A stretch of 64,000 nt of DNA from Mycobacterium dioxanotrophicus (lineage in GTDB: Bacteria; Actinomycetota; Actinomycetes; Mycobacteriales; Mycobacteriaceae): assembly GCF_002157835.1 (NCBI RefSeq), contig NZ_CP020809.1, positions 186,001 through 250,000 on the forward strand. The letters run 5' to 3'. Numbering within the stretch: position 1 is the first letter of the stretch; each line of letters starts with the position of its first letter. The notes below the pieces were generated by a model, which was not told the origin of the DNA, did not search any database, and saw only the letters and a list, made by a program, of their open reading frames with translations. Position numbers and translations under genes: made by a program. Positions 1-64,000 of this stretch are shown here, in pieces.

Positions 1-66
1 GGTGACGCCGATCAGGGCCAGCTCGGGACCCGACGGCAACCGCTCGCGAATCGAGGTGTGCAACAT
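1..66 (-). CDS. 5' end of a probable DMT/EamA-family transporter (partial)
   Basis: A minus-strand frame opens with ATG at 66-64 and stays open for 22 codons to the window edge. The peptide begins MLHTSIRERLPSGPELALIG, a basic cytoplasmic start leading into a hydrophobic stretch, which resembles the N-terminus of drug/metabolite transporters. It diverges from the XRE-cupin gene, a common pairing for such regulators. The start codon lies inside a perfect inverted repeat (56-75), so the regulator may control this gene. Only the N-terminus is visible, so the family call is an inference. Confidence 0.42.
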   Translation of the reverse strand, partial: MLHTSIRERLPSGPELALIGVT

Positions 67-75
67 TCTGCACAC
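56..75. promoter_or_regulatory. Operator-like inverted repeat, copy 1
   Basis: GTGTGCA-N6-TGCACAC is a perfect 7-bp inverted repeat. It overlaps the start codon of the leftward transporter gene. The core TGTGCA-N6-TGCACA recurs in near-identical form at 96-113. Confidence 0.6.
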
Positions 76-95
76 TGTAGGGCGGAGCGGCGCGA

Positions 96-113
96 TGCGC
101 AAAATAATGCACA
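96..113. promoter_or_regulatory. Operator-like inverted repeat, copy 2
   Basis: TGCGCA-N6-TGCACA differs from copy 1 by one base in the left arm and keeps the same 6-bp spacer. It sits directly upstream of the -10 hexamer of the rightward gene, where a bound protein would contact or block RNA polymerase. Confidence 0.6.
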
Positions 114-118
114 TCGGT

Positions 119-124
119 TACAGT
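119..124 (+). promoter_or_regulatory. -10 hexamer for a leaderless transcript of the XRE-cupin gene
   Basis: TACAGT is followed by seven bases and then ATG at 132. This places transcription start at the start codon, so ATG 132 is preferred over the upstream GTG at 123, which lies inside the -10 element. Confidence 0.5.
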
Positions 125-131
125 GGCAGCG

Positions 132-686
132 ATGAGTGCTGGTGAGCGAACCGATGTCCTGGCGTGCGTCGGGGCGAACGTACGGCGCCTGCGTGCGGCA
201 TCGGGGCTGAGCCAGTCGGAGCTGGCCACCGCCGCGGGGCTCAGCCGGCGGACCATCGTGAATCTGGAGGCCGGCTCAGCAAACGTCAGCCTGTCGTCGC
301 TGGATACGATTGCCGATGCCCTCGGTGCGACGTTCGTCGACCTGGTCCTCGCACCCGCCGCAACCCCGGAGCGCATCGATGCCCTGTTGTGGAGGGGCGA
401 CGCTGACGACAGCCACGCGGTACTGCTCGGCAGCGCGGTGGCACACCGGGAGGGACAGCTCTGGGTCTGGAGCCTTGGCGTGGGTGACCGGTATGACGCC
501 AACCCTAACCCTGCCGGATGGCACGAGATGGTGCTCGTCACCGCCGGGCGGCTGCGGATCGAGCGCGAAAGCGGTGATATGACACTCGAATTGGGTGACC
601 ACGCGGTTTACGGCAGCGCTCAGCAGTATGCTTACGTCAACGCCGGTTCCGAGGTGACCAGGTTCGTCCGCGTCGTCTTGTCGTGA
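132..686 (+). CDS. XRE-family regulator with C-terminal cupin domain
   Basis: The protein has an N-terminal helix-turn-helix (LRAASGLSQSELATAAGLS, then RRTIVNLEAGSANVS) in about the first 70 residues. A short linker leads to a cupin-type beta-barrel near the C-terminus (HEMVLVTAGRLRI and following). XRE-cupin proteins are small-molecule-sensing transcription factors, often controlling a neighbouring transporter or catabolic gene. It diverges from a probable DMT transporter gene across two matching inverted repeats, suggesting autoregulation and control of the transporter. ATG 132 is chosen because it follows a -10 hexamer by seven bases; there is no Shine-Dalgarno sequence. The ligand is unknown. 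Confidence 0.82.
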   Translation: MSAGERTDVLACVGANVRRLRAASGLSQSELATAAGLSRRTIVNLEAGSANVSLSSLDTIADALGATFVDLVLAPAATPERIDALLWRGDADDSHAVLLGSAVAHREGQLWVWSLGVGDRYDANPNPAGWHEMVLVTAGRLRIERESGDMTLELGDHAVYGSAQQYAYVNAGSEVTRFVRVVLS

Positions 687-704
687 CTGCGGCCATGGAC
701 GCTG

Positions 705-2225
705 CTACGCACCGTACAGATGCAGGATTCGCGCGGCCGTGGTGGCGATGTCGCCGCTGAGCTTCACGATCGGCGGGCCGCCCGGTTGATGGATCACGTT
801 TGCCAGGACGATCACATAGGTGTCCGAGCCGGGGTCTATCCATAGCGATACCCCGGTGAAGCCGGTGTGGCCGAAGCTACCGATCGGGAAGAGCATTCCG
901 CGCGGGCGGGACTGCTCGGTGTCGATATCCCAGCCGAAGCCGCGGAGGTTTTGGCCGGCGATCGCCGGATAGTTCGGCGCGAGCAGGGGATCCGTCGTGT
1001 TGGGGTTGTTTTCGACCGCTCGACGGGTCGCTTCGTTGGCAGCCTGCAGTTGCGCAGCGTTGTGCCCAGGTTGCTGCGGCGTCGTCATCGCCTCCAGCGT
1101 GGACCGCTTCAGCGGGAACGGGCTGGGTCGTCCGGCGAGCCGGTCGAGGAGGGCCTGCGCATACCTTCCGACATCGTGCACCGTCGAGAACACCCCGGCG
1201 CTGCCGCTCACGCCACCCATGCGGCGGGCCGTCGGGTCGTGCACGGTGCCGCGCAGCAGCTGATCGAAGTCGGGGTTGAGGCCCGGGGTGTCCCCGTCGT
1301 GGGCGGTGGGTGCGATCCGGGCCAGGAGAGCAGTGCTCCAGGTGCCTTCGGGGCATGCCCCCGGCGGGTCTGCGTTCTTGTCGAAAACGATTGCCGTACC
1401 CCGAATCTGGTGCGGTCCGCACGCCTTGTCCGCGGGAAGGTAGCGGGTGTCGGCCAGGCCCAACGGAGCAAAGACGTTGCGCGGCACGTACGTATCCAAC
1501 GTTTCACCGGTGATCTTCTCGACCAGTGCGCCGAGGATGATGAAGTTGATGTCGGAGTAGTGAAAGAGCGTTCCGGGGTCGAACACCACCCATGCGGCGA
1601 GTGCACGACGAATGCCTTGAGCTTTGTCGGCGTGGTCCAGTCCCCAAGGCCCGTCGAGGCTCAAATCGCCGGCGATGCCCGAGGTGTGCGTCAGCAGCAT
1701 GCGCAGCGTCACCTGCGCGCGTCGTGGGTCATTCCCCGGGTTGAATTCGGGTAGGTACTTCTGCACGGGGTCGTCGATCTGAAGGCGGCCCTGTTCATAG
1801 AGCTGGAGGACGGCGACGGTGGTCGCGAGGCTCTTCGTCAACGATGCCAGGTCGAAGATCGTGTCCTCGGTCATCGCCTCGGCCGGTGCGGGTGCCCCGT
1901 CGAGCCCGGGTTCGTCGGCTAGCTTGCGCGAGCCGAACGCCTGGCGGAAGACGACGTTGCCGGCATGCCCGATCTGAACCACCGCGCCGGGCAGTCGGTG
2001 CGCCGCAATCGAATCGTCGACCAGCCGGGCGACGGGGGTGAAATCTCCCTCGGGAACGACCGGTGGCGGCGTCGTGGTCGTGGTTGTCGTCGTGATCGGA
2101 GGAGCGATTATCGAGGTGCTGGTAGCCGGCGGCGGTGACGCTGATTGCCCACACGACGGCACAGCGCCGAGGGCGAGCAAGACGACTGCAATCGCGTGGA
2201 TCGGTGCGACGCGCGATCTTGACAC
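705..2225 (-). CDS. Beta-lactamase/esterase-like serine hydrolase, probable lipoprotein
   Basis: This is a class C beta-lactamase-fold serine hydrolase. The nucleophile motif is SLTK (FDLASLTKSLATT), the tyrosine motif is YSDIN (FHYSDINF), and an HTG box (FGHTGFTG) lies near the C-terminus. GTG at 2225 is preferred to a longer open frame reaching 2387 because it gives a clean signal peptide (hydrophobic AIAVVLLALGAV) ending in a plausible lipobox Cys in VPSCGQ. A Thr/Pro-rich linker follows, including eight consecutive Thr encoded by a simple-sequence tract near 2070-2095. Such linkers hold a catalytic domain away from the membrane in mycobacterial lipoproteins. The substrate could be a peptidoglycan peptide, an ester or a beta-lactam and cannot be read from sequence. 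It is tail-to-tail with the XRE gene. Confidence 0.8.
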   Translation of the reverse strand: MSRSRVAPIHAIAVVLLALGAVPSCGQSASPPPATSTSIIAPPITTTTTTTTPPPVVPEGDFTPVARLVDDSIAAHRLPGAVVQIGHAGNVVFRQAFGSRKLADEPGLDGAPAPAEAMTEDTIFDLASLTKSLATTVAVLQLYEQGRLQIDDPVQKYLPEFNPGNDPRRAQVTLRMLLTHTSGIAGDLSLDGPWGLDHADKAQGIRRALAAWVVFDPGTLFHYSDINFIILGALVEKITGETLDTYVPRNVFAPLGLADTRYLPADKACGPHQIRGTAIVFDKNADPPGACPEGTWSTALLARIAPTAHDGDTPGLNPDFDQLLRGTVHDPTARRMGGVSGSAGVFSTVHDVGRYAQALLDRLAGRPSPFPLKRSTLEAMTTPQQPGHNAAQLQAANEATRRAVENNPNTTDPLLAPNYPAIAGQNLRGFGWDIDTEQSRPRGMLFPIGSFGHTGFTGVSLWIDPGSDTYVIVLANVIHQPGGPPIVKLSGDIATTAARILHLYGA

Positions 2226-2443
2226 CGGACCAACGGTAGCCGGGCGCGGGTGTCGCGTCACCCGACCGCAGCCCGGCGCGCCCGTACTGTATTCCCGCGA
2301 TCCGGCGGTGAGCGCAATGCGCAAAAGCAGAAGAACAGCCGCTTTCGCGACTAGCGCGCACAAGCGCGACGCCGCGACCACGGGCACCTAACTTCGTGCA
2401 GGCAAGTTCACATTGAACTTTTCCTCATCGAAAGGCCACGCTC

Positions 2444-2761
2444 ATGAATCGTTTACCGCTGATCGGCGCCGTCGCGGCAGGCCTGATGCTCGGGGCCCTC
2501 TCACCCGCTGTGGCCAACGCATCCACCCACGCCATGGGAGCCGGACCGCACGCCCACACCGTTGGGGCCGCCGGGCACATGCGTGCTGCAGCCGGGTCCG
2601 CTCGCGTTCATGCCACCGGGACGACCGGCCACGACCGCGCCGCGAGCGCCGCACCCGGCACCGCGAAGCCCATCCCGATCGGCACACCGATTTCCCTTAC
2701 GGTCATCGGGGCGGCGCTGCAGTTCTTCCCCACGATTCTGGGCGACGGCGTTCAGCCGTGA
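2444..2761 (+). CDS. Small secreted protein of unknown function
   Basis: A 105-residue protein starts with a Sec signal peptide (MNRLPLIGAVAAGLMLGALS, probable cleavage after ANA). The mature part is rich in Ala, Gly and His (several HA, GH and HM pairs) and ends in a hydrophobic segment (ISLTVIGAALQFF). The His-rich character could suit metal binding but no family is recognised. An AAAGG ribosome-binding site lies about ten bases before the ATG. It converges with the TetR gene, with stops only a few bases apart. Confidence 0.55.
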   Translation: MNRLPLIGAVAAGLMLGALSPAVANASTHAMGAGPHAHTVGAAGHMRAAAGSARVHATGTTGHDRAASAAPGTAKPIPIGTPISLTVIGAALQFFPTILGDGVQP

Positions 2762-2766
2762 CGTAG

Positions 2767-3405
2767 CTAATGCCGTGAAATGCGTTGCACGAGAGCATCT
2801 CCCTCGGCCGGGATTGCCAGCGCTCGGTATGCTGCCGTCAACCAGGCTGGACCGTTGCAGAAATCGTGGTCGATCCACCACACCATCAGGCCCAGGGTCG
2901 CAGAGGTATAGAACTCGGCAGCCACGTCGTCAGGTACGTCCGGGTGAGCGGCGCTGGGCTGCAGGTGCTTTCGCAGGAGATCGCTGATCAGTCCGCGTAG
3001 GTAGCGCTGAACCAGAGCACCGCCCTGGTGCCCGCACAGGGCCCGATACACCCGCTGGTTTCGGTGGGCGTGTTCGTAGAGCAATGCGGCGGGCAGCGTG
3101 ACGTCGACGGGCCCGGTGGCGTCGATGCCGGCGAGGTCGTGTTCGAGCTGAGCGCGCATGCCGTCGAAACTCGCCGTCAGCAGCGCTTCCTTGTCCCGGA
3201 AATGACCGTAGAAGGTCGAGCGGCCGACATCGGCTCGGTCGAGGATGTCCTGGATTGTGGTTTTCTCGTAGCCCTTTTCGAGCACAAGTTCCAAGAACGC
3301 GTCGTGCAACAACTTGCGGGTGCGCCTCACGCGCCGATCGCCGATCGCGGCGCCGGAACCCGTTGGTTTCCGTACATTTCGGCGTCCGTGTTCGATACTG
3401 GACAT
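2767..3405 (-). CDS. TetR/AcrR-family transcriptional regulator
   Basis: A 212-residue protein with the TetR N-terminal HTH: RKLLHDAFLELVLEKGYEKT, then TIQDILDRADVGRSTFYGHF and the KEALL stretch. The C-terminal ligand domain is unremarkable. The start ATG has a GGAGG site five bases upstream. It is divergent from a three-gene operon, and a perfect GTACG-N4-CGTAC repeat lies between them just past the rightward promoter. The simplest reading is that this protein represses its own gene and the operon. The ligand is unknown. Confidence 0.88.
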   Translation of the reverse strand: MSSIEHGRRNVRKPTGSGAAIGDRRVRRTRKLLHDAFLELVLEKGYEKTTIQDILDRADVGRSTFYGHFRDKEALLTASFDGMRAQLEHDLAGIDATGPVDVTLPAALLYEHAHRNQRVYRALCGHQGGALVQRYLRGLISDLLRKHLQPSAAHPDVPDDVAAEFYTSATLGLMVWWIDHDFCNGPAWLTAAYRALAIPAEGDALVQRISRH

Positions 3406-3422
3406 CTGGCCTCCACTGGTCG

Positions 3423-3452
3423 TTGACGGAATACCGGCGGCGTCACTTTAAT
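3423..3452 (+). promoter_or_regulatory. Sigma-70-type promoter of the 3508-5610 operon
   Basis: TTGACG (3423-3428) and TTTAAT (3447-3452) are separated by 18 bases. The predicted transcription start falls at the edge of the inverted repeat at 3463-3476. Confidence 0.5.
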
Positions 3453-3462
3453 TGAACACGAT

Positions 3463-3476
3463 GTACGGAAACGTAC
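3463..3476. promoter_or_regulatory. Probable TetR operator
   Basis: GTACG-GAAA-CGTAC is a perfect 5+5 inverted repeat between the TetR gene and its divergent operon, just downstream of the rightward -10. Its position fits a repression site. Confidence 0.55.
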
Positions 3477-3507
3477 CCAGTGTTTGGCCACATCGCCTGG
3501 AGGCGTC

Positions 3508-4257
3508 ATGAGCACACTCCCGATCTACGTCTCGGCGATCGTGCTGGCCGGGTTGATCGGCACCACCGCAACGATCTGCGTGATGCTGTGGCATGGCGCG
3601 CGTGGCACCGGCCATGGTCCTCGCATCTCCGCCGGGGTCGCGCTCATAGCGGGAACATCCTGGGCGACTTGGGTTTTCGCCAGCGCGATCCTCGCGCACG
3701 CCGACGTATATCGGTTCGCATCGAACAAGGCACAGCCGTGGCTTCCCGTCGCGATGTTCACGGCGCTGGCGGCGGTGCTACTCGCCACCCGTGTCCCGGT
3801 GGTGTCGCGCATCCTGGCCGAACAGCAGGCGCTGTGGCGGCTGACGGTACCGCAGTACTTTCGGGTCGAGGGTGTGGTCTTTCTGATGGCGATGGCTCTC
3901 GGCGCACTACCGGCCGGGTTCGCGCTGCCGGCAGGGCTGGGCGATATCGCCACCGGGATCGGCGCGGTCTATGTGGCGCGCAGCATTCGGCGTGGTGTCG
4001 TCGGCCGCCGGGCGGTGTGGTTCAACATTCTGGGGCTGCTGGACCTGGTAGTGGCGACCACGATCGGTGTCGCCGCCGCCCCCGGCGTCGCGCACGTGCT
4101 GTCGCTGCACCCGACCACCGAGCAACTCGCGTTGCTGCCGCTGGTCCTGATCCCTACCACCGTGGTACCGCTCGCCGCGGCACTGCACGTGCTGTCGCTG
4201 CGCAAGATCGCGGTGGCCAGCAAGCCCGCATCCGTCCCGACACCCATTGGAGCATGA
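3508..4257 (+). CDS. Polytopic membrane protein of unknown function
   Basis: A 249-residue hydrophobic protein with about six or seven predicted membrane helices (first: IYVSAIVLAGLIGTTATICV). No family is recognised. ATG 3508 is chosen because GGAGG lies five bases upstream; an in-frame TTG at 3484 has no ribosome-binding site. It is the first gene of an operon with the DUF302-like and methyltransferase genes: its stop is one base from the next ATG. It is controlled by a promoter with a TetR-type operator, so it may belong to a stress or detoxification response. Confidence 0.6.
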   Translation: MSTLPIYVSAIVLAGLIGTTATICVMLWHGARGTGHGPRISAGVALIAGTSWATWVFASAILAHADVYRFASNKAQPWLPVAMFTALAAVLLATRVPVVSRILAEQQALWRLTVPQYFRVEGVVFLMAMALGALPAGFALPAGLGDIATGIGAVYVARSIRRGVVGRRAVWFNILGLLDLVVATTIGVAAAPGVAHVLSLHPTTEQLALLPLVLIPTTVVPLAAALHVLSLRKIAVASKPASVPTPIGA

Positions 4258-4258
4258 C

Positions 4259-4801
4259 ATGCCCGAGACCATTGCCCACCTCGTCAACCGCCTTGTGATC
4301 GATTCGGACGCGCCGTTCGACGACCTCCGGAACCGATTTGAATCACTGGTTCCGGCAATGGATTTCGCAGAGCTGACCGAGCAGATCGAGTCGGGCGACC
4401 TGGCGCAGGTGCAGCGCTACACCGCCGACCACGCGCCGCATTCGTTCGCCACCTTCTGGACGCTCGACCCGACCCCGATGATGAGGCTGGTGGGGCATAC
4501 GACCCGCGCGATCACCTACATGATGGGCAACAACGTCATCGTCGAGACCATGTACCGTCACCATCCCGGTGTCATGCTGTACGCACCGCTGCGCGTCGAG
4601 ATCTATGAAGACACCGAGGGCGCCGTGCATCTCAGCATCGATCAGCCGTCGAGCAAGTTCGACAGTTTCGGCGACGCGCGTATCGCGCAGGTCGGAGCAC
4701 AGCTCGATGACAAACTTGCAGCGCTGCTACGGATGCTCGGCCTGCCGGTTCCCGTTGAACTCGTACACATCGCATTGCCTGACGGAAAGGCCACACCATG
4801 A
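4259..4801 (+). CDS. DUF302-like protein
   Basis: A 180-residue soluble protein. The central part (MYRHHPGVMLYAPLRVEIYE and following) looks like a DUF302 (TT1751-like) fold, where an alpha-beta domain carries a conserved aromatic/proline core. The function of that family is unknown; members often sit beside redox or methyltransferase genes. ATG 4259 has a TTGGAG site seven bases upstream, preferred to TTG 4247. The stop overlaps the next gene's start (ATGA at 4798-4801), implying translational coupling. Confidence 0.6.
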   Translation: MPETIAHLVNRLVIDSDAPFDDLRNRFESLVPAMDFAELTEQIESGDLAQVQRYTADHAPHSFATFWTLDPTPMMRLVGHTTRAITYMMGNNVIVETMYRHHPGVMLYAPLRVEIYEDTEGAVHLSIDQPSSKFDSFGDARIAQVGAQLDDKLAALLRMLGLPVPVELVHIALPDGKATP

Positions 4802-5610
4802 GGACCACCCGGATCGACGACCAGTACGCGACCGGCCTCTCCCGCAGCAACATCGAGGAGGCTCTGACCGGCGCAGGGTTGAACCTCGGAAAGCTCCAAC
4901 CCGCGGACCTGGGGATACTCGAGGACTTCCACACCATGGGCCGCATCGCCACCGGCCAACTGATCGATCTCGCCGGAATCACCGGCCATACCGCCGTACT
5001 CGACGCGGGCAGCGGGGTAGGAGGCACTGCCCGCTACCTCGCAGACCGGTACGGCTGCGCGGTGACCGCGGTCGATCTGACCGAGGAGTACTGCGATACC
5101 GCCCGCTGGCTCAATCATATTGTGGGACTGGAGGACCAAATCACCGTCCGCACGGCGGACGTCACGGCGCTGCCCTTCGCCGACGGCGCGTTTCAGGCCG
5201 TGGTGAGCCAGCACGTCCAGATGAACGTCGCCGACAAGACGGCCTTGTACCGGGAAGCCCGCCGGGTGTTGCAGGACGGGGGAGTCCTGGCGCTGTGGGA
5301 CATCACGCGTGGTGAGGGCGAGGAGCCGGACTTTCCCTTGCCGTGGGCCGATCAACCCGGCGTCAGCTTCTTGGTCACACCCGACGAATTACGAAGTGCG
5401 GTCGCGTACGCCGGGTTCGCCGTCGAGCAGTGGAACGATCTCACCGATCAGGCCGGTGCCTTGATGCAGACGGTGCTCTCGCAGCCGGTCAGGGCGCTCG
5501 GGCTGCACACCTTCGTTCCCGATTTCGCTCGCAAGGCCCACAACCTCACGGCCGCGCTCGCCGACGGACGGCTGCGCGCCATCCAGGGGGTGGCGCGGGC
5601 GATCGGCTAG
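4798..5610 (+). CDS. Class I SAM-dependent methyltransferase
   Basis: A 270-residue protein with the methyltransferase type 11 fold. Motif I is VLDAGSGVGGTARYL, the acidic residue binding the SAM ribose is in AVDLTEE, and post-I/II motifs are ADVTALPFADGAF and LYREARRVLQDGGVLALWDI. It resembles UbiE-like and glycine/sarcosine methyltransferases, but the substrate cannot be assigned. It is the last gene of the TetR-flanked operon and overlaps the DUF302-like gene by four bases. Its TAG abuts the stop of the convergent gene: TAGCTA at 5608-5613 supplies both. Confidence 0.85.
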   Translation: MRTTRIDDQYATGLSRSNIEEALTGAGLNLGKLQPADLGILEDFHTMGRIATGQLIDLAGITGHTAVLDAGSGVGGTARYLADRYGCAVTAVDLTEEYCDTARWLNHIVGLEDQITVRTADVTALPFADGAFQAVVSQHVQMNVADKTALYREARRVLQDGGVLALWDITRGEGEEPDFPLPWADQPGVSFLVTPDELRSAVAYAGFAVEQWNDLTDQAGALMQTVLSQPVRALGLHTFVPDFARKAHNLTAALADGRLRAIQGVARAIG

Positions 5611-6849
5611 CTACCGTGCGGCAGAACCATTTCCGACTGCCAACAGCGCCCGCCCGTTGACGGGAGCGGTTCGCGGTGTCGGGGTCGTGCGCTTGGCCTT
5701 CATGTCGCGGCCGGTCGCGATCGACCACTGGTTGATGATGTCGAGCATGTCGCGGCGGAGTTGGTTCGGCGGACCCGAGGTCGGGTCGGCATAGAGCGCG
5801 CTGACTGCGCTGATCGAGTTGTAGACGCCCTCCTCGATGTGCCGGAACAGCGGTGACATCCGGGGCGCAAGCCGGAAGAAGCTCTCCGACTGCGCGTGCG
5901 GTGCGAGCCCGACGCGCTCACCGATCTTCCGGAGCCGTTCCTCGGGGCTGGCGGCGGTGGCCTTGAGATCGACGACGACGGAGTTGTTCGATTCGAGAGT
6001 CAGGTCGAACCACGAGAGCATGCTGACGATCACGAATTCTTCGCGCGCCAGGTTGCCGAAACGACGTCGGGTGGTCAGCATGTCCTGCATGTCCCGGGCA
6101 TGCGTCGCGATGGCTGCGTCGTCTTTGCTGTTGATGCCACTGGTATTTCGGTAATTCTCCGACGCCGTCCACACCTCGCGAAGGAAATCCTCGAAGGTGC
6201 GGATGAGGCCGGTGTTGGCGGCTTGGGCGCGTACATAGCTGTACGGGGCCCCGTTGTTGGCTCCGTGGTTGAGGTCGACCCCGAACAGCCGGTAGTAGGC
6301 GTTTCGCCGGGTGGCCTCGAGGTCGGGCCGGACCGAACTGGTGATCGCCCCGATGGATCGGGAGGGTAGGTCACGCATGAACAGGGCCTCGGTGGTTCTC
6401 AACCACTGCTGTGTGGCCGGCGACGGTACTTCGAGACGCTCGCCGTGCAGGAACTCGGTGACCACCCGGAAGAAGATCGGGAGCAGACGTGTGTTCTCGA
6501 TGAGATACGCGTAGATGAGGTGGTCCCAGCGCGCTCCCGTGCCGGAATCGGGCGGCGGCGCCGAGGCCCAGGTGGGCAGGGTGCCGTAGATGGTGCCGTT
6601 GACAGCGCTCAACCGCTTATGAAGCCCGGATTCGAAGCCGGGTGCCTGGCCGTAGAGCAGTGCCGGCGGCAACTGGAAGCCCGGCAGTGATTGACTTCCG
6701 TACGCCCATGACTCCTCGAGAAACCGGAGGATCTCCTCCGGGTGCAGGGCGAATACATCGTTGGCCGCTTTGGTGGCCTGCTCAATGACATCGGTTGTGC
6801 CACTGGCACGTTCCAGGTCGGCGAACCAACTGGCCAGTTCGAGCATCAT
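5611..6849 (-). CDS. Unrecognised 412-residue protein, last gene of the four-gene operon
   Basis: A soluble, largely helical protein with no signal peptide, no obvious membrane helix and no known motif. It is rich in aromatic residues in its first half (GTIYGTLPTWAS, WDHLIYAYLIENTRLLPIFF) and ends in a basic, disordered Thr/Pro tail (KAKRTTPTPRTAP). It starts with a tandem ATGATG; AAAGGAG lies seven bases upstream. Its start overlaps the stop of the gene at 6846-7445 by four bases, so the two are translationally coupled. The function is unknown; the context suggests it works with the HExxH protein and the 826-residue protein. Confidence 0.68.
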   Translation of the reverse strand: MMLELASWFADLERASGTTDVIEQATKAANDVFALHPEEILRFLEESWAYGSQSLPGFQLPPALLYGQAPGFESGLHKRLSAVNGTIYGTLPTWASAPPPDSGTGARWDHLIYAYLIENTRLLPIFFRVVTEFLHGERLEVPSPATQQWLRTTEALFMRDLPSRSIGAITSSVRPDLEATRRNAYYRLFGVDLNHGANNGAPYSYVRAQAANTGLIRTFEDFLREVWTASENYRNTSGINSKDDAAIATHARDMQDMLTTRRRFGNLAREEFVIVSMLSWFDLTLESNNSVVVDLKATAASPEERLRKIGERVGLAPHAQSESFFRLAPRMSPLFRHIEEGVYNSISAVSALYADPTSGPPNQLRRDMLDIINQWSIATGRDMKAKRTTPTPRTAPVNGRALLAVGNGSAAR

Positions 6850-7445
6850 CGGACTGCTCCTTTTGCGGTGGGGATGTGCACATCGAACGTGGTGGTGAAG
6901 GATTCGTTAGCCGTCGTGCGAACGGTGACGGGTCCGGTCGTCGCGCCGTCCGGTATCACTGCCTGGTACCACTGGCGGCCGCTGGTCGAGCCGGCGCACC
7001 GGACTGTCAAGGGCGTGGGCACCACATTGAGCACGCCGCCGTCGACACCGGTGCTGAACGCGACATCGTCTGCGGCAGCGGCAGACTGGAGCACGAAGAC
7101 CACCACCGGTTGAGTCTCGCACTCGTAGACGTGCAGCGAGACCAGCCGTCCGGGGCCGATCACATCGTCGTCATCGGGGCCCGCGAGTTGTTGTCGCAGT
7201 GCCGCATACCGGTTGACGATCTGCCGTTCCTCGGCGGTGTAGTCGGTACCCGGCATGACGAAACGGGTACCGAGGGCATTGATCAGCTGATCCAGCAGTG
7301 TCTGATTGCCCTCTTTGAGCTGGTTACCGAATGCTCTGACCACAGTCGTGAGCAGCTCGATGTCGCCGCCGGACTGGTGGCCGTTACCGGCAGAAGGTTG
7401 TCCGCCGCTGGCACCGCGCGCGGACTCCGACGTTGTTGTTGGCAT
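6846..7445 (-). CDS. 199-residue protein with possible Ig-like C-terminus
   Basis: ATG 7445 is preferred to an in-frame TTG at 7454 because AAAGGGA lies nine bases before the ATG. The N-terminal half is low-complexity then helical. The C-terminal half is beta-rich (LVSLHVYECETQPVVVFVLQ, then WYQAVIPDGATTGPVTVRTT), resembling an immunoglobulin/IPT-type domain, though the match is weak. There is no signal peptide. It is the third gene of the minus-strand operon, 15 bases after the HExxH gene and overlapping the next by four bases. It may be an adaptor or structural partner. Confidence 0.6.
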   Translation of the reverse strand: MPTTTSESARGASGGQPSAGNGHQSGGDIELLTTVVRAFGNQLKEGNQTLLDQLINALGTRFVMPGTDYTAEERQIVNRYAALRQQLAGPDDDDVIGPGRLVSLHVYECETQPVVVFVLQSAAAADDVAFSTGVDGGVLNVVPTPLTVRCAGSTSGRQWYQAVIPDGATTGPVTVRTTANESFTTTFDVHIPTAKGAVR

Positions 7446-7460
7446 GGCTCTCAATCCCTT

Positions 7461-8723
7461 TCACGCTACTTGTGCCGCGTCGGTGAGGGTTCCCAGCCGG
7501 CGCATCCAGATCTCGAAATCGCGCGCCGACGCGGCGGCACTCTCCGGTTTGGCTGCCACGTTGTAGGACGCGAGCGCCAACAGACGCAGTCCCTCGGACT
7601 GCAGGTAATGACTCGACACCGTCAGCGCGGTTCCGGCTGTGCGCTCGAGGTCCGCCAGCGCGGCCGGTGATACCCGGCCCGGGTCGACGACGTCGCACAG
7701 TGCCTTACCGGCGAAGGCCCGCATCGGTGTTCGCAGGCCGATCTCGACGATCCGCGGAAGCGACTCGATGCTGCGTTCGATCAACGGCCGAACCGCGGCA
7801 GGTGCCGCCGCGAGCGGATAGGCGACCTGCCAAGCCTGTGCGAGGGTATCCCAGGGGCCCGTGCCATAGAAGCGCTTGCACATCTCGACACCCACCAGCA
7901 CCCGCAGGTAGGCGATCGGATGCGGATCACCGAGCGGCAACGCAAACACCCGCTGGACGTCGTTGACCACGTCGTGCAGCGCAGCCACCGCACCGAACCC
8001 GCTGTGCGCGAACGCAAGGAGGTCTGGTCCGAGTTCAGTCGCCCAGCCTGACCACATCTCGGCGACGATCGGATCGGCGATGCCGCGCCGCAGAGCGGTG
8101 GTCAACTCGTCGTTCCATCCGGTCAGGTGTGCCACCTGGTGGCCTGCTTCGTGCAGCATCGACGTCGGCCGCATCATGTTGAACCGCGTGAGTTTGATCG
8201 CCGCGGCCGGGGACGGTGATCCGCCTTCCCACGCCCGCCAGCCTGCCCGCAGAATCGACGCACCGAGCCCGTTGTCGAGATACACGAGAACAGGCGGTGT
8301 GTCGAGGCGCAGCGGGCGCAACGCGGCCCGCATGCTTTCCGCGGCGAGAAAGTCGAAGGCACGCAGGAGTTCTCCGAGTGCCGCACTCGTCCGGGAACGA
8401 ACGGCATTGCCGTAGAAGCTCAGTACCGTCTCGAGTTGCAGAAACCGTCGGCGGAACCGGGTGACCCGGGCGTGGCAGCGACGCAGGTCGTCAACCGTGG
8501 AAGCTGCGCGCAGATCGGTTTGGAGGGCGTCGAGTTCGAGCTGGGTGGCCCCGATGAGGCTCGTCAGGTGGCGACGCAGCGCGACGCCGACGTACCGTTC
8601 CAGGGACTGCCAAGCGCTGGTGGCGGCGAAGTTCTCCAAGTCGCTGAGGCCGACCATCGCTGTTTGCCAGTGTGCGATCTCGCCTCTGAGCTCAAAGACG
8701 ATGGAGTCCTGCTGGCTGATCAT
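7461..8723 (-). CDS. Putative HExxH zinc metallopeptidase-like protein
   Basis: A 420-residue protein. Residues 191-195 read HEAGH in the context TSMLHEAGHQVAHLTGW, the zinc-binding signature of metallopeptidases. Glu230 in ATELGPD, about 35 residues later, could be the third ligand, as in gluzincins with an E-x3-D motif. The first 130 residues are helical and basic. No signal peptide is seen, so it acts in the cytoplasm or leaves by a non-Sec route. Its ATG overlaps the stop of the 826-residue protein gene by four bases, so the two are produced together. It might process or be carried with that protein. No named family is recognised. Confidence 0.68.
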   Translation of the reverse strand: MISQQDSIVFELRGEIAHWQTAMVGLSDLENFAATSAWQSLERYVGVALRRHLTSLIGATQLELDALQTDLRAASTVDDLRRCHARVTRFRRRFLQLETVLSFYGNAVRSRTSAALGELLRAFDFLAAESMRAALRPLRLDTPPVLVYLDNGLGASILRAGWRAWEGGSPSPAAAIKLTRFNMMRPTSMLHEAGHQVAHLTGWNDELTTALRRGIADPIVAEMWSGWATELGPDLLAFAHSGFGAVAALHDVVNDVQRVFALPLGDPHPIAYLRVLVGVEMCKRFYGTGPWDTLAQAWQVAYPLAAAPAAVRPLIERSIESLPRIVEIGLRTPMRAFAGKALCDVVDPGRVSPAALADLERTAGTALTVSSHYLQSEGLRLLALASYNVAAKPESAAASARDFEIWMRRLGTLTDAAQVA

Positions 8724-11200
8724 GACTGGAAGCCCGCTACCGAACGCACGGTGACTTCGGGAGAACCCAGGATGGCCCGCGCCACCGCTGTGAAAGAGCC
8801 CAGACCCTTACCGCGCAGCGCGTCGTCGAGCAGTTTCATCGCGCCCGCGTGGCGGATGGCGACGACGATGGTGACCCCTTGGGCCGGCTTGTCGGCTGCG
8901 GTGAGGAACTCTTGTCTGCGGCGCTGAAGGTATTCGGAGACCGCGGTACCGACCCACTCGATGACCTTGTCCGCGAGCTTTTCGAGGATCTTCGCGCCGA
9001 TCGCACTGAGCGCACCACCGACGAACTGTTCCTCGGATGCCACCTCGTGGATGATCTTGACGTGGCGGGACGCATTTCCCGAAAGAACGCTCTTGACCCC
9101 GGCCACGTAGACACGCCTGAGCAGAATCAAAGCGGGCGTTACCGATTCGCCGCGCCGGATCGAGGCTGCCACTGCCTGCGCGTCGCTTTCGTCGAGGTGA
9201 ATGCACAGGCGCGCAGTGGAAGTCGGGAAGTCCAGCGTGATGTTCACCTGACTCGAGTGACCACGCAGCTTCACCGGCTGCGACGATGTGCCCGGGCTTG
9301 TCGGGTGTGCCGTGGTGTGTGCCCGCTGGGGTACGAGCACGACGAACCGCTGTCGGACTGCGATGCGGCGGTGTGAATGCAGGTAGTGGTTGGGCACATC
9401 TCGACCGAGGCCAGGCTCGCCGAAGAGAGCGGTCGCATTGTGCCGGGTCAGCGGTATGAACAGCCGCCAGCCGCGCGGGTGGGTGGGACCCAGACCGGGC
9501 ACGTGGGTCTCCAGACGCGCGATCGTGGAGAGTTTCGTCCCGACCATGGCCTCGAACAGGTACGCCTTGCACGCGACGGGCCCGGTAACGCCGTAACGCG
9601 ATTTCAGGAAGGTACCCAAGTGAATTCCGCCGAAGCCGGTCACCGACTTGGCCAACTGGTGTGTCACCGTCACATCGAGCGGCCGGGAGTAGAAGCGGTA
9701 GCGCTTACGGCCGTTGCGCGGACGCAGAATCCACGTTCCGCGATGCCGCAGGCGCGTGGAGACCTCTTGGTATTGCTCCCGGATCACATTGGTGGGGAAT
9801 GATTCTGATGCCGCTTCGGCGAATGCTTCCTGCACCACCGCCTCCAGCAGGCGTTGGTCCTCGAAAGTCTCGGATTCGAGTTCGGTGAGCCGCTGCACAG
9901 TACCTTCCACCGCCGAGGCGACGGCTTCAGCGGCCAGTTGGGTTTGGTTGCCGGGCACTTCGAGGCCGATCATGCTCATACCGGTCGAGACGATGGCCTG
10001 TGACAGTTGGGTGGCGATCGTGGGCCCGATGTAGGGACGTACGAGCGCGGCAAGATACTTGGCGAGGAACCCCACAACCCGGTCGCGCCCGATGACCGAG
10101 ATACCGATGCGCAGCGCCGCGATGATGGCCGGAATGAAGTTCTCCATGGCCGTGTTGATGGAGGCCTCGTTGGTGGCCTGCGAGATCTCGGTGATGAACC
10201 GCTCACGGGCGGCGTCGAGCTCGGCCAGCCGGTGGTCGGTTTCGGTCTCTGAGGTGACGGACTCGCCCGACATCCAGGCTTCGGAGCTCTCGCTGGACTC
10301 GGCGAAGAGTTCACCGACCAGCTTGGCGTCGATCTCGTGTTGGATGGAGTCGACGTCGGTATGTGCCAGTGCTTGGAGTTCGTTGCCTGCGGCTTCCATC
10401 TGTTCTGCGGAACCGCCGAAGTAGCTCTCGAATTCGCCCTCGGTCTCGCCGATCCCGAACAGTTTGGTCGCGACTTTCCGTGCGGCGGGCCGCAGTGATA
10501 CGGGTAGCCGGCTGAGTGCGAGATCGAGTACTCGCTTCAGCAGGGGCCGGACGATCTTCTTCAGGCCGTTGAGAATGAAGCCGAGCGGAATGACCTTACC
10601 TACCGCGGCGATTCCCTTCTTGGCCAGTCTGATTGCTCCGCCGGCGACCGCCTTTGCCTTCTTCCAGAGTCCCCCGAGGAAGTTCTCGACACCCGGTGAG
10701 AGGTGTTCGAAGCTGGGCTGGATGGTCTCGAAGAGCCGATCCAGTTCTTGCTCGGTGATCTGCGAGATGTCGTGTTGGGCATACTGTTCCGCGTACCGCT
10801 CCAGAAACGACTCTGCTTCGCGCGCTACCGGTGTCATGTAGTTCTCGAGGTAGCGTTCGGCCTCGTTCGTGGAGGCTTCGCCGATCTGCTCGGACATGCT
10901 CGACGACGCCTCGGCCGCGAGCTCGTACAGCGCCTCGGAGAACTCGCTCTCGTACAGGCTCGAGACCACTTCGTCGTACGCTTCCCGGTGGATGTCCGAG
11001 CCCTCGGCGACGACTTCGTCGTAGGCCGAGCGGAACGGGCTTTCCAGTTCGGTGAAGAACTCGAAACCGCCTGTGCTGCTGGCTGATTCCAGATTCTCCG
11101 ACTCTGCCGGGAATGCTTCTCCCTGCTCGGCGAAGTCGAACGTTTCGGTGAACGGGGAGAGGGGAGCGTAGGACTCGCTCTCCATGGATGAGGTAGTCAC
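8720..11200 (-). CDS. 826-residue protein with acidic N-terminus and cationic amphipathic segment
   Basis: This is the first gene of a four-gene operon. GTG 11200 is supported by GGGAGGAG about seven bases upstream. Residues 1-170 are strongly acidic and Glu/Ser-rich with a repeated AYDEVV (59-64, 74-79). Residues 175-250 form a Gly/Ala/Lys-rich amphipathic stretch (FLGGLWKKAKAVAGGA, GKVIPLGFILNGLKKIVRPL) like membrane-active peptides. A second hydrophobic region (IPAIIAALRIGISVIG) follows near residue 360. The C-terminal part is beta-rich with another helix pair (IGAKILEKLADKVIEWVG). There is no signal peptide. The layout suits a toxin-like or scaffold protein whose acidic part masks a cationic segment, but that is inference; no known family is recognised. 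Confidence 0.7.
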   Translation of the reverse strand: MTTSSMESESYAPLSPFTETFDFAEQGEAFPAESENLESASSTGGFEFFTELESPFRSAYDEVVAEGSDIHREAYDEVVSSLYESEFSEALYELAAEASSSMSEQIGEASTNEAERYLENYMTPVAREAESFLERYAEQYAQHDISQITEQELDRLFETIQPSFEHLSPGVENFLGGLWKKAKAVAGGAIRLAKKGIAAVGKVIPLGFILNGLKKIVRPLLKRVLDLALSRLPVSLRPAARKVATKLFGIGETEGEFESYFGGSAEQMEAAGNELQALAHTDVDSIQHEIDAKLVGELFAESSESSEAWMSGESVTSETETDHRLAELDAARERFITEISQATNEASINTAMENFIPAIIAALRIGISVIGRDRVVGFLAKYLAALVRPYIGPTIATQLSQAIVSTGMSMIGLEVPGNQTQLAAEAVASAVEGTVQRLTELESETFEDQRLLEAVVQEAFAEAASESFPTNVIREQYQEVSTRLRHRGTWILRPRNGRKRYRFYSRPLDVTVTHQLAKSVTGFGGIHLGTFLKSRYGVTGPVACKAYLFEAMVGTKLSTIARLETHVPGLGPTHPRGWRLFIPLTRHNATALFGEPGLGRDVPNHYLHSHRRIAVRQRFVVLVPQRAHTTAHPTSPGTSSQPVKLRGHSSQVNITLDFPTSTARLCIHLDESDAQAVAASIRRGESVTPALILLRRVYVAGVKSVLSGNASRHVKIIHEVASEEQFVGGALSAIGAKILEKLADKVIEWVGTAVSEYLQRRRQEFLTAADKPAQGVTIVVAIRHAGAMKLLDDALRGKGLGSFTAVARAILGSPEVTVRSVAGFQS

Positions 11201-11466
11201 GGGTGGTCTCCTCCCACGGCGGATCTGATCTGGGTGCCAAGGTAGCCATCGAGGTGACCGCAGTGAATGCGTAGTGCACTACTCCAATTTCCCACAGGCG
11301 CAGGGGGACTCGCGGCAGTCGTCGCGAATGAAAACACTTGAGGTCGCTGCCGGCAGTCCCGGCGGCGGCGACAGTTACGGCACAGTTCGTTGCTGTTGTC
11401 TGATTTGTCAAAGAGTTGCGGGCGCCCGGTTCGACCAACGCATGGGGTGAGACCGCAATGGTCGGA
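11201..11466. other. Divergent intergenic region
   Basis: This region separates the four-gene operon from the DUF1906 gene. It holds the GGGAGGAG ribosome-binding site of the leftward gene and the upstream promoter DNA of the rightward one. I see no further gene or strong repeat. Confidence 0.5.
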
Positions 11467-11472
11467 TACGCT
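11467..11472 (+). promoter_or_regulatory. -10 hexamer for leaderless DUF1906 transcript
   Basis: TACGCT is followed by seven bases and GTG 11480. There is no Shine-Dalgarno sequence, so a leaderless mRNA is likely. Confidence 0.5.
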
Positions 11473-11479
11473 ACCCTGC

Positions 11480-12259
11480 GTGACGCAAACTGCTTCACGG
11501 CGCGAAGTTCTCAAACGTGCGGCGCTGCTCGCACCGGCGCTGGCCGTTCCCGGTGCTCTGGCCGCGACACTCGGGATGCCGGCAGCATCGGCCGACGGCC
11601 TGCAACTCGTCGATTTCGCCGACCGGCTGGTCCAGCCCGAGCAGATCAAGTCCGCCGGATTCGGCGGAGCCCTGGTCTACGTCTCCGAACTGCGGCCGGG
11701 GGCCACCTTCGACTTCAAGCCCGTCACTCGTGACTATGCCGACCGCCTCCGGGCGGCGGGCCTGCAGATCGTCAGCTGCTACCAGTTCGGCAAGCCTGGG
11801 TGGCCGACGCCGTCAGACTTCACCCGCGGCTACGAAGGAGGCGTGGCCGACGCTCAGACGGCTGTGGGACTGCACACCGCCGCCGGCGGCCCGGTGACGG
11901 CACCCATCTTCTTCAGTGTCGACGAGGACATCGACGCCGCGACATGGAAATCGACAGCCGTGCAATGGTTTCGAGGTATCAACTCCGTCCTCGGCGTTGC
12001 CCGCACCGGTATCTACGGTGGGCGCCGCCAGTGCGGCTGGGCCATCGCCGACGGCGTCATCGGAGCGTCGAGCAACCCAGGCTATCGGTGGGCCTGGCAG
12101 ACGAAGGCCTGGTCACGGGGCGAGCGTGAGCCGGCCGCCGTGCTCTTCCAGAGGGAGGTCGTCACCGCGTCCGACCCGGGTTTCGTGATCGACGGCATCC
12201 ATGTTGACGTAAATGACGTTCTGGCAGCCGATTTCGGCCAGTGGGAGCTCGCGAGATGA
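11480..12259 (+). CDS. Tat-exported DUF1906 (Rv2525c-like) glycoside-hydrolase-fold protein
   Basis: A 259-residue protein beginning VTQTASRREVLKRAALLAPA: a twin-arginine signal (SRREVLK) with a hydrophobic core and a probable cleavage after AASA. The mature domain matches DUF1906, a TIM-barrel glycoside-hydrolase-like family related to GH25 lysozymes. Characteristic stretches are LVDFADRL, QIVSCYQFG, APIFFSVDEDID with acidic residues at the barrel mouth, RTGIYGGRRQC and YRWAWQT. In M. tuberculosis the homologue Rv2525c is a Tat substrate linked to the cell envelope. GTG 11480 is chosen from the leaderless -10 and the position of the Tat motif. It diverges from the four-gene operon, which may be coincidental. 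Confidence 0.85.
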   Translation: MTQTASRREVLKRAALLAPALAVPGALAATLGMPAASADGLQLVDFADRLVQPEQIKSAGFGGALVYVSELRPGATFDFKPVTRDYADRLRAAGLQIVSCYQFGKPGWPTPSDFTRGYEGGVADAQTAVGLHTAAGGPVTAPIFFSVDEDIDAATWKSTAVQWFRGINSVLGVARTGIYGGRRQCGWAIADGVIGASSNPGYRWAWQTKAWSRGEREPAAVLFQREVVTASDPGFVIDGIHVDVNDVLAADFGQWELAR

Positions 12260-12263
12260 CGGC

Positions 12264-13289
12264 TCAGCGGAAGCGTACATCCATCGTCGCCAGGCCGAAG
12301 ATCTTGCGGCCACCGGATTTCGCCGCGACGATGACGACGCCGGTGCGGGTCTGCGGGTCCAGCGACTTGATGCGGCCGCTGAACTCGATGTCCGATCCCT
12401 CTTTGGCCGACACGATGGCAGGCTGAGACAGCCGCACGGCGTAGCGGGTCACCGCACCGGGGTCGCCCGACCAAGCGGAGACAAATCCGGCGCCCAAGCC
12501 CATGGTCAGCATGCCGTGGGCGATCACGTCGGGCAGACCCGCGAGTTTGGCGATGTCCTCGTCCCAGTGGATCGGGTTGGCGTCGCCTGCGACGCCCGCG
12601 TAGTTCACCAGGTCGCCGCGAGAGAGCCGGTAGTTGTGCACGCCCAGCTCGTCACCGACCTTCACGTCCTCGAAGGACGGCGTCCCCGGGGTACGCGTGT
12701 CAGGCCGGGCGATGCGCACCTCGCCTTCCGGCCGCACGGTCTTCTGATAGTCGGCGTCGGACGCGCCGATACCGGAGAAGTCCACGTCGTGCATCATCGC
12801 GTTCTGCACGGCCGCCATCGTCCCTGGGTTGATGTCGTCCGCAGTGACGCCGACCACCGTGGTGTGCAAGGTGTGCACGCGCTCGCCGCCGGTGTCGGTG
12901 AAAGTGTTGGTGACCGTGATCAGATCTCGGCCGGCGATCCTGCGCACGGACGTCAGCTCCACGTCGACCTGCAACTCGTCGCCGGCGACGATCGGGCGAT
13001 GCTGCTCGAAGACCTCTTCGGTCTGCAAGTAGGTGTCATAACCGACGACCACCGACTCGAACATGCGACGGTTGGCCGCCATGGCCGGGGTCGAAGTGAA
13101 CGTCAGCGGCGCGACCAGACCGGAATAGCCCAGCTCAGCGGCGGCGGAGACGTTCCAATGTGCGGGGTGGTAGTCCTGCACGGCACGGGCGTACTCGCGC
13201 ACCTTCTCGCGGCCGACTCGGTAGGTGTCGTCCGCCTGGTAATAGTGGCCGACCCGGGATTCGAGTGCCGACGTCTCTGCTGCGGTCAT
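12264..13289 (-). CDS. Fused HadA/HadB-like (3R)-hydroxyacyl-ACP dehydratase
   Basis: Two hot-dog domains are joined in 341 residues. The N-terminal one (YRVGREKVREYARAVQDYHP) matches HadA, which forms the substrate channel. The C-terminal one (YRLSRGDLVNYAGVAGDANP, then IHWDEDIAKLAGLPDVIAHG) matches HadB/MaoC with the hydratase D-x(4)-H motif (DANPIH). In mycobacteria HadAB dehydrates intermediates in FAS-II mycolate synthesis; a fused paralogue may serve another fatty-acid route. ATG 13289 is preferred because it gives the family's usual N-terminal length; GTG 13340 and ATG 13310 are in-frame alternatives without ribosome-binding sites. It is nearly tail-to-tail with the DUF1906 gene. Confidence 0.85.
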   Translation of the reverse strand: MTAAETSALESRVGHYYQADDTYRVGREKVREYARAVQDYHPAHWNVSAAAELGYSGLVAPLTFTSTPAMAANRRMFESVVVGYDTYLQTEEVFEQHRPIVAGDELQVDVELTSVRRIAGRDLITVTNTFTDTGGERVHTLHTTVVGVTADDINPGTMAAVQNAMMHDVDFSGIGASDADYQKTVRPEGEVRIARPDTRTPGTPSFEDVKVGDELGVHNYRLSRGDLVNYAGVAGDANPIHWDEDIAKLAGLPDVIAHGMLTMGLGAGFVSAWSGDPGAVTRYAVRLSQPAIVSAKEGSDIEFSGRIKSLDPQTRTGVVIVAAKSGGRKIFGLATMDVRFR

Positions 13290-13490
13290 GAATGTGCTCA
13301 ACTCTTCCATCGGCTTGTTCGCTGAAGCCGACCACAGCACATTAACGTGCCGACCGGGCCCAATACACGCTGATGCCCGTCCCCGCTGGGTGTCCGTACG
13401 TGTTTGTTATCGATGTCACGTGACCGAGCCCGTATCAGCGCGGCCTTTCGGCGCCGCAAAACGGTCCCCTTCGAACCGGCTCTTGGAATC

Positions 13491-14711
13491 ATGTATTCGG
13501 TGACCGATCGCGTGCTTGTCCTCGGATCCGGTTTCGCAGGCTTGTGGGCGGCGCTCGGAGCAGCCCGTCGCCTTGACGAGCTCGGTGTGTCGCCCGACGC
13601 CGTCGAGGTGGTGGTCATCAGCGCGCAACCGTTCCACGACATCCGGGTCCGCAATTATGAAGCCGACATCAGTGCGTGCCGCATACCGCTGGACGATGTA
13701 CTCGAACCCGCCGGAGTCCAGCACGTCGTCGGTGACGTGACCGGCATCGACACAGCGGCACGCACCGTGTCCCTGGCCGATGGCACGACGTACGGCTTCG
13801 ATCGGTTGGTGCTCGCGGTGGGCAGCGAGGTGGTCCGCCCCAGCCTCCCTGGCTTGTTGGAGTTCGGGTTTGACGTCGACACCTATGACGCCGCGCAGCG
13901 GCTGCAGGATCACCTCCGAACCCTCGCCGGCTGCGTCGGGGACCCCACGGCGGCGACGGCGGTGGTGGTTGGGGCCGGTCTCACGGGCATCGAGACGGCG
14001 TGCGAATTGCCGGACATCATGAGGACGGCATTCGGCGGCGACGTGACACCGCATGTGGTGCTGATCGACCACAACCCCTACGTCGGCTCGAACATGGGTG
14101 AATCCGCACGTCCGGTCATCGAGAAAGCGTTGGCGGACAACGGAGTAGAGGCGATGACGGGTGTTCGGGTGGCCACCGTCGACCGGACGGGCATCACGCT
14201 GTCCTCGGGTGAGGTGCTGCCGGCGGCCACCGTCGTGTGGTGCGCGGGCATGCGGGCCAACCCGTTGACCGCGCAACTCGGCGTCGAGCGAGACGGTTTG
14301 GGGCGGGTACCGGTCGACGACTATCTGCGGGTGATCGGCGTGCCCGGAGTGTTCGCCGCGGGCGATGTCGCCGCAGCGCGCATGGACGACGAACATCTCT
14401 CGGTGATGTCGTGCCAGCACTCGCGGCCGATGGGCCGGTACGCGGGCTACAACGTGATCAGCGACTTGTGCGGTGAACCCCTGCTGCCCCTGCGAATCCC
14501 TTGGTACGTCACGGTTCTCGACCTCGGTCCGGCGGGCGCCGTCTATACCGAAGGTTGGGACCGCCACGTGGTGGCCGACGGTGAGCAGGCCAAGATCACC
14601 AAGCGCGTCATCAACACCCAACGCATCTACCCGCCGCTGGATCGGGACAGGACGGCACTGCTGGCAGCGGCCGCCCCGACCCTGCAGACCGCACCCGCCC
14701 GCGGAGAGTAG
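13491..14711 (+). CDS. FAD-dependent pyridine nucleotide-disulfide oxidoreductase (NDH-2-like)
   Basis: A 406-residue two-dinucleotide-fold protein. The FAD-binding motif is VLVLGSGFAGLWAALGAARR at the N-terminus, the NAD(P)-binding motif is VVVGAGLTGIETACEL in the middle, and the FAD-contacting motif is GVFAAGDVAAARM. The layout is that of type II NADH dehydrogenases and related quinone reductases, but it lacks an obvious C-terminal membrane anchor, so it may be a soluble dehydrogenase. ATG 13491 fits the conserved N-terminus; the longer open frame from 13404 adds a basic, non-conserved stretch. It is followed by a membrane protein gene on the same strand. Confidence 0.82.
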   Translation: MYSVTDRVLVLGSGFAGLWAALGAARRLDELGVSPDAVEVVVISAQPFHDIRVRNYEADISACRIPLDDVLEPAGVQHVVGDVTGIDTAARTVSLADGTTYGFDRLVLAVGSEVVRPSLPGLLEFGFDVDTYDAAQRLQDHLRTLAGCVGDPTAATAVVVGAGLTGIETACELPDIMRTAFGGDVTPHVVLIDHNPYVGSNMGESARPVIEKALADNGVEAMTGVRVATVDRTGITLSSGEVLPAATVVWCAGMRANPLTAQLGVERDGLGRVPVDDYLRVIGVPGVFAAGDVAAARMDDEHLSVMSCQHSRPMGRYAGYNVISDLCGEPLLPLRIPWYVTVLDLGPAGAVYTEGWDRHVVADGEQAKITKRVINTQRIYPPLDRDRTALLAAAAPTLQTAPARGE

Positions 14712-14742
14712 GGCACGAACTGCAGGTCACGTGCCTGATCCC

Positions 14743-14748
14743 TACTAT
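14743..14748 (+). promoter_or_regulatory. -10 hexamer for leaderless membrane-protein transcript
   Basis: TACTAT is followed by six bases and ATG 14755, the layout of a leaderless mycobacterial start. Confidence 0.5.
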
Positions 14749-14754
14749 CTGGGG

Positions 14755-15552
14755 ATGGTCTGGCTCAACGAGTGGTGGCAGCACGAGATCGTCCATGGGT
14801 ACAAAGGGCCGCTGCTGCTGAGCTTCGTGGCGTTCGTCGTGACCTTCGTGACGACCCGGACCATCACCCGGCTGATCCGAGCCGGCAAGGGCCCCTTCCA
14901 CAACGTCAGCACCGGTGGCGTCCACATGCACCACTCGACGCCGGGAGTGCTGCTGCTCATCGCGGGTGCGTTCATGGGCGTCGGTTCGCCACCGCTGTCG
15001 GTGTGGACCTATGTGGCGGGTGTGCTGATCGGCGTCGGGGCGTCCCTCGTGCTCGACGAATTCGCGATGATCTTCCGGTTGCAGGACGTGTACTGGTCGC
15101 AGGAAGGCCAGCTGTCGGTGAACATCGTCACCCTCGCGGCGGCATGCATCGGTCTGGCGGCGGTCGGGGTGTCACCGGTCAAGGTGCATGACGTCCCCGG
15201 GGCCGTCACCGCGGTGCGGATCGCGGCGGTGGTGCTGCTCGTGTTCCACTTCTTGGTGGTCGCCCTCACGGCCTTGAAAGGCAAGTACCCGACCGCCCTG
15301 GTCGGCTTGTTCGTCTCACCGGTCGCCTGGGTGGCCGCCGTGCGGCTGGCCCGACCGACCTCACCGTGGGCGCGCTGGCGCTACGACGCGAAGAAGCTGG
15401 CACATGCCCAACGCCGTGCCGCCGCCTTCGACCGACGCTGGGCACCGGTACGCCGGCACTGGGACGACTTCATCGGTGGCACACCGACATCGGATGAGCC
15501 GCAACCCGCGTCCGCGCCGCCCGGCGGTGGGACCGTCGACCACGACCGCTAG
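14755..15552 (+). CDS. Integral membrane protein of unknown function
   Basis: A 265-residue protein with about six to seven membrane helices (LLLSFVAFVVTFVTTRTITR; GVLLLIAGAFMGVG; YVAGVLIGVGASLVLDEFAM; and others). A His-rich loop VSTGGVHMHHSTPG lies between the first two helices and could bind metal or be catalytic. The tail is basic then Pro-rich and cytoplasmic. I do not recognise the family. ATG 14755 is chosen from the leaderless -10; GTG 14731 is in frame. Its TAG overlaps the stop of the convergent gene by two bases (CTAG, 15549-15552). Confidence 0.7.
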   Translation: MVWLNEWWQHEIVHGYKGPLLLSFVAFVVTFVTTRTITRLIRAGKGPFHNVSTGGVHMHHSTPGVLLLIAGAFMGVGSPPLSVWTYVAGVLIGVGASLVLDEFAMIFRLQDVYWSQEGQLSVNIVTLAAACIGLAAVGVSPVKVHDVPGAVTAVRIAAVVLLVFHFLVVALTALKGKYPTALVGLFVSPVAWVAAVRLARPTSPWARWRYDAKKLAHAQRRAAAFDRRWAPVRRHWDDFIGGTPTSDEPQPASAPPGGGTVDHDR

Positions 15553-16721
15553 TCGGTTGCCTCGACGACCTTTTGGAGCTCGAGGTAGGCATCCGTGTAT
15601 GCGGCCCATCGCTGCGGGATCACCACGTCGACCACGTTCTCGAGTGCGACCGCGAGCTGGCCGGGAAGGTCGGTGACGGCCGCGATCTCTGAGTAGTTCG
15701 ATCGTTCGTGTGGGTCTGCGCCCCGCTCGATCAGCGCGACGAACTTGTCGATGTAGGTGCTGTACCAGGTGCCGTAGGGCGGATCCAAGGACCGATCAGC
15801 GCGCTTGAACGCCTGGACCGCTTTGACGTATTCGATCAAGGGTGCGTCGACGGATGTGCCGAACAGTTTGCGGTCGGCCTCCAACTTCGCGGCGACGCGA
15901 TCGAGGCTCGTGCGCCCGAGTATCTTCCTGCGTCGCAGTGTTCTGAGTCGCTGCATTGTTTCTGTCAGGCTCGTGCCGGTGCGCAGCGCCTCGAGTGTTT
16001 CCCCGAACCCCGACTGGTAATCCTCGGCGACTTCGTGCATGAGCTGGTGGGCGGGGCGGATGTGATTGTTGAACCACACTCGTCGTTTCGCCGTGCTCAG
16101 GTCTCCATCGGCCAGGACATGCTCGACGAATGACTGCACCGCCGAACGGATCTCCTCGGACAGCCGAGACTCGACGCCGGCGAGTTGATCGCGGGTTTCT
16201 TCGTCGGAGAGCAGCTTGGCGAGTTGTTGAAGGTCGGCGTTGGTCACGGACTGTATGCGGACCTGTGCGAGCCACGTCGCGGTGAACACCGCAGCGAACG
16301 CATCGGCATCGATCTTGGGGATGCCCATCTCGTCCGACAGCGACGTCAACGAGGTCGTCGCCGGGTAGTCCTCCGGGAGCCCCCGGACCGGCGCGTTGGC
16401 CTCGTTGATTCCTGCGGCGACGATGCTGTGCAGGGTCTCGGTAATGGTGGAGCCGAGCGGGGCGCCGCCGACATTGACCCCGTCCTTCCAGAACATCTCC
16501 AAGATGTTGAACGCGCGTTGACGTTGTGCCTCGGTGGCCTCGGCACCCAGGGCGGACGCGACCGCTGCTTTCAGGGCGACGTCGGTCGGCCCCTTGAGCG
16601 CGTTCTCCAGGGGGTCCCCGAGGATGAGTGCGCTGAATTTCTTGCTGTATTTCTTACGGATCGGGTCAGATGCCGCATCGAAGAGTTTCTTGATGATCCA
16701 GAGGGTCACGGGTTCCGACAC
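15549..16721 (-). CDS. Unrecognised 390-residue helical protein
   Basis: GTG 16721 is supported by AAGGAGG five bases upstream; a longer open frame to 16898 lacks this. The protein starts SEPVTLWIIKKLFDAASDPI and continues as charged, Ala/Leu-rich helices (RRRKILGRTSLDRVAAKLEA; IEYVKAVQAFKRADRS), with no signal peptide or catalytic motif. It could form helical bundles or bind a partner. It diverges from a small secreted-protein gene across a pair of 13-bp direct repeats. The function is unknown. Confidence 0.65.
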   Translation of the reverse strand: MSEPVTLWIIKKLFDAASDPIRKKYSKKFSALILGDPLENALKGPTDVALKAAVASALGAEATEAQRQRAFNILEMFWKDGVNVGGAPLGSTITETLHSIVAAGINEANAPVRGLPEDYPATTSLTSLSDEMGIPKIDADAFAAVFTATWLAQVRIQSVTNADLQQLAKLLSDEETRDQLAGVESRLSEEIRSAVQSFVEHVLADGDLSTAKRRVWFNNHIRPAHQLMHEVAEDYQSGFGETLEALRTGTSLTETMQRLRTLRRRKILGRTSLDRVAAKLEADRKLFGTSVDAPLIEYVKAVQAFKRADRSLDPPYGTWYSTYIDKFVALIERGADPHERSNYSEIAAVTDLPGQLAVALENVVDVVIPQRWAAYTDAYLELQKVVEATD

Positions 16722-16877
16722 GAGAACCTCCTTCGACACAGCCCGAGATGCACCGGTGCACCTCATTCGACCGCAGTCGCGTCGGCGCTCGGTGCTAACG
16801 ATAACGCCGAGGAGCGGGCACGCGATGGCTCCGCCACCGGATCGGCCGGCGCCGCATTGTTCGGTATGTGTTTGGCC

Positions 16878-16918
16878 TGAATTCGATATGCAACTCACTT
16901 CTATTTGAATTCGATATG
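16878..16918. repeat. Pair of 13-bp direct repeats in a divergent promoter region
   Basis: TGAATTCGATATG occurs exactly at 16878-16890 and 16906-16918, 28 bp apart start to start, in an otherwise AT-rich patch between two divergent genes. This could be a tandem operator. Confidence 0.65.
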
Positions 16919-16984
16919 AAGTCGCGCGCCATTGTATGTCGCTCTATAAAGTTGACGAATCGATGAACAAATTCCTAGAAGGGC

Positions 16985-17323
16985 ATGACGGACTCAATGA
17001 CAATAGGTGCGAATGTGGCGGCAATGGCGTTCATCGGGTTGGGGACTGTTGGGGCGGTGAACGCTGTGTCTGCTTCTGCCGCACCTTCGCCGGAATCGTC
17101 GGCGAGCGAGACCATCGGTCAGCTACAGAGCGAGGGCTACCGTGTCATCGTCAGCAAGGTTGGCAGTGGGTCGATCGATGATTGCGTGGTCAGTGCGGTT
17201 CGGCAAGGACGTTCGGTAACCGGTCCGCAGCCGCCGGCAGTGGCCAATGGAATCACCACAATGGGGCCCGGTCAGGTATTGCAATACACCACGGTGTACG
17301 TCGACCTCGCATGCAAGCGTTGA
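16985..17323 (+). CDS. Small secreted protein of unknown function
   Basis: A 112-residue protein with a Sec signal (AAMAFIGLGTVGAVNAVSAS, cleavage near ASA). The mature part contains two cysteines (DDCVVSAVRQG and DLACKR), probably a disulfide, and the stretch GYRVIVSKVGSG typical of small mycobacterial exported proteins of about 100 residues. AGAAGG lies just before the ATG. No enzymatic function is apparent. Confidence 0.65.
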   Translation: MTDSMTIGANVAAMAFIGLGTVGAVNAVSASAAPSPESSASETIGQLQSEGYRVIVSKVGSGSIDDCVVSAVRQGRSVTGPQPPAVANGITTMGPGQVLQYTTVYVDLACKR

Positions 17324-17409
17324 CGAATTGGCCGATCCACTGTGCGGCTACCGCAATCCCGCTTGTTGCCGGACATAATCAGCGAGCAGTTCGTGAGCGT
17401 GGTTTGAAG

Positions 17410-17834
17410 TCACATGATGTGCAGGAAGTGCTGTAGCTGCACCTGCGTCGAAATGGGCGTGCCCTCGGGATTCTGCGACACCATCGAGTAGGGCAGGCCG
17501 GCACGAGGACCGCCTTCGGCGTAGTTGAGGCCGCCCGGCCTTGCCGAACCCGGCTTGCCTACGTATACGTCGTCGCAGCTGCCGACATGTTCGTTGGGCT
17601 CGGTGGACTGGCCGAGCGAGGTGGCGATGTGCTGAGCCCAGGTCTGTCCGGGGTTCGTGGTGAAGCGGAATCCATAGGTGCCTGCGTCGGTCAGGCTGTC
17701 CCCGAAGAAGACGGCGCCGGTGACCGGCGGTGCAGAGTGTTCGGCGGGCGGCTGCGCGGGACCCGTGGAGTGGCAACCGCGAGCGCGGCGGCGGCCGCCG
17801 TGCCAATCACCAACGTGCGCAACACATGTTTCAA
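17410..17834 (-). pseudogene. Frameshifted and truncated GDSL-family esterase
   Basis: Read from TTG 17834, a signal peptide (KHVLRTLVIGTAAAAALAVA) is followed by a frame change near 17765. In the new frame the sequence runs TGPAQPPAEHSAPPVTGAV then FFGDSLTDAGTYGFRFTTNP. FGDSLTDAG is the nucleophile block I of GDSL/SGNH hydrolases. The frame continues cleanly through NYAEGGPRA, which resembles block II (GGA/N), and ends at TGA 17410 after about 145 residues. The block III and V parts of the domain, including the catalytic Asp-His, are absent. One missing base (or two extra) plus loss of the 3' end therefore destroyed a secreted esterase. The residual reading frame has no start of its own. Confidence 0.7.
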
Positions 17835-18033
17835 CGCATCTTCTCCATGGCAGAAGCTTCGACCTGTCGAGGTCTCACTGTAGAGGTGACCGCACCCGTC
17901 AACCGTGCCTCGGTGTGGGCATCACCGAACACTGTTTCTGCACATATTGTGGGTGCGATCAACGTGCATCACCACGTAGGCTCTTGTGCGGTGAGCTGAG
18001 CGACGGCACGAACGGTGCATACGCTCTCGGACG

Positions 18034-18153
18034 ATGAAAGGCCTGCAAGTGCGTGATGTGTTTGTCGTGCTCTTGCTCGCACTCGCGGCGGCCGGACTCC
18101 AGATAACCATCGTGGTGTTGAACCGGATCCAGCGTCGGCCCCGTCGACGTTAG
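18034..18153 (+). CDS. Possible 39-residue single-span membrane microprotein
   Basis: The frame ATG 18034 to TAG 18153 encodes MKGLQVRDVFVVLLLALAAA, then GLQITIVVLNRIQRRPRRR. It has one strong hydrophobic helix and an Arg-rich tail, giving a plausible topology. TACGCT (18020-18025) lies eight bases before the ATG. The rest of the 465-base gap 17835-18299 shows no other gene. Whether it is expressed or conserved cannot be judged here. Confidence 0.38.
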   Translation: MKGLQVRDVFVVLLLALAAAGLQITIVVLNRIQRRPRRR

Positions 18154-18299
18154 CCGCCCGCCCGTGCCTCCCGCGGCGTGGCCGAACCGTGACGAACTCT
18201 TGACCGAATCATCAACGCGCGCCGAAGCGTTCGGCCGAGGGACTGCCCATACCATGACGGGGTTCACAACCAGGCGGTCATCATCAAGGGGTCAGGCTG

Positions 18300-19097
18300 A
18301 TGCGGGCGGTACTTCATTGTGTTCTCGCGTTGGTCGTCATAGCCCTGATGGTTTCCGGGGGTACCGCACGCGTCGATACCGCGGCGGTTCGGCTGCCGCT
18401 GAGTTCGGACATCGAGTCGATCCTGCCGACCGGGACTGCCGCCGTAGGTGTCGCGCACCCGGTGCTGCTGACGTTCAAGCGGCCCGTCGCCAACCGCGAT
18501 GCTGCCGAGCGCGCCATCGGACTCACGTCCGCACCGGCGATGACCGGAAAGTACGAGTGGCTTGACGACAAGGTCGTGCAATGGGTGCCCGACCAGTACT
18601 GGCCGGCGCACAGCACCATCAGCCTGTCCGTCGGCGGTATGCCGCTCGAATTCAAGACGGGGCCGAAAGTTGTCGGAGTAGCCAGTATCTCCGAGCACAC
18701 GTTCACCGTGACGATTGACGGGGAGTCACCGCTCGACATGCCATCCCCGCACCACCTGCCGCACCTCGGCGAACCTGGCGTGCTGCTGGCCTCCATGGGT
18801 CGGCCGGAGTACGCCACTCCCGTCGGCAATTACACGGTTCTCGGGAAAGAACGCTCTGTGACAATGGATTCCAGCAGTGTGGGCATACCCGTGGAATCTC
18901 CTGACGGCTACCTCACCGACGTCGAGTACGCCGTGCGGTTCACCCGCCGAGGGCTGTTCGTGCATTCTGCTCCGTGGGCCGTGCAATCGATCGGATTCGA
19001 GAACACCAGCCACGGGTGCATCAGCCTGACCCCGGCCGCCGCCGAGTGGTACTTCAAGACGGTCAACGTCGGCGACCCGGTGATCGTGCAGGAATAG
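18300..19097 (+). CDS. L,D-transpeptidase (YkuD domain)
   Basis: A 265-residue exported enzyme. The N-terminal hydrophobic segment (VLALVVIALMVSGG) is a signal or anchor. An Ig-like domain (VAHPVLLTFKRPVANRDAAE) and a YkuD domain follow. The catalytic motif is HSAPWAVQSIG, then SHGCISLTP with the nucleophilic Cys and conserved His, as in mycobacterial Ldt enzymes that form 3-3 peptidoglycan cross-links. Length is shorter than LdtMt2, so it has only one Ig-like domain. A strong hairpin (19138-19165) follows the stop. Confidence 0.9.
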   Translation: MRAVLHCVLALVVIALMVSGGTARVDTAAVRLPLSSDIESILPTGTAAVGVAHPVLLTFKRPVANRDAAERAIGLTSAPAMTGKYEWLDDKVVQWVPDQYWPAHSTISLSVGGMPLEFKTGPKVVGVASISEHTFTVTIDGESPLDMPSPHHLPHLGEPGVLLASMGRPEYATPVGNYTVLGKERSVTMDSSSVGIPVESPDGYLTDVEYAVRFTRRGLFVHSAPWAVQSIGFENTSHGCISLTPAAAEWYFKTVNVGDPVIVQE

Positions 19098-19137
19098 TCA
19101 CTGCGACAGCCGTTTTCGGCGGTCCGACATACGACAA

Positions 19138-19165
19138 CGGGCGGCGATCGTGTGATCGCCGCCCG
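19138..19165. terminator. Bidirectional hairpin terminator
   Basis: CGGGCGGCGATC-GTGT-GATCGCCGCCCG is a perfect 12-bp stem with a 4-base loop. It lies between the stop of the L,D-transpeptidase gene and the stop of the convergent Ala/Pro-rich gene. No long T-tract follows, as is usual in mycobacteria. Confidence 0.7.
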
Positions 19166-19196
19166 TCTTCAGGTGCGCCCGTCGTGCGGGCGCGGA

Positions 19197-19700
19197 TCAG
19201 CCCTGGGGACCGGGCTGAACCGGAACGCCCGGTGCCGGTCCGCCGGCATCGGCGGGCCGGCTCGTGGGCGCCTCTTTTCCGGCCCCCACGCCGACCATGT
19301 CCGCCAGCGGAGCACCGGCGGGTCCGGCCGCCGCGGCGATGGGTGCGCCTGCGGCCGCGGGCACGACAGGCAGCGGTGGTGCGAGCGGTACGGGCGGGCG
19401 CCCAGCGGGGCACCACGGGCACCGGTGGGATGCCTGCGGGGGTACGACCGGGACCGGTGCGATGGCCGCGGGCACGACAGGCACGGCCGCTCCTGCGGCT
19501 TCGACGGCCGGCGCGGCGCACGGGGCGGCCGCTGCTACGGGTGCGGCACCTGGCGCTGCCGTTCCTGCGGCCGCGTCAAGACATTTGTATCCGCCCGCCT
19601 TCAGCGTAGCGGCCCCGGCGGTCGGGCACACCGCCGCGGCGGCCACGCAAACTCCGGCGCTGGCAACAACTTTGACTGCGATTCGAGCAAAGCTGATCAT
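19197..19700 (-). CDS. Exported Ala/Pro-rich protein
   Basis: A 167-residue protein. ATG 19700 follows GAGGGAG by about nine bases and opens a Sec signal (MISFARIAVKVVASAGVCVA, cleavage near AGA). The mature protein is almost wholly Ala, Pro, Gly and Val with repeated PVVP and AAAG units, typical of cell-wall-spanning mycobacterial proteins with no enzyme fold. An internal stretch, HRCPWCPAGR, is out of character: reading one base over restores GIPPVPVVP, suggesting two compensating indels between about 19390 and 19445. The longer frame to 19910 is not supported. Confidence 0.6.
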   Translation of the reverse strand: MISFARIAVKVVASAGVCVAAAAVCPTAGAATLKAGGYKCLDAAAGTAAPGAAPVAAAAPCAAPAVEAAGAAVPVVPAAIAPVPVVPPQASHRCPWCPAGRPPVPLAPPLPVVPAAAGAPIAAAAGPAGAPLADMVGVGAGKEAPTSRPADAGGPAPGVPVQPGPQG

Positions 19701-19964
19701 CCCCGACGACTCCCTCGATCGTGCTTCGAAATGACTGTCACGAAAATTTGTGCAGCTGAAATGTAGAGCCGCGCGCGCACGGCGTCCATACATCCGTGTA
19801 ATTAGATGCGGGGTCGACATGCGGTCGCGCCGCGGGCGTGACCACACCGATGCCAAACCGTCATGTCCGGTCGGCGCGACGACGTGGTATGTGACGCGCC
19901 AACAATCCACGCGGGCAACGGTTTAGTCGGCGCATCCGGCCACGTTGAAACGGGCCATGCGGGT

Positions 19965-20840
19965 TCAGAATTGGGCAGGGTCGGGCCGCACGATCGACCG
20001 CGGTGTCAGCGCCAGGCCGCGCACATGCGCCGCGATCTCGTGCAGGGGCGCCAGCCACACATCGGAACACGAAGCCACGTATTCGACGAGTTCCTCCAAC
20101 GCCGCCGCGCGCGACGGCCGACCCGACAGGAACGGGTGGTTGGTCAACACGAAGCACCCGCCGGCCGAACGCAGCCCTTCGAACTCCAGCCGCCAGATCT
20201 CTGCGGCCTTGCGTGGGCTTTCGATCAACCCGGACCCGGAGAATTCCGGGATGTAGCAGTACTGCTCCCAGTCGTCGAGGGCCCACTGGATCGGGATCTC
20301 GACGAGCTGCCCGCCACCGGCCACGGTCAACTCGTACGGGTGGTCGGCGTCCATCAGACTCGTGTCGTAGAGAAACCCCCGGTCGGCCAACAGCTTCGGG
20401 GTGTGCCAGTTCAGTTCCCACATCGGCGCCCGGAATCCGACGGGTGCGCTACCGGTCACCGCGGCGAGAGCCTCGATGCCGCGGTCGATCACGACACTCT
20501 CCTGCTCGGGAGTCATGCCGGTCAGCACTTCGTGCAGGTAACCGTGATGCGCGATCTCGTGGCCTGCGTCGGCGATCGCGCGCACGACGTCGGGGTAGCG
20601 CACCGCCGTGTAGCCGGGTACGAAGAAGGTCGACCGCACGTCGTGTCGCGCGAGGAGGGCCAAGATACGGGGGACACCCACGAGCGGCCCGTAGGCCTGA
20701 TGGGACATCACCGACATTCGACCGGCCAACGCGGTGTCGACCCCGAGGAGAGCCGATTCGGCGTCCACGTCGAAGGTGAAGCTCGCGGCCGCGCGGTTGC
20801 CGCGCGGCCACGACACCGGCCCTGCGGCGCGCATGGTCAT
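19965..20840 (-). CDS. NodB-fold polysaccharide deacetylase/allantoinase-like hydrolase
   Basis: A 291-residue NodB-homology enzyme. The metal/acid motif is FTFDVDAE, the metal-binding region is [12 protein letters not shown], and later conserved blocks are VGFRAPMWE and LTNHPFLSG. No signal peptide is present, and the HGYLHE form is closer to cytosolic PuuE-type allantoinases and related amidohydrolases than to secreted deacetylases. It is the last gene of a five-gene operon with a ureohydrolase (four-base overlap), SDRs and an APC permease, so it probably hydrolyses a C-N bond of a small imported compound. The exact substrate is unknown. Confidence 0.8.
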
Positions 20841-21811
20841 GACTTTCTCGCCAGCAGTGAGACGAATTCGTAGGCGAGGTTGGCCGCCGCGACACCGGTG
20901 ATCTCGGCGTGGTCGTAGGCGGGTGACACTTCGACGATGTCGGCGGCCACCAGGTTGAGCCCGTCGAATCCCCGTACTATTTCCAGTAATTCGCGGCTCG
21001 TCATACCCCCGGCTTCAGGTGTCCCGGTGCCCGGTGCGTGTGCCGGATCGAGCACGTCGATGTCGACCGATACGTACAGCGGCAGCTCGCCGATGCTGCG
21101 CCGCAGCGCGTCGACGATGTCGTCGATCGACCGGCGGTGAAGATCGCGACAGTGCACGACGTGGAACCCCATGTCGGCATCTTCGGCCAGATCGTTGCGC
21201 GAGTACAGCGACCCGCGGATGCCGACATGGGCGCTGTGGCCCGAGACGAACAAACCCTCCTCGGCGGCCCGCCGAAACGGCGTGCCGTGGGTCAGCGGGG
21301 TGTTGAAGTAGGTGTCCCATGTGTCGAGGTGGGCGTCGAAGTGCACGAGTGCCACTTGGCCGTGAATCCTGTTGACGGCCTTCAGGAGTGGATAGGCGAT
21401 GGTGTGATCTCCGCCGAGCGAGACCAGGGTGGCGCCGTCGCGGAGGAGTTCGACGGCACCGTGTTCGATCTGCGCGACGGCGGTTTCGATGTCGAACGGA
21501 TTGAAGGTCAGGTCACCGGCGTCGACCACCTGTCGATGGGCGAACGGTGCGACGTCCAGCGCCGGGTTGTACGGGCGGAGCAGCCGGGAGGACTGACGAA
21601 TGTGCGCAGGCCCGAAACGGGCACCGGGGCGGTAGGTGACCCCGGTGTCGAACGGGATGCCGACGACTGCGATGTCGTGCCGCTGCACGTCCTCGATCCG
21701 CGGGAGCCGCGCGAAGGTGGTATGCCCGGCGTAACGCGGGACCTGCAGCCCGTCGATCGGACCGGTCGGGGCGGGGGTCGGTGTGGGCTGGCCGTTGGTC
21801 ATACTCTGCAT
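20837..21811 (-). CDS. Agmatinase-family ureohydrolase
   Basis: A 324-residue arginase/agmatinase-fold enzyme that would hydrolyse a guanidino group to urea. The binuclear Mn-binding motifs are all present: [18 protein letters not shown] and [23 protein letters not shown] 21811 is supported by GGAGGG eight bases upstream and overlaps the end of the preceding SDR gene. The family includes agmatinase, guanidinobutyrase and guanidinopropionase, which sequence alone does not separate. The permease, SDRs and PucR regulator suggest catabolism of an imported guanidino compound. Confidence 0.88.
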
Positions 21812-22560
21812 CGGGTGGTCCCTCCGTTGATCTGAAATGTCTGCCCGATGACCGATCCCAGCTGCGGCCGCACCAGCAGCGCGACGGCGGCCGCGATCTC
21901 CTCGGGGTGGCCGATCCGGCCGACGGGTATGCCCTCGGAATACCGTTGGTGCATCTCGGCGAGGCTGATACCCGCATCGGCGGCGTCGACCTGAAGTTGC
22001 GGGGTGTCGATGACGCCGGGTGCCACCGCGTTGACGACGATGTTCTCGCGGGCCAGTTCGCGGCCCAAGGTCTTGGTGAGCGCTATCAGGCCGGCCTTCG
22101 ATGCGGCGTACGCGGTGGCGTTGGGCCAACCCGTGACACCCCATTCGGATGTCACGATCACGATGCGCCCTTGGCCGATTCGGCGCATGCCGGGCAGCAC
22201 GGCCGCAATGGTGTGGAACGTGCCGCCGAGGTTGGTGTCGACAACCTTCCACCAGTCGTCCTCATCGTGGTCGGTCAACGGCGCCATCGACATGTAGGCC
22301 GCGTTGCACACCAGAACGTCGATGCCGTCGTGCCGCTGGTCGATCTCGGCGATGGCCTCCGACACCGCCGCACGGTCGTGGATATCGGCGGGCACGGCGA
22401 ACCCGCGGACGGATTCGACGACCTCTTTCATCTGGGGCGTCTCGCTGCGGCCGTTCACGCCGACGTAGTAGCCGTCGCCGGCCAGCTGCTCGGCGATCGC
22501 CTGCCCGATGCCCTGTGTGGCACCCGTGACGACCGCGACGGGGATGCGACGTGAGCTCAT
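21799..22560 (-). CDS. Short-chain dehydrogenase/reductase (first of two)
   Basis: A 253-residue classical [18 protein letters not shown] binds the NAD(P) diphosphate, [10 protein letters not shown] is the NAG-type motif, and the catalytic Ser and Tyr-x3-Lys are in VTSEWG and [15 protein letters not shown] near the end is typical of the family. It shares one base with the stop of the second SDR gene and overlaps the ureohydrolase start by 13 bases. It probably oxidises or reduces an intermediate in the same pathway. Confidence 0.88.
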
Positions 22561-23255
22561 CAGATCACCGCTCCGCTGTTGGGCGATACGACTTCACCGG
22601 TGCAGAAGGAAGATTCGTCGATCAGGAACTGAACCACCTGTGCCACTTCGTCGGCCCGGCACAGGCGGCCTGCCGGAAGCGTCGCCAGGTAGTCGGGAGC
22701 CCGCCACGGGGAATTGGCCGCGAGCAGCGGCGTGTCCGTCGGGCCGGGTGCGACCGCGTTGACCCGGATGCCGTCGGCCGCCACTTCGGTTGCCAGGCTC
22801 CGGACGAATCCGATGATGCCGCCTTTCGCGGCCGCGTAATGCGCGTCGCCGTCGCCACCGCCGATCGCCAGCTCCGATGCGATCGCGACGATGGCGCCGC
22901 GGCGCCGCTCACGCATCTCCGGCAGGACCGCGCAGGTGGCGTTGCGCAGGCCGCCGAGGTGCACGCGCAGCATGCGGGTCCACGCCTGCGCTGTGATCTC
23001 CGAGACCGGCACCATCTCGTAGTAACCGGCGGCTGTCACCAACGCCTCGATCGGGCCGAGCTCGGCGCGGACGATGCCGACGGCTTCGCGGACCTGGACC
23101 GCATCGGAAACGTCTGCGGTCACGGATAATTCGCCGATGTCGGCGGGTTGGAGGTCCAGGCCAGCGACCGTCCACCCGTGCCCTGCCAGCTCGGCACTGA
23201 CGGCCGCGCCGATGCCCGACGCTGCACCCGTCACCACCGCGACCCGCGGGCTCAC
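22560..23255 (-). CDS. Short-chain dehydrogenase/reductase (second of two)
   Basis: A 231-residue SDR with TGAASGIGAAVSAEL, catalytic Ser in IASELAIGG and YAAAKGG, and the usual VNAVAPGPTDTP stretch. GTG 23255 is set by the four-base overlap with the permease stop (GTGA). It is similar in plan to its neighbour but clearly divergent in sequence, so the two probably act on different steps or stereoisomers. Confidence 0.87.
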   Translation of the reverse strand: MSPRVAVVTGAASGIGAAVSAELAGHGWTVAGLDLQPADIGELSVTADVSDAVQVREAVGIVRAELGPIEALVTAAGYYEMVPVSEITAQAWTRMLRVHLGGLRNATCAVLPEMRERRRGAIVAIASELAIGGGDGDAHYAAAKGGIIGFVRSLATEVAADGIRVNAVAPGPTDTPLLAANSPWRAPDYLATLPAGRLCRADEVAQVVQFLIDESSFCTGEVVSPNSGAVI

Positions 23256-24721
23256 AGTTTTGCCTGCTGCTCGAGCCGCAAGCGGTCGGCCACCGGCTCG
23301 GCGATGCGGCCGCGCAGGCTCACATAGATCACCGCGCCGATCGCTCCGAGCACCACGGTGGTGATGACCATGCTCCAGTTGATGTACCACGGCTGGCCCG
23401 GCTGAACCCGGGGCCACACCACGTTGATCGTCTGGACCACGATCCACACCGCGGCGAAGTAGGTGATCGGCGCTCCCCAGCGCCCGAGGGTGAACACCCC
23501 TGGCGTCCAGCGGCCCGTCAACCGGGCCCACGCCGCACCCAACACCGGGATGCCGAAGGCGATGTAGAAGCCGATGACCGTGAAATTGACCAGGATGTTG
23601 TAGAAGTTGGAGCCGGCGAGAAGCACGAGCGCGATCGCCACGACAGCGGTGAGGCCGATGGCGTTGATCGGCATGCGCTCCGGCCCGGCCAGCTTGCTGA
23701 ACAGCTTGGACGACGGCAACCCGCGGTCGCGCGCGGCACCCCAGATACACCGGGACACCGCTGCCTGCACCGCCAGGAAGCTGGAGATGAATCCGATGAC
23801 GAACATGATGAGCAGCGGTTTGGCGACCCCGGATCCCAGATGTGCGGTCAGGGTGCCTGCGACCGGGTCGCCGGTCTGCTCGGTGAGCACCTTGTCGAGA
23901 TCGGGTATGGCCAAAATCAGTGCGGCACTGGAGAACATGACGATCAGACCGACACCGAACAGGCTGCCGATGATGGCCTTGGGCACGTTGCGGGCGGGGT
24001 CGTCGACCTCTTCGGCGATGGAACCCGCCGACTCGAACCCCACGAATGCCCAGCCGGCGTAGGCGATGGCAAGCAGCATCGGGCCTGACATCCAGCCTCC
24101 TGAGCCGGGCAGTCCGTGCAGCAGTGCGGAGAACGGGTTCTCGCGATAGAAGATCAGCAGGACGATGCCCAGCCCGACCGATCCGAGGATTTCGCACGTG
24201 ATACTGGCGATCACCATCACCTTGAGCACCCGTCGGCCGATCATGTTGGTGGCGGTGCCGATCGCGATGATGGCGATGGCCACCAGCGTGGTGGTCCACC
24301 GGCTGCGTTCCTCGATGCCGAGCACTTCGAGGAGGAATCCGGCGGCGGCGTACGCGAGTGTCGAGAGCGCGATGGTCAAGCCCCACATGTAGGCCCATGC
24401 GGCGGTCCACCCCGCGGTGGTGCCGCGAACGTGGCGCGCCCACTGATACACGCTGCCGGCATACGGCCATCGTGAGGACAGCTCGCCGAACACAGCTGCC
24501 ACCGCCAGCTGGCCGACGAGCACGATCGGGAAGGCCCAGAAGAACCGTGGCCCGGCGGTGAACAGGCCCAGGGTGAAGATCGCGTAGAGCGCCACGATCG
24601 GTGACACGTCGGCGAAGGCAAGGGAGAACGCCGAGCGGAGCGTGAACCCGCGATTGAGTTTCTCGACCTCGTGGTGCGGGGGGTCGGCTGGGGCTTTGTG
24701 ACTTCGGGTGTCCGGACGCAT
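23252..24721 (-). CDS. APC-family amino acid/polyamine permease
   Basis: A 489-residue transporter with about 12 membrane helices. The helix 1 region reads FTLRSAFSLAFADVSPIVAL, and a consensus amphipathic stretch WPYAGSVYQWARHVRGTTAG follows helix 2, both typical of APC permeases. ATG 24721 has GAGGAG seven bases upstream. It is the first gene of the five-gene catabolic operon, so it most likely imports the substrate of the downstream enzymes. It is divergent from the PucR regulator. Confidence 0.88.
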   Translation of the reverse strand: MRPDTRSHKAPADPPHHEVEKLNRGFTLRSAFSLAFADVSPIVALYAIFTLGLFTAGPRFFWAFPIVLVGQLAVAAVFGELSSRWPYAGSVYQWARHVRGTTAGWTAAWAYMWGLTIALSTLAYAAAGFLLEVLGIEERSRWTTTLVAIAIIAIGTATNMIGRRVLKVMVIASITCEILGSVGLGIVLLIFYRENPFSALLHGLPGSGGWMSGPMLLAIAYAGWAFVGFESAGSIAEEVDDPARNVPKAIIGSLFGVGLIVMFSSAALILAIPDLDKVLTEQTGDPVAGTLTAHLGSGVAKPLLIMFVIGFISSFLAVQAAVSRCIWGAARDRGLPSSKLFSKLAGPERMPINAIGLTAVVAIALVLLAGSNFYNILVNFTVIGFYIAFGIPVLGAAWARLTGRWTPGVFTLGRWGAPITYFAAVWIVVQTINVVWPRVQPGQPWYINWSMVITTVVLGAIGAVIYVSLRGRIAEPVADRLRLEQQAKL

Positions 24722-24782
24722 GGGGGCGCTCCTCACAGAAGGTGTTGAGGGTTGACTATGCAGCGGTCGTGCACGCCCGTGA

Positions 24783-24797
24783 ATACTCAGTCAGTAT
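24783..24797. promoter_or_regulatory. Operator-like inverted repeat between permease and pucR-type genes
   Basis: ATACT-CAGTC-AGTAT is a perfect 5-bp inverted repeat in the divergent promoter region. It is a candidate site for the adjacent PucR-family activator. Confidence 0.42.
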
Positions 24798-24840
24798 GAA
24801 TTCCTAGACGTCATTCAGCCTTGGGTACGGGGAGAGATGC

Positions 24841-26346
24841 ATGGGGCCGACAGTGCTCGATCTCATCGAGATGCCACACCTGCGTCTGAAGCTGCGCGCG
24901 GGCGGTAAGGGCGTCGACCGGCATGTGACCTGGGCCCAAGCGTCCGATCTGAGTACTCCATGGGAGTGGATGACCGGGGGAGAGCTGTTGATGAAGAACG
25001 GCCGCACCCTGCCCGCCGACGTCGAGTCTCAGATCGCACTCCTGCGCGCGTTGTCCGATACCGGTACCGCAGGCCTGGTGCTCGGCATGGACCCTGACAC
25101 TCCGGAACTGCAGCAGGACGCCGTCGATGTCGCCGACCAGTTGGGCCTGCCGATCCTCATCGCACCGTTCTCGGCCGGGTTCACCACGATCGGGCGGGCG
25201 GTCGCCGAGGCCAACATGTCCGACGAGGGCCGGCGGCTTGCCATGACCGAACGCGTCTACACCCTCATCCAGCGGTCGGTGCTCAATCCCGGCAAGGGCG
25301 GGATCCTCGACCAGTTCTCCCGCGAATTGCGTTGCCGCCTGGCCCTTCTCGATGGTGAGACCGGTATTGCGGTGCTCGACGGCAGTGCGGAGCCGCCCGA
25401 GAGACTGCGGCGCGCGGTGGTCGATCTCATCGCGCAACGCGGCGGGATGCTTCCCGGAGTTCTGCACCTGGACGCCGACGGCTTCCGGGGCCAGATCGTG
25501 GAGGTCCCCGATCCGGATCCGACGGTCCTGGTGACCTATGACTTCCGCGGCGCACCGCCGGACCTCGTGGTCCTGCAACACGTGGCCACTGCTGCGGGGG
25601 TGCTTCTGGTGCAACAGGGCATCCGCCGTGAGCACCGGCGCCGGCGGGGTGCGGAGACCTTGGCCAATCTGATCGACCTGCGGTTGGGTGAACGCGAGTT
25701 GGCGCGTCAGCTCGACGAGGCGGGGCTCCCGGCCGAACGCTGTGTTCTCGTGGCGGTGCAAGGCGGCAGCAGCACCGGCGAACGCGATCTGCATCTGAGT
25801 CTCGATCGCCACCGGACCTCCCATCTGCTGTTGCGTCGGGCCGGATTGCTCTATGCGTTGTTGCCGGCAGGACCCCAGCCGGTGGCGGTGCTGCGCCGCC
25901 GGCTGGGACCTGATGCGCTGATCGGGATCAGTGATCCGCTCGTGGCTGCCGGGCGGGCGCCCGCGGCCGTCCGGGAAGCCAACTGGGCCGTGCGCGACGC
26001 CGCCAACATGGCCGAGCGCCAATGCCATTACGCCGATGCGACGATGCTGTCGGTCCTGCGTGACGCCGACGAGGCACAGCTTGTCGTCGACCGGGTCCTC
26101 GGTGACTTGCTGGCCTACGACGCCGAACACGGCACCACGTTCGTCGAGACGCTGGACACGTTTCTGCGACTGGACAAGTCGTGGCAGCTCACGGCCAACG
26201 AGGTCGGGGTGCATCGGCAGACCGTCGCCTATCGGCTGCGGCGCATCGAAGAGATCACCGGCCGCAACCTCGCTGCCACCGCCCATACGGCCGAACTGTG
26301 GCTGGCGCTACGGGCCCGTGACCTCGTCATCGCACCCGACGCGTGA
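24841..26346 (+). CDS. PucR-family transcriptional regulator
   Basis: A 501-residue regulator with three parts: an N-terminal PucR domain (VLDLIEMPHLRLKLRAGG to about residue 125), a GGDEF-related central domain (about residues 290-410), and a C-terminal HTH_30 (LTANEVGVHRQTVAYRLRRI). PucR proteins activate nitrogen- and purine-catabolic genes in response to pathway metabolites. GGGGAGAG lies about seven bases before the ATG. It is divergent from the permease operon and is the obvious candidate for its regulator. Confidence 0.9.
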   Translation: MGPTVLDLIEMPHLRLKLRAGGKGVDRHVTWAQASDLSTPWEWMTGGELLMKNGRTLPADVESQIALLRALSDTGTAGLVLGMDPDTPELQQDAVDVADQLGLPILIAPFSAGFTTIGRAVAEANMSDEGRRLAMTERVYTLIQRSVLNPGKGGILDQFSRELRCRLALLDGETGIAVLDGSAEPPERLRRAVVDLIAQRGGMLPGVLHLDADGFRGQIVEVPDPDPTVLVTYDFRGAPPDLVVLQHVATAAGVLLVQQGIRREHRRRRGAETLANLIDLRLGERELARQLDEAGLPAERCVLVAVQGGSSTGERDLHLSLDRHRTSHLLLRRAGLLYALLPAGPQPVAVLRRRLGPDALIGISDPLVAAGRAPAAVREANWAVRDAANMAERQCHYADATMLSVLRDADEAQLVVDRVLGDLLAYDAEHGTTFVETLDTFLRLDKSWQLTANEVGVHRQTVAYRLRRIEEITGRNLAATAHTAELWLALRARDLVIAPDA

Positions 26347-26372
26347 GGGCGCGGCTGACAGGCGTGACCTGT

Positions 26373-26798
26373 TCAGTCGCAGCAGGTTTCGCCCCGCCAC
26401 GCCTCGCGGCCTTCGTTGACGGCGACCGCGGCGAGCAGCAGCGCGGCGACCGGGTCGGCCCAGCTCCAGCCGAACAGACTGTTGAGCACCAGCCCGGCGA
26501 GCACCACCGCTGACAGGTAGGTGCACAGCAGGGTCTGTTTGGAATCGGCGACCGCGGAACGGGAGCGGAGCTCACGGCCGGCGCGCCGCTGCGCGAACGA
26601 CAGCAGTGGCATCACGACAAGGCTGGTGGCGGTGAGGGCGATGCCGATCACGGAATGGCGCGCCTCGGTGGCACCGGTGAGCGAGCGGATCGATTCGACG
26701 ACGATGTAGCCGGCGAGGGCGAAGAACGACAGTGCGATCACCCGCAGGGCGGCCTTCTCACGCGCTTCCGGGTCGGCTCCGGAGAACTGCGCGTGGGT
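26373..26798 (-). pseudogene. 5'-truncated cation diffusion facilitator (CDF) transporter
   Basis: The frame runs from an in-frame stop at 26801-26799 to 26373, with no ATG upstream of GTG 26741. The residues PEAREKAALRVIALSFFALA and those ending ADPVAALLLAAVAVNEGREA correspond to the later membrane helices of CDF metal exporters. The first helices and their metal-binding Asp/His residues are missing. The break falls within 40 bases of the divergent ChrB-domain gene. It ends in CCD, a possible metal-binding tail. A four-helix protein from GTG 26741 is possible but would lack half of the usual fold. Confidence 0.6.
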
Positions 26799-26810
26799 TC
26801 ACCTGGAGAA

Positions 26811-26824
26811 GTAACGCCTGTTAC
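26811..26824. promoter_or_regulatory. Inverted repeat overlapping the -10 of the ChrB-domain gene
   Basis: GTAAC-GCCT-GTTAC is a perfect 5-bp inverted repeat whose right arm overlaps the -10 hexamer TACATT (26822-26827). A bound protein would block transcription; the ChrB-domain protein itself is a candidate. Confidence 0.5.
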
Positions 26825-26827
26825 ATT
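26822..26827 (+). promoter_or_regulatory. -10 hexamer for leaderless ChrB-domain transcript
   Basis: TACATT is followed by seven bases and GTG 26835; no ribosome-binding site is present. Confidence 0.5.
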
Positions 26828-26834
26828 CCCTGTC

Positions 26835-27386
26835 GTGACAGAACAACCCGAGGTGGTGCGCTGGCTCGTACTGGTGGTGCGGGTGCCGGCGGAGCCCTCG
26901 CGTCATCGGGTCGCGGTCTGGCGGGAGCTGCGCCGCGTTGGCGCCCTGCAGATCGGTCAGGGCGTATGGGTGGTGCCGAACGTGCCGGTCTTCGCCGAGG
27001 GTGTCGCGCGCGTGATCGAGCTGGCCCGACGCGGTGAAGGCGAGGTGCTGATGCTTGACGCCGCCGGGCATCAGGAGCCCGATGCGGATCGGCTCGAAGC
27101 CATGTTCACCGCCGAGCGCGCCGAGGAGTGGTCGGAATTCCTTTCTGACTGTAGGGGTTTCGACGCCGAGATCGACAAGGAGATCGCCAAGGGCAAGTTC
27201 ACCATGGCTGAATTGGAGGAAGAGGAGCAGAGCCTCGAGCGGTTACGCCGCTGGCATCGCGACATCAAGGCCCGGGATGTGTTCGGCGCTTCCGCCGCCG
27301 CGGAGGCCGATCAGCAGCTCAAGCACTGCGCCGACCGCTTGGCCGACTACACCGAGCGGGTCTTCGCGGCCCTGCACCAGATGTGA
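26835..27386 (+). CDS. ChrB-domain protein (chromate-resistance type)
   Basis: A 183-residue protein matching the N-terminal domain of ChrB. Typical stretches are VRWLVLVVRVPAEPSRHRVA, VWRELRRVGALQIGQGVWVV, and a coiled region KGKFTMAELEEEEQSLERLR. In proteobacteria ChrB senses chromate and controls the chromate exporter; in actinobacteria the short form often sits next to a transporter. Here an MFS gene follows by 16 bases. GTG 26835 is chosen from the leaderless -10 and start of homology. It may act as regulator of its own operon. Confidence 0.78.
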   Translation: MTEQPEVVRWLVLVVRVPAEPSRHRVAVWRELRRVGALQIGQGVWVVPNVPVFAEGVARVIELARRGEGEVLMLDAAGHQEPDADRLEAMFTAERAEEWSEFLSDCRGFDAEIDKEIAKGKFTMAELEEEEQSLERLRRWHRDIKARDVFGASAAAEADQQLKHCADRLADYTERVFAALHQM

Positions 27387-27402
27387 AACCGGAGTCTGCA
27401 CC

Positions 27403-28581
27403 ATGACCGTGGACCCACGTATTCCTCGGGCCCGATTACTGCCGCTGTACGCCGCGGGTTTCGTCACCGCATTCGGGGCGCACAGCATTGCGGCCAGCCT
27501 CGCGGGCTATACACAGGCCGAGCACACCAGCCTGCTCACGTTGGGGTTGCTGCTGGCCGTGTACGACGGCGCGGAAGTCCTCCTCAAACCGGTGTTCGGA
27601 ACGCTGGCGGACCGCGTCGGGGCACGCCCCGTGTTGCTCGGTGGTCTGGTGGCGTTCGCCCTGGCATCCGCCGCGTTCGTGCTGGCAGGCAATCCCGGCC
27701 TGATCGGGTTGGCCCGGTTCGGCCAGGGCGCTGCGGCTGCGGCCTTCTCGCCCGCGGCCGGGGCGATGCTTGCTCGGCTGACACCGGCCACCGCGCACGG
27801 TCGTGCCTATGGCAGCTACGGCGCATGGAAAGGGCTCGGGTACACCCTGGGCCCGGTTCTGGGTGGCGTCCTGATCGCGGCGGGTGGGTACCGGCTGCTG
27901 TTCAGCACATTGGCGGTGCTCGCCGCACTGGTGGCGGGCTGGGCGCTGGTCGTGGTGCCTGCCGCCGAGGTGCTCCCGAAGAAGCGTCAGACCGTCGTGG
28001 ACTTGGCGCGACGCCTGGCCAGCGGCAGTTTCTTGCGCCCGACAGCGGCTTTGGCCGGCGCCACCGCAGCCCTGGCCGTCGGCGTCGGGTTCCTGCCGGC
28101 GATCGGTGCGCGCCACGGCCTCGGGCCCTTGGCCACGGGTGCGGTCGTATCGGTGTTGGCGGCCGCTGCCGCGCTGATCCAGCCGCGAGTGGGACGCGCT
28201 CGAGACGCCGGGCGGCTGCAGGACCGGACCGGCATGACCGTCGGTCTTCTGCTGGCGGCGACCGGAACCGCGGTCGCCACTGTGGTGCCGGGGCTGGCAG
28301 GCATCCTGCTGGCGGCGGTCACCATCGGAGCCGGCACCGGGCTGATCACCCCTCTGGGCTTCGCGCACCTGGCTCAGACCAGCCCACCCGAACGGCTTGG
28401 CCAGACCATGGGATCCGCCGAGATCGGCCGCGAGCTCGGTGATGCCGGGGGACCGCTGCTCGTCGGTGTTGTTGCCACTGCCGTGACCCTGAACGCCGGA
28501 ATGCTGGCAATCGGCCTGGTGTTGGCCGCGCTGGCGGTTCTCGTCGGGGCGCCCCGCTCGAGACGCAGCGCTGCACGGTAG
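27403..28581 (+). CDS. Major facilitator superfamily exporter
   Basis: A 392-residue protein with 12 predicted helices. The MFS motif A between helices 2 and 3 is GTLADRVGARPVLLGG, and the motif C-like region is LGPVLGGVLIAAGG. ATG 27403 has GGAG eight bases upstream. It is in one operon with the ChrB-domain gene, so it may export an oxyanion or drug; the substrate is not evident from sequence. It converges on nmtR with six bases between stops. Confidence 0.83.
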   Translation: MTVDPRIPRARLLPLYAAGFVTAFGAHSIAASLAGYTQAEHTSLLTLGLLLAVYDGAEVLLKPVFGTLADRVGARPVLLGGLVAFALASAAFVLAGNPGLIGLARFGQGAAAAAFSPAAGAMLARLTPATAHGRAYGSYGAWKGLGYTLGPVLGGVLIAAGGYRLLFSTLAVLAALVAGWALVVVPAAEVLPKKRQTVVDLARRLASGSFLRPTAALAGATAALAVGVGFLPAIGARHGLGPLATGAVVSVLAAAAALIQPRVGRARDAGRLQDRTGMTVGLLLAATGTAVATVVPGLAGILLAAVTIGAGTGLITPLGFAHLAQTSPPERLGQTMGSAEIGRELGDAGGPLLVGVVATAVTLNAGMLAIGLVLAALAVLVGAPRSRRSAAR

Positions 28582-28587
28582 GCGCGC

Positions 28588-28950
28588 TCAGCCGACGTCG
28601 TTGGTGCGATCGGTGAGGCCGAGTCGCAGGTGTTCACTGTGGTAGACGGCTTCGTCGAGAAGTTGGGCGACGTGGTTGTCATACAGGCTGTAGACGATGC
28701 TTCGGCCCGAGCGAGTTCCGGTGACCAACCCGAGATTGCGTAGCAGCCGGAGTTGATGCGAGACCAGGGATTGCTCCAATCCGATGGCATCGGCGAGCTC
28801 CGAGACCGAGCACGAGCCCTGGCGTAACTCGGTCAGGATCATCAATCGGCTCGGTGTGGCGAGCGCTTGCAGTGTGGTGGCCACCTGCGCGGCAGCATCC
28901 GCGTCCAGCCGCCCGGCAGGGCGATCACGTCCTTCGACACCGTGGCCCAT
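28588..28950 (-). CDS. nmtR: NmtR, nickel/cobalt-sensing ArsR/SmtB repressor
   Basis: A 120-residue protein with the same length and N-terminus (MGHGVEGR) as M. tuberculosis NmtR. The winged helix covers VSELADAIGLEQSLVSHQLR. Metal ligands known from NmtR are conserved: Gly2/His3 at the N-terminus and Asp91, His93, His104, His107 on the last helix (YDNHVAQLLDEAVYHSEH). His109 and His116 of the M. tuberculosis protein are Arg and Thr here. It should repress ctpJ until Ni(II)/Co(II) binds. The mRNA is probably leaderless: on the minus strand TACACT is six bases from the ATG. Confidence 0.93.
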   Translation of the reverse strand: MGHGVEGRDRPAGRLDADAAAQVATTLQALATPSRLMILTELRQGSCSVSELADAIGLEQSLVSHQLRLLRNLGLVTGTRSGRSIVYSLYDNHVAQLLDEAVYHSEHLRLGLTDRTNDVG

Positions 28951-28956
28951 CGTTGC

Positions 28957-28962
28957 AGTGTA
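28957..28962 (-). promoter_or_regulatory. -10 hexamer for leaderless nmtR transcript
   Basis: Minus-strand TACACT is followed by GCAACG and then the ATG of nmtR. Confidence 0.48.
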
Positions 28963-28975
28963 CTGACAGCAACGA

Positions 28976-28991
28976 ATGAAGACATGTTCAT
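28976..28991. promoter_or_regulatory. Probable NmtR operator
   Basis: ATGAA-GACATG-TTCAT is a perfect 5-bp inverted repeat with a 6-bp spacer, like ArsR/SmtB-family sites built on TGAA-N6-TTCA. It lies between nmtR and the divergent ctpJ. Confidence 0.65.
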
Positions 28992-29044
28992 GTGTTCTGA
29001 TATCGTCGCGACCGTACGTGCTCATCGTCATTGGAGGTGACGTC

Positions 29045-31003
29045 ATGCCGGCGCTCACGGAGCCCGCCCAGCGTGCGACTGTCGCGTCGTCAGCACTTGC
29101 CGGCCGACGCAGAGTGTTCGATCTGCCCGAAAGCCGTTGGGCTGCAGCAGCATTAGCGTTTTTCCTGACGGGGCTGGCGGTGCAGCTCGCGGGCGCCCCG
29201 GCATGGTCCTGGTGGACGCTGTACCTGGCGAGCTACCTGACCGGTGGCTGGGAACCCGCGCTGGCCGGCCTGCAGGCGCTGCGTGACAAGACGCTGGACG
29301 TGGATCTGCTGATGGTCGCCGCTGCGATCGGCGCAGCCGCCATCGGCCAGATCACCGACGGGGCGCTGTTGATCGTGATCTTCGCGACCTCCGGTGCGCT
29401 GGAGGCCGTGGCCACCGCCCGTACCGAGGACGCCGTGCGCGGCCTGCTCGACCTTGCCCCGGACACCGCCACCCGGATATCCGACGACGGCAGTGAGGAG
29501 ACCGTCAGGGCAGCCGACCTCGAGATCGGCGATGTGGTGCTGGTGCGGCCCGGGGAGCGGGTCGGCGCCGACGCCACGGTGATCACCGGCGCCAGCGAGA
29601 TCGACCAGGCAACCATCACCGGCGAACCGCTGCCGGTCGACAAATCGGCGGGCGACGAGGTCTTCGCGGGCACTCTCAACGGCACTGGGGCGCTACGGAT
29701 TCGGGTAGACCGCCGCGCCGAAGATTCGGTCGTCGCGCGGATCGTCGCGCTGGTGCACGAGGCCAGCCAGACCAAGGCCCGCACGCAGTTGTTCATCGAG
29801 AAGATCGAGCAGCGCTACTCGATCGGCATGGTCGCGGTCACCATCGCCGTATTCGTCATCCCGCTGCTGTTCGGCGACACCTTGCAGGCATCGCTGCTGC
29901 GCGCGATGACGTTCATGATCGTCGCCTCGCCGTGCGCTGTGGTACTCGCGACCATGCCTCCGCTGCTCGCCGCGATCGCCAACGCCGGCCGCCACGGCGT
30001 GCTGGTCAAGTCGGCAGTCGTCATGGAGCAACTCGGCACCACCACCAGGATTGCATTCGACAAGACCGGCACCCTGACCCGCGGTGTCCCGGAACTCGCC
30101 GAAATCCACGTCCTCGCACCAGGTATGACCGATGACGACGTGCTGGTGCTGGCAGCTGCGGTCGAGCATCCCAGCGAGCACCCACTCGGTGCGGCGATTG
30201 TGCGCGCGGCGAAGACCTGTGGGCTGCGATGGCCCGCCGCAACCGATTTCATCGCGAAACCGGGGCTCGGTGTCAGTGCAACCGTCAACGGCACGCGCGT
30301 CACCGTCGCGTCGCCAACGGCGTTGCCCGACACCCTCGCCGGTGCGGACGCCGAGGTGGTCGGGCTCGTGCAACAGCGGGGCTGCACGGCGGTGATCGTG
30401 ACTGCTGCGGATCGCCCGGTCGGAGTGCTGGGCTTGACTGACCAACTGCGGCCGGACGCGCCCGGTGCGGTGACGGCCGCCGCCCGGCTGACCGGGTGCA
30501 CTCCGGTGCTCTTGACCGGCGACAACGACACCGCGGCAACGATATTGGCCGACCGCGTGGGCATCACCGATGTCCGTGCGGGTCTGCTTCCGCACCACAA
30601 GGTCGACGCTGTCGCGGAACTGCAGGCCGATGGAACGCGGTTGGCGATGGTCGGCGACGGCATCAACGACGCACCGGCGTTGGCCGCGGCCCATACGGGT
30701 GTGGCCATGGGCGGTGCCGGGTCGGATCTGACGTTGCAGACCGCCGATGCCGTGATCATCGGTGACGACCTGAACGCGGTCGCGACCGTGATCGCGCTGT
30801 CGCGCCGGGCACGCCGCGTGGTCGTCGCCAACCTGGCCATCGCTGCGACATTCATTGCCGCGCTGGTGATCTGGGACCTCACGGCGACCTTGCCGCTGCC
30901 GTTGGGTGTGGCCGGGCACGAAGGTTCCACCGTCATCGTGGGGCTGAACGGACTTCGGTTGTTGCGCAGTGCGGCGTGGCGCAGCGCAGCGGACGGGACC
31001 TGA
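29045..31003 (+). CDS. ctpJ: CtpJ-type heavy-metal P1B-ATPase (Co/Ni export)
   Basis: A 652-residue P-type ATPase. The transmembrane metal site is SPC (FMIVASPCAVVLA), the phosphorylation motif is DKTGTLTRG, the HP-locus dipeptide is in VEHPSEHPLGAAI, the actuator motif is TGE (ATITGEPLPVDKS), and the hinge is GDGINDAP. There is no N-terminal metal-binding domain, as in the cobalt/nickel P1B-4 group with few helices. ATG 29045 has GGAGG seven bases upstream. Divergence from nmtR matches the M. tuberculosis nmtR-ctpJ pair. Confidence 0.93.
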   Translation: MPALTEPAQRATVASSALAGRRRVFDLPESRWAAAALAFFLTGLAVQLAGAPAWSWWTLYLASYLTGGWEPALAGLQALRDKTLDVDLLMVAAAIGAAAIGQITDGALLIVIFATSGALEAVATARTEDAVRGLLDLAPDTATRISDDGSEETVRAADLEIGDVVLVRPGERVGADATVITGASEIDQATITGEPLPVDKSAGDEVFAGTLNGTGALRIRVDRRAEDSVVARIVALVHEASQTKARTQLFIEKIEQRYSIGMVAVTIAVFVIPLLFGDTLQASLLRAMTFMIVASPCAVVLATMPPLLAAIANAGRHGVLVKSAVVMEQLGTTTRIAFDKTGTLTRGVPELAEIHVLAPGMTDDDVLVLAAAVEHPSEHPLGAAIVRAAKTCGLRWPAATDFIAKPGLGVSATVNGTRVTVASPTALPDTLAGADAEVVGLVQQRGCTAVIVTAADRPVGVLGLTDQLRPDAPGAVTAAARLTGCTPVLLTGDNDTAATILADRVGITDVRAGLLPHHKVDAVAELQADGTRLAMVGDGINDAPALAAAHTGVAMGGAGSDLTLQTADAVIIGDDLNAVATVIALSRRARRVVVANLAIAATFIAALVIWDLTATLPLPLGVAGHEGSTVIVGLNGLRLLRSAAWRSAADGT

Positions 31004-31951
31004 TCAGGGTCGGCCCCGAGAACCCCTTTACCCGATTTTGCGACCCGCATATCGGGCCGGCAGGTTGCGCGACGAATTCATCGAACTGACGCCGAGAAAT
31101 ATGCGTTCAGACGGGGCCGTCCGGTACGGCTGGGCGGGGCTGACGAATACATAGAAACAACGCACGACGAATATCGTCGCCGGTCTGGAACAGGCCATCG
31201 GCGAACTTCGACCGACAACGGTTTGGGTCGAGAAATCCGCGCCTTGTTGTGACATCGGTCCGGGTTTTCGGAGTTTGTTCAAAATGGCTTTGGCGCCAGT
31301 CACTCCACCGTCAACGCCGATGCCGGTCGATTTCGCAGATGCACCGTCGACATAAACAGGCAAATGGCGAACGCCGACTATGCCGGCGGGGCGATTATCG
31401 CGATATTCCGGAAGAAACTTGAACGCATCGAGCGGTTTGTTTGCGCTTGCGTTAATTCATGTCGGGCTCTCCTGCCCCTGCGGCGCGCCACCGCAGCCGC
31501 TCGGGGCCGACGGGCCTGCGAGGACCTTCACAGCTTGCGCTCATGAGGCGCTGTCGCTGCGCCGACCTGCGAGTTTTGGCGAGGCGCAGGCGCGCCGGTC
31601 TGCGGGGCGGGGCCGGAAGCCCGCAGGAACGGCCGATACCGCCGCTCGGATCGATGTCGGGCGCGTTCTCGATCGATCGGCACGGGTCGCGAGTTGGCCG
31701 GGAGACCGCGATCCGCCGGCCTGTCGGACCGCCAGCCACCTGCTGCGGGCCGGCCGGCGACGGGCACGATCCCGGCAGGACGGTGTGGATTTCCCGCGAT
31801 CTTGCTGACTTCTCGTGATCCAGACGTGATCCGATCATCTGGTTCGGCCGGCTGGCGCCGGGCCTCCCGGCCGGCCGTCGAGCCGCTGAGCCGGTTGTTC
31901 GCCAGCATGGGCGACATCCGGGATTCTGGCTGGATTTCGCACATATCGTCA

Positions 31952-31975
31952 ATAAATGGCCAATTTGCTATTTAT
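31952..31975. promoter_or_regulatory. AT-rich inverted repeat
   Basis: ATAAAT-N12-ATTTAT lies in an unusually AT-rich patch for this genome. It could be a nucleoid-protein (Lsr2-type) or regulator binding site. Confidence 0.35.
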
Positions 31976-32042
31976 GACGTGTGCTGCGCGTTTTGCAACC
32001 AGCGAAGAAGTATTCAAGACTATGTGTAGAAAAGCGGGAGTG

Positions 32043-32063
32043 ACGCACGCATGTAGTGTGCGT
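32043..32063. promoter_or_regulatory. Inverted repeat upstream of mmpS4
   Basis: ACGCAC-N9-GTGCGT is a perfect 6-bp inverted repeat about 160 bases before the mmpS4 start: a candidate operator or hairpin in the leader. Confidence 0.45.
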
Positions 32064-32224
32064 TCCGATCAGATATCGCGTGGGGAACGGACCTATATGC
32101 CCGTATCCGGCATGGTCTAGTCTTCAACGACTACGTTGCGCCCCGGTGGTGTCTCGGGATTGCGATCAAGCTGCACATGCCGCAGCATGGTGCCCGGGTG
32201 CGGGGATAGGCGAGGAGGGCTACG

Positions 32225-32656
32225 ATTTTTGGGCTTCTGCGGCGGTTATGGATTCCGCTACTCGTGCTCGCGGTGATTGGTGCCGGAGGCTTTACCGTGT
32301 CCCGTCTGCACAGCATATTCGGCAATGAAAAGCGCCAATCATATGCCGATACCCAATTGGCGGACACCAAACCTTTCAACCCCAAGCGACTGACGTACGA
32401 AGTCTTCGGATCCCCGGGCACCGTGGCGTCCATCAGCTACTTCGACATCAATACCGATCCGCAGTTCATCAAGAACGTCAGCCTGCCCTGGTCGCTGCAA
32501 TTCGACATCACCAAGACCACTGCCATCGGAAGCATCATGGCCCAGGGCGATAGTGACAACATCGGCTGCCGCATCACCGTGGATGATGAGGTCAAGGCCG
32601 AGAAGGTGTCGAACGAAGTGAACGCGTTTACCTCCTGCCTCCTGAAGGCCGCATGA
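32225..32656 (+). CDS. mmpS4: MmpS4, small partner of MmpL4 (apparent ATT start)
   Basis: A 143-residue MmpS protein: one N-terminal membrane helix ([20 protein letters not shown]), then a periplasmic domain with SKPFNPK-type ([15 protein letters not shown]) and [20 protein letters not shown] motifs. MmpS4 helps assemble and export GPL. The conserved RLWIPL start region lies upstream of the first GTG (32264), and the only frame for it opens after a stop at 32207-32209. The codon with ideal spacing (five bases) after GAGGAGGG is ATT at 32225, so an AUU start is inferred. Starting at GTG 32264 would remove half of the helix. The stop overlaps mmpL4a by four bases. Confidence 0.85.
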
Positions 32657-35535
32657 GCCACGCACAAGTAGTCGCGGACCAGGCTCCTCGCTCTCGGATT
32701 GCGACTTTCATCCGGAAGAGCTCCGTGCTCATCATTCTCGGGTGGGTGGCCATCACGGTTCTGGTGACGGTCGCCATTCCTCCGCTCGAAGTCGTCGAGG
32801 CCAAGCACTCGGTGTCGCTGAGCCCGCCCGATGCGCCGTCGGTGCTGGCGATGAAGCGCATGGGCGAGGTGTTCCAGGAATCCAATTCGGAGAGTGTCGC
32901 GGTTATCGTCCTGGAGGGCGACGAACCTCTCGGCGACGAGGCACACAAGTACTACGACAGCGTTATACGGCAGCTCAAGGCCGACCCGACGCACATCCAG
33001 CACGTCCAGGATTTCTGGGGAGATCCGCTCACCGCCGGTGCTGCTCAAAGTGCCGACGGTAAGGCCGCATACGTTCAGTTGAACCTGCACGGAAGCTTCG
33101 GGCAGGCTGCGGCGAACGAGTCGGTGAAGGCCGTTCAGGACGTCGTGAAGAACACGCCGCAGCCGCCGGGTCTCCGCACCTATGTAACCGGTCCCGCCGC
33201 GATCGTCGCGGACATGGGCCAGAGCGGGAACCGGACCGTCATCCTGATCACGGTGGTCAGCATCGGGGTCATCTTCCTGATGCTGCTCTTGCTCTACCGC
33301 TCCTTCATCACCGTCATCATCCTGCTGCTGACCGTGGCCATCGAGCTGCAGGTGGCCCGCGGTTTGGTGGCATTTCTCGGATTGCACGGCATAGTCGGGC
33401 TCACGACCTATGTCGTCAATCTGTTGGTGTCCGTCGGCATCGCCGCCGGAACCGACTACGGGATCTTCTTCACCGGGCGATATCAAGAGGCGAGGCAGGC
33501 CGGCGAGGACCGCGAAACCGCGTACTACACCGCCTACCACGGAGTTGCGAAGGTCGTCCTGGCATCCGGCGTGACGATCGCGGGAGCGATTGCCTGCCTG
33601 AGCTTTACCCGGTTGCCCTACTTCAAACCGCTGGGCATTCCCGGCGCCGTGGGCATATTGGTGGCGGTCGCAGTGGCCCTCACGTTGGTGCCCGCCGCCA
33701 TCGCTGCCGGCAGCCGGTTCGGCTTCTTCGACCCCAAACGCCTTGTCACCACGCGCCGGTGGCGGCGGATCGGCACCGCGATCGTGCGCTGGCCCGCCCC
33801 CATCCTGGCCGCGACGATTGCCGTGGCGGCGATCGGTCTGCTGACGTTGCCGGGATACAACCCGAGTTACAGCGACCAGAAGTTCATTCCGCAGGACATC
33901 CCGGCCAATCAGGGATTTACGGCCGCCGAGCGCCATTTCCCGCAATCGAAGATGACGACGCCGGATCTCCTGTTGATCGAGTCCGATCACGACATGCGCA
34001 CCCCGGCGGATCTGCTGGTGCTGAACAAGCTGGCCAAGGCAGTGTTCGCGGTTCCCGGTATCGCCAACGTGCAGTCGATCACGCGGCCCGAGGGAACTCA
34101 GCTCGAACACTCGTCGATCCCGTTCATGCTCAGCATGTCGAACGCCAGTCAACGTCTGAGCCTGCCGTTCCAGAAGGAGCGGATGGAAGACATGCTCACG
34201 CAGGCCGACGAGATGTCGAAGACCATCGCGCTCATGCAGCGCATGTACGGCCTGATGCAGGAGATGGTGGCGACGACCCATCGGATGGTCGGGACCACTC
34301 ACGATCTCCAGGAGGACATGGCGGTACTGCGGGACCATGTCGCGGATTTCGATGACTTCTGGCGCCCGATCCGCAACTACCTGTACTGGGAACCGCACTG
34401 CTACGACATTCCGCTGTGCTGGTCGGTCCGGTCGATCTTTGACGCACTCGACGGTGTCGACCGGGTGACCGACAAGATGCAGATCATGGTCAAAGATCTC
34501 GACCATTTGGACACGCTCATGCCGCAGATGCTCGATCAGTTCCCGCCGATGATCGAGTCGATGCAGAGCACCCGTCAGATGATGCTGACGATGCACAGCA
34601 CCATGTCCGGCATCTTCTCCCAGATGGACGACTCGACCGAGAACGCGACGGCGATGGGGAAGGCGTTCGACGCGTCGAAGAACGACGACTCCTTCTACCT
34701 GCCCCCAGATGTCCTGAACAACAAGGACTTCCAGCGCATCATGAAGATCTTCCTGTCGCCCGACGGGAAGGCCGCGCGCATGCTCATCACCCAGCGCGGC
34801 GATCCCGCGACGCCCGAGGGCATTTCGCGAGTCGAACCGATTCAGATCGCGGCCGAGGAAGCGCTCAAGGGCACGCCGCTGGAGACCGCCAAACTTTCCC
34901 TCGCGGGTACCGCTGCGGGAGTGAAGGATCTGGTCGACGGCTCCAAATACGACTTGCTGATCGCCGGTGTGGCGGCGCTGTGCCTGATCTTCGTCATCAT
35001 GCTGATCATGACGCGGAGTCTGGTCGCTGCGCTGGTCATCGTCGGTACGGTGGCGATGTCGCTGGGCGCGTCGTTCGGCCTGTCCGTCCTTGTCTGGCAG
35101 CACATTCTGGGCCTCCAGATCAACTGGGTGGTGCTGGCGATGTCGGTGATCGTGCTGTTGGCGGTCGGTTCCGACTACAACCTGTTGTTGGTGTCGCGCA
35201 TGAAAGAGGAACTGGCGGCCGGCATCAACACCGGCATCATCCGGGCCATGGGCGGTACCGGCAAGGTGGTGACGGCCGCCGGCCTGGTGTTCGCGGCCAC
35301 GATGGCGTCGATGATCGTCAGCGACCTGCTGACCATCGGACAGGTCGGTACGACAATCGGTCTGGGCCTGTTGTTCGACACCTTGATCGTGCGCGCCTTC
35401 ATGACACCGTCCATCGCCGCACTGTTGGGCCGGTGGTTCTGGTGGCCGCAGATGGTGCGTCCCCGCCCCGCCAGTTCGATGCTGCGACCGGTTGGTCCGC
35501 GCCCGCTGGTGCGTTCCCTGCTGATGAGGGATTAG
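32653..35535 (+). CDS. mmpL4a: MmpL4a, RND-family lipid transporter
   Basis: A 960-residue MmpL protein with 12 predicted helices and two large periplasmic domains. The proton-relay Asp-Tyr pairs are in [17 protein letters not shown] (helix 4) and [16 protein letters not shown] (helix 10). The second periplasmic domain carries a Met-rich coiled coil ([20 protein letters not shown] and following), typical of lipid-exporting MmpLs. Together with MmpS4 and MmpL4b it moves GPL across the inner membrane. It overlaps mmpS4 by four bases and is nine bases from mmpL4b. Confidence 0.93.
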
Positions 35536-35544
35536 CGAGCACCG

Positions 35545-38481
35545 ATGAGGACCGAGCACTCGCCGCCGTTCGTTGCGCGCGCGATACGTAAGCTTTCGCC
35601 ACTGGTCATCCTGGCGTGGCTGGCGCTGATCCTGTTCAGCACCTTGGCATCCGTCGATTGGAAGTGGAAGTCGGCGATCCCGGCGTTGGAGCACGTCGCC
35701 GAAGAGCGGTCTGTCGCACTGATGCCCCGGGACGCGCCGTCGGTGAAGGCCATCCTGCGCATGGGTCAGGATTTCAAAGAATCCAATTCGGACAGCGCGG
35801 CGATGATCGTCCTCGAAGGGCAGCAGCCGCTCGGCGAGGACTCCCACAAGTACTACGACCAACTGATTCGCGATCTCCGTGCCGACCCTCAGCATGTCGA
35901 GCATGTTCAGGATCTGTGGGGAGACCGCCTCACGTCGTCGAGCGTGCAGAGCCCGGACGGCAAGGCGACCTATGTGCAGCTGAACCTGGTCGGTAACCAA
36001 GGCACCGCCGAGGGCGACGCATCGGTTGCCGCGGTCCGCGACATCGTCGCTCGCATACCGGCTCCCGACGGGGTCAAGACCTATGTCACCGGAGCGGCGC
36101 CGCTGGCCTCCGACATCCAGCACAGCGGTAACAACTCCATTCTGAAAATCACCGCGGTCACCGTCGTGATCATCTTCACGATGCTGCTGCTGGTCTACCG
36201 CTCGGCCATCACGGTGATTCTGCTGTTGACCATGGTCGGCCTCGAATTGGCCGCGGCCCGCGGCATCGTCGCCTTTCTCGGGCACAACGACGTCTTCGTG
36301 TTGTCGACCTATGCGGTCAACATGCTGGTCTTCCTCAGCATCGCGGCCGGAACCGATTACGGGATCTTCTATTTCGGCCGATATCAGGAAGCGCGCCAAG
36401 CCGGTGAGAGTCCGGCAAAGGCCTACTACACCACGTATCGCAGCGTCACCCCGGTCGTTCTGGCTTCCGGGCTGACGATCTCCGGGGCCGTGTTCTGCCT
36501 GCACTTCGCCAGGCTGCCCTACTTCCACACCATGGGAATCCCCTGCGCGGTCGGCATGGTCGTCTCTGTCCTCGCTGCGATCACGCTGGTGCCCGCAGGC
36601 ATCGTGCTGGCCACCGGATTCGGGTTGCTGGAGCCGAAGCGAAAGCTGCGGGTCCATCGCTGGCGTGGCATCGGCACAGCAGTGGTCCGCTGGCCCGGGC
36701 CCATCCTGGTCGCGTCGTTAGCGGTGGCACTGGTCGGCCTCGTGACGCTGCCGGGTTACAAGACCAGCTACAACGACCGGCAGTACATCCCCAGCAGCAT
36801 CCCCGCCAAACAGGGATTCGATGCGGCAGAACGGCATTTCTCCCAGTCGCGGGTAACCCCCGATGTGCTCGTGGTGGAAACCGACCACGATCTGCGGAAC
36901 CCCGCCGACTTCCTGGTGCTCAACAGACTCGCCAAGGCGATATTCAAGGTGCGCGGTATCTCGCGGGTGCAGGGCATCACCCGACCCGAGGGCACCCCGA
37001 TCGATCACACGTCGGTCCCCTTCCTGCTCAGTCTGCAGAACGCCGGTCAGACGCAAGCCACGGAATTCCAGAAGGCTCGCATCGATGACATGGTGAAGCA
37101 GGCCGACGACATGACCAAGATGATCGACGCGATGCAGCACACCTACGAGGTGATGAAAGAGCTTTCGGCGACGATGCAGAGCATGGTCGCGCATACGCAT
37201 GACCTACAGGAACTCACCGATGAATTGCGGGCCAATCTGGCCCTTTTCGATGACTTCCTGCGACCGATCCGCAGCTACTTCTACTGGGAGCCGCACTGCT
37301 TCGACATCCCGATCTGTTGGTCGTTGCGGTCGGTGTTCGATGCACTGGATTCTGTTGACGCCCTTGATGACAAGCTCGCAGTCCTGGTCGACAACATGGA
37401 CGAGATGGCCGCGATCCTGCCGCAGCTGCTGATGCAGTACCCGCAGATGATCGCCGTCATGCAGACCATGCGGGACATGACGCTGACTTCGCACGCCACC
37501 ATGGCGGGACTGCTGTCCCAGATGGACGAATCGAGCAAGGACGCCAACGCCATGGGACAGGCGTTCGATGCCGCGAAGAACGACGACACGTTCTTCCTGC
37601 CGCCGGAGGTGTTCGAGAACCCGGACTTCAAGCGGGCGATGAGTTCATTCCTGTCGCCGGACGGCAAGACGGTTCGATTCATCATCTCCCACAACGGAGA
37701 TCCGGCCACCCCGGAGGGCATCAAGCGCATCGAGCAAATCCGAACTGCGGCAGAGGAAGCGCTCAAAGGGACGCCGCTGGTGGGCGGCAAGATCTATCTC
37801 GCCGGCGCCGCATCGACGGCGAAGGACTGGAAAGACGGATCCGGATACGATCTGTTGATCGCGGGGATCGCCGCGCTCTGCCTGGTTTTCGCGATCATGC
37901 TCATCATCACGCGCAGTTTCATCGCTGCCCTCGTGATCGTGGGTACGGTCGCGCTGTCGCTGGGTGCGTCGTTCGGCATGTCCGTGCTGCTGTGGCAGTA
38001 CATCCTCGGCATCAATCTGCACTGGATGGTGCTGGCGATGTCGGTGATCATCCTGCTTGCGGTCGGGTCTGACTACAACCTGTTGCTGGTCTCCCGCATG
38101 AAGGAAGAAATCGGCGCAGGCATCAACACCGGCATCATCCGGGCCATGGGCGGCACCGGAAAGGTGGTCACGTCGGCCGGGCTGGTATTCGCGGCGACCA
38201 TGGCCTCCATGGTGGTCAGTGAGCTTCAGGTCATCGGTCAGATCGGAACCACCATCGGTCTGGGATTGTTGTTCGATACCTTGATCGTTCGTTCGTTCAT
38301 GACGCCATCGATCGCGGCGTTGCTCGGACGGTGGTTCTGGTGGCCGCAGCGCGTGCGGCCGCGTCCCGCCAGTGCGTTGCTGCGCCCTTACGGTCCGCGT
38401 CCGGCGGTACGGTCACTGCTCGGAAGCCCGCTGAACCCGTACGAAGCACCTACGGTGCAGTTCGCGAAGATTCGGGAGTAA
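35545..38481 (+). CDS. mmpL4b: MmpL4b, RND-family lipid transporter
   Basis: A 978-residue paralogue of MmpL4a with the same layout: [17 protein letters not shown] and [16 protein letters not shown], and a Met-rich coiled coil ([20 protein letters not shown]). Both MmpL4a and MmpL4b are needed for GPL export in smooth mycobacteria, suggesting a hetero-oligomer. The C-terminus is a short basic tail. A perfect 18-bp hairpin (38552-38592) follows and probably ends the transcript. Confidence 0.92.
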
Positions 38482-38551
38482 ACTGCCCGAATAAGGCGGT
38501 GTAGCAGGCGGTTTGGCGCGCCTGTCGCATGCTGGTAGAGCCCTTGAAGCA

Positions 38552-38592
38552 GATACGGGTGCGGTGCACATAGCGTGCACCGCACCCGTATC
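38552..38592. terminator. Strong bidirectional hairpin terminator
   Basis: GATACGGGTGCGGTGCAC-ATAGC-GTGCACCGCACCCGTATC is a perfect 18-bp stem with a 5-base loop, between the convergent ends of mmpL4b and the TB8.4-like gene. Confidence 0.82.
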
Positions 38593-38604
38593 GCGTTACT
38601 GCGC

Positions 38605-38943
38605 TCAGTACTTCGTGCAGCTGGTCAACATCTGCGTGAAGACCGGAAGGGCTTGTGCCGCTCCTTGATTGTTCTTGATCTGGTTCAGCAGGTTGACGCG
38701 CTGATCCCGCGGCGAGCTGAGGAACACCCGCAGGAACTGCTGGTTGGGCGGCGACTGGTCGAGGTACTGCGCGGCCATCGGATTCTCCGCGTGTACCGCT
38801 GCCATCGCCTGTTCATACGTACACGGTGAGTCGACCATCGGGCCGATGTCGGGTTGTGCGGATGCGAGACCCGCCCCGGCCGACAACGACAACGCCAGAC
38901 CCCCCACCGTGACAGCGAGCGTATTCAGCGAAAATTTCTTCAT
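38605..38943 (-). CDS. TB8.4/Rv1174c-like secreted protein (hemophore-related family)
   Basis: A 112-residue protein with a Sec signal (LAVTVGGLALSLSAGAGLAS, cleavage after ASA) and two cysteines (SPCTYEQAMAAV and LTSCTKY) placed as in Rv1174c. The NQQFLRVFLSSP stretch is also conserved. The family is annotated as hemophore-related from a distant link to heme-binding Rv0203; heme binding by this member is unproven. Homologues sit beside mmpL genes in other GPL loci. GAGGAGGGG lies before the ATG. Confidence 0.8.
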   Translation of the reverse strand: MKKFSLNTLAVTVGGLALSLSAGAGLASAQPDIGPMVDSPCTYEQAMAAVHAENPMAAQYLDQSPPNQQFLRVFLSSPRDQRVNLLNQIKNNQGAAQALPVFTQMLTSCTKY

Positions 38944-39138
38944 TGTTCAGTCCCCTCCTCGTAACTGACAACATCAACTGTAGCCATGCAGCCAAGACCT
39001 GAAACCGGGCCAGCCGATCGGCTCAGCCACCACCAACTCATCAGCCGCAAACTCTTGCGCCGGGTGTGACACCCGTATCTGTTTATCTCTCAGAGTTTCC
39101 GGCGCGTTACCACGGTATCCGGTTACAGTGAGTGTCGG

Positions 39139-40005
39139 CTAGTTTCGCTCCAACAATTCCAGCAGGTAACTGCCGTATCCCGATTTGAGCAGCTCGTTGG
39201 CTCGCGCAGCGAGCTGATCGTCGTCGATAAAGCCCGCCCGCCAGGCAATTTCTTCGGGCACGCTGACTTTCAAACCTTGCCGGAGCTCGATAGTGCGCAC
39301 GAAATCGCTGGCGTCCAACAGTGAATCGAACGTGCCGGTATCGAGCCAGGCGGTACCGCGTGGCAGCACTTCGACGGAGAGCTGACCGCGGTTCAGGTAG
39401 GTCTGGTTCACCTCGGTGATCTCGTACTCGCCCCGAGCAGACTTCCGGAGGGACCGGGCGATCTCGATGACATTGTTGTCGTAGAAATACAGGCCTGGAA
39501 TCGCATAGTGGGACTTCGGTGTTGCCGGCTTCTCCTCGAGCGACAGCGCGGTTCCGTCGGCTCCGAACTCGACCACGCCGTAGGCGGAAGGATTGGCCAC
39601 CCAATATGCGAAAACAGCGCCACCACTGACATTTTCGAACCGCTTCAAGCTGGTGCCCAACCCGGGCCCATAGAAGATGTTGTCACCCAGAGCCAGCGCG
39701 ACAGTGTTGTTGCCGATATGGTCTGCGCCGATCACAAATGCCTGCGCAAGACCCTCGGGCTCCTTCTGCACCGCGTAGCGCAAATTCACGCCGAACGCGG
39801 AGCCGTCGCCGAGGAGCCGCTCGAACGCCGGCGCGTCGGCCGGTGTGGTGATCACGAGGATGTCGCGGATCCCCGCCATGATCAAAGTGGAAAGCGGGTA
39901 GTAGATGAGCGGCTTGTCGTACACCGGTAGCAGCTGCTTGCTGACACCCATCGTGATCGGGTGTAGCCGGGTGCCAGAGCCACCGGCGAGAATGATGCCG
40001 TGCAT
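39139..40005 (-). CDS. rmlA: RmlA, glucose-1-phosphate thymidylyltransferase
   Basis: A 288-residue nucleotidyltransferase. The N-terminal signature is [20 protein letters not shown], with [30 protein letters not shown] and [19 protein letters not shown], all diagnostic for RmlA. It makes dTDP-glucose, the first step to dTDP-L-rhamnose and 6-deoxytalose, which decorate GPL. ATG 40005 is supported by AAGGGA six bases upstream. No complete rmlB-C-D set is visible in the window, so those steps are presumably encoded elsewhere. Confidence 0.95.
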
Positions 40006-40180
40006 GTCTATTCCCTTATCAGGTAAAGCATTCGTCGAGTCGGGCGAACACAAATTCCACCATATCGCGGCAGGATCCGGGGAATACGGCGATACGACGC
40101 CGCATCCCACGGTCCGTCCCGGCTATCGGCACAACGAATTGTGAAGGCTGACAGGTCAAACGACGTTCTGCAGACGCGTC

Positions 40181-41158
40181 CTAGACCCAGGTCCCCTTCC
40201 GCCGGTGAGCAATCGCCCGCAGTTCGAGGATCGGTTTGGCTATGGAGGGGCGAACGAGCTTGTTGAGTACTCCGTCCTGATAGCCACGGGAACAGTCGAA
40301 CGCTTTGCGGAAGTCGTGTTCGGTCGTCTGATACGCGTCGAAAACCCGGTCGAGCGTCGCCAGGTCGAGTTCGCCATCCGCGGCGGCCGCCCGCATCGCT
40401 TCATATACTTCCGACACCCAGTCGGTACCGAAGCGGTCCACCACTTCGGCGCTGTGGCGTTGGCGGTGCAGACCCTGTGCCAGGAACTCATCGATCGGTG
40501 CCTCGTCGGCGGGCGTGAGGTCGACGCCGAGCGCAGCCGAGATCCGCTTGATCTCGCGTCGCCAGTCGTCGAGCAGGTTGGAGTATTCGATGAACGCGCG
40601 CGGTATGTCTCGCGTGTAGCGCTCGGCCAGCAGATTGCCCTTCAGCCACAACGCGCTTGTTAGCTCGGGTGTGGCCTTGACGGCAGCGCCTAGCGAGGCG
40701 ACGACCTCCTCCGGGTGACGCACGGAGATCACTGCGGAGATGTCGTAGCCGGCCCGGCGCGCCGCCTCGAACCACATGTCATGGAGCACACCGATGGTGA
40801 GCTCCTTGATCACCACAAGCGGCGCGGGCGGCAGCTTGTCGAGGAACTCACCGATCTCGGCGACGCACTGCGCCCTTTCCTGGGGCGTGAAAGTGCCTTC
40901 CTCGAGCAGTCGAAACGACGGGTCCCACCACGCGCTGCCGTGCCGGTCCAGGATCGCCCTGTTGAGGAGGAGAGCTGCGCGGGGCTCCCAATAGCCACGC
41001 GGGTTGCCGGTGTCGGCGCCCATCATGCCCGTCGGAAGTGCGGCACCGCACAGGGACAGAACGCGGGTGAGCGCCGACGTTCCAGACCTTCCCATTCCCA
41101 AGACGAACAGAATCACTGGGCGGGCCGAACTCCGGTTCTGCTGGGAGGGCACTGTCAT
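40181..41158 (-). CDS. PAPS-dependent sulfotransferase
   Basis: A 325-residue protein of the sulfotransferase family. The 5'-phosphosulfate loop is LGMGRSGTSALTRVL and the 3'-phosphate region is SVRHPEEVVASLG. Neither a signal peptide nor a membrane helix is evident. Its place between rmlA and a Gap-like gene suggests that it sulfates the GPL sugar; sulfated GPLs are known from some rapid growers such as the M. fortuitum group. ATG 41158 is chosen because AAAGGA lies eight bases upstream; ATG 41164 and 41191 are alternatives. Confidence 0.83.
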   Translation of the reverse strand: MTVPSQQNRSSARPVILFVLGMGRSGTSALTRVLSLCGAALPTGMMGADTGNPRGYWEPRAALLLNRAILDRHGSAWWDPSFRLLEEGTFTPQERAQCVAEIGEFLDKLPPAPLVVIKELTIGVLHDMWFEAARRAGYDISAVISVRHPEEVVASLGAAVKATPELTSALWLKGNLLAERYTRDIPRAFIEYSNLLDDWRREIKRISAALGVDLTPADEAPIDEFLAQGLHRQRHSAEVVDRFGTDWVSEVYEAMRAAAADGELDLATLDRVFDAYQTTEHDFRKAFDCSRGYQDGVLNKLVRPSIAKPILELRAIAHRRKGTWV

Positions 41159-41599
41159 GAACATGTTCCTTTGTTTGAGGCGGGTTTCCATCTCGTCGAT
41201 TTGCCAGCTCCATGGGTGCCGACGGAAATTGGTGGTAATTCATCGATCTCGGAGGTACTCGGGCTTCACCAAACTTGGCCTCTCCGGGATTTTCGCAGAG
41301 ATATCGGCACTGAATTTGTCGTGGTGCGGCAGTACTGTGCCGGCTTCGCCGGCTCGGTCAGAATAAGTGACGGGGTTGGTCGACGGTGCGGCATCACCGA
41401 AAAATGGCGGTCCGATACCCACGGTCGGTTAGCCCGAGCGATTCTCGTACACAGCCGATTTCGAATAGATCTCCGCGGCAGGGTTTCGCTGATCGGAGCG
41501 CGGCAAATGCCCGAATTCGAACGCGAGCCAGTGCAGTCCGGTGATGCGTCCGCGAGGCAGGGGAGTCCCCAAAAAGACCAGTGGACAACAGCGACACGG
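41159..41599. other. Divergent intergenic region
   Basis: About 440 bases between the sulfotransferase and Gap-like genes. It holds the ribosome-binding site of the former and the -10 of the latter at its right edge. No gene or strong repeat is recognised. Confidence 0.45.
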
Positions 41600-41605
41600 T
41601 AGCGT
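41600..41605 (+). promoter_or_regulatory. -10 hexamer for leaderless Gap-like transcript
   Basis: TAGCGT is followed by seven bases and GTG 41613. Confidence 0.42.
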
Positions 41606-41612
41606 GGCGTCG

Positions 41613-42401
41613 GTGTGGAGCTCAGTGCTGGGCCTGGCGCTCATGGGTGCGCTCAACCCGGTGCGTCTCGGCGTGACCCTGTTGCTCATCTCCCGGCAGC
41701 GGCCGGCGCAGAACCTCCTGGTCTTCTGGTCCGGCTGCCTGGTAGCGAGCATCCTTTCGATTCTGGCGCCGTTGGTCGTCCTTCACTTCACCCCGGTGCT
41801 GGACGAGTTCACTCATGATTTGTCCACGCCTGCAACAAGTTCCAGCGTCGGTCACTTCCAGATCGGGTTGGGCGCATTCGCGCTGACCATCGCCGTGCTG
41901 CTGATCGCGCGGTCCCGGGCACGCCAGGGCGCGAACGTGCAGATGCCGGCCGCGAGCAAGCTGATCCTGGCACTCGACCCGGGTTCTTCCGCCGGAAGTG
42001 TGGGCGGGGACGGCACCGATGTCCCGTCGAAGATCGGGTCCGCGGTTCGACGCCTGATCACCCGCGCCCGCAACGCCTGGGAGAACGGATCGCTGTGGGT
42101 GGCATTTGTGATCGGGCTGGCGATGGGGCCGGCGCCCGAGATCGTCCTACTTGTGCTCGCCACCATCCTGACCTCGGGAGCCGCGATCGGCGCCCAACTC
42201 AGCACCGCCATCGCTTACATCGTGGGCGTTCTGGGTGTCGTCGAAATCGTGCTCGTCAGTCATCTGTTGGCGCCGGTGAGGACCGAGGCCGTGCTGCGGC
42301 GGCTGCGTGGGTGGGCATTGGCTCACCGCCAGCAGATCCTGGCCGTCATCTTCACGGTGATCGGCGTATCGGCTGTTTTCAGGGGCATGGGTCTGCTCTG
42401 A
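41613..42401 (+). CDS. Gap/SAP-family membrane protein (GPL-addressing type)
   Basis: A 262-residue integral membrane protein with about six helices. The N-terminus VWSSVLGLALMGALNPVRLG and the NLLVFWSGCLVAS region match the SAP family, which includes Gap (GPL transport to the cell surface) and Sap (sulfolipid addressing). A long hydrophilic loop (about residues 105-160) is less conserved. GTG 41613 fits both the family start and a leaderless -10. Published GPL loci contain both gap and a gap-like gene; without the rest of the locus I cannot say which this is. Confidence 0.82.
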   Translation: MWSSVLGLALMGALNPVRLGVTLLLISRQRPAQNLLVFWSGCLVASILSILAPLVVLHFTPVLDEFTHDLSTPATSSSVGHFQIGLGAFALTIAVLLIARSRARQGANVQMPAASKLILALDPGSSAGSVGGDGTDVPSKIGSAVRRLITRARNAWENGSLWVAFVIGLAMGPAPEIVLLVLATILTSGAAIGAQLSTAIAYIVGVLGVVEIVLVSHLLAPVRTEAVLRRLRGWALAHRQQILAVIFTVIGVSAVFRGMGLL

Positions 42402-42697
42402 GGTTCCGCAACGCCTGGCGTCGAGCACGCTGAATTAGCGAGAGTAATAACGGATCTGGGCCGTCGACCCGCCGACATCGGCTGATGCCTGTCGCTTTGC
42501 TTCATTTGCCCCTCGCGGAAGGTGGCGCAGTAAAGACCCTGACTGCCTTCTGTTGCGCAGTTTGCTCGTATCCGTCTGCATCGCCCGCTGCGCTCGCGGC
42601 GGGACGGATGGTGCTGATGTGTCGATAGGCTATCCCTGTGATTTGCAACGATTCTCGTGATCCGAACCGCAGCCACCTCGGCTGTCCATAGGATCAC

Positions 42698-43516
42698 GTG
42701 ACTATGGCCATGTTCCGATTGACATTGCTGCCGAAACCGCCATTCATATTTCGCCGCTACCCGTACAAGGGCCGCCGGCGGATGCTCGAAGCGTTGGGGC
42801 CCGATCTGGCGCGGCCCGTGGTGATGAGCGCGGACGACAGTCCTCCGGAGGAGACCGCCATCGGGCGGATCTTCAGCGAGACCGAGAACGTGCACAAGCT
42901 CCGCCACTATCTGCCGATCTACGAGTCTGTGCTGGCCAGGACCGAGCGGATGCTCGAGATCGGCGTGGACAGAGGCGGATCATTGCGCATGTGGCGGGAA
43001 TACCTGCCCAAGGCCACGATCGTGGGGCTCGACTTCAACCCGAAGTCTGCCCAGTACGACGCCCCCGAGGACGACATTCATGTGCGCATCGGGGATCAGT
43101 CCGACACCGGATTCCTGGGCCGTGTCCTCGACGAGTTCGGCCCGTTCGACACGATTCTCGACGACGGCGGGCATCAACCCAGCCAGATGATCGGTTCCTT
43201 CCAGTATCTGTTTCCCCGCTTGGCGCCAGGTGGGGTGTATGCGGTCGAGGATGTTTGCGCCAACTATTGGACGGGTTACCGCGACCGCTCCGAATCGTTC
43301 ATCGATTTCACCCGATGGTTGATGGATGCGATGCACGCGCCATACATGAAGATGTCATCGGTGTTCGAGTTCATGGAGGGGCACCCGAAGCGGGCCAGGG
43401 AGGTGGAGGTGCCGTTGGCGGCAACCATCATCGACCGGATCGAGGTGTTTGACTCAGTCGTGGTGGTCCATCGAGCCGCCGAACCGAAGCACTTGTCCCG
43501 TGCGGCTTTCCGATGA
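42698..43516 (+). CDS. MycE-like sugar O-methyltransferase
   Basis: A 272-residue SAM-dependent methyltransferase. Motif I is MLEIGVDRGGSLRMWREYLP and the next block is TIVGLDFNPKSAQYD. DDGGHQPSQMIGSFQYLFP resembles the metal-binding and catalytic region of MycE, which methylates a 6-deoxyhexose of mycinamicin. In the GPL locus such enzymes methylate rhamnose or 6-deoxytalose hydroxyls. The start could be GTG 42698, ATG 42704 or ATG 42710; none has a good ribosome-binding site. Which position it methylates is unknown. Confidence 0.82.
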   Translation: MTMAMFRLTLLPKPPFIFRRYPYKGRRRMLEALGPDLARPVVMSADDSPPEETAIGRIFSETENVHKLRHYLPIYESVLARTERMLEIGVDRGGSLRMWREYLPKATIVGLDFNPKSAQYDAPEDDIHVRIGDQSDTGFLGRVLDEFGPFDTILDDGGHQPSQMIGSFQYLFPRLAPGGVYAVEDVCANYWTGYRDRSESFIDFTRWLMDAMHAPYMKMSSVFEFMEGHPKRAREVEVPLAATIIDRIEVFDSVVVVHRAAEPKHLSRAAFR

Positions 43517-43700
43517 ATTTGCACTGCTGACAGTTTATTCTCTTTGTTTGCCACGGCCGCACTGATCAGTGATAGCCCCATATCGTCGATGAAAGCGTCG
43601 AGTCAAACTCGTTAGCCTGTTTTGCAACTCGATGTGAAGTTCCGGCGATTTCGCCGAAAGCCTCTCGGCTGCAAGGCCTGCCGTCACTTCGGAAAAGTTT

Positions 43701-43722
43701 TAGCGCCCTGTTCAGGGCGCTA
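43701..43722. promoter_or_regulatory. Hairpin upstream of the TylF-like gene
   Basis: TAGCGCCCTG-TT-CAGGGCGCTA is a perfect 10-bp inverted repeat 45 bases before the next start codon, preceded by an AT-rich stretch. It could be an attenuator or operator, or a terminator of the preceding gene. Confidence 0.5.
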
Positions 43723-43767
43723 GTCTTGTCACCGGGAGTACCGATTGAGGAGATAAGGGGCACTTTT

Positions 43768-44574
43768 TTGACCGTGACCGACCGTGGCACTCGATCCGCC
43801 TATCTGGACCTGCTTCGGCAGGATCTCACCAGGTACGGGGTCGACGAGTTGGTGCCTGTGGGATGGGCTCGCCTGCACCGTCCTGTCTTCAAGTTTGGCA
43901 ACCTCATGCTCGTGCGCAAGCGGCCGTTCGATGCCCGCAAACGCGACTTGGGGCTGGATTGGCCGGCCGATGCGCTGACCATGATCGGTATGCAGCGCCT
44001 GACGAGTTTGCAGAACTGCATCGAGACGGTGCTCGCCGAGGAGATTCCGGGCGACCTCGTCGAATGCGGCGTGTGGCGAGGCGGGGCTTCCATCCTGATG
44101 CGCGCAGTCCTGGCCGCGTACGGAGACCAGACGCGGCAGGTCTGGCTGGCGGATTCGTTCGCAGGCGTGCCTGCGCCGGACGCCGACAACTACAAGGCCG
44201 ACAAGGGCGACAAGCTGCACCTCGCTGCTCCCATCCTTGCGGTCCCAGAGAAGGACGTGCGCGCCAATTTCGAGCGCTACGGTCTGTTGGACGACAGGGT
44301 CCGCTTCCTTCCGGGCTGGTTCAAGGACACGTTGACCGACGCCCCGATCCAACAGATCGCCGTGCTGCGACTCGACGGCGACCTCTACGAATCCACGATC
44401 CAGGCGCTCGACGGCCTGTACTCGCGGCTGTCGCCCGGTGGTTTTTGCATCATCGACGACTACCACGCGATCGACGGCTGCAAGAAGGCCGTCACGGACT
44501 ACCGCGCGAAGCACGGGATCACCGCAGAGATCGTCGAAATCGACGGTACCGGCGTGCTCTGGCGTAAGGAGTGA
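43768..44574 (+). CDS. TylF/MycF-like macrocin O-methyltransferase
   Basis: A 268-residue protein of the TylF family, metal-dependent enzymes that methylate deoxysugar hydroxyls on macrolides. Diagnostic stretches are GDLVECGVWRGGASILMRAV (SAM site), VWLADSFAGVPAPDADNY, and VLRLDGDLYESTIQALDGLY, then GGFCIIDDYHAIDGC with the metal-binding Asp pair. TTG 43768 is preferred: AAGGGG lies seven bases upstream, and the longer frame from 43726 has no site. In GPL synthesis it would methylate rhamnose or 6-deoxytalose. Confidence 0.88.
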   Translation: MTVTDRGTRSAYLDLLRQDLTRYGVDELVPVGWARLHRPVFKFGNLMLVRKRPFDARKRDLGLDWPADALTMIGMQRLTSLQNCIETVLAEEIPGDLVECGVWRGGASILMRAVLAAYGDQTRQVWLADSFAGVPAPDADNYKADKGDKLHLAAPILAVPEKDVRANFERYGLLDDRVRFLPGWFKDTLTDAPIQQIAVLRLDGDLYESTIQALDGLYSRLSPGGFCIIDDYHAIDGCKKAVTDYRAKHGITAEIVEIDGTGVLWRKE

Positions 44575-44708
44575 CGGACAGTCCACCATTTTCGGCGTTG
44601 CCGCGCTCACCCGGTCAAGGTCCGTCTCCTGCGGACGTGACCGCGGGGCGGTGCGCGCACCGGCGGGCGACCGGCCGTCACGGGAAAACTGAAAGGCTTC
44701 GAACTGCG

Positions 44709-45977
44709 ATGAAATTTGTGTTGGCGAGCTACGGAACGCGGGGCGATATCGAACCGTCCATCGTTGTGGCTCGCGAACTGGTGCGCAGAGGGCACGAAGT
44801 GAACATCGCGGTCGCGCCGGATTCGGTGGGATTCGTTGAGGCAGCCGGGCTTCCAGCCGTGGCCTTCGGCCTCGACACGCGCACCTGGCTCGACGTCTAC
44901 CGCAACTTCTGGACGTCCTTCTTCCACGGGTTCTGGAAGATCCGGGAGATGCGGCGACTCTGGCGTGAGATGTGGACGTTGAGTGATCAGTGCTGGGAGC
45001 AGATCAATGCGACTCTGACGTCGCTCGCCGACGGTGCCGATGTGCTGATCGCCGGACAGGCCTACCAGGAGCCGGCGGCCAATGTCGCGGAGTACTACGG
45101 GATTCCACTCGTCACGCTGCATCACGTGCCGATCCGCGCCAACGGCAGGCTCGTGACCATCCTGCCTGCGCCGTTGGGCCGCGCCGCGATGACGGTGTTC
45201 GACTGGCTGACTTGGTTGCTCAACAAGAAGGTCGAGGACACCCAACGGCGCGAACTGGGATTGCCGAAGGCAACCGCCCCGATGTCGCAGCGCGTAGCCG
45301 ACCGCAGGTCGCTCGAAGTCCAGGCGTACGACGAGGTCTGCTTTCCCGGCCTCGCCGACGAATGGGCGAAATGGAACGGTCAGCGGCCGTTCGTGGGGAC
45401 CCTCACAATGGAGCTGGCGACCAGCGTCGACGAAGAGGTCACCGACTGGATCGCCGCGGGGAACCCGCCGATCTGCTTCGGATTCGGCAGCATGCCGGTG
45501 GAATCTCCGGCCGACACGATCCGGATGATCAGCGCCGCGAGCGCGCAGTTGGGTCAGCGGGCGTTGGTGTGCGCGGGATACAGCGACTTCAGCGACGTCC
45601 CCCAGTTCTCTCACGTCAAGGTGGTCGGCGCGGTCAACTACGCGGCGATCTTCCCCGCTTGCCGCGCGGTGGTGCATCACGGGGGTTCGGGAACGACGGC
45701 GGCCAGCATGCGTGCCGGGGTCCCCACTCTGATCCTTTCGATGGACGCCAATCAAACACTGTGGGGAGCGCAACTCAAGCGCTTGAAAATCGGTACCACC
45801 CGGCGGTTTTCGGCTACCACGCAAGAATCTCTGGTTGCCGACCTGCGTCGAATCCTCGCACCCGACTACGCCGTGCGAGCCCGCGAGATCGCGGCGAGAA
45901 TGAGCACGCCATCTGAAAGTAATTACCGTGCAGCGGATCTCGTTGAGGACTTCGCGCGTTTGAGGAGTACCGCCTGA
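44709..45977 (+). CDS. GPL glycosyltransferase, GT1 family
   Basis: A 422-residue GT-B glycosyltransferase of the UDP/dTDP-sugar GT1 type. The N-terminus is KFVLASYGTRGDIEPSIVVA and the nucleotide-sugar motif is VVHHGGSGTTAASMRAGVPT. It is strongly similar along its length to the protein at 52174-53427. M. smegmatis-type GPL loci encode several such Gtf enzymes that attach 6-deoxytalose to D-allo-Thr and rhamnose to alaninol. I cannot decide which sugar this copy transfers. GAAAGG lies 12 bases before the ATG, matched at the paralogue. Confidence 0.9.
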   Translation: MKFVLASYGTRGDIEPSIVVARELVRRGHEVNIAVAPDSVGFVEAAGLPAVAFGLDTRTWLDVYRNFWTSFFHGFWKIREMRRLWREMWTLSDQCWEQINATLTSLADGADVLIAGQAYQEPAANVAEYYGIPLVTLHHVPIRANGRLVTILPAPLGRAAMTVFDWLTWLLNKKVEDTQRRELGLPKATAPMSQRVADRRSLEVQAYDEVCFPGLADEWAKWNGQRPFVGTLTMELATSVDEEVTDWIAAGNPPICFGFGSMPVESPADTIRMISAASAQLGQRALVCAGYSDFSDVPQFSHVKVVGAVNYAAIFPACRAVVHHGGSGTTAASMRAGVPTLILSMDANQTLWGAQLKRLKIGTTRRFSATTQESLVADLRRILAPDYAVRAREIAARMSTPSESNYRAADLVEDFARLRSTA

Positions 45978-46035
45978 GCAGCGCAGGCCGTGTGCCGCGC
46001 CGCAGGCGATCGAGAGTTTAACCAGGAGGGGAATA

Positions 46036-47043
46036 TTGAGCGAGGTTCGCAAAGAGTGCCGGGTGTGCGGCTCGGTGGGTCCTCATCGGACCATCACTGT
46101 CCGTGAGATGTACTACGGCACTCGGGAGTTGTTCGACTACTACATCTGCAAGGACTGCGAAACCCTGCAGATCGTGGATGTGCTCGAGGGCGAGGAACTC
46201 GCGCGGCACTACCCGCGCAAGTACTACTCCTACACCGTGGCTGAGCAGCCCGGATTCTTCCAATGGATGACGACGCAGCGAGACCGCTATGAATTGAACG
46301 AGCGGCGGCAGTTCGTGGGTGCCCTCGTCGCGGCGTTGCCGCCGGGTGTCCGGTCCCTGATCGGCACGCGTGACGCCAGCGGAGACGTCATCAAGATGCT
46401 CGGCGATCTGAATCTTGCGCGTGATGCGCGAATCCTTGATGTCGGCTGCGGCGGCGGCACGTTGCTCGACCGGCTGGCGCGGGCAGGCTTCACCGAACTC
46501 ACCGGCGCGGATCCGTTCATCGAGGAGGACGGTGTCACGCCGCTGGGCGTTCCGCTGCTGAGGCGATTCATGAACGAAGTGCCCGGCGAGTTCGATCTCA
46601 TCATGTTCAACCATTCGCTGGAGCATGTTCCGGATCCGGTCGAGACGCTGAAAGCGGCCAACGAGCGGCTCGCTCCCGGTGGCGTCTGCCTGGCGCGGCT
46701 GCCAACGACGTCGTCGGAAGCCTGGGCCACCTATGGGAAACACTGGTGCCTGATCGATGCGCCTCGGCACACCGTCATCCCTTCCCGCCGCGGTATGGAA
46801 CTCGCGGCGGAAACCGTCGGCATGCGGGTGGAGAAGACCATCGACGACTCCAACTCCTCGCAGTTCTTCGGCAGTGAGGCATACCGCCGGGGCATTGCCT
46901 TGCCTGAGTTGAACGGACTGGGCGCCATCTTCCGAAACTTCGGGGTGCGGCAGATGTTGGGTTGGGAACGGCGTTCGGTCTCACTCAATCGGCAGGGCCG
47001 CGGCGACCAGGCAGGCTTCGTGATGCGGGCCGCATCGGCCTGA
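46036..47043 (+). CDS. Zinc-ribbon class I SAM methyltransferase
   Basis: A 335-residue protein. TTG 46036 has AGGAGGGG five bases upstream. An N-terminal Cys4 ribbon (CRVCGS and CKDC) is followed by a methyltransferase domain (ILDVGCGGGTLLDRLARAGF, then FNHSLEHVPDP and LAPGGVCLARLPTT). It resembles the first two domains of sugar C-methyltransferases but lacks their C-terminal domain. Its place between a glycosyltransferase and an epimerase gene suggests modification of the GPL glycan or its precursor. Confidence 0.82.
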   Translation: MSEVRKECRVCGSVGPHRTITVREMYYGTRELFDYYICKDCETLQIVDVLEGEELARHYPRKYYSYTVAEQPGFFQWMTTQRDRYELNERRQFVGALVAALPPGVRSLIGTRDASGDVIKMLGDLNLARDARILDVGCGGGTLLDRLARAGFTELTGADPFIEEDGVTPLGVPLLRRFMNEVPGEFDLIMFNHSLEHVPDPVETLKAANERLAPGGVCLARLPTTSSEAWATYGKHWCLIDAPRHTVIPSRRGMELAAETVGMRVEKTIDDSNSSQFFGSEAYRRGIALPELNGLGAIFRNFGVRQMLGWERRSVSLNRQGRGDQAGFVMRAASA

Positions 47044-47135
47044 GCCGTCCGGCGTCCGGCGCGGGCGCCAATTTACTTGACACTGAGGACATCTCGACAT
47101 GATCGAAGGTGTACCCGAACGGAAGGCGTCAGCTC

Positions 47136-48257
47136 TTGTCTAAATCCGTACTCATCAGCGGCGGAGCGGGATTCATCGGTACTGCGCTGTCGCGCCGTCT
47201 CGTCGAAGCCGGTTACGACGTAGCGGTCATGGATGTCCTGCTTGCTCAAGTACACGGCGACGGAAAGGCGCTCGACCTGCACCCGTCGGTACGGTTCTTC
47301 ACCGGCGACGTGACCCACGCACCGGATTGGGATGCCGTCCTGCGTCTGTGCCGGCCTTCGCAGGTCATCCATTTGGCGGCCGAAACGGGCACCGCGCAGT
47401 CGCTGTCACAGGCGACCCGCCACGGCCTGGTGAACGTGGTGGGCACCACCCAGCTGCTCGATGCGCTGAGCCGTGCGGATCTGGTGCCCGAGCAGATCGT
47501 CGTGGCTTCGTCGCGGGCGGTCTACGGTGAGGGCGCCTGGCAAGCGGGCGACGAGGTCTTCTACCCGCGTCCGCGCAGCCACGCACAGTTGCAGGCCGGC
47601 GTCTGGGATCCCCAGGGACCAACCGGTGAACCTGGCGTGCCGCTTCCGAGCCGTGCAGGGGTGACCGAGACGCGCCCGACCAACGTCTACGGCGCGACGA
47701 AGCTGGCCCAGGAGAATCTGCTGACGGCGTGGACCTCGGCGCACGACACGGGTCTGAGCATTCTGCGCCTGCAGAACGCCTATGGGCCCGGTCAGTCGTT
47801 GACCAATCCCTATACCGGCGTTGTGCCGTTCTTCGCGCGGCTGTCCCGGCAGCTGCGCGCGTCGGAAGTCTATGAAGACGGCCGCATCGTGCGCGACCTG
47901 GTCTACATCGACGATGTCATCGACGCGCTGTTCACGTCCGTGGTCAACCCCGCCGTGCAGTCGCGCTGCTTGGACATCGGATCAGGGCACGGCATCACCA
48001 TCCACGAGTTGGCGAAGAAGATCGCTGCGGTCTTCGGCGCTCCTGAGCCGGTCGTCGTAGGAAAGTTCCGGGACGGCGACGTGCGGGCCGCCAGTTGTGA
48101 CATCGAACCCACGCTGAGCGATCTGCAATGGCGTCCGAAATGGACGCTGGACGATGGGCTGCGCTCGCTGCTCGACTGGATAGGTACACAGACCGAGGCG
48201 GGAGCAGAAGATGGCGCCGAGTACCTGGACCGCGTCGGGGTGGAACGCGCCCGCTGA
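47136..48257 (+). CDS. NAD-dependent nucleotide-sugar epimerase/dehydratase
   Basis: A 373-residue extended SDR. The NAD-binding motif is VLISGGAGFIGTALSRRLVE; the catalytic YxxxK is in NVYGATKLAQ; ASSRAVYGEG supplies the Ser/Thr side. RLQNAYGPGQSL and VYIDDVIDAL are family features. TTG 47136 has GGAAGG nine bases upstream. It may interconvert dTDP-deoxysugars needed for 6-deoxytalose or rhamnose on GPL; the specific reaction is not evident. An insertion with basic/Pro-rich residues (RPRSHAQLQAGVWDPQGPTG) sits before the YxxxK motif. Confidence 0.85.
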   Translation: MSKSVLISGGAGFIGTALSRRLVEAGYDVAVMDVLLAQVHGDGKALDLHPSVRFFTGDVTHAPDWDAVLRLCRPSQVIHLAAETGTAQSLSQATRHGLVNVVGTTQLLDALSRADLVPEQIVVASSRAVYGEGAWQAGDEVFYPRPRSHAQLQAGVWDPQGPTGEPGVPLPSRAGVTETRPTNVYGATKLAQENLLTAWTSAHDTGLSILRLQNAYGPGQSLTNPYTGVVPFFARLSRQLRASEVYEDGRIVRDLVYIDDVIDALFTSVVNPAVQSRCLDIGSGHGITIHELAKKIAAVFGAPEPVVVGKFRDGDVRAASCDIEPTLSDLQWRPKWTLDDGLRSLLDWIGTQTEAGAEDGAEYLDRVGVERAR

Positions 48258-48590
48258 CGTCGCCGTCAGGCGGTGCGCGAAACCGGTTTCGGTGCTGGTA
48301 TTTTCGGTTGGGCCGACTGCTGCTGATTTTTGCCAGGGCACGGCGGACGAACGTTATTCGCAGTTGAAGATCACGGACAAAAGCTGTACGTGATTTGCGA
48401 AATGTGCCGCCAATTGCGATGTGTAAACGGCAATTTCACCTACACCCGACGGATGAGCCGAGGCTGAATCCGCGAAATGCGGTCACTGAGGCTAGAATTC
48501 GGACCCGTTCGGTGCGGCCCAAACGCCAACGGTCCTTGCCGAAGCAACATACGATTGCGGCGCAGCGTCAGGTGGGGACGACAGGCGGGG
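48258..48590. other. Intergenic region before the acyltransferase gene
   Basis: About 330 bases, AT-richer than its flanks, with no recognisable gene. It probably holds the acyltransferase promoter; no clear hairpin is seen. Confidence 0.4.
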
Positions 48591-49691
48591 ATGATGAAGC
48601 TAGCTCAGGTATTCGATCCGCGGAACAATGCGTTGAACGCATTCCGGTTGGCCCTGGCTGCCGAGGTCATCCTGTGGCATTCCTTCCCGGTGACAGGACG
48701 CATGCCACCAGAGGCGGTACTGCAGGTTCTCTTCTCGGTGGGGGTCGACGGCTTCTTCGCGATCTCGGGCTTCCTCATCACCCGGAGTTGGCTGACCAAC
48801 CCTAATATTCGCGAATATCTCATGGCCCGGGCTCTTCGCATTCTCCCCGGCTTCTATGTCTGCCTCGCAGTGACGGCGTTCGTCATCGCGCCCATCGCAT
48901 TGGCGGCGCAGGGCGGCTCGGTATCCAAACTGCTCACGTCGTCCGCTCCTATCGAATACATCGTGAAGAACCTCGGGCTGATTCCGCTTCAGCGAGTGAT
49001 CGGCGAGACGCCACACGGGGTTCCCGACGCGGCCGCGGGATGGAATGCCTCCCTGTGGTCACTGATCTGGGAGGTCGCGTGCTACCTCATCGTCGCGCTG
49101 CTCGGCGTGGTGGGGCTGGCCAGTAAGAAGTGGATCTCGCCGGTCTTTCTGGTGCTCGCCACGGCAGGCGCGATGTTGTTCCCACCGCTGACCTATCCGG
49201 GCGTGTGGACCATTCCGCAGCTGATCATGCGTACCGGAATCATGTTCGCGGCGGGCGCCCTCATGTATCACTGGCGGGACGTGATCCCTGCCAGATGGTC
49301 GATCGTCGCGGTGTGCGTGGTCATCGTGTTCGCCGCCGGGCTGCTACCCGATTACCGCGTGGTCGCCGGGCTGCCGTTGGCATATGCCGTCATCGTCTCC
49401 GGCGCGCTCATCCGCAACAAGCGCATGAACCTGCGTACGGATCTGTCCTACGGGGTCTACATCTATGCGTTTCCCGTTCAACAGCTGCTCGCCACCTTCG
49501 GCCTCATCTTCCTGAGTCCGATTCTGTTCTTTGTGATTTCGACGGTGGTGACACTGCCGTTCGCGGCGATGAGCTGGTTCGTCGTCGAGAAACGCGCGAT
49601 GGCGTTGAAGGCTCGTTTCAAGCGGAAGGCCCAGATGCGCGTACCGGAGCCGAGCCCGGCCGGCGACGTGAACGTGACTGGCAGTCAATAA
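48591..49691 (+). CDS. atf1: Membrane acyltransferase 3 family protein (Atf1-like)
   Basis: A 366-residue polytopic protein of the acyltransferase-3 family with about ten helices. The N-terminal FRLALAAEVILWHSFPV carries the catalytic His region; VGVDGFFAISGFLITRSW and RALRILPGFYVCL are hallmark segments. In M. smegmatis Atf1 acetylates the 6-deoxytalose of GPL. The position among GPL glycan genes supports this assignment. ATG 48591 (or the adjacent ATG 48594) fits the family start; a longer frame from 48477 is not conserved in character. Confidence 0.85.
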   Translation: MMKLAQVFDPRNNALNAFRLALAAEVILWHSFPVTGRMPPEAVLQVLFSVGVDGFFAISGFLITRSWLTNPNIREYLMARALRILPGFYVCLAVTAFVIAPIALAAQGGSVSKLLTSSAPIEYIVKNLGLIPLQRVIGETPHGVPDAAAGWNASLWSLIWEVACYLIVALLGVVGLASKKWISPVFLVLATAGAMLFPPLTYPGVWTIPQLIMRTGIMFAAGALMYHWRDVIPARWSIVAVCVVIVFAAGLLPDYRVVAGLPLAYAVIVSGALIRNKRMNLRTDLSYGVYIYAFPVQQLLATFGLIFLSPILFFVISTVVTLPFAAMSWFVVEKRAMALKARFKRKAQMRVPEPSPAGDVNVTGSQ

Positions 49692-49898
49692 GTTTGCCCA
49701 GATGGCCGGTGCCGGCTGTCGGCGCATATCGTTGAGGTGTCGTCAACTCGTTGGCATTAACCTGTTCTGCAGCCCGACGTAGAGTTCGCCGAGCAGCGCC
49801 GACCGTCTCACGGCTCTGGGCGCCGAGCCATCGCATCGCCGAAAGTTGTGCTGCGACAAGCGCGTCGGATTGAAGGGCGTCGGGTCACACGCCTATGT

Positions 49899-49904
49899 TA
49901 TGGT
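49899..49904 (+). promoter_or_regulatory. -10 hexamer for leaderless methyltransferase transcript
   Basis: TATGGT is followed by seven bases and GTG 49912. Confidence 0.42.
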
Positions 49905-49911
49905 CGCCGCC

Positions 49912-50703
49912 GTGGCAACCGGATTGTCGACCAAGGCCCGCCTGACGATGCGCTGGGTGCGCGCTGAATATTGGCTCGCGCGAAAGCTCCTACCCGACGT
50001 CTATTCCAATGACGCACTGATCACCTTCAACACCCATGGGTTCATGGATGACCCGGCGTTCCGGCGGGCCTACGAGCGTGGCGCACGCGCACTCGGTGAG
50101 GACCAGGACTGGTACCAGTGGCATTGGCGGGTACACGTCGGTCTCTGGGCGGCTGCCAACGCGAGCAAGCTCGAGGGTGACTTCGTCGAATGCGGGGTCA
50201 GCTACGGGTTCTTGAGCAGCGCGGTGATGGAATACCTGGACTGGGACCGGCTGGGCAAGACGTTCTATCTGCTCGACACGTTCACCGGACTCGACCCCCG
50301 CTTCGTCACCGCGGGTGAGCGTGAGTCAGGCGCACTTGAGACAAGCCAGGCGCACCTGAAAGACGGTCTCTATGTGGACTCAGTCGACAGCGTGCGGGCC
50401 AACTTCGCGGAATGGAAGAACCACCGCATCATCGTCGGAGCGGTCCCCGAGACTCTCGATCAGGTCGATGCAGACAAAGTCGCCTACCTGCACATCGACA
50501 TGAACTGCGCGCCGCCGGAAGTCGCTGCACTGCGGCACTTCTGGCCCCGGTTGACGCCAGGGGCCTACGTACTGCTCGACGATTACGCGAACCGGGGACG
50601 CGAAGAGCAGCGAGACGCCATGGACGAGCTCTCGGTGGAACTGGGCGTGCCGATCTGCACCCTGCCCACCGGGCAGGGGCTGATCATCAAGCCGGCGCGC
50701 TGA
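49912..50703 (+). CDS. TylF-family O-methyltransferase (second copy)
   Basis: A 263-residue protein. SAM-binding features are LEGDFVECGVSYGFLSSAVM and FYLLDTFTGLD; the metal/catalytic region is VAYLHIDMNCAPPEVAALRH and GAYVLLDDYANRG. It is distant from the copy at 43768-44574, so probably methylates a different sugar hydroxyl. GTG 49912 is chosen from the -10 spacing; ATG 49900 is the in-frame alternative. Its stop and that of the convergent gene are read from a single palindrome, TGATCA (50701-50706). Confidence 0.83.
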   Translation: MATGLSTKARLTMRWVRAEYWLARKLLPDVYSNDALITFNTHGFMDDPAFRRAYERGARALGEDQDWYQWHWRVHVGLWAAANASKLEGDFVECGVSYGFLSSAVMEYLDWDRLGKTFYLLDTFTGLDPRFVTAGERESGALETSQAHLKDGLYVDSVDSVRANFAEWKNHRIIVGAVPETLDQVDADKVAYLHIDMNCAPPEVAALRHFWPRLTPGAYVLLDDYANRGREEQRDAMDELSVELGVPICTLPTGQGLIIKPAR

Positions 50704-51978
50704 TCAGATCGTGTGGACCTCGGGCACGTAGAGGATCCACCGTCCGCCCTTCTCCTGGAACAGCCGTTCCTTGGCCATGATCTCTTCGGCATGGTTCCAC
50801 GCGAACAGCAACGCGTAGTCGGGGTAGGGGTCGGTGAAGGCATCAGGCGGGCACACCGGGATCTTCGAGCCCGGCGTGACCCGACCCTGCTTCTCCGGCG
50901 TGGAGTCACACACCAGCGGCAGCAGGTCTGCCCCGATGCCGCAGTAGTTGAGCACCGTCGCGCTTCTGGACGTCGCGCCGTAGCCGACGACACGTCGGCC
51001 TTCCGAACGGATGTCGTGCAGCAGCGACACGAGGTCGGTCTTGATGCGGTTGACGTCGCTGGAGAACCTGACGAACGCGGCTTCTTCCTTCTCGGCGAGC
51101 CCGTCGGCCTTCTCCTGCGCGACGAATTTCTCGACGGCGGGGCTCGGTTCGAGGGCGCCGCGGCGCGCGACGGTATAGCGGATCGACCCGCCGTGCAGAG
51201 GCAGGTGTTCGGCGTCGACCAGCTCGAAACCGAAATGGGCCGCCATGGCCTGCACAGAACTGACCGAGAACAGGTAGATGTGCTCGTCGTAGATCTGGTC
51301 GAAATAGTTGTGCCTGAGGATGTCGGCGAGCGAGCGATCTTCGAATACGAACAGGCCATCCGGAGCGAGCAGGGTCCCGACCCCCTCGAATATCGAGTCG
51401 AGGTAGGAGATATGGCTGAACGTGTTCGCCGAGAAGATCAGGTTGGCATGACCGTGCTCGGAGTAGATGTCGGCGGCCGTCTCGGCGTTGAAGAAATCGG
51501 TGCGCACGTTGACTCCGTGGGAGCGGGCGACTTCACCCGCGCTGGCAGCCGGGTCCACCCCCAGGTGCCGCATCCCCGCCTCGCTGAGAGTCTTCAGCAT
51601 GACGCCGTCATTGCTTCCGATCTCGACGACGAACCCGTCCCGGCCGCCGGGGCACGTTTCGATGATGTGGCGGGCCACGTCTTCGAAGTGCCTGCGGATC
51701 AGCAGAGAGCCGGATGCGCGGTACGGATAGTCGGCGCGATACATCTCATACGGAGGCACGGTGTCGAGTTGTTGGACCATGGTGCACGACGTGCAGGCAC
51801 CGACAGCCAGTCGAAAAAACGGCACTTTGTCGGCGTCTTCGGGTTTGGCGAAGGCATTCGAGACGGGTTGGCGGCCGAGGTCGAAAACCTCGTGTAGCTC
51901 GCCACCGCATATCCGGCATCTGTGGTCGGTCAAAGTTGCCCCCTGTCTCGCACGCTGCTCGCCGATTGTGGTCGACAT
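50704..51978 (-). CDS. TylCIII/TcaB9-like sugar C-methyltransferase
   Basis: A 424-residue protein with the three-domain layout of NDP-sugar C-methyltransferases: N-terminal zinc-binding Cys4 domain (CRICGG and CTSC), central SAM domain (FVVEIGSNDGVMLKTLSEAG), and a C-terminal domain (VVGYGATSRSATVLNYCGIG). The catalytic YDEH of TcaB9-type enzymes is present in NYFDQIYDEHIYLFS. It would place a C-methyl group on a keto-sugar. Simple GPLs lack C-branched sugars, so its role here is open. ATG 51978 is used; TTG 51933 with a GGGGG site is a good alternative. Confidence 0.85.
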   Translation of the reverse strand: MSTTIGEQRARQGATLTDHRCRICGGELHEVFDLGRQPVSNAFAKPEDADKVPFFRLAVGACTSCTMVQQLDTVPPYEMYRADYPYRASGSLLIRRHFEDVARHIIETCPGGRDGFVVEIGSNDGVMLKTLSEAGMRHLGVDPAASAGEVARSHGVNVRTDFFNAETAADIYSEHGHANLIFSANTFSHISYLDSIFEGVGTLLAPDGLFVFEDRSLADILRHNYFDQIYDEHIYLFSVSSVQAMAAHFGFELVDAEHLPLHGGSIRYTVARRGALEPSPAVEKFVAQEKADGLAEKEEAAFVRFSSDVNRIKTDLVSLLHDIRSEGRRVVGYGATSRSATVLNYCGIGADLLPLVCDSTPEKQGRVTPGSKIPVCPPDAFTDPYPDYALLFAWNHAEEIMAKERLFQEKGGRWILYVPEVHTI

Positions 51979-52173
51979 CGTGAGCCTAGACCCTTGCCCG
52001 TGTCGTAAACCGGTTTCGTCAATGGCATTTCATTGTCGTGGCAGCCGCCCGACGTGCGAATGACGAGGCGGCCAGATGTCGCCGCTAAGCAATTTGCCAT
52101 GACAAGTGTCGGTCAAACCCTGGAAAAACTACGGGGATTCGATGCCAGAGCAACGGGCTGCGCGGGCGCGTGG

Positions 52174-53427
52174 TCAACGCGCTGCCGCGCGGACCTTGTT
52201 CTCGAACAGATCCGCCGTTTTGGCGATGCTGGCGGCCGGCGTCGTCATCCGGGTGGCGAGTTCACGTGCCCGGGCGTGGTATTCCGGCGCCAGGATTCGG
52301 CGCAGATCCTCCGTCAGTGAATCGCGGGTGGTTTTCGAAACACGGCGTGCTGTACCGACTTTCAATCGCCTGAGCTGATTGCCCCAGTAGGGCTGATCCG
52401 CGGTGCTCCAGAGAATGAGCGTCGGGACACCTGCCCGCAGGCTCGCCGCTGTGGTTCCCGAACCGCCGTGATGCACCACTGCGCGGCATGCGGCGAAAAC
52501 CGTGGCATAGTTCGCGACTCCGATCACCTTTACGTGATCAGGGATGGTGACGTGGCTGAAGTCGGTGCCGCCGGCGCACACCAACGCGCGTTCGCCCAAT
52601 TCCGCGCACGCTGTACTGATCATTTCCAGTGTTTCCGAGGGTGATTCGACAGGGATGCTGCCGGTGGCAAAACAGATCGGCGGTGTGCCCGACGCGATCC
52701 ACGACGCCACCTCGTCGTCGTTGTCGGTCGACAGGCCCATGGTCAGCGCTCCGACAAACGGCCGTTGGCCGTTCCATTTCCTCCACTCCTCCGCCAGCCC
52801 CGGCACGCTGACGGCGTCGTAGGCCTGTACTTCCACTGACCCCCGATCAGGGATCCGGCGTGGTGCCGGACGAGTTGCTTTTGGCAAACCCAACTCTCGT
52901 CGCTGTGCATTCTCGACATCCTTTGTCGAGCGCCACAGCAACCATTCGGTCAGCGCGCCGGCGGAGCGGACCACCGGCGCGGGCAGCATCGGGACCAGTC
53001 GCCCATTGGGCCGCATCGGGAAGTGATGCAACATGACCAGCGGAATGTCGTAGAACTCAGCGACATTGGCGGCAGGTTGTTCGTAGTTCAGGCCGGTCGA
53101 GAGCAGGTCGGCTCCGTTGGCCAGTCCCATCAATGTGTCGCTGGTCTCGCCCCAGTATCGCGAGATCGGTTGCCAGAGCTCCTTCAGCGAACGCACCGGA
53201 TGACTCATGAGCTCAGACCAGAAGTTGCGCAGGAACTCTTCGCGTAGAAACGCCTGCAGCGGTGGGCCATACGCGGCAGTCGAGAGGCCCGCGCCCTCGG
53301 CGAATCCGACCAGATCAGGGGGTACGGCCAGCTGAACGTCGTGACCTCTGCGCTGCAATTCGCATCCGACGCTGACGGAGGGTTCGACATCGCCGCGAGT
53401 GCCATAGCATGCCAGCACAAACTTCAT
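52174..53427 (-). CDS. GPL glycosyltransferase, GT1 family (second copy)
   Basis: A 417-residue GT-B enzyme starting KFVLACYGTRGDVEPSVSVG, with the donor-binding motif VVHHGGSGTTAASLRAGVPT. It is a close paralogue of the enzyme at 44709-45977 and transcribed in the opposite direction. The pair probably transfers different sugars (rhamnose or 6-deoxytalose) to different ends of the tetrapeptide. ATG 53427 has GAAAGG 11 bases upstream, the same weak spacing as its paralogue; the frame to 53529 adds a non-conserved stretch. Confidence 0.9.
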   Translation of the reverse strand: MKFVLACYGTRGDVEPSVSVGCELQRRGHDVQLAVPPDLVGFAEGAGLSTAAYGPPLQAFLREEFLRNFWSELMSHPVRSLKELWQPISRYWGETSDTLMGLANGADLLSTGLNYEQPAANVAEFYDIPLVMLHHFPMRPNGRLVPMLPAPVVRSAGALTEWLLWRSTKDVENAQRRELGLPKATRPAPRRIPDRGSVEVQAYDAVSVPGLAEEWRKWNGQRPFVGALTMGLSTDNDDEVASWIASGTPPICFATGSIPVESPSETLEMISTACAELGERALVCAGGTDFSHVTIPDHVKVIGVANYATVFAACRAVVHHGGSGTTAASLRAGVPTLILWSTADQPYWGNQLRRLKVGTARRVSKTTRDSLTEDLRRILAPEYHARARELATRMTTPAASIAKTADLFENKVRAAAR

Positions 53428-53761
53428 GCGGGTCCCAGCCTTTCGGTTGTGGTGCGCGTCGAGGCGGCAGTGGTATGCGGCCATTATCGCTGGCTCTCCT
53501 ACTGCCGCAAGGCTGTTCGGATTCTCCAATCCCTACCGGCAGCGCGGTCGGAGAGTATGAGTTAGAGCCGAGGGAGCAGTTTACGCGGAGTCGGAAATTG
53601 TGCCGAGTGATATTGACGGGTGAAATATCGGGACGGTTTGTGTGATTGTCCGAGGCGGCGAGAATTCACGCCGCGTGAGATACCTTGGAAATCAATAGAT
53701 GTAGTGCTGTGACGGCGGCATCGGGTGTTGGCTTACGCCCTTTCTGCGCTGTTCGCGCAGG
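53428..53761. other. Divergent intergenic region with a near-palindrome
   Basis: This region lies between the glycosyltransferase gene and the small gene at 53775. No gene is recognised. It carries the inverted repeat 53655-53674 and is AT-richer near 53560-53700. Confidence 0.4.
53655..53674. promoter_or_regulatory. 20-bp near-perfect palindrome
   Basis: GCGGCG-A-GAATTC-A-CGCCGC is symmetric over 20 bp with one mismatched pair. It could be an operator for either divergent gene. Confidence 0.5.
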
Positions 53762-53767
53762 TATAGT
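53762..53767 (+). promoter_or_regulatory. -10 hexamer for leaderless small-protein transcript
   Basis: TATAGT, close to consensus, is followed by seven bases and ATG 53775. Confidence 0.55.
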
Positions 53768-53774
53768 CGGGCGC

Positions 53775-54020
53775 ATGAACCTGGTCGAGTCGATCGAACG
53801 TGGCCTGGATTGGCTTGCCGAACCCAAGCGTCTGCCCGGGCGGTTCGAGATGGAGACCCAGCGTGGGCGGCGGCTGGAACTGGAGGTCGTCTCGTTCGCG
53901 CTCCGGATGCCGATCGCCGGTGGCGTCACGATGCGAATCCCGGTGTTCCTGATGGTGATGCCCGCTGGGTCGTCGCCGATCGAAGGGTCGCACGCCCGTC
54001 CAGAAGAGGGCGACGAGTAG
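53775..54020 (+). CDS. 81-residue hypothetical protein
   Basis: Encodes MNLVESIERGLDWLAEPKRL, then FEMETQRGRRLELEVVSFAL and a hydrophobic VTMRIPVFLMVMP, ending in an acidic tail (RPEEGDE). No signal peptide and no known family. The leaderless promoter and clean codon use favour a real gene. It lies between the GPL glycan genes and the mbtH-mps1 operon. Confidence 0.55.
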   Translation: MNLVESIERGLDWLAEPKRLPGRFEMETQRGRRLELEVVSFALRMPIAGGVTMRIPVFLMVMPAGSSPIEGSHARPEEGDE

Positions 54021-54857
54021 CTGCAGCCGCGCGGCGGGCGTCACGGATCTCACCCGTCGGCGCCTGTTCTTGACCTGCGCGTACGCCGTTCCGTTACGGG
54101 CGGCAGCGCAGCCGTAAGCCTGCACCGCATTGTGCGACGACGGCGCGGGACACTGTTCCGTGCTTGCCGAGCGTGACGTGCGCCACATCGGGGATACCGT
54201 AAGTGTGCGAAGCGCATGCTGGCGGTGCTGTCGTCACGCAACCACGATTTCCTGGGACTTTGTTGGCATCCCGCAGTGGCGCTCGCGCTCTTCGCGATCC
54301 CATCACTGTGTCACCCAATGTTGCTAGATCCGTTCCCACGGTGGCGACCTCCAGCCGTGCCGAGTCCGCCGCGGTCCGCTCGGTGGATTCTGTGCGTTCG
54401 CAAGCAATACTCGCAATGGTCCGATGCCACAATCATCGAGCTAGCAACTCGCAAAACCGTAGGACCACCGCAGCTTCAGCAATCTTTTCGGACTGCGACG
54501 ACAAGAGTGCATCCCGCACGCCTACTTTGCATTCATCTCCTGAAGCCTCACAGGCGTTCATTTGCCAGAACTACCATTCCATTGCAAATTTGCTGCAAAG
54601 GCCAAGGGGCGGCCGCCCGAAGCTCACAATGCATTCACAAACTTGTAAAACTCGCAATAGCTTGACGCGCCCGTGAATACCCGTGACCTGGTTAAATCCC
54701 CTGATCAGCGCGTTGCAGCTAATCCCTCGACCCGCGTAGACAGCATTAACCACCGTCGTGTACGGCGGGACTTCGGGGAAACCTCAGACGCCGCGATGCA
54801 GGCGGCCGTATGTTTGCGATATGTTTGCGATGTCCGCCTAAGTAGCCATGGAGAAAC
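54021..54857. other. Long leader/promoter region of mbtH-mps1
   Basis: 840 bases without a convincing gene; open frames are short and of atypical composition. The right half is AT-richer and contains a 10-bp palindrome GCAAATTTGC (54584-54593) and the tandem repeat at 54810-54831. It presumably carries the promoter of the GPL synthetase operon. Confidence 0.45.
54800..54839. repeat. 11-bp tandem repeat inside a stem, upstream of mbtH
   Basis: ATGTTTGCGAT is repeated exactly and without a gap at 54810-54820 and 54821-54831. The pair is flanked by AGGCGG (54800-54805) and CCGCCT (54834-54839), which can pair. It ends about 20 bases before the mbtH start. Confidence 0.6.
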
Positions 54858-55088
54858 GTGAGCATCAATCCATTCGATGACGACAAGGGAAGCTTTTTCG
54901 TCTTGATCAACGACGAGGAGCAGCACAGCCTGTGGCCGGCGTTTGCCGACGTGCCGGCTGGTTGGCGGGTGGTATTCGGCGAGGCGGACCGCGCTGCATG
55001 CCTTGACTACATCGAGCAAAACTGGACCGATATTCGGCCGAAGAGCCTGCGCGAGAGGTTGGCGCAGGGCGGGGCTCTTGAGCGCTGA
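54858..55088 (+). CDS. mbtH: MbtH-like protein
   Basis: A 76-residue MbtH protein with the full signature: [20 protein letters not shown], then [20 protein letters not shown]. MbtH proteins bind NRPS adenylation domains and are often needed for their activity or folding. It lies 25 bases upstream of mps1, the usual arrangement in GPL loci. GTG 54858 has GGAG four bases upstream. Confidence 0.95.
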
Positions 55089-55113
55089 ACCGCCTGGGTG
55101 GGGAAGTCGAATA

Positions 55114-58100
55114 ATGGAACAAGACGACGGCGCATTGCCGCTTTCGCGCGGTCAGTTGGATATCTGGCTCTCACACGAAAGCGGCCTCGCGGGTACGGAG
55201 TGGCAACTCGGCCTTTTAGGACGAATCGACGGTTCTGTCGACCGCGAGCTTCTGCAGCGAGCGGTCCGGCAAGCTATGGACGAGGCCGAGCCCGCCAGGG
55301 CGGCGTTCTTCGAAGTCGACGGCCAGGTGGTCCAGAAGGCACTCGATTATTCGGACCTCGACCTTCCTTTTTATGACGTCCGGGATGCCGATGATCCGGT
55401 GCAAAAAGTCCGTGAAATTGCGTCGTCAATTCAGCACACGCCCTTGCCACTGACGGGCCGGCTGGTCAAATTCGCATTGTTCCGCACGCAGCCGAATGAA
55501 TATTATTTGTTCGGACTCGGGCACCACATATCGGTCGACGGTTTGGGCATGGCCGTGGTCAGCCGCCGAATTGCCACCATCTACTCTGCACTGGTCGCGG
55601 GAGAACCGATTCCCGCGGCCTACTTTGGTTCGCTGAAGGACCTGGTCGACTGCGAGACGACGTACTCGTCGTCCAGCGAGTACCTGGACGACGAGGCGTA
55701 CTGGAGCAACAACCTGCCGGCCGAGGGCGGGCTCGACTACGGGCTTCCCACTCCGGCCAGCGCCCATGACGCCTACACGCCGTCCGCATCCGTGGAAGTG
55801 GATCAAGCCGTTGTCGGCCATATCAAGCAGCTGTCCAAGAGCCTGCGTATCCGCCGCTACTCGGTGACGACCGCGGCGGTCGCACTGCTGGTTCGCGCGT
55901 GGTCCGCCAACAGTTCCGAGGTGGCCCTCGACTTCCCGGTCAGCCGGCGAGTGACCCCGGAATCGAAGACGCTGCCTGCAATGCTCGCGGGCGTCGCGCC
56001 GCTGGTGCTGAACACCCCACCGGATTGGACGGTCGGCGAGTTCTGCCGCCACGTCGACACCCGAATCCGCGAACTGTTGCAACACCAGCGCTACCCCGTG
56101 CACCTCCTGGAAGCGGGAGGCGGCGTGCGCGGCCCACGGCATGCGTCGAACCGGGTCGCGGTGAACTTCATACCTGCTCGTCTCACGTTGGATCTCGCCG
56201 GCGCGCCGGTGACAGTGTCGTACACGAACCACGGTCCGATGGGGCACTTCGGGCTCTTCTTCATCGGTTCCAGCGACCAACTGTTCCTCAGCACAGCGGG
56301 TGCGGGACAGCCGTTCGCGGATTTCGGAGTCGCTGATCTGGCGCAGCGCATCCAACGGGTGGTTACGGTGATGGCAGCCGATCCGGAGCGCCCGTTGTCT
56401 TCACTGGATCTGCTCGGCAGCGGCGAGCATGACCTGCTCGCGCAGATCGGCCATCAGGGGGCACTCAACGAGCATCTGCCCCACCTGTCGATACCAGATC
56501 TGTTCGACCGCTACGTGAATCGCGCCCCTGACGCGCCGGCCCTGACCTTCGAGGGCCACACCCTGACCTACCGCGAGCTGGACGAGGCCGCCAATCGGCT
56601 GGCGCACGTGCTCAAGGCGCGCGGCGCCGGACCGGGTGAACGTGTCGCGCTGTTGTCAGAGCGGTCGGCCAAGGCCGTGATCGCGATCCTGGCGGTGCTC
56701 AAGACCGGGGCGGCCTACGTGCCCATCGACCCCGTTGTCCCCGCGGCGCGAATCGATTTCATCCTCGCCGACGCGGCACCGATCGCCGTGATCACCAGCG
56801 CCCCAGCCAAGTCGCGTTTGCACGCGCACGACGTCACCGTCATCGACATCGACGACCCCGCGGCAGCCGAGCAGCCCGGCACCGCGCCGACCGGGCCAGC
56901 ACCCGACGACATCGCGTACATCATCTACACCTCGGGCACCACCGGGACCCCGAAGGGCGTGGCCGTCACCCATCACAACGTGACCCGGTTGATGGCCGCG
57001 CTGGAGTCCGGGCTCCCGCACCCCGGGGTCTGGCCGCTGTGCCACTCCCTGGCGTTCGACGCCTCGGTGTGGGAGATCGGCAACGCGCTGCTTCGTGGTG
57101 GGCGACTCGTGGTCGTGCCAGAAGCCGTTGCCGGCGCACCAGAAGACTTCCACGCCCTGCTGGTCTCGGAGAAGGTCGACGCGTTCACCCAGACTCCGTC
57201 CGCCGTGGCGATGCTGCCGACCGAGGGTCTACAGTCCTCGGCGCTCGTGGTCGTCGGTGAGGCCTGCCCCGCCTCGGTGGTGGAACGATGGTCGCCGGCC
57301 ACCCGCGTGATGGTCAACGGCTACGGCCCGACCGAGACCACGATCTGTGTGACGGTCAGCGATGCCCTGAAGCCCGGTGCGGCCGTTCCCATCGGCAAGC
57401 CCCTCCCTGGCGCTGCACTGTTCGTGCTGGACACCTGGATGCAGCCGGTTCCCACCGGTGTCGTCGGCGAGCTGTATGTCGCCGGTGACGGTGTGACGTG
57501 TGGATACCTGGGACGCTCCGGCCTTACCGCATCCCGCTTCGTGGCGTGCCCGTTCGGTGAGCCCGGCACGCGCATGTACCGGACCGGAGACCTGGTCCGG
57601 TGGGGCGATGACGGACAGCTGGAATACCTGGGCCGAGCCGACGAACAGGTCAAGATCCGGGGCTACCGCATCGAACTCGGCGAAGTGCAAGCCGCACTGG
57701 CCGCCGTCGACGGCGTCGAGAACGCCGTTGTCATCGCCCGCGAGGACCGCCCCGGCGACAAGCGTCTGGTCGGGTACATCACCGGGACAGCGGATCCGGT
57801 GGACGTCAGGACCCAACTGGCAGATCGACTGCCGCCGTACATGGTGCCCGTTGCAGTCGTGGTGTTGGAGTCGCTGCCGTTGACGGCCAACAACAAGTTG
57901 GACACCCGCGCGCTGCCCGCGCCCGAATACCAAGGTGCGGGCAGCGATTACCGCGAACCCACTACCGCGGTCGAAGAGGTCTTGGCCGATATCTACGCCC
58001 AGGTCCTCGGACAGGACCGCGTCGGCGTCGACGATCCGTTCTTCGACCTGGGTGGCGACAGCATCCTGTCGATGCAGGTTGTCGCCCGGGCCAGAGCCGC

Positions 58101-61100
58101 AGGCCTGCAGTGCCGGCCGCGTGACATCTTCGTCGAGCAGACCGTGGCCCGACTGGCTTCGGTCGTCAAGGTCACCGGCGGGGAAGCAGCGGTGGTCGAC
58201 GAGGGCATCGGTTCGGTGGTGGCCACCCCGATCATGCGGTGGCTCAGCACTGTTGACGGCTCGGTAGACGAGTTCAACCAGACGTTGGTGTTGCAGGCGC
58301 CGACCGGGGTGTCCGAACCGGACGTGGCTGTGGTGCTGCAAGCACTGGTCGACAGGCATCCCACGCTCCGGATGGTCGCCGCGGACGTGAGGAGCGATTC
58401 GGGGCCCGCGGACGTGAGGAGCGAATCAGGTACAGCGCGCGGCGAAGCGAGCACCGAGCACAACGGCGAGTGGTCATTGACCGTGCCGGAGAAGGCAAGC
58501 GTGGTCGTGCATTCGGCGGATGCATTGACCGACGATGCGATCCGTGCCGCGAGGGCGCGGCTGAACCCGGCGACGGGGCAGATGCTCAGCGCGCTGTGGG
58601 TGCCCGCGACCGGGCAGTTGGCACTGGTCGTCCACCACTTGGCGGTCGACGGGGTGTCGTGGCGAATCCTCTTGGAAGACCTCAACATCGCCTGGGCCCA
58701 GCATCACAGCGGACAGGCAGTCGAGTTGCCGGCCGGCGGTACGTCCTTCGTCCGATGGTCGGCGCTGCTCGAGGAGTACGCGCGCACCGCGGAGGTGGAG
58801 AGCCAGGCGGACGCGTGGCAGCAGGTGCTGACGACGCCGCCCGCACTGCCCGCGACCACGGACACCCATGCCGAGGCCGGCCGGCTGTCCGTAGAGCTGG
58901 ATCCCGAGACCACGCGCATGCTGCTCGGTGAGGTTCCCGCGGCGTTTCATGCCGGCGTGCAAGACATTTTGCTGATCGCCTTCGGGCTTGCCTGGGCCGA
59001 ATTCCTCGGCGCGGGCAAGGCCCCTGTCGGTATCGATGTCGAGGGACACGGCCGTATCGAGGAGCTGGGCGGCACCGTCGATCGAGACATCGACCTGTCC
59101 CGGACGGTCGGCTGGTTCACCACCAAATACCCGGTGTCATTGGCTGTCGGTGGGGTGTCCTGGGCACAGGTGGCCGCTGGTGAATCGGCTCTTGGCCCGG
59201 TGGTCAAGGACGGTAAGGAACAGCTCCGGACCCTGCCCGACGGGCTGACCTACGGGCTGCTTCGCTACCTCAATCCCGATGTGGAGCTTGCCGGTTCGGA
59301 TCCGACGATCGGTTTCAACTACCTCGGACGGCTCGGTGCCGGGGCCGGTGATCTCGCCGGCGATCTGTGGCGTATCGATTCGGCGAGCCTGCCGATGACG
59401 GACGTGGCCGCCGCGGTGCCAATGCCGTTGGCGCACACCGTGGAACTCAATGCGGGGACGTTGGACGGTGACACCGGCCCGCGTCTGCAGGCCAACTGGA
59501 CATGGGCGCCGACGGCGATCGACGAGGAGCAGGTCGGCCGGCTGAGCCGGTTGTGGTTCGAAGCCCTGGCCGGAATCTGCGCGCATGTGCAACACGGCGG
59601 CGGTGGGCTCACCCCGTCCGATCTCGCGCCTGCCCGCTTGACTCAGCGGCAGATCGACGAACTGCAGCAGCAGTACCGAATCGCCGACGTGCTGCCGCTG
59701 ACCCCGCTGCAGCAGGGGCTGCTGTTCCAGGCCAGCTTCCAGGCCGCAGCGGAGGACGCGGGAGATCCGGGGGACTCCCGCGACGACGTATATGCCGTTC
59801 AACTCGGCATCACGATGGCCGGTGCCCTCGACCCGCAGCGCCTGCGCGATGCCGTGCACGCGGTGGTCGACCGGCATCCGAACCTCGCGCCGCGATTCTG
59901 CGAGGACTTCGGCGAACCCGTGCAGGTTCTTCCGGTTGATCCGGTGATCGCCTGGCAATACGTCGAACTCGAGTCCGACGAGCAGATCGATCAGTTGTGC
60001 GCGGCCGAGCGGACCGCTGTGTGCGACCTGGCCGGTCAACCTACGTTCCGGGCGGCGCTGATCCGGACGGGCCACGATACCCACCGGCTCGTGATGACAC
60101 TGCACCACATCGTGATCGACGGGTGGTCGCTCCCGGTACTGCTGCAGGAGATCTTCGCGGGCTACTTCGGGCAGCGGCTGTCCGCGCCCACGCCGTACCG
60201 TAATTTCGTCAGCTGGCTTGCCACCCAGGATCGCGATGTCGCCCAGGCGACGTGGCGCGAGGTGTTCGACGGTTTCGAAACCCCGACCCTCGTCGCGCCG
60301 CCGAGTCAGTCGGGGCCGCGCGGTGTCCAGTCGCATCGGGTGTCTGCCGAGATCACCCAGGCCCTCGGCGAACTCGCACGAGCACATCGCACCACCGTCA
60401 ATACCGTGCTGCAGGCCGCGTGGGCGCAGATGCTGGCATCGCTGACCGGTCAGCACGACGTCGCATTCGGCGCCGCGGTGTCAGGCCGCCCTGCCGATCT
60501 CGCAGGCGCGGAATCGATTGTGGGCCTGCTGATCAACACCGTTCCCGTCCGCGCGACCATCACCGCGACCACCACCGTCGCCGAGCTGCTGGACCAACTG
60601 CAGCGCACGCACAACGACACCGTCGAGCACGAACACCTCTCGCTGGCCGAAATCCATCGCGCCGCGGGCCACGATCGGTTGTTCGACACCCTGTTCGTCT
60701 ACGAGAACTACCCGCTCGACACCGGTGCGCTGCTCGGTGTGCAGGACCTGACGGTCACGGATTTCACCAGTCGCGAGTACAACCACTATCCGCTGTCCAT
60801 GGTGGCGATGCCGGGCCATGAACTCGGTCTGCGCGTCGAGTTCGACACTGAGGTGTTCGACGAGGCGGCAGTCGACATCCTGGTCAAGCGCATGCATCAC
60901 GTGCTCGAGGCCATGGTCGCCGACCCCACGCGACGGGTGTCCTCCATCGACGTGCTCGATTCCACCGAGCACGATCAACTCGACCAGTGGGGCAACCGCG
61001 CAGTGCTGGCCGAGCCGGTGACGGGTTCGCCGTCGATCCCGGCGTTGTTCGCCGAGCAGGTGGTGCGTGCTCCGGAGGCCGTCGCTATTACCTGCAGCGG

Positions 61101-64000
61101 GCGGTCATTGACCTACCGCGAGCTGGACGAGGCCTCAAACCGGTTGGCGCACTTGCTGTCCAGCCGGGGTGCCGGCCCGGGCGAGCGGGTGGCCCTGCTG
61201 CTTCCCCGCACCGAGGAGGCCGTCGTGGCCATCCTTGCGGTGCTCAAGACCGGTGCGGCGTACCTGCCGATCGACCCCGCGCATCCCGATGCCCGGATCG
61301 AGTTCACCCTCAACGATGCCGCACCGATCGCGGCAGTCACCACCGCGGATCTGCTCGGCCGGTTGACGGGGCCCGGGCTGCCCGAGATGTCGGTGATCGA
61401 CATCGATGACCCCGACGTCGCCGCGAAGCCGGAGACCGCGCTGCCGGCTCCGACGTCCGACAACATCGCCTACATCATCTACACCTCGGGGACCACCGGT
61501 AAGCCCAAGGGCGTTGCGGTCACCCACCGCAACGTGACCCGGCTGCTGGAGTCGCTGGACGCCGAGCTGGCGCTGGGACAGGTGTGGACGCAATGCCATT
61601 CGTTGGCGTTCGACTACTCGGTGTGGGAGCTCTGGGGGGCGCTGCTCTACGGCGGCCGGTTGCTGATCGTGCCGGATGCGGTCGTCCGCTCACCCGAGGA
61701 CTTCCATGCGCTGCTGGTCACCGAACAGGTGAGCGTGCTGAGCCAGACGCCTTCGGCGTTCTACGCGCTGCAGACAGCCGACACCCTGCAGCCTGAACTC
61801 GGACAGCAGCTGAAACTGCAGACGGTGGTCTTCGGCGGGGAAGCCCTTGAACCGCAACGACTGTCACCGTGGTTGCGCAGCCACCCAGGCATGCCGCGAC
61901 TGATCAACATGTACGGCATCACCGAGACGACGGTGCACGCCTCGTTCCGCGAGATCGGTGACGGCGACCTCGCCAATAGCGTCAGCCCCATCGGTGTTCC
62001 GTTGGAGCACTTGGCTTTCTTCGTCCTGGACGGTTGGCTGCGCCAGGTCCCGGTCGGGGTGGTCGGCGAGTTGTACGTCGCAGGCACCGGATTGGCGGCG
62101 GGCTACATCGGCCGTCCGGATCTGTCGTCGACCCGCTTCGTCGCGTGCCCGTTCGGCGGTCCCGGTGCCCGGATGTACCGCACCGGAGACCTCGTGCAGT
62201 GGGGCGCCGACGGGCAACTGCGGTACGTGGGACGTGCCGACAAGCAGGTCAAGATCCGCGGCTACCGCATCGAACTCGGTGAAGTGCATGCTGCGCTGGC
62301 CGGCCTGGCCGGGGTGGGTCAGGCAGCCGTCATCGCTCGCGAGGACCGGCCCGGCGACAAGCGCCTGGTGGGTTACATCACCGAGACGACGCCGGGAGCG
62401 ATCGATCCGGTCGCGGCGCGCGCGACACTGTCCGACCGTCTCCCGACCTACATGGTGCCGTCCGCAGTGGTGGTGATGGACACGCTGCCGCTGACCGTGA
62501 ACGGCAAACTCGACACCAAGGCCCTGCCTGCACCGGAGTATCAGGACGCCGAGCAGTATCGCGCACCGGTCAACGCCATCGAGGAGATCCTCAGCGGCAT
62601 CTACGCCCAGGTGCTCGGGGTCGAGCGGGTCGGCGTCGACGATTCGTTCTTCGACCTTGGCGGGGACAGCATTTCGTCGATGCAGGTGGTCGCGCGGGCA
62701 CGCGCGGCGGGCCTCATCTGCCGGCCGCGCGACATCTTCGTCGAGCAGACCGTCAGCAGGCTGGCCCGGGTCGCGACGTTCTCCGACAGTGAGACGACCG
62801 TCGTCGACGAGGGCACCGGCGCGGTGGTAGCCACCCCGATCATGCGGTGGCTGCACGAACTTGACGGCCCGACCGACCAGTTCAACCAGACCGTGGTGCT
62901 GCAGGCGCCGGTCGGGGTCACCGACGCCGACGTCGTCGTGGTGCTGCAGGCCCTGCTGGATCGGCACGGCATGCTGCGACTGACGAGCGACACAACGGAG
63001 ACGGGCGAATGGTCGCTGACCGTTCCCGCGGTCGGCTCGGTCGATGCCGGCAGCTGTCTGCACGTCGTGGACGCACTGTCCGACGACGCCCTGCTGGCGG
63101 CGCGGTCGCGGCTTGACCCGGCTGCCGGGGCCATGCTCACCGCACTGTGGGTGCCGGAGACCCGGCGCTTGGCATTGATGGTCCACCATCTGGCCGTCGA
63201 TGCGGTGTCGTGGCGAATCCTGTTGGAAGACTTGAACATCGCGTGGGCGCAGCACCGCAGCGGTCAGGAGGTGGCGCTGCCGGGCGGGGGAACCTCGTTC
63301 GCGCGGTGGGCGCGGGTTCTCGATGACCACGCCCGAGCCGATGCGGTTCTGAACACGGCCGACGCTTGGCGGCAGGTCACGGCCACCCCGGCCGCGTTGC
63401 CTGCCGTGCAGCCCGCGTTGGACACCTACGCGAACGCCGGGCAGTTGTCGCTGGAGCTGGATGCCGCGACCACCCAGCAGTTGCTGACCGAGGTGCCCTC
63501 GGCGTTTCACGCAGGCGTGCAAGACATCCTGCTGATCGCGTTCGGGTTGGCGGCCACCGAGTTCCTCGGTGCCGGTGACTCGCCGGTCGGTGTCGACGTC
63601 GAGGGACACGGCCGCGTCGAGGAGATCGGGCCGGGCGCTGATTCGCACATCGATCTGTCCCGCACGGTCGGCTGGTTCACCACCAAGTACCCCGTGTCGT
63701 TGGCCGTGGGCGGGATGAGCTGGGAGCAGGTGTGTTCCGGCGACACCGCGCTCGGACCGGTCATCAAGGCGGCCAAAGAGCAACTGCGTGCCCTGCCGGA
63801 CGGCATGACCTACGGCCTGTTGCGTTACCTGAATTCGGACGTAGATCTGGGTGGTTCGGATCCGGCGCTCGGGTTCAACTACCTCGGGCGCCTCGGCGCA
63901 GGCGCCGGTGACCTGTCAGACGAGCTGTGGCAGATCGATCAGGATGCCGTGGCGGTGACCGCCGCAGCCACGGCGGTACCGACCCCACTGGGCCACACCG
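55114..64000 (+). CDS. mps1: Mps1, GPL non-ribosomal peptide synthetase (3' end outside window)
   Basis: The frame is open from ATG 55114 to the window edge (2962 codons). Domains by approximate residue: starter C 10-440 (HHISVDG at 137), A1 463-945, T1 (Ser983 in GGDSILSM), E1 1030-1510 (HHLAVDG at 1174, FNYLGR), C2 1523-1950 (HHIVIDG at 1664), A2 1970-2480, T2 (Ser2519 in GGDSISSM), E2 from 2565, truncated by the window. Specificity residues by alignment to GrsA read D-A-W-T-V-V-G-I-C-K for A1 (Phe-like) and D-Y-W-S-V-G-M-V-H-K for A2 (Thr-like). With the two E domains this gives N-acyl-D-Phe-D-allo-Thr, the first half of the GPL tetrapeptide. The starter C domain would join the fatty acyl chain to Phe. 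Confidence 0.95.
58381..58434 (+). repeat. 27-bp in-frame tandem duplication in the E1 domain of mps1
   Basis: Two adjacent 27-base units (58381-58407 and 58408-58434) begin GCGGACGTGAGGAGCGA and encode ADVRSDSGP and ADVRSESGT. They lie in a loop of E1 that is about 20 residues longer than the equivalent loop of E2. Confidence 0.75.

Follow-up and report, generated by a model that had tools for sequence, protein, structure and literature searches.

The locus examined here, in a 64,000-nucleotide stretch of Mycobacterium dioxanotrophicus DNA (hereafter the window; contig NZ_CP020809.1, positions 186,001 to 250,000), raises the question of what four closely packed genes of no recognized family might do for the cell. 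Genes A (8720..11200, 826 residues, GTG start), B (7461..8723, 420 residues, ATG start), C (6846..7445, 199 residues, ATG start, with an alternative TTG at 7454) and D (5611..6849, 412 residues, ATG start) all lie on the minus strand; A/B and C/D each overlap by 4 bases and 15 bases separate B from C, the arrangement that the original prediction had given as overlaps of 4, −15 and 4, and one which suggests co-translation of the four. A Shine-Dalgarno-like GGGAGGAG (11208..11215, minus strand) lies 5′ of the GTG of gene A and AAAGGAG 5′ of the ATG of gene D, and G+C content by codon position is coding-like for all four genes. A, B and D can be taken as real genes because they have homologues in distant phyla, a breadth that rules out a local oddity or chance open reading frames. 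None of the window's four proteins begins, on reading, with a hydrophobic leader, again as predicted, and a simple hydropathy test on the gene calls of the loci described below places a hydrophobic stretch within the first 40 residues of 1 of 76 A, 0 of 78 B and 8 of 76 D proteins.

The original prediction had recognized no described family or system, and the libraries searched agree. Pfam and NCBIfam scans of A–D returned no match over cut-off, the WXG100, LXG, PE and PPE N-terminal domains of type VII substrates being absent from both; sheath, tube and baseplate families were likewise without a match in the libraries scanned, and the PADLOC models of known anti-phage defence systems matched none of the four. 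A, B and D were also searched against solved structures. Four weak hits were set aside as chance: DapB_C on A (E 0.058; 13.9 bits against a cut-off of 27) and AacA37 on D (E 0.089), both sub-threshold, an ice-binding protein on A (E 0.02), and SRN2 on B (E 0.003, from 53 residues of the helical N-terminus). Fold searches with A and D gave nothing beyond common helical similarity (TIPE, FliS, talin, transporters), so no function can be derived for these two from structure. In the literature we recognized no paper describing the cassette, a weak test of absence from print for something that has no name.

A scan of public genomes recovered 80 loci with B, spanning Actinomycetota, Bacteroidota, Pseudomonadota, a cyanobacterium, a Nitrospira MAG, a Methanosarcina and others; Streptomyces viridochromogenes DSM 40736 (L010) and Dyadobacter fermentans (L052) are among the carriers. 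Clustering among these called A in 77, B in 79 and D in 78, and wherever all three were called (74 of 74 loci) they are consecutive, on one strand and in the same order. By phmmer, L020 is the one locus with no A at all, L025, L027 and L058 have a partial or split A, and the loci lacking D are L007 and L051 alone. The contigs of L007, L020, L025, L051 and L058 end near the missing or partial gene. Matches to D and to B at E < 1e-100 fall in one and the same set of nine genomes among the 394 of the class, and three further B matches among the 394 (E 7e-22 to 3e-36) come with no D at E 1e-20. Distances in the A, B and D trees correlate with a rho of 0.70–0.78 over 73 taxa, the best of 500 permutations reaching 0.19. 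The A–B–D order is thus kept far beyond actinobacteria, where a survey of linkage had been suggested; with linkage conserved and no named system found in the libraries searched, neither of the outcomes on which the original prediction was to fall (homology to a named system, or absent linkage elsewhere) came about. Horizontal spread of the cassette is part of the reading favoured below. A phage or plasmid module was considered and rejected: 50,697 phage records contain no match, viral contigs no confirmed relative, and large plasmids five distant partial matches. The flanking Rv2525c-like, MaoC-like and methyltransferase genes were also discarded as parts of the system, their matches among the 80 loci being confined to three close mycobacterial loci (L002, L003, L005).

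Protein B is, by sequence, a putative gluzincin-like metallopeptidase. Gluzincins carry HExxH and use a downstream Glu as third zinc ligand, often within ExxxD. B has HEAGH at residues 191–195, which together with a spaced Glu had been picked out at the start, and further along a Glu that never varies, with Asp at the fourth position after it: H191, E192, H195, E230 and D234 are unchanged in all 31 aligned sequences (the window's B and 30 homologues 51–97% identical to it), E230 being the probable third zinc ligand. The resemblance is at clan level; B differs from gluzincins in having no Pfam or NCBIfam match, in returning only a chance-like helical match from a sequence search of solved structures, and in its linkage to A and D. 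D is conserved and predicted to be all-helical, without a clear known fold. C, between B and D, is short and fast-diverging, its position kept and its sequence not; domain scans of 39 C proteins yielded, at usable E-values, single matches only (CARDB in one, fn3 in one).

The variable element of the cassette is a fifth gene, 3′ of D, whose product we call cargo. It is present in 59 of the 74 loci in which sequence continues for 900 nt or more past D, at a median gap of 19 nt, and encodes 317–2110 residues (loci were called with a home-made codon-usage caller, and cargo starts may be off). Three loci were scored cargo-less yet hold a candidate. These candidates were missed through a 283-nt gap (L027), a missing gene call (L029) and a split frame (L031). 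No cargo gene lies next to D in the window's cassette, in three mycobacterial relatives, in Nocardia niwae or in genome G409, so the fifth gene was invisible to the original prediction. An N-terminal hydrophobic stretch occurs in 0 of 59 cargo proteins versus 215 of 638 other genes, and the cargo N-terminus is usually acidic. Domain scans covered 46 of the 90 downstream proteins, with families given for the pool (25 of 37 listed) rather than assigned to members; those listed include M15/VanY, glucosaminidase, amidase, SLT, M23, M74 and PG-binding domains, together with tyrosinase, trypsin-like, M35 and DUF4056 domains that do not readily fit a wall-directed weapon. A few of the 46 (a helicase, a BTAD regulator, PpoB2) are simply flanking genes. 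Ten cargo proteins, hand-chosen from the 46 and scanned singly, gave a peptidoglycan-hydrolase domain over cut-off in six, DUF4056 in two, a sub-threshold OmpA in one and nothing in one.

Cargo and A share a motif near their N-termini, which we term SPF-type and define as [STNAG]PF within the first 120 residues. It is found in 73 of 76 A and 38 of 59 cargo proteins, and in 0 of 78 B, 11 of 76 D and 48 of 638 other flank genes. Shuffled tails contain it on average 10 times for A (maximum 18) and 7 times for cargo (maximum 14), and internal 120-residue windows in 13 of 390 cases for A and 25 of 363 for cargo; the Fisher p of 5e-24 is not independent, since the motif was chosen from the same loci, and related loci are counted repeatedly. 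In the window's A, the first motif (residues 15–17; 11150..11158, minus strand) has P16 in 71 and F17 in 73 of 76 rows, while P55 and F56 of the second (residues 54–56; 11033..11041, minus strand) are invariant over the 76 rows of alignment A2; across residues 1–60, P16, F17, S54, P55 and F56, plus Met1, are the only columns at least 60% conserved. Residues 1–53 are predicted to be mostly disordered. The conserved SPF columns fall within the predicted-disordered part.

The exact motif is lacking from 21 of the 59 cargo proteins (17 of 34 in Actinomycetota, 4 of 25 elsewhere), 16 of which are still acid-rich and 5 not. Partly independent evidence comes from two extra archaeal loci, which have SPF-type cargo, and from five new actinobacterial loci of one genus (L126, L129, L131–L133). 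Four of these five have cargo with ESPF, 11–14 nt after D. The fifth has a B close to the window's B and no cargo. In the genome that contains the window, a restrictive search for the motif returned 26 pattern matches, fewer than the 34 of a reversed-pattern control, and by inspection only A among the 26 has a long acidic N-terminal tail. A homologue search with one cargo tail found three proteins, of which two contain trypsin or amidase domains.

The reading we favour, tentatively and at a little under even probability, is that A–D form the core of a cassette delivering cell-wall-active proteins out of the producer, with the SPF tail as address tag. The acidic N-terminal tails of cargo and of A (that of A disordered in the model), with their Ser-Pro-Phe motifs, would bind one common partner, D being the likeliest, or else B at the processing step; were A and cargo tails to bind the same partner, the tail could serve as an address tag replacing the signal peptide, as we propose. 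B would be a zinc protease that trims or activates A, cargo or both, and C a variable adaptor, and in the usual case peptidoglycan hydrolases or binding proteins would be released onto bacteria nearby, probably the target of delivery. A stronger formulation, of an unrecognized delivery system common to bacteria and archaea in which a new-family core (A, B, D) and adaptor C export or inject large SPF-tailed peptidoglycan-active effectors, is possible but more doubtful. As the window's clade has no cargo gene beside the cassette, A may act there alone or with unlinked cargo.

Within the proposed delivery cassette A would be the membrane-active part, its acidic region restraining a cationic amphipathic region and a hydrophobic helix pair. 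The acidic-then-cationic design noted in the original prediction is conserved: throughout the 76 rows of alignment A2, net charge is −11 or lower over the region aligned to the acidic helical part (residues 56–168) and +8 or higher over that aligned to the cationic amphipathic part (169–248); the hydrophobic helix pair (~345–390) and an alpha/beta C-terminal part (490–822) follow. That prediction went further and cast A as toxin- or effector-like, its acidic region perhaps masking the cationic segment. Developed with the loci found here, A would be a caged membrane-active protein whose acidic tail neutralizes its cationic and hydrophobic parts until B cuts, with the downstream enzymes opening the target wall. 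Masking of the cationic segment is possible and a protease-activated toxin putative; the charge pattern and helix pair fit such a protein, the strongest 19-residue segment of A lying at the helix pair in 48 of 76, as do the cargo-less cassettes of the window's clade and the distant B relatives, whose neighbours are further acid-rich proteins containing a basic or glycine-rich hydrophobic core. Typical effectors diversify, however, whereas A is no less constant than B and D and co-evolves with them, the fifth gene being what varies; the 330-residue alpha/beta part is left unexplained by a simple pore peptide; and only 40 of 76 A proteins reach the usual membrane-segment score of 1.6. We regard A as effector as unlikely; judged from the genes, A is more likely a core component, and it is the fifth gene's product that looks like an effector.

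Archaeal carriers bear on another alternative, self-lysis or wall remodelling, in which A would be holin-like and the cargo endolysin-like, acting on the wall of the producer itself to allow release or growth. Cargo domains do overlap those of endolysins and autolysins, and cargo without signal peptides suits holin-type release. Such release pairs a small membrane protein with a peptidoglycan hydrolase; here hydrolase cargo accompanies an 826-residue A that has one borderline membrane segment. The Methanosarcina locus (L014) and two related archaea encode cargo with an SLT murein transglycosylase and a PG-binding domain, and Methanosarcina is not known to make murein. Among 59 genomes related to this Methanosarcina (itself included), three have B and the same three have cargo. 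Contamination was rejected as the source of the Methanosarcina locus: an exchanger gene that shares the contig with B, at a distance of ~5 kb, has 74–80% identical homologues in seven related genomes, and the cassette is complete in two more genomes, each a single contig (3.28 and 3.13 Mb). Given predicted murein-cutting cargo in these archaea and a cassette absent from the 50,697 phage records and unconfirmed in viral contigs, self-lysis seems quite improbable.

A known machine (contractile injection, type VI, type VII or another exporter) might instead carry the cargo, and perhaps A, with A–D as loading factors. Signal-peptide-less hydrolases are typical cargo of contractile systems, and the peptidoglycan-active effectors of contractile and type VI systems are delivered without a classical signal peptide; the cargo here is similarly leaderless and often predicted to be wall-active. 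A–D, however, match no sheath, tube or baseplate family, nor any other family of those systems, in the libraries scanned, and make up a different conserved core with an SPF tail, and the cassette spans one-membrane, two-membrane and archaeal cells, whose envelopes share few export machines. Carriage by a known machine is less likely again than self-lysis, even with the somewhat higher frequency of signal-peptide-less archaeal hydrolases in sheath-gene genomes given in the archaeal-hydrolase passages of PMC12352652 (P = 0.059). Those passages, in a paper covering pseudomurein and archaeal hydrolases, give a known signal peptide for 67 of 210 archaeal hydrolases and active examples carrying Tat signals (PMC12352652). 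The bacteria-killing archaeal peptidoglycan hydrolases described there resemble the archaeal cargo here as murein-directed enzymes in archaea; Methanosarcina and DUF2272 are absent from the main text ('Methanosarcina' occurs once in the whole record), and the passages on archaeal hydrolases contain no such cassette (PMC12352652). An intracellular assembly or storage complex, with SPF tails holding cargo on an A/B/D scaffold and no export, would suit the lack of N-terminal hydrophobic leaders on B and cargo (and on all but one of 76 A proteins) but leaves peptidoglycan-cleaving and PG-binding domains without a cytoplasmic substrate, and is highly improbable.

If correct, the delivery reading adds a system working across very different envelopes and would explain the exit of some signal-peptide-less bacterial and archaeal wall-cutting enzymes, a point left open for archaea in the passages of PMC12352652 on these enzymes. 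The SPF motif is a concrete, testable tag that could identify further cargo. Even without export, A, B and D are three widely conserved, co-evolving families unmatched in Pfam and NCBIfam, A and D lacking a clear fold match as well, and deserve names.

A second, distantly related cassette (L084, L085, L135, L137–L139) has a B-like peptidase adjoining acid-rich proteins that, like A, join an acidic tail to a basic or glycine-rich hydrophobic core. It differs from the window's cassette in the size of its A-like proteins (~250–450 residues) and in having no strong D and, by reading, no obvious SPF tail; one member, L135, gives weak A-like and D-like matches (E 5e-5 to 6e-4).

The four genes lie on the minus strand exactly where the original prediction had placed them: A (826 residues) at 8720–11200, B (420 residues, a metallopeptidase-like protein with HEAGH) at 7461–8723, C (199 residues) at 6846–7445 and D (412 residues) at 5611–6849, with four-base overlaps at A/B and C/D, a 15-base gap at B/C, and Shine–Dalgarno-like sequences 5′ of A and D. 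Searches of all four products against Pfam, NCBIfam, PHROGs and PADLOC returned nothing over curated cut-offs or nothing convincing, and profile searches of A, B and D against solved-structure sequences gave weak, chance-like matches at most. Divergent from A across a common intergenic region is an Rv2525c-like gene (11390–12259, plus strand; PF08924, E 2e-37), whose product starts with a twin-arginine-like leader; among 80 loci this gene is matched in just three, all mycobacterial; a PBP4B/esterase-like protein of the serine beta-lactamase fold (PF00144; 705–2387, minus strand) is ordinary and lies outside the cassette finding.

Among 7,996 candidates scored for each protein, we found 928 relatives of B (E 0.001 or better) and 76 of A. 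A contig scan using one genome per species located 102 places with a B relative, the best 80 of which were retained. By record title 44 of these 80 loci belong to Actinomycetota; the remainder include Bacteroidota (Aquimarina, Dyadobacter, Chitinophaga, Runella and others), Pseudomonadota (Bradyrhizobium, Cupriavidus, Lysobacter, Nitrosomonas and others), a cyanobacterium (Nodosilinea), a Nitrospira MAG, two Verrucomicrobia MAGs, a Phycisphaerae MAG and one Methanosarcina. The linkage, for which the original prediction had proposed a survey, extends far outside actinobacteria: wherever clustering called A, B and D, they follow the order A-B-(C)-D on a single strand (74/74 loci). By phmmer, B is present in 80/80 loci, A is absent only from L020 (incomplete or broken up in L025, L027 and L058) and D only from L007 and L051; all of these loci except L027 lie near contig ends. 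Tree distances among A, B and D correlate (rho 0.78, 0.70 and 0.73 over 73 taxa; 500 label permutations reached 0.19 at best). Part of this could reflect joint descent of entire cassettes, in keeping with the cassette idea. The A, B and D families and their linkage are solid, and the significance of the original observation is greater than could have been known from the window. A regulator family occurs in 32 loci (the single member checked is BTAD-type), and in Nocardia niwae (L004:3887–6425) EACC1-domain and caspase-domain genes, a pairing known from NTP-dependent conflict systems, lie immediately 5′ of A on the same strand.

Closer to the window, near-identical loci (B 96–97% identical) occur in Mycolicibacterium brisbanense, Mycobacterium aquaticum and Mycobacterium sp. 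852013-50091, which makes a member of this mycobacterial group the probable source of the window. Within the genus, B is matched at E 1e-10 in 4 of 198 genomes (two strongly, two weakly), A is present in one of 61 relatives (the window's own genome), and Mycolicibacterium komossense carries a different copy, merely 42% identical, with a fifth gene 3′ of D; mycobacteria therefore seem to have acquired the cassette sporadically. Across 394 genomes of the class, D and strong B coincide in the same nine, and three more have a weak B relative without D at E 1e-20; the A profile matched beside B in 8/8 retrieved genomes with D and B, the ninth being the window.

An AlphaFold2 model of A, built with 76 sequences, is confident (pLDDT 81.5, pTM 0.84) and comprises an N-terminal tail (residues 1–14 and 18–53 at pLDDT <50), a long stretch of helices that runs to ~467 and, after it, an alpha/beta region ending at 822; fold searches gave no outstanding match. 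Within residues 1–60, besides Met1, only P16, F17, S54, P55 and F56 are kept in at least 60% of the 76 aligned homologues, P55 and F56 being identical in all. Because these constant residues sit in a predicted disordered, otherwise free-running tail, the SPF sites look like a short binding motif. The acidic-then-cationic design noted originally is conserved: net charge is ≤ −11 over residues 56–168 and ≥ +8 over 169–248 in 76/76 rows, and the following acidic part (249–316) is positive in only one. The peak hydrophobic segment falls near residue ~360 in 48/76 proteins, but only 40/76 reach the usual membrane score.

A fifth gene often encodes a similar tail. Of the 74 loci that extend 900 nt or more past D, 59 have a same-strand gene starting within 150 nt after D (median gap 19 nt), whose product, the cargo, ranges from 317 to 2110 residues with variable domain content. 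An SPF-type motif ([STNAG]PF within the first 120 residues) is found in 38/59 cargo and 73/76 A proteins versus 48/638 other flank genes, and median net charge over those residues is −18 in cargo versus −1 in the flank genes. The motif is commoner outside Actinomycetota (21/25 versus 17/34); of the 21 cargo lacking it, 16 are nonetheless acid-rich, and some show kindred forms (e.g. TPL, SPL, SPY). A hydrophobic N-terminal stretch is seen in 0/59 cargo versus 215/638 flank genes. Scanning 46 downstream proteins, of which one may score in several families, gave Peptidase_M15_3 (10), Peptidase_M15_2 (8), VanY (6), PG_binding_1 (6), glucosaminidase (6), Peptidase_M15_4 (3), DUF2272 (3), Trypsin_2 (3), Amidase_2 (2), tyrosinase (2) and one match each for SLT, M23, M74, phage-lysozyme and M35; a hydrolase domain passes the cut-off in six of ten cargo scanned individually. 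The L054 cargo combines M35, VanY, glucosaminidase and PG-binding domains, and that of L129 has an OmpA-type domain. In Mumia (L026:12826–15715) the protein after D falls in a cluster that has PG-binding-like and tyrosinase-like sequence, and the small gene next in line probably accounts for the PpoB2 copper-chaperone match, so cargo is not always wall-cutting. At L024 (14647–17265) a second downstream gene likewise has an acidic tail and SPF motif, and this locus may therefore encode two cargo proteins.

Since the tag is common to the constant A and to variable, often wall-active enzymes without an export signal, the simplest reading is that it would bring both to one machine. Beyond the shared tag we infer each step: SPF tails would be bound by D (or B) and trimmed by B, and A, through its conserved acidic/cationic/hydrophobic design, would provide membrane passage. 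The function of the cassette is thus a reasoned guess. The chief rival is the original interpretation, in which A itself would be the effector, membrane-active but caged until a protease activates it; its underlying observation is confirmed and the interpretation supported in part, and the window's clade, without adjacent cargo, may stand nearer to it. Delivery of tagged cargo and an effector role for A are compatible.

The cassette also occurs in archaea. Methanosarcina sp. MSH10X1, whose genome encodes methyl-CoM reductase, has A-B-C-D plus a cargo that combines DUF2272 with an SLT transglycosylase and a PG-binding domain, on a contig whose nearby exchanger gene is 74–80% identical in seven related genomes. 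B occurs in 3/59 genomes (this strain and relatives), and cargo in the same three. The two further carriers, each on one contig (3.28 and 3.13 Mb), show the full A-B-C-D-cargo order with flanking genes alike, and their cargo have three SPF-type motifs in the tail plus PG-binding and SLT domains. The B protein of Methanosarcina sp. MSH10X1 is closest to that of the Nitrospira MAG, which speaks for horizontal transfer. Murein synthesis is not known from Methanosarcina, so the substrate of the cargo probably belongs to other organisms.

A second cassette type (L084, L085, L135:6277–10845, L137:6439–9967, L138:9505–12770 and L139) places a distant B-like peptidase beside one or two acid-rich proteins whose hydrophobic core is either basic or rich in glycine, those scanned having no Pfam match over cut-off. 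Weak B relatives in five genomes (G066, G215, G487, G491 and G544) adjoin such proteins in all except G491. In L135, one acid-rich protein resembles the A profile and a 522-residue protein the D profile, both weakly (E 5e-5 to 6e-4, few sequences searched), which hints at a broader family of cassettes pairing acidic tails with B-type proteases.
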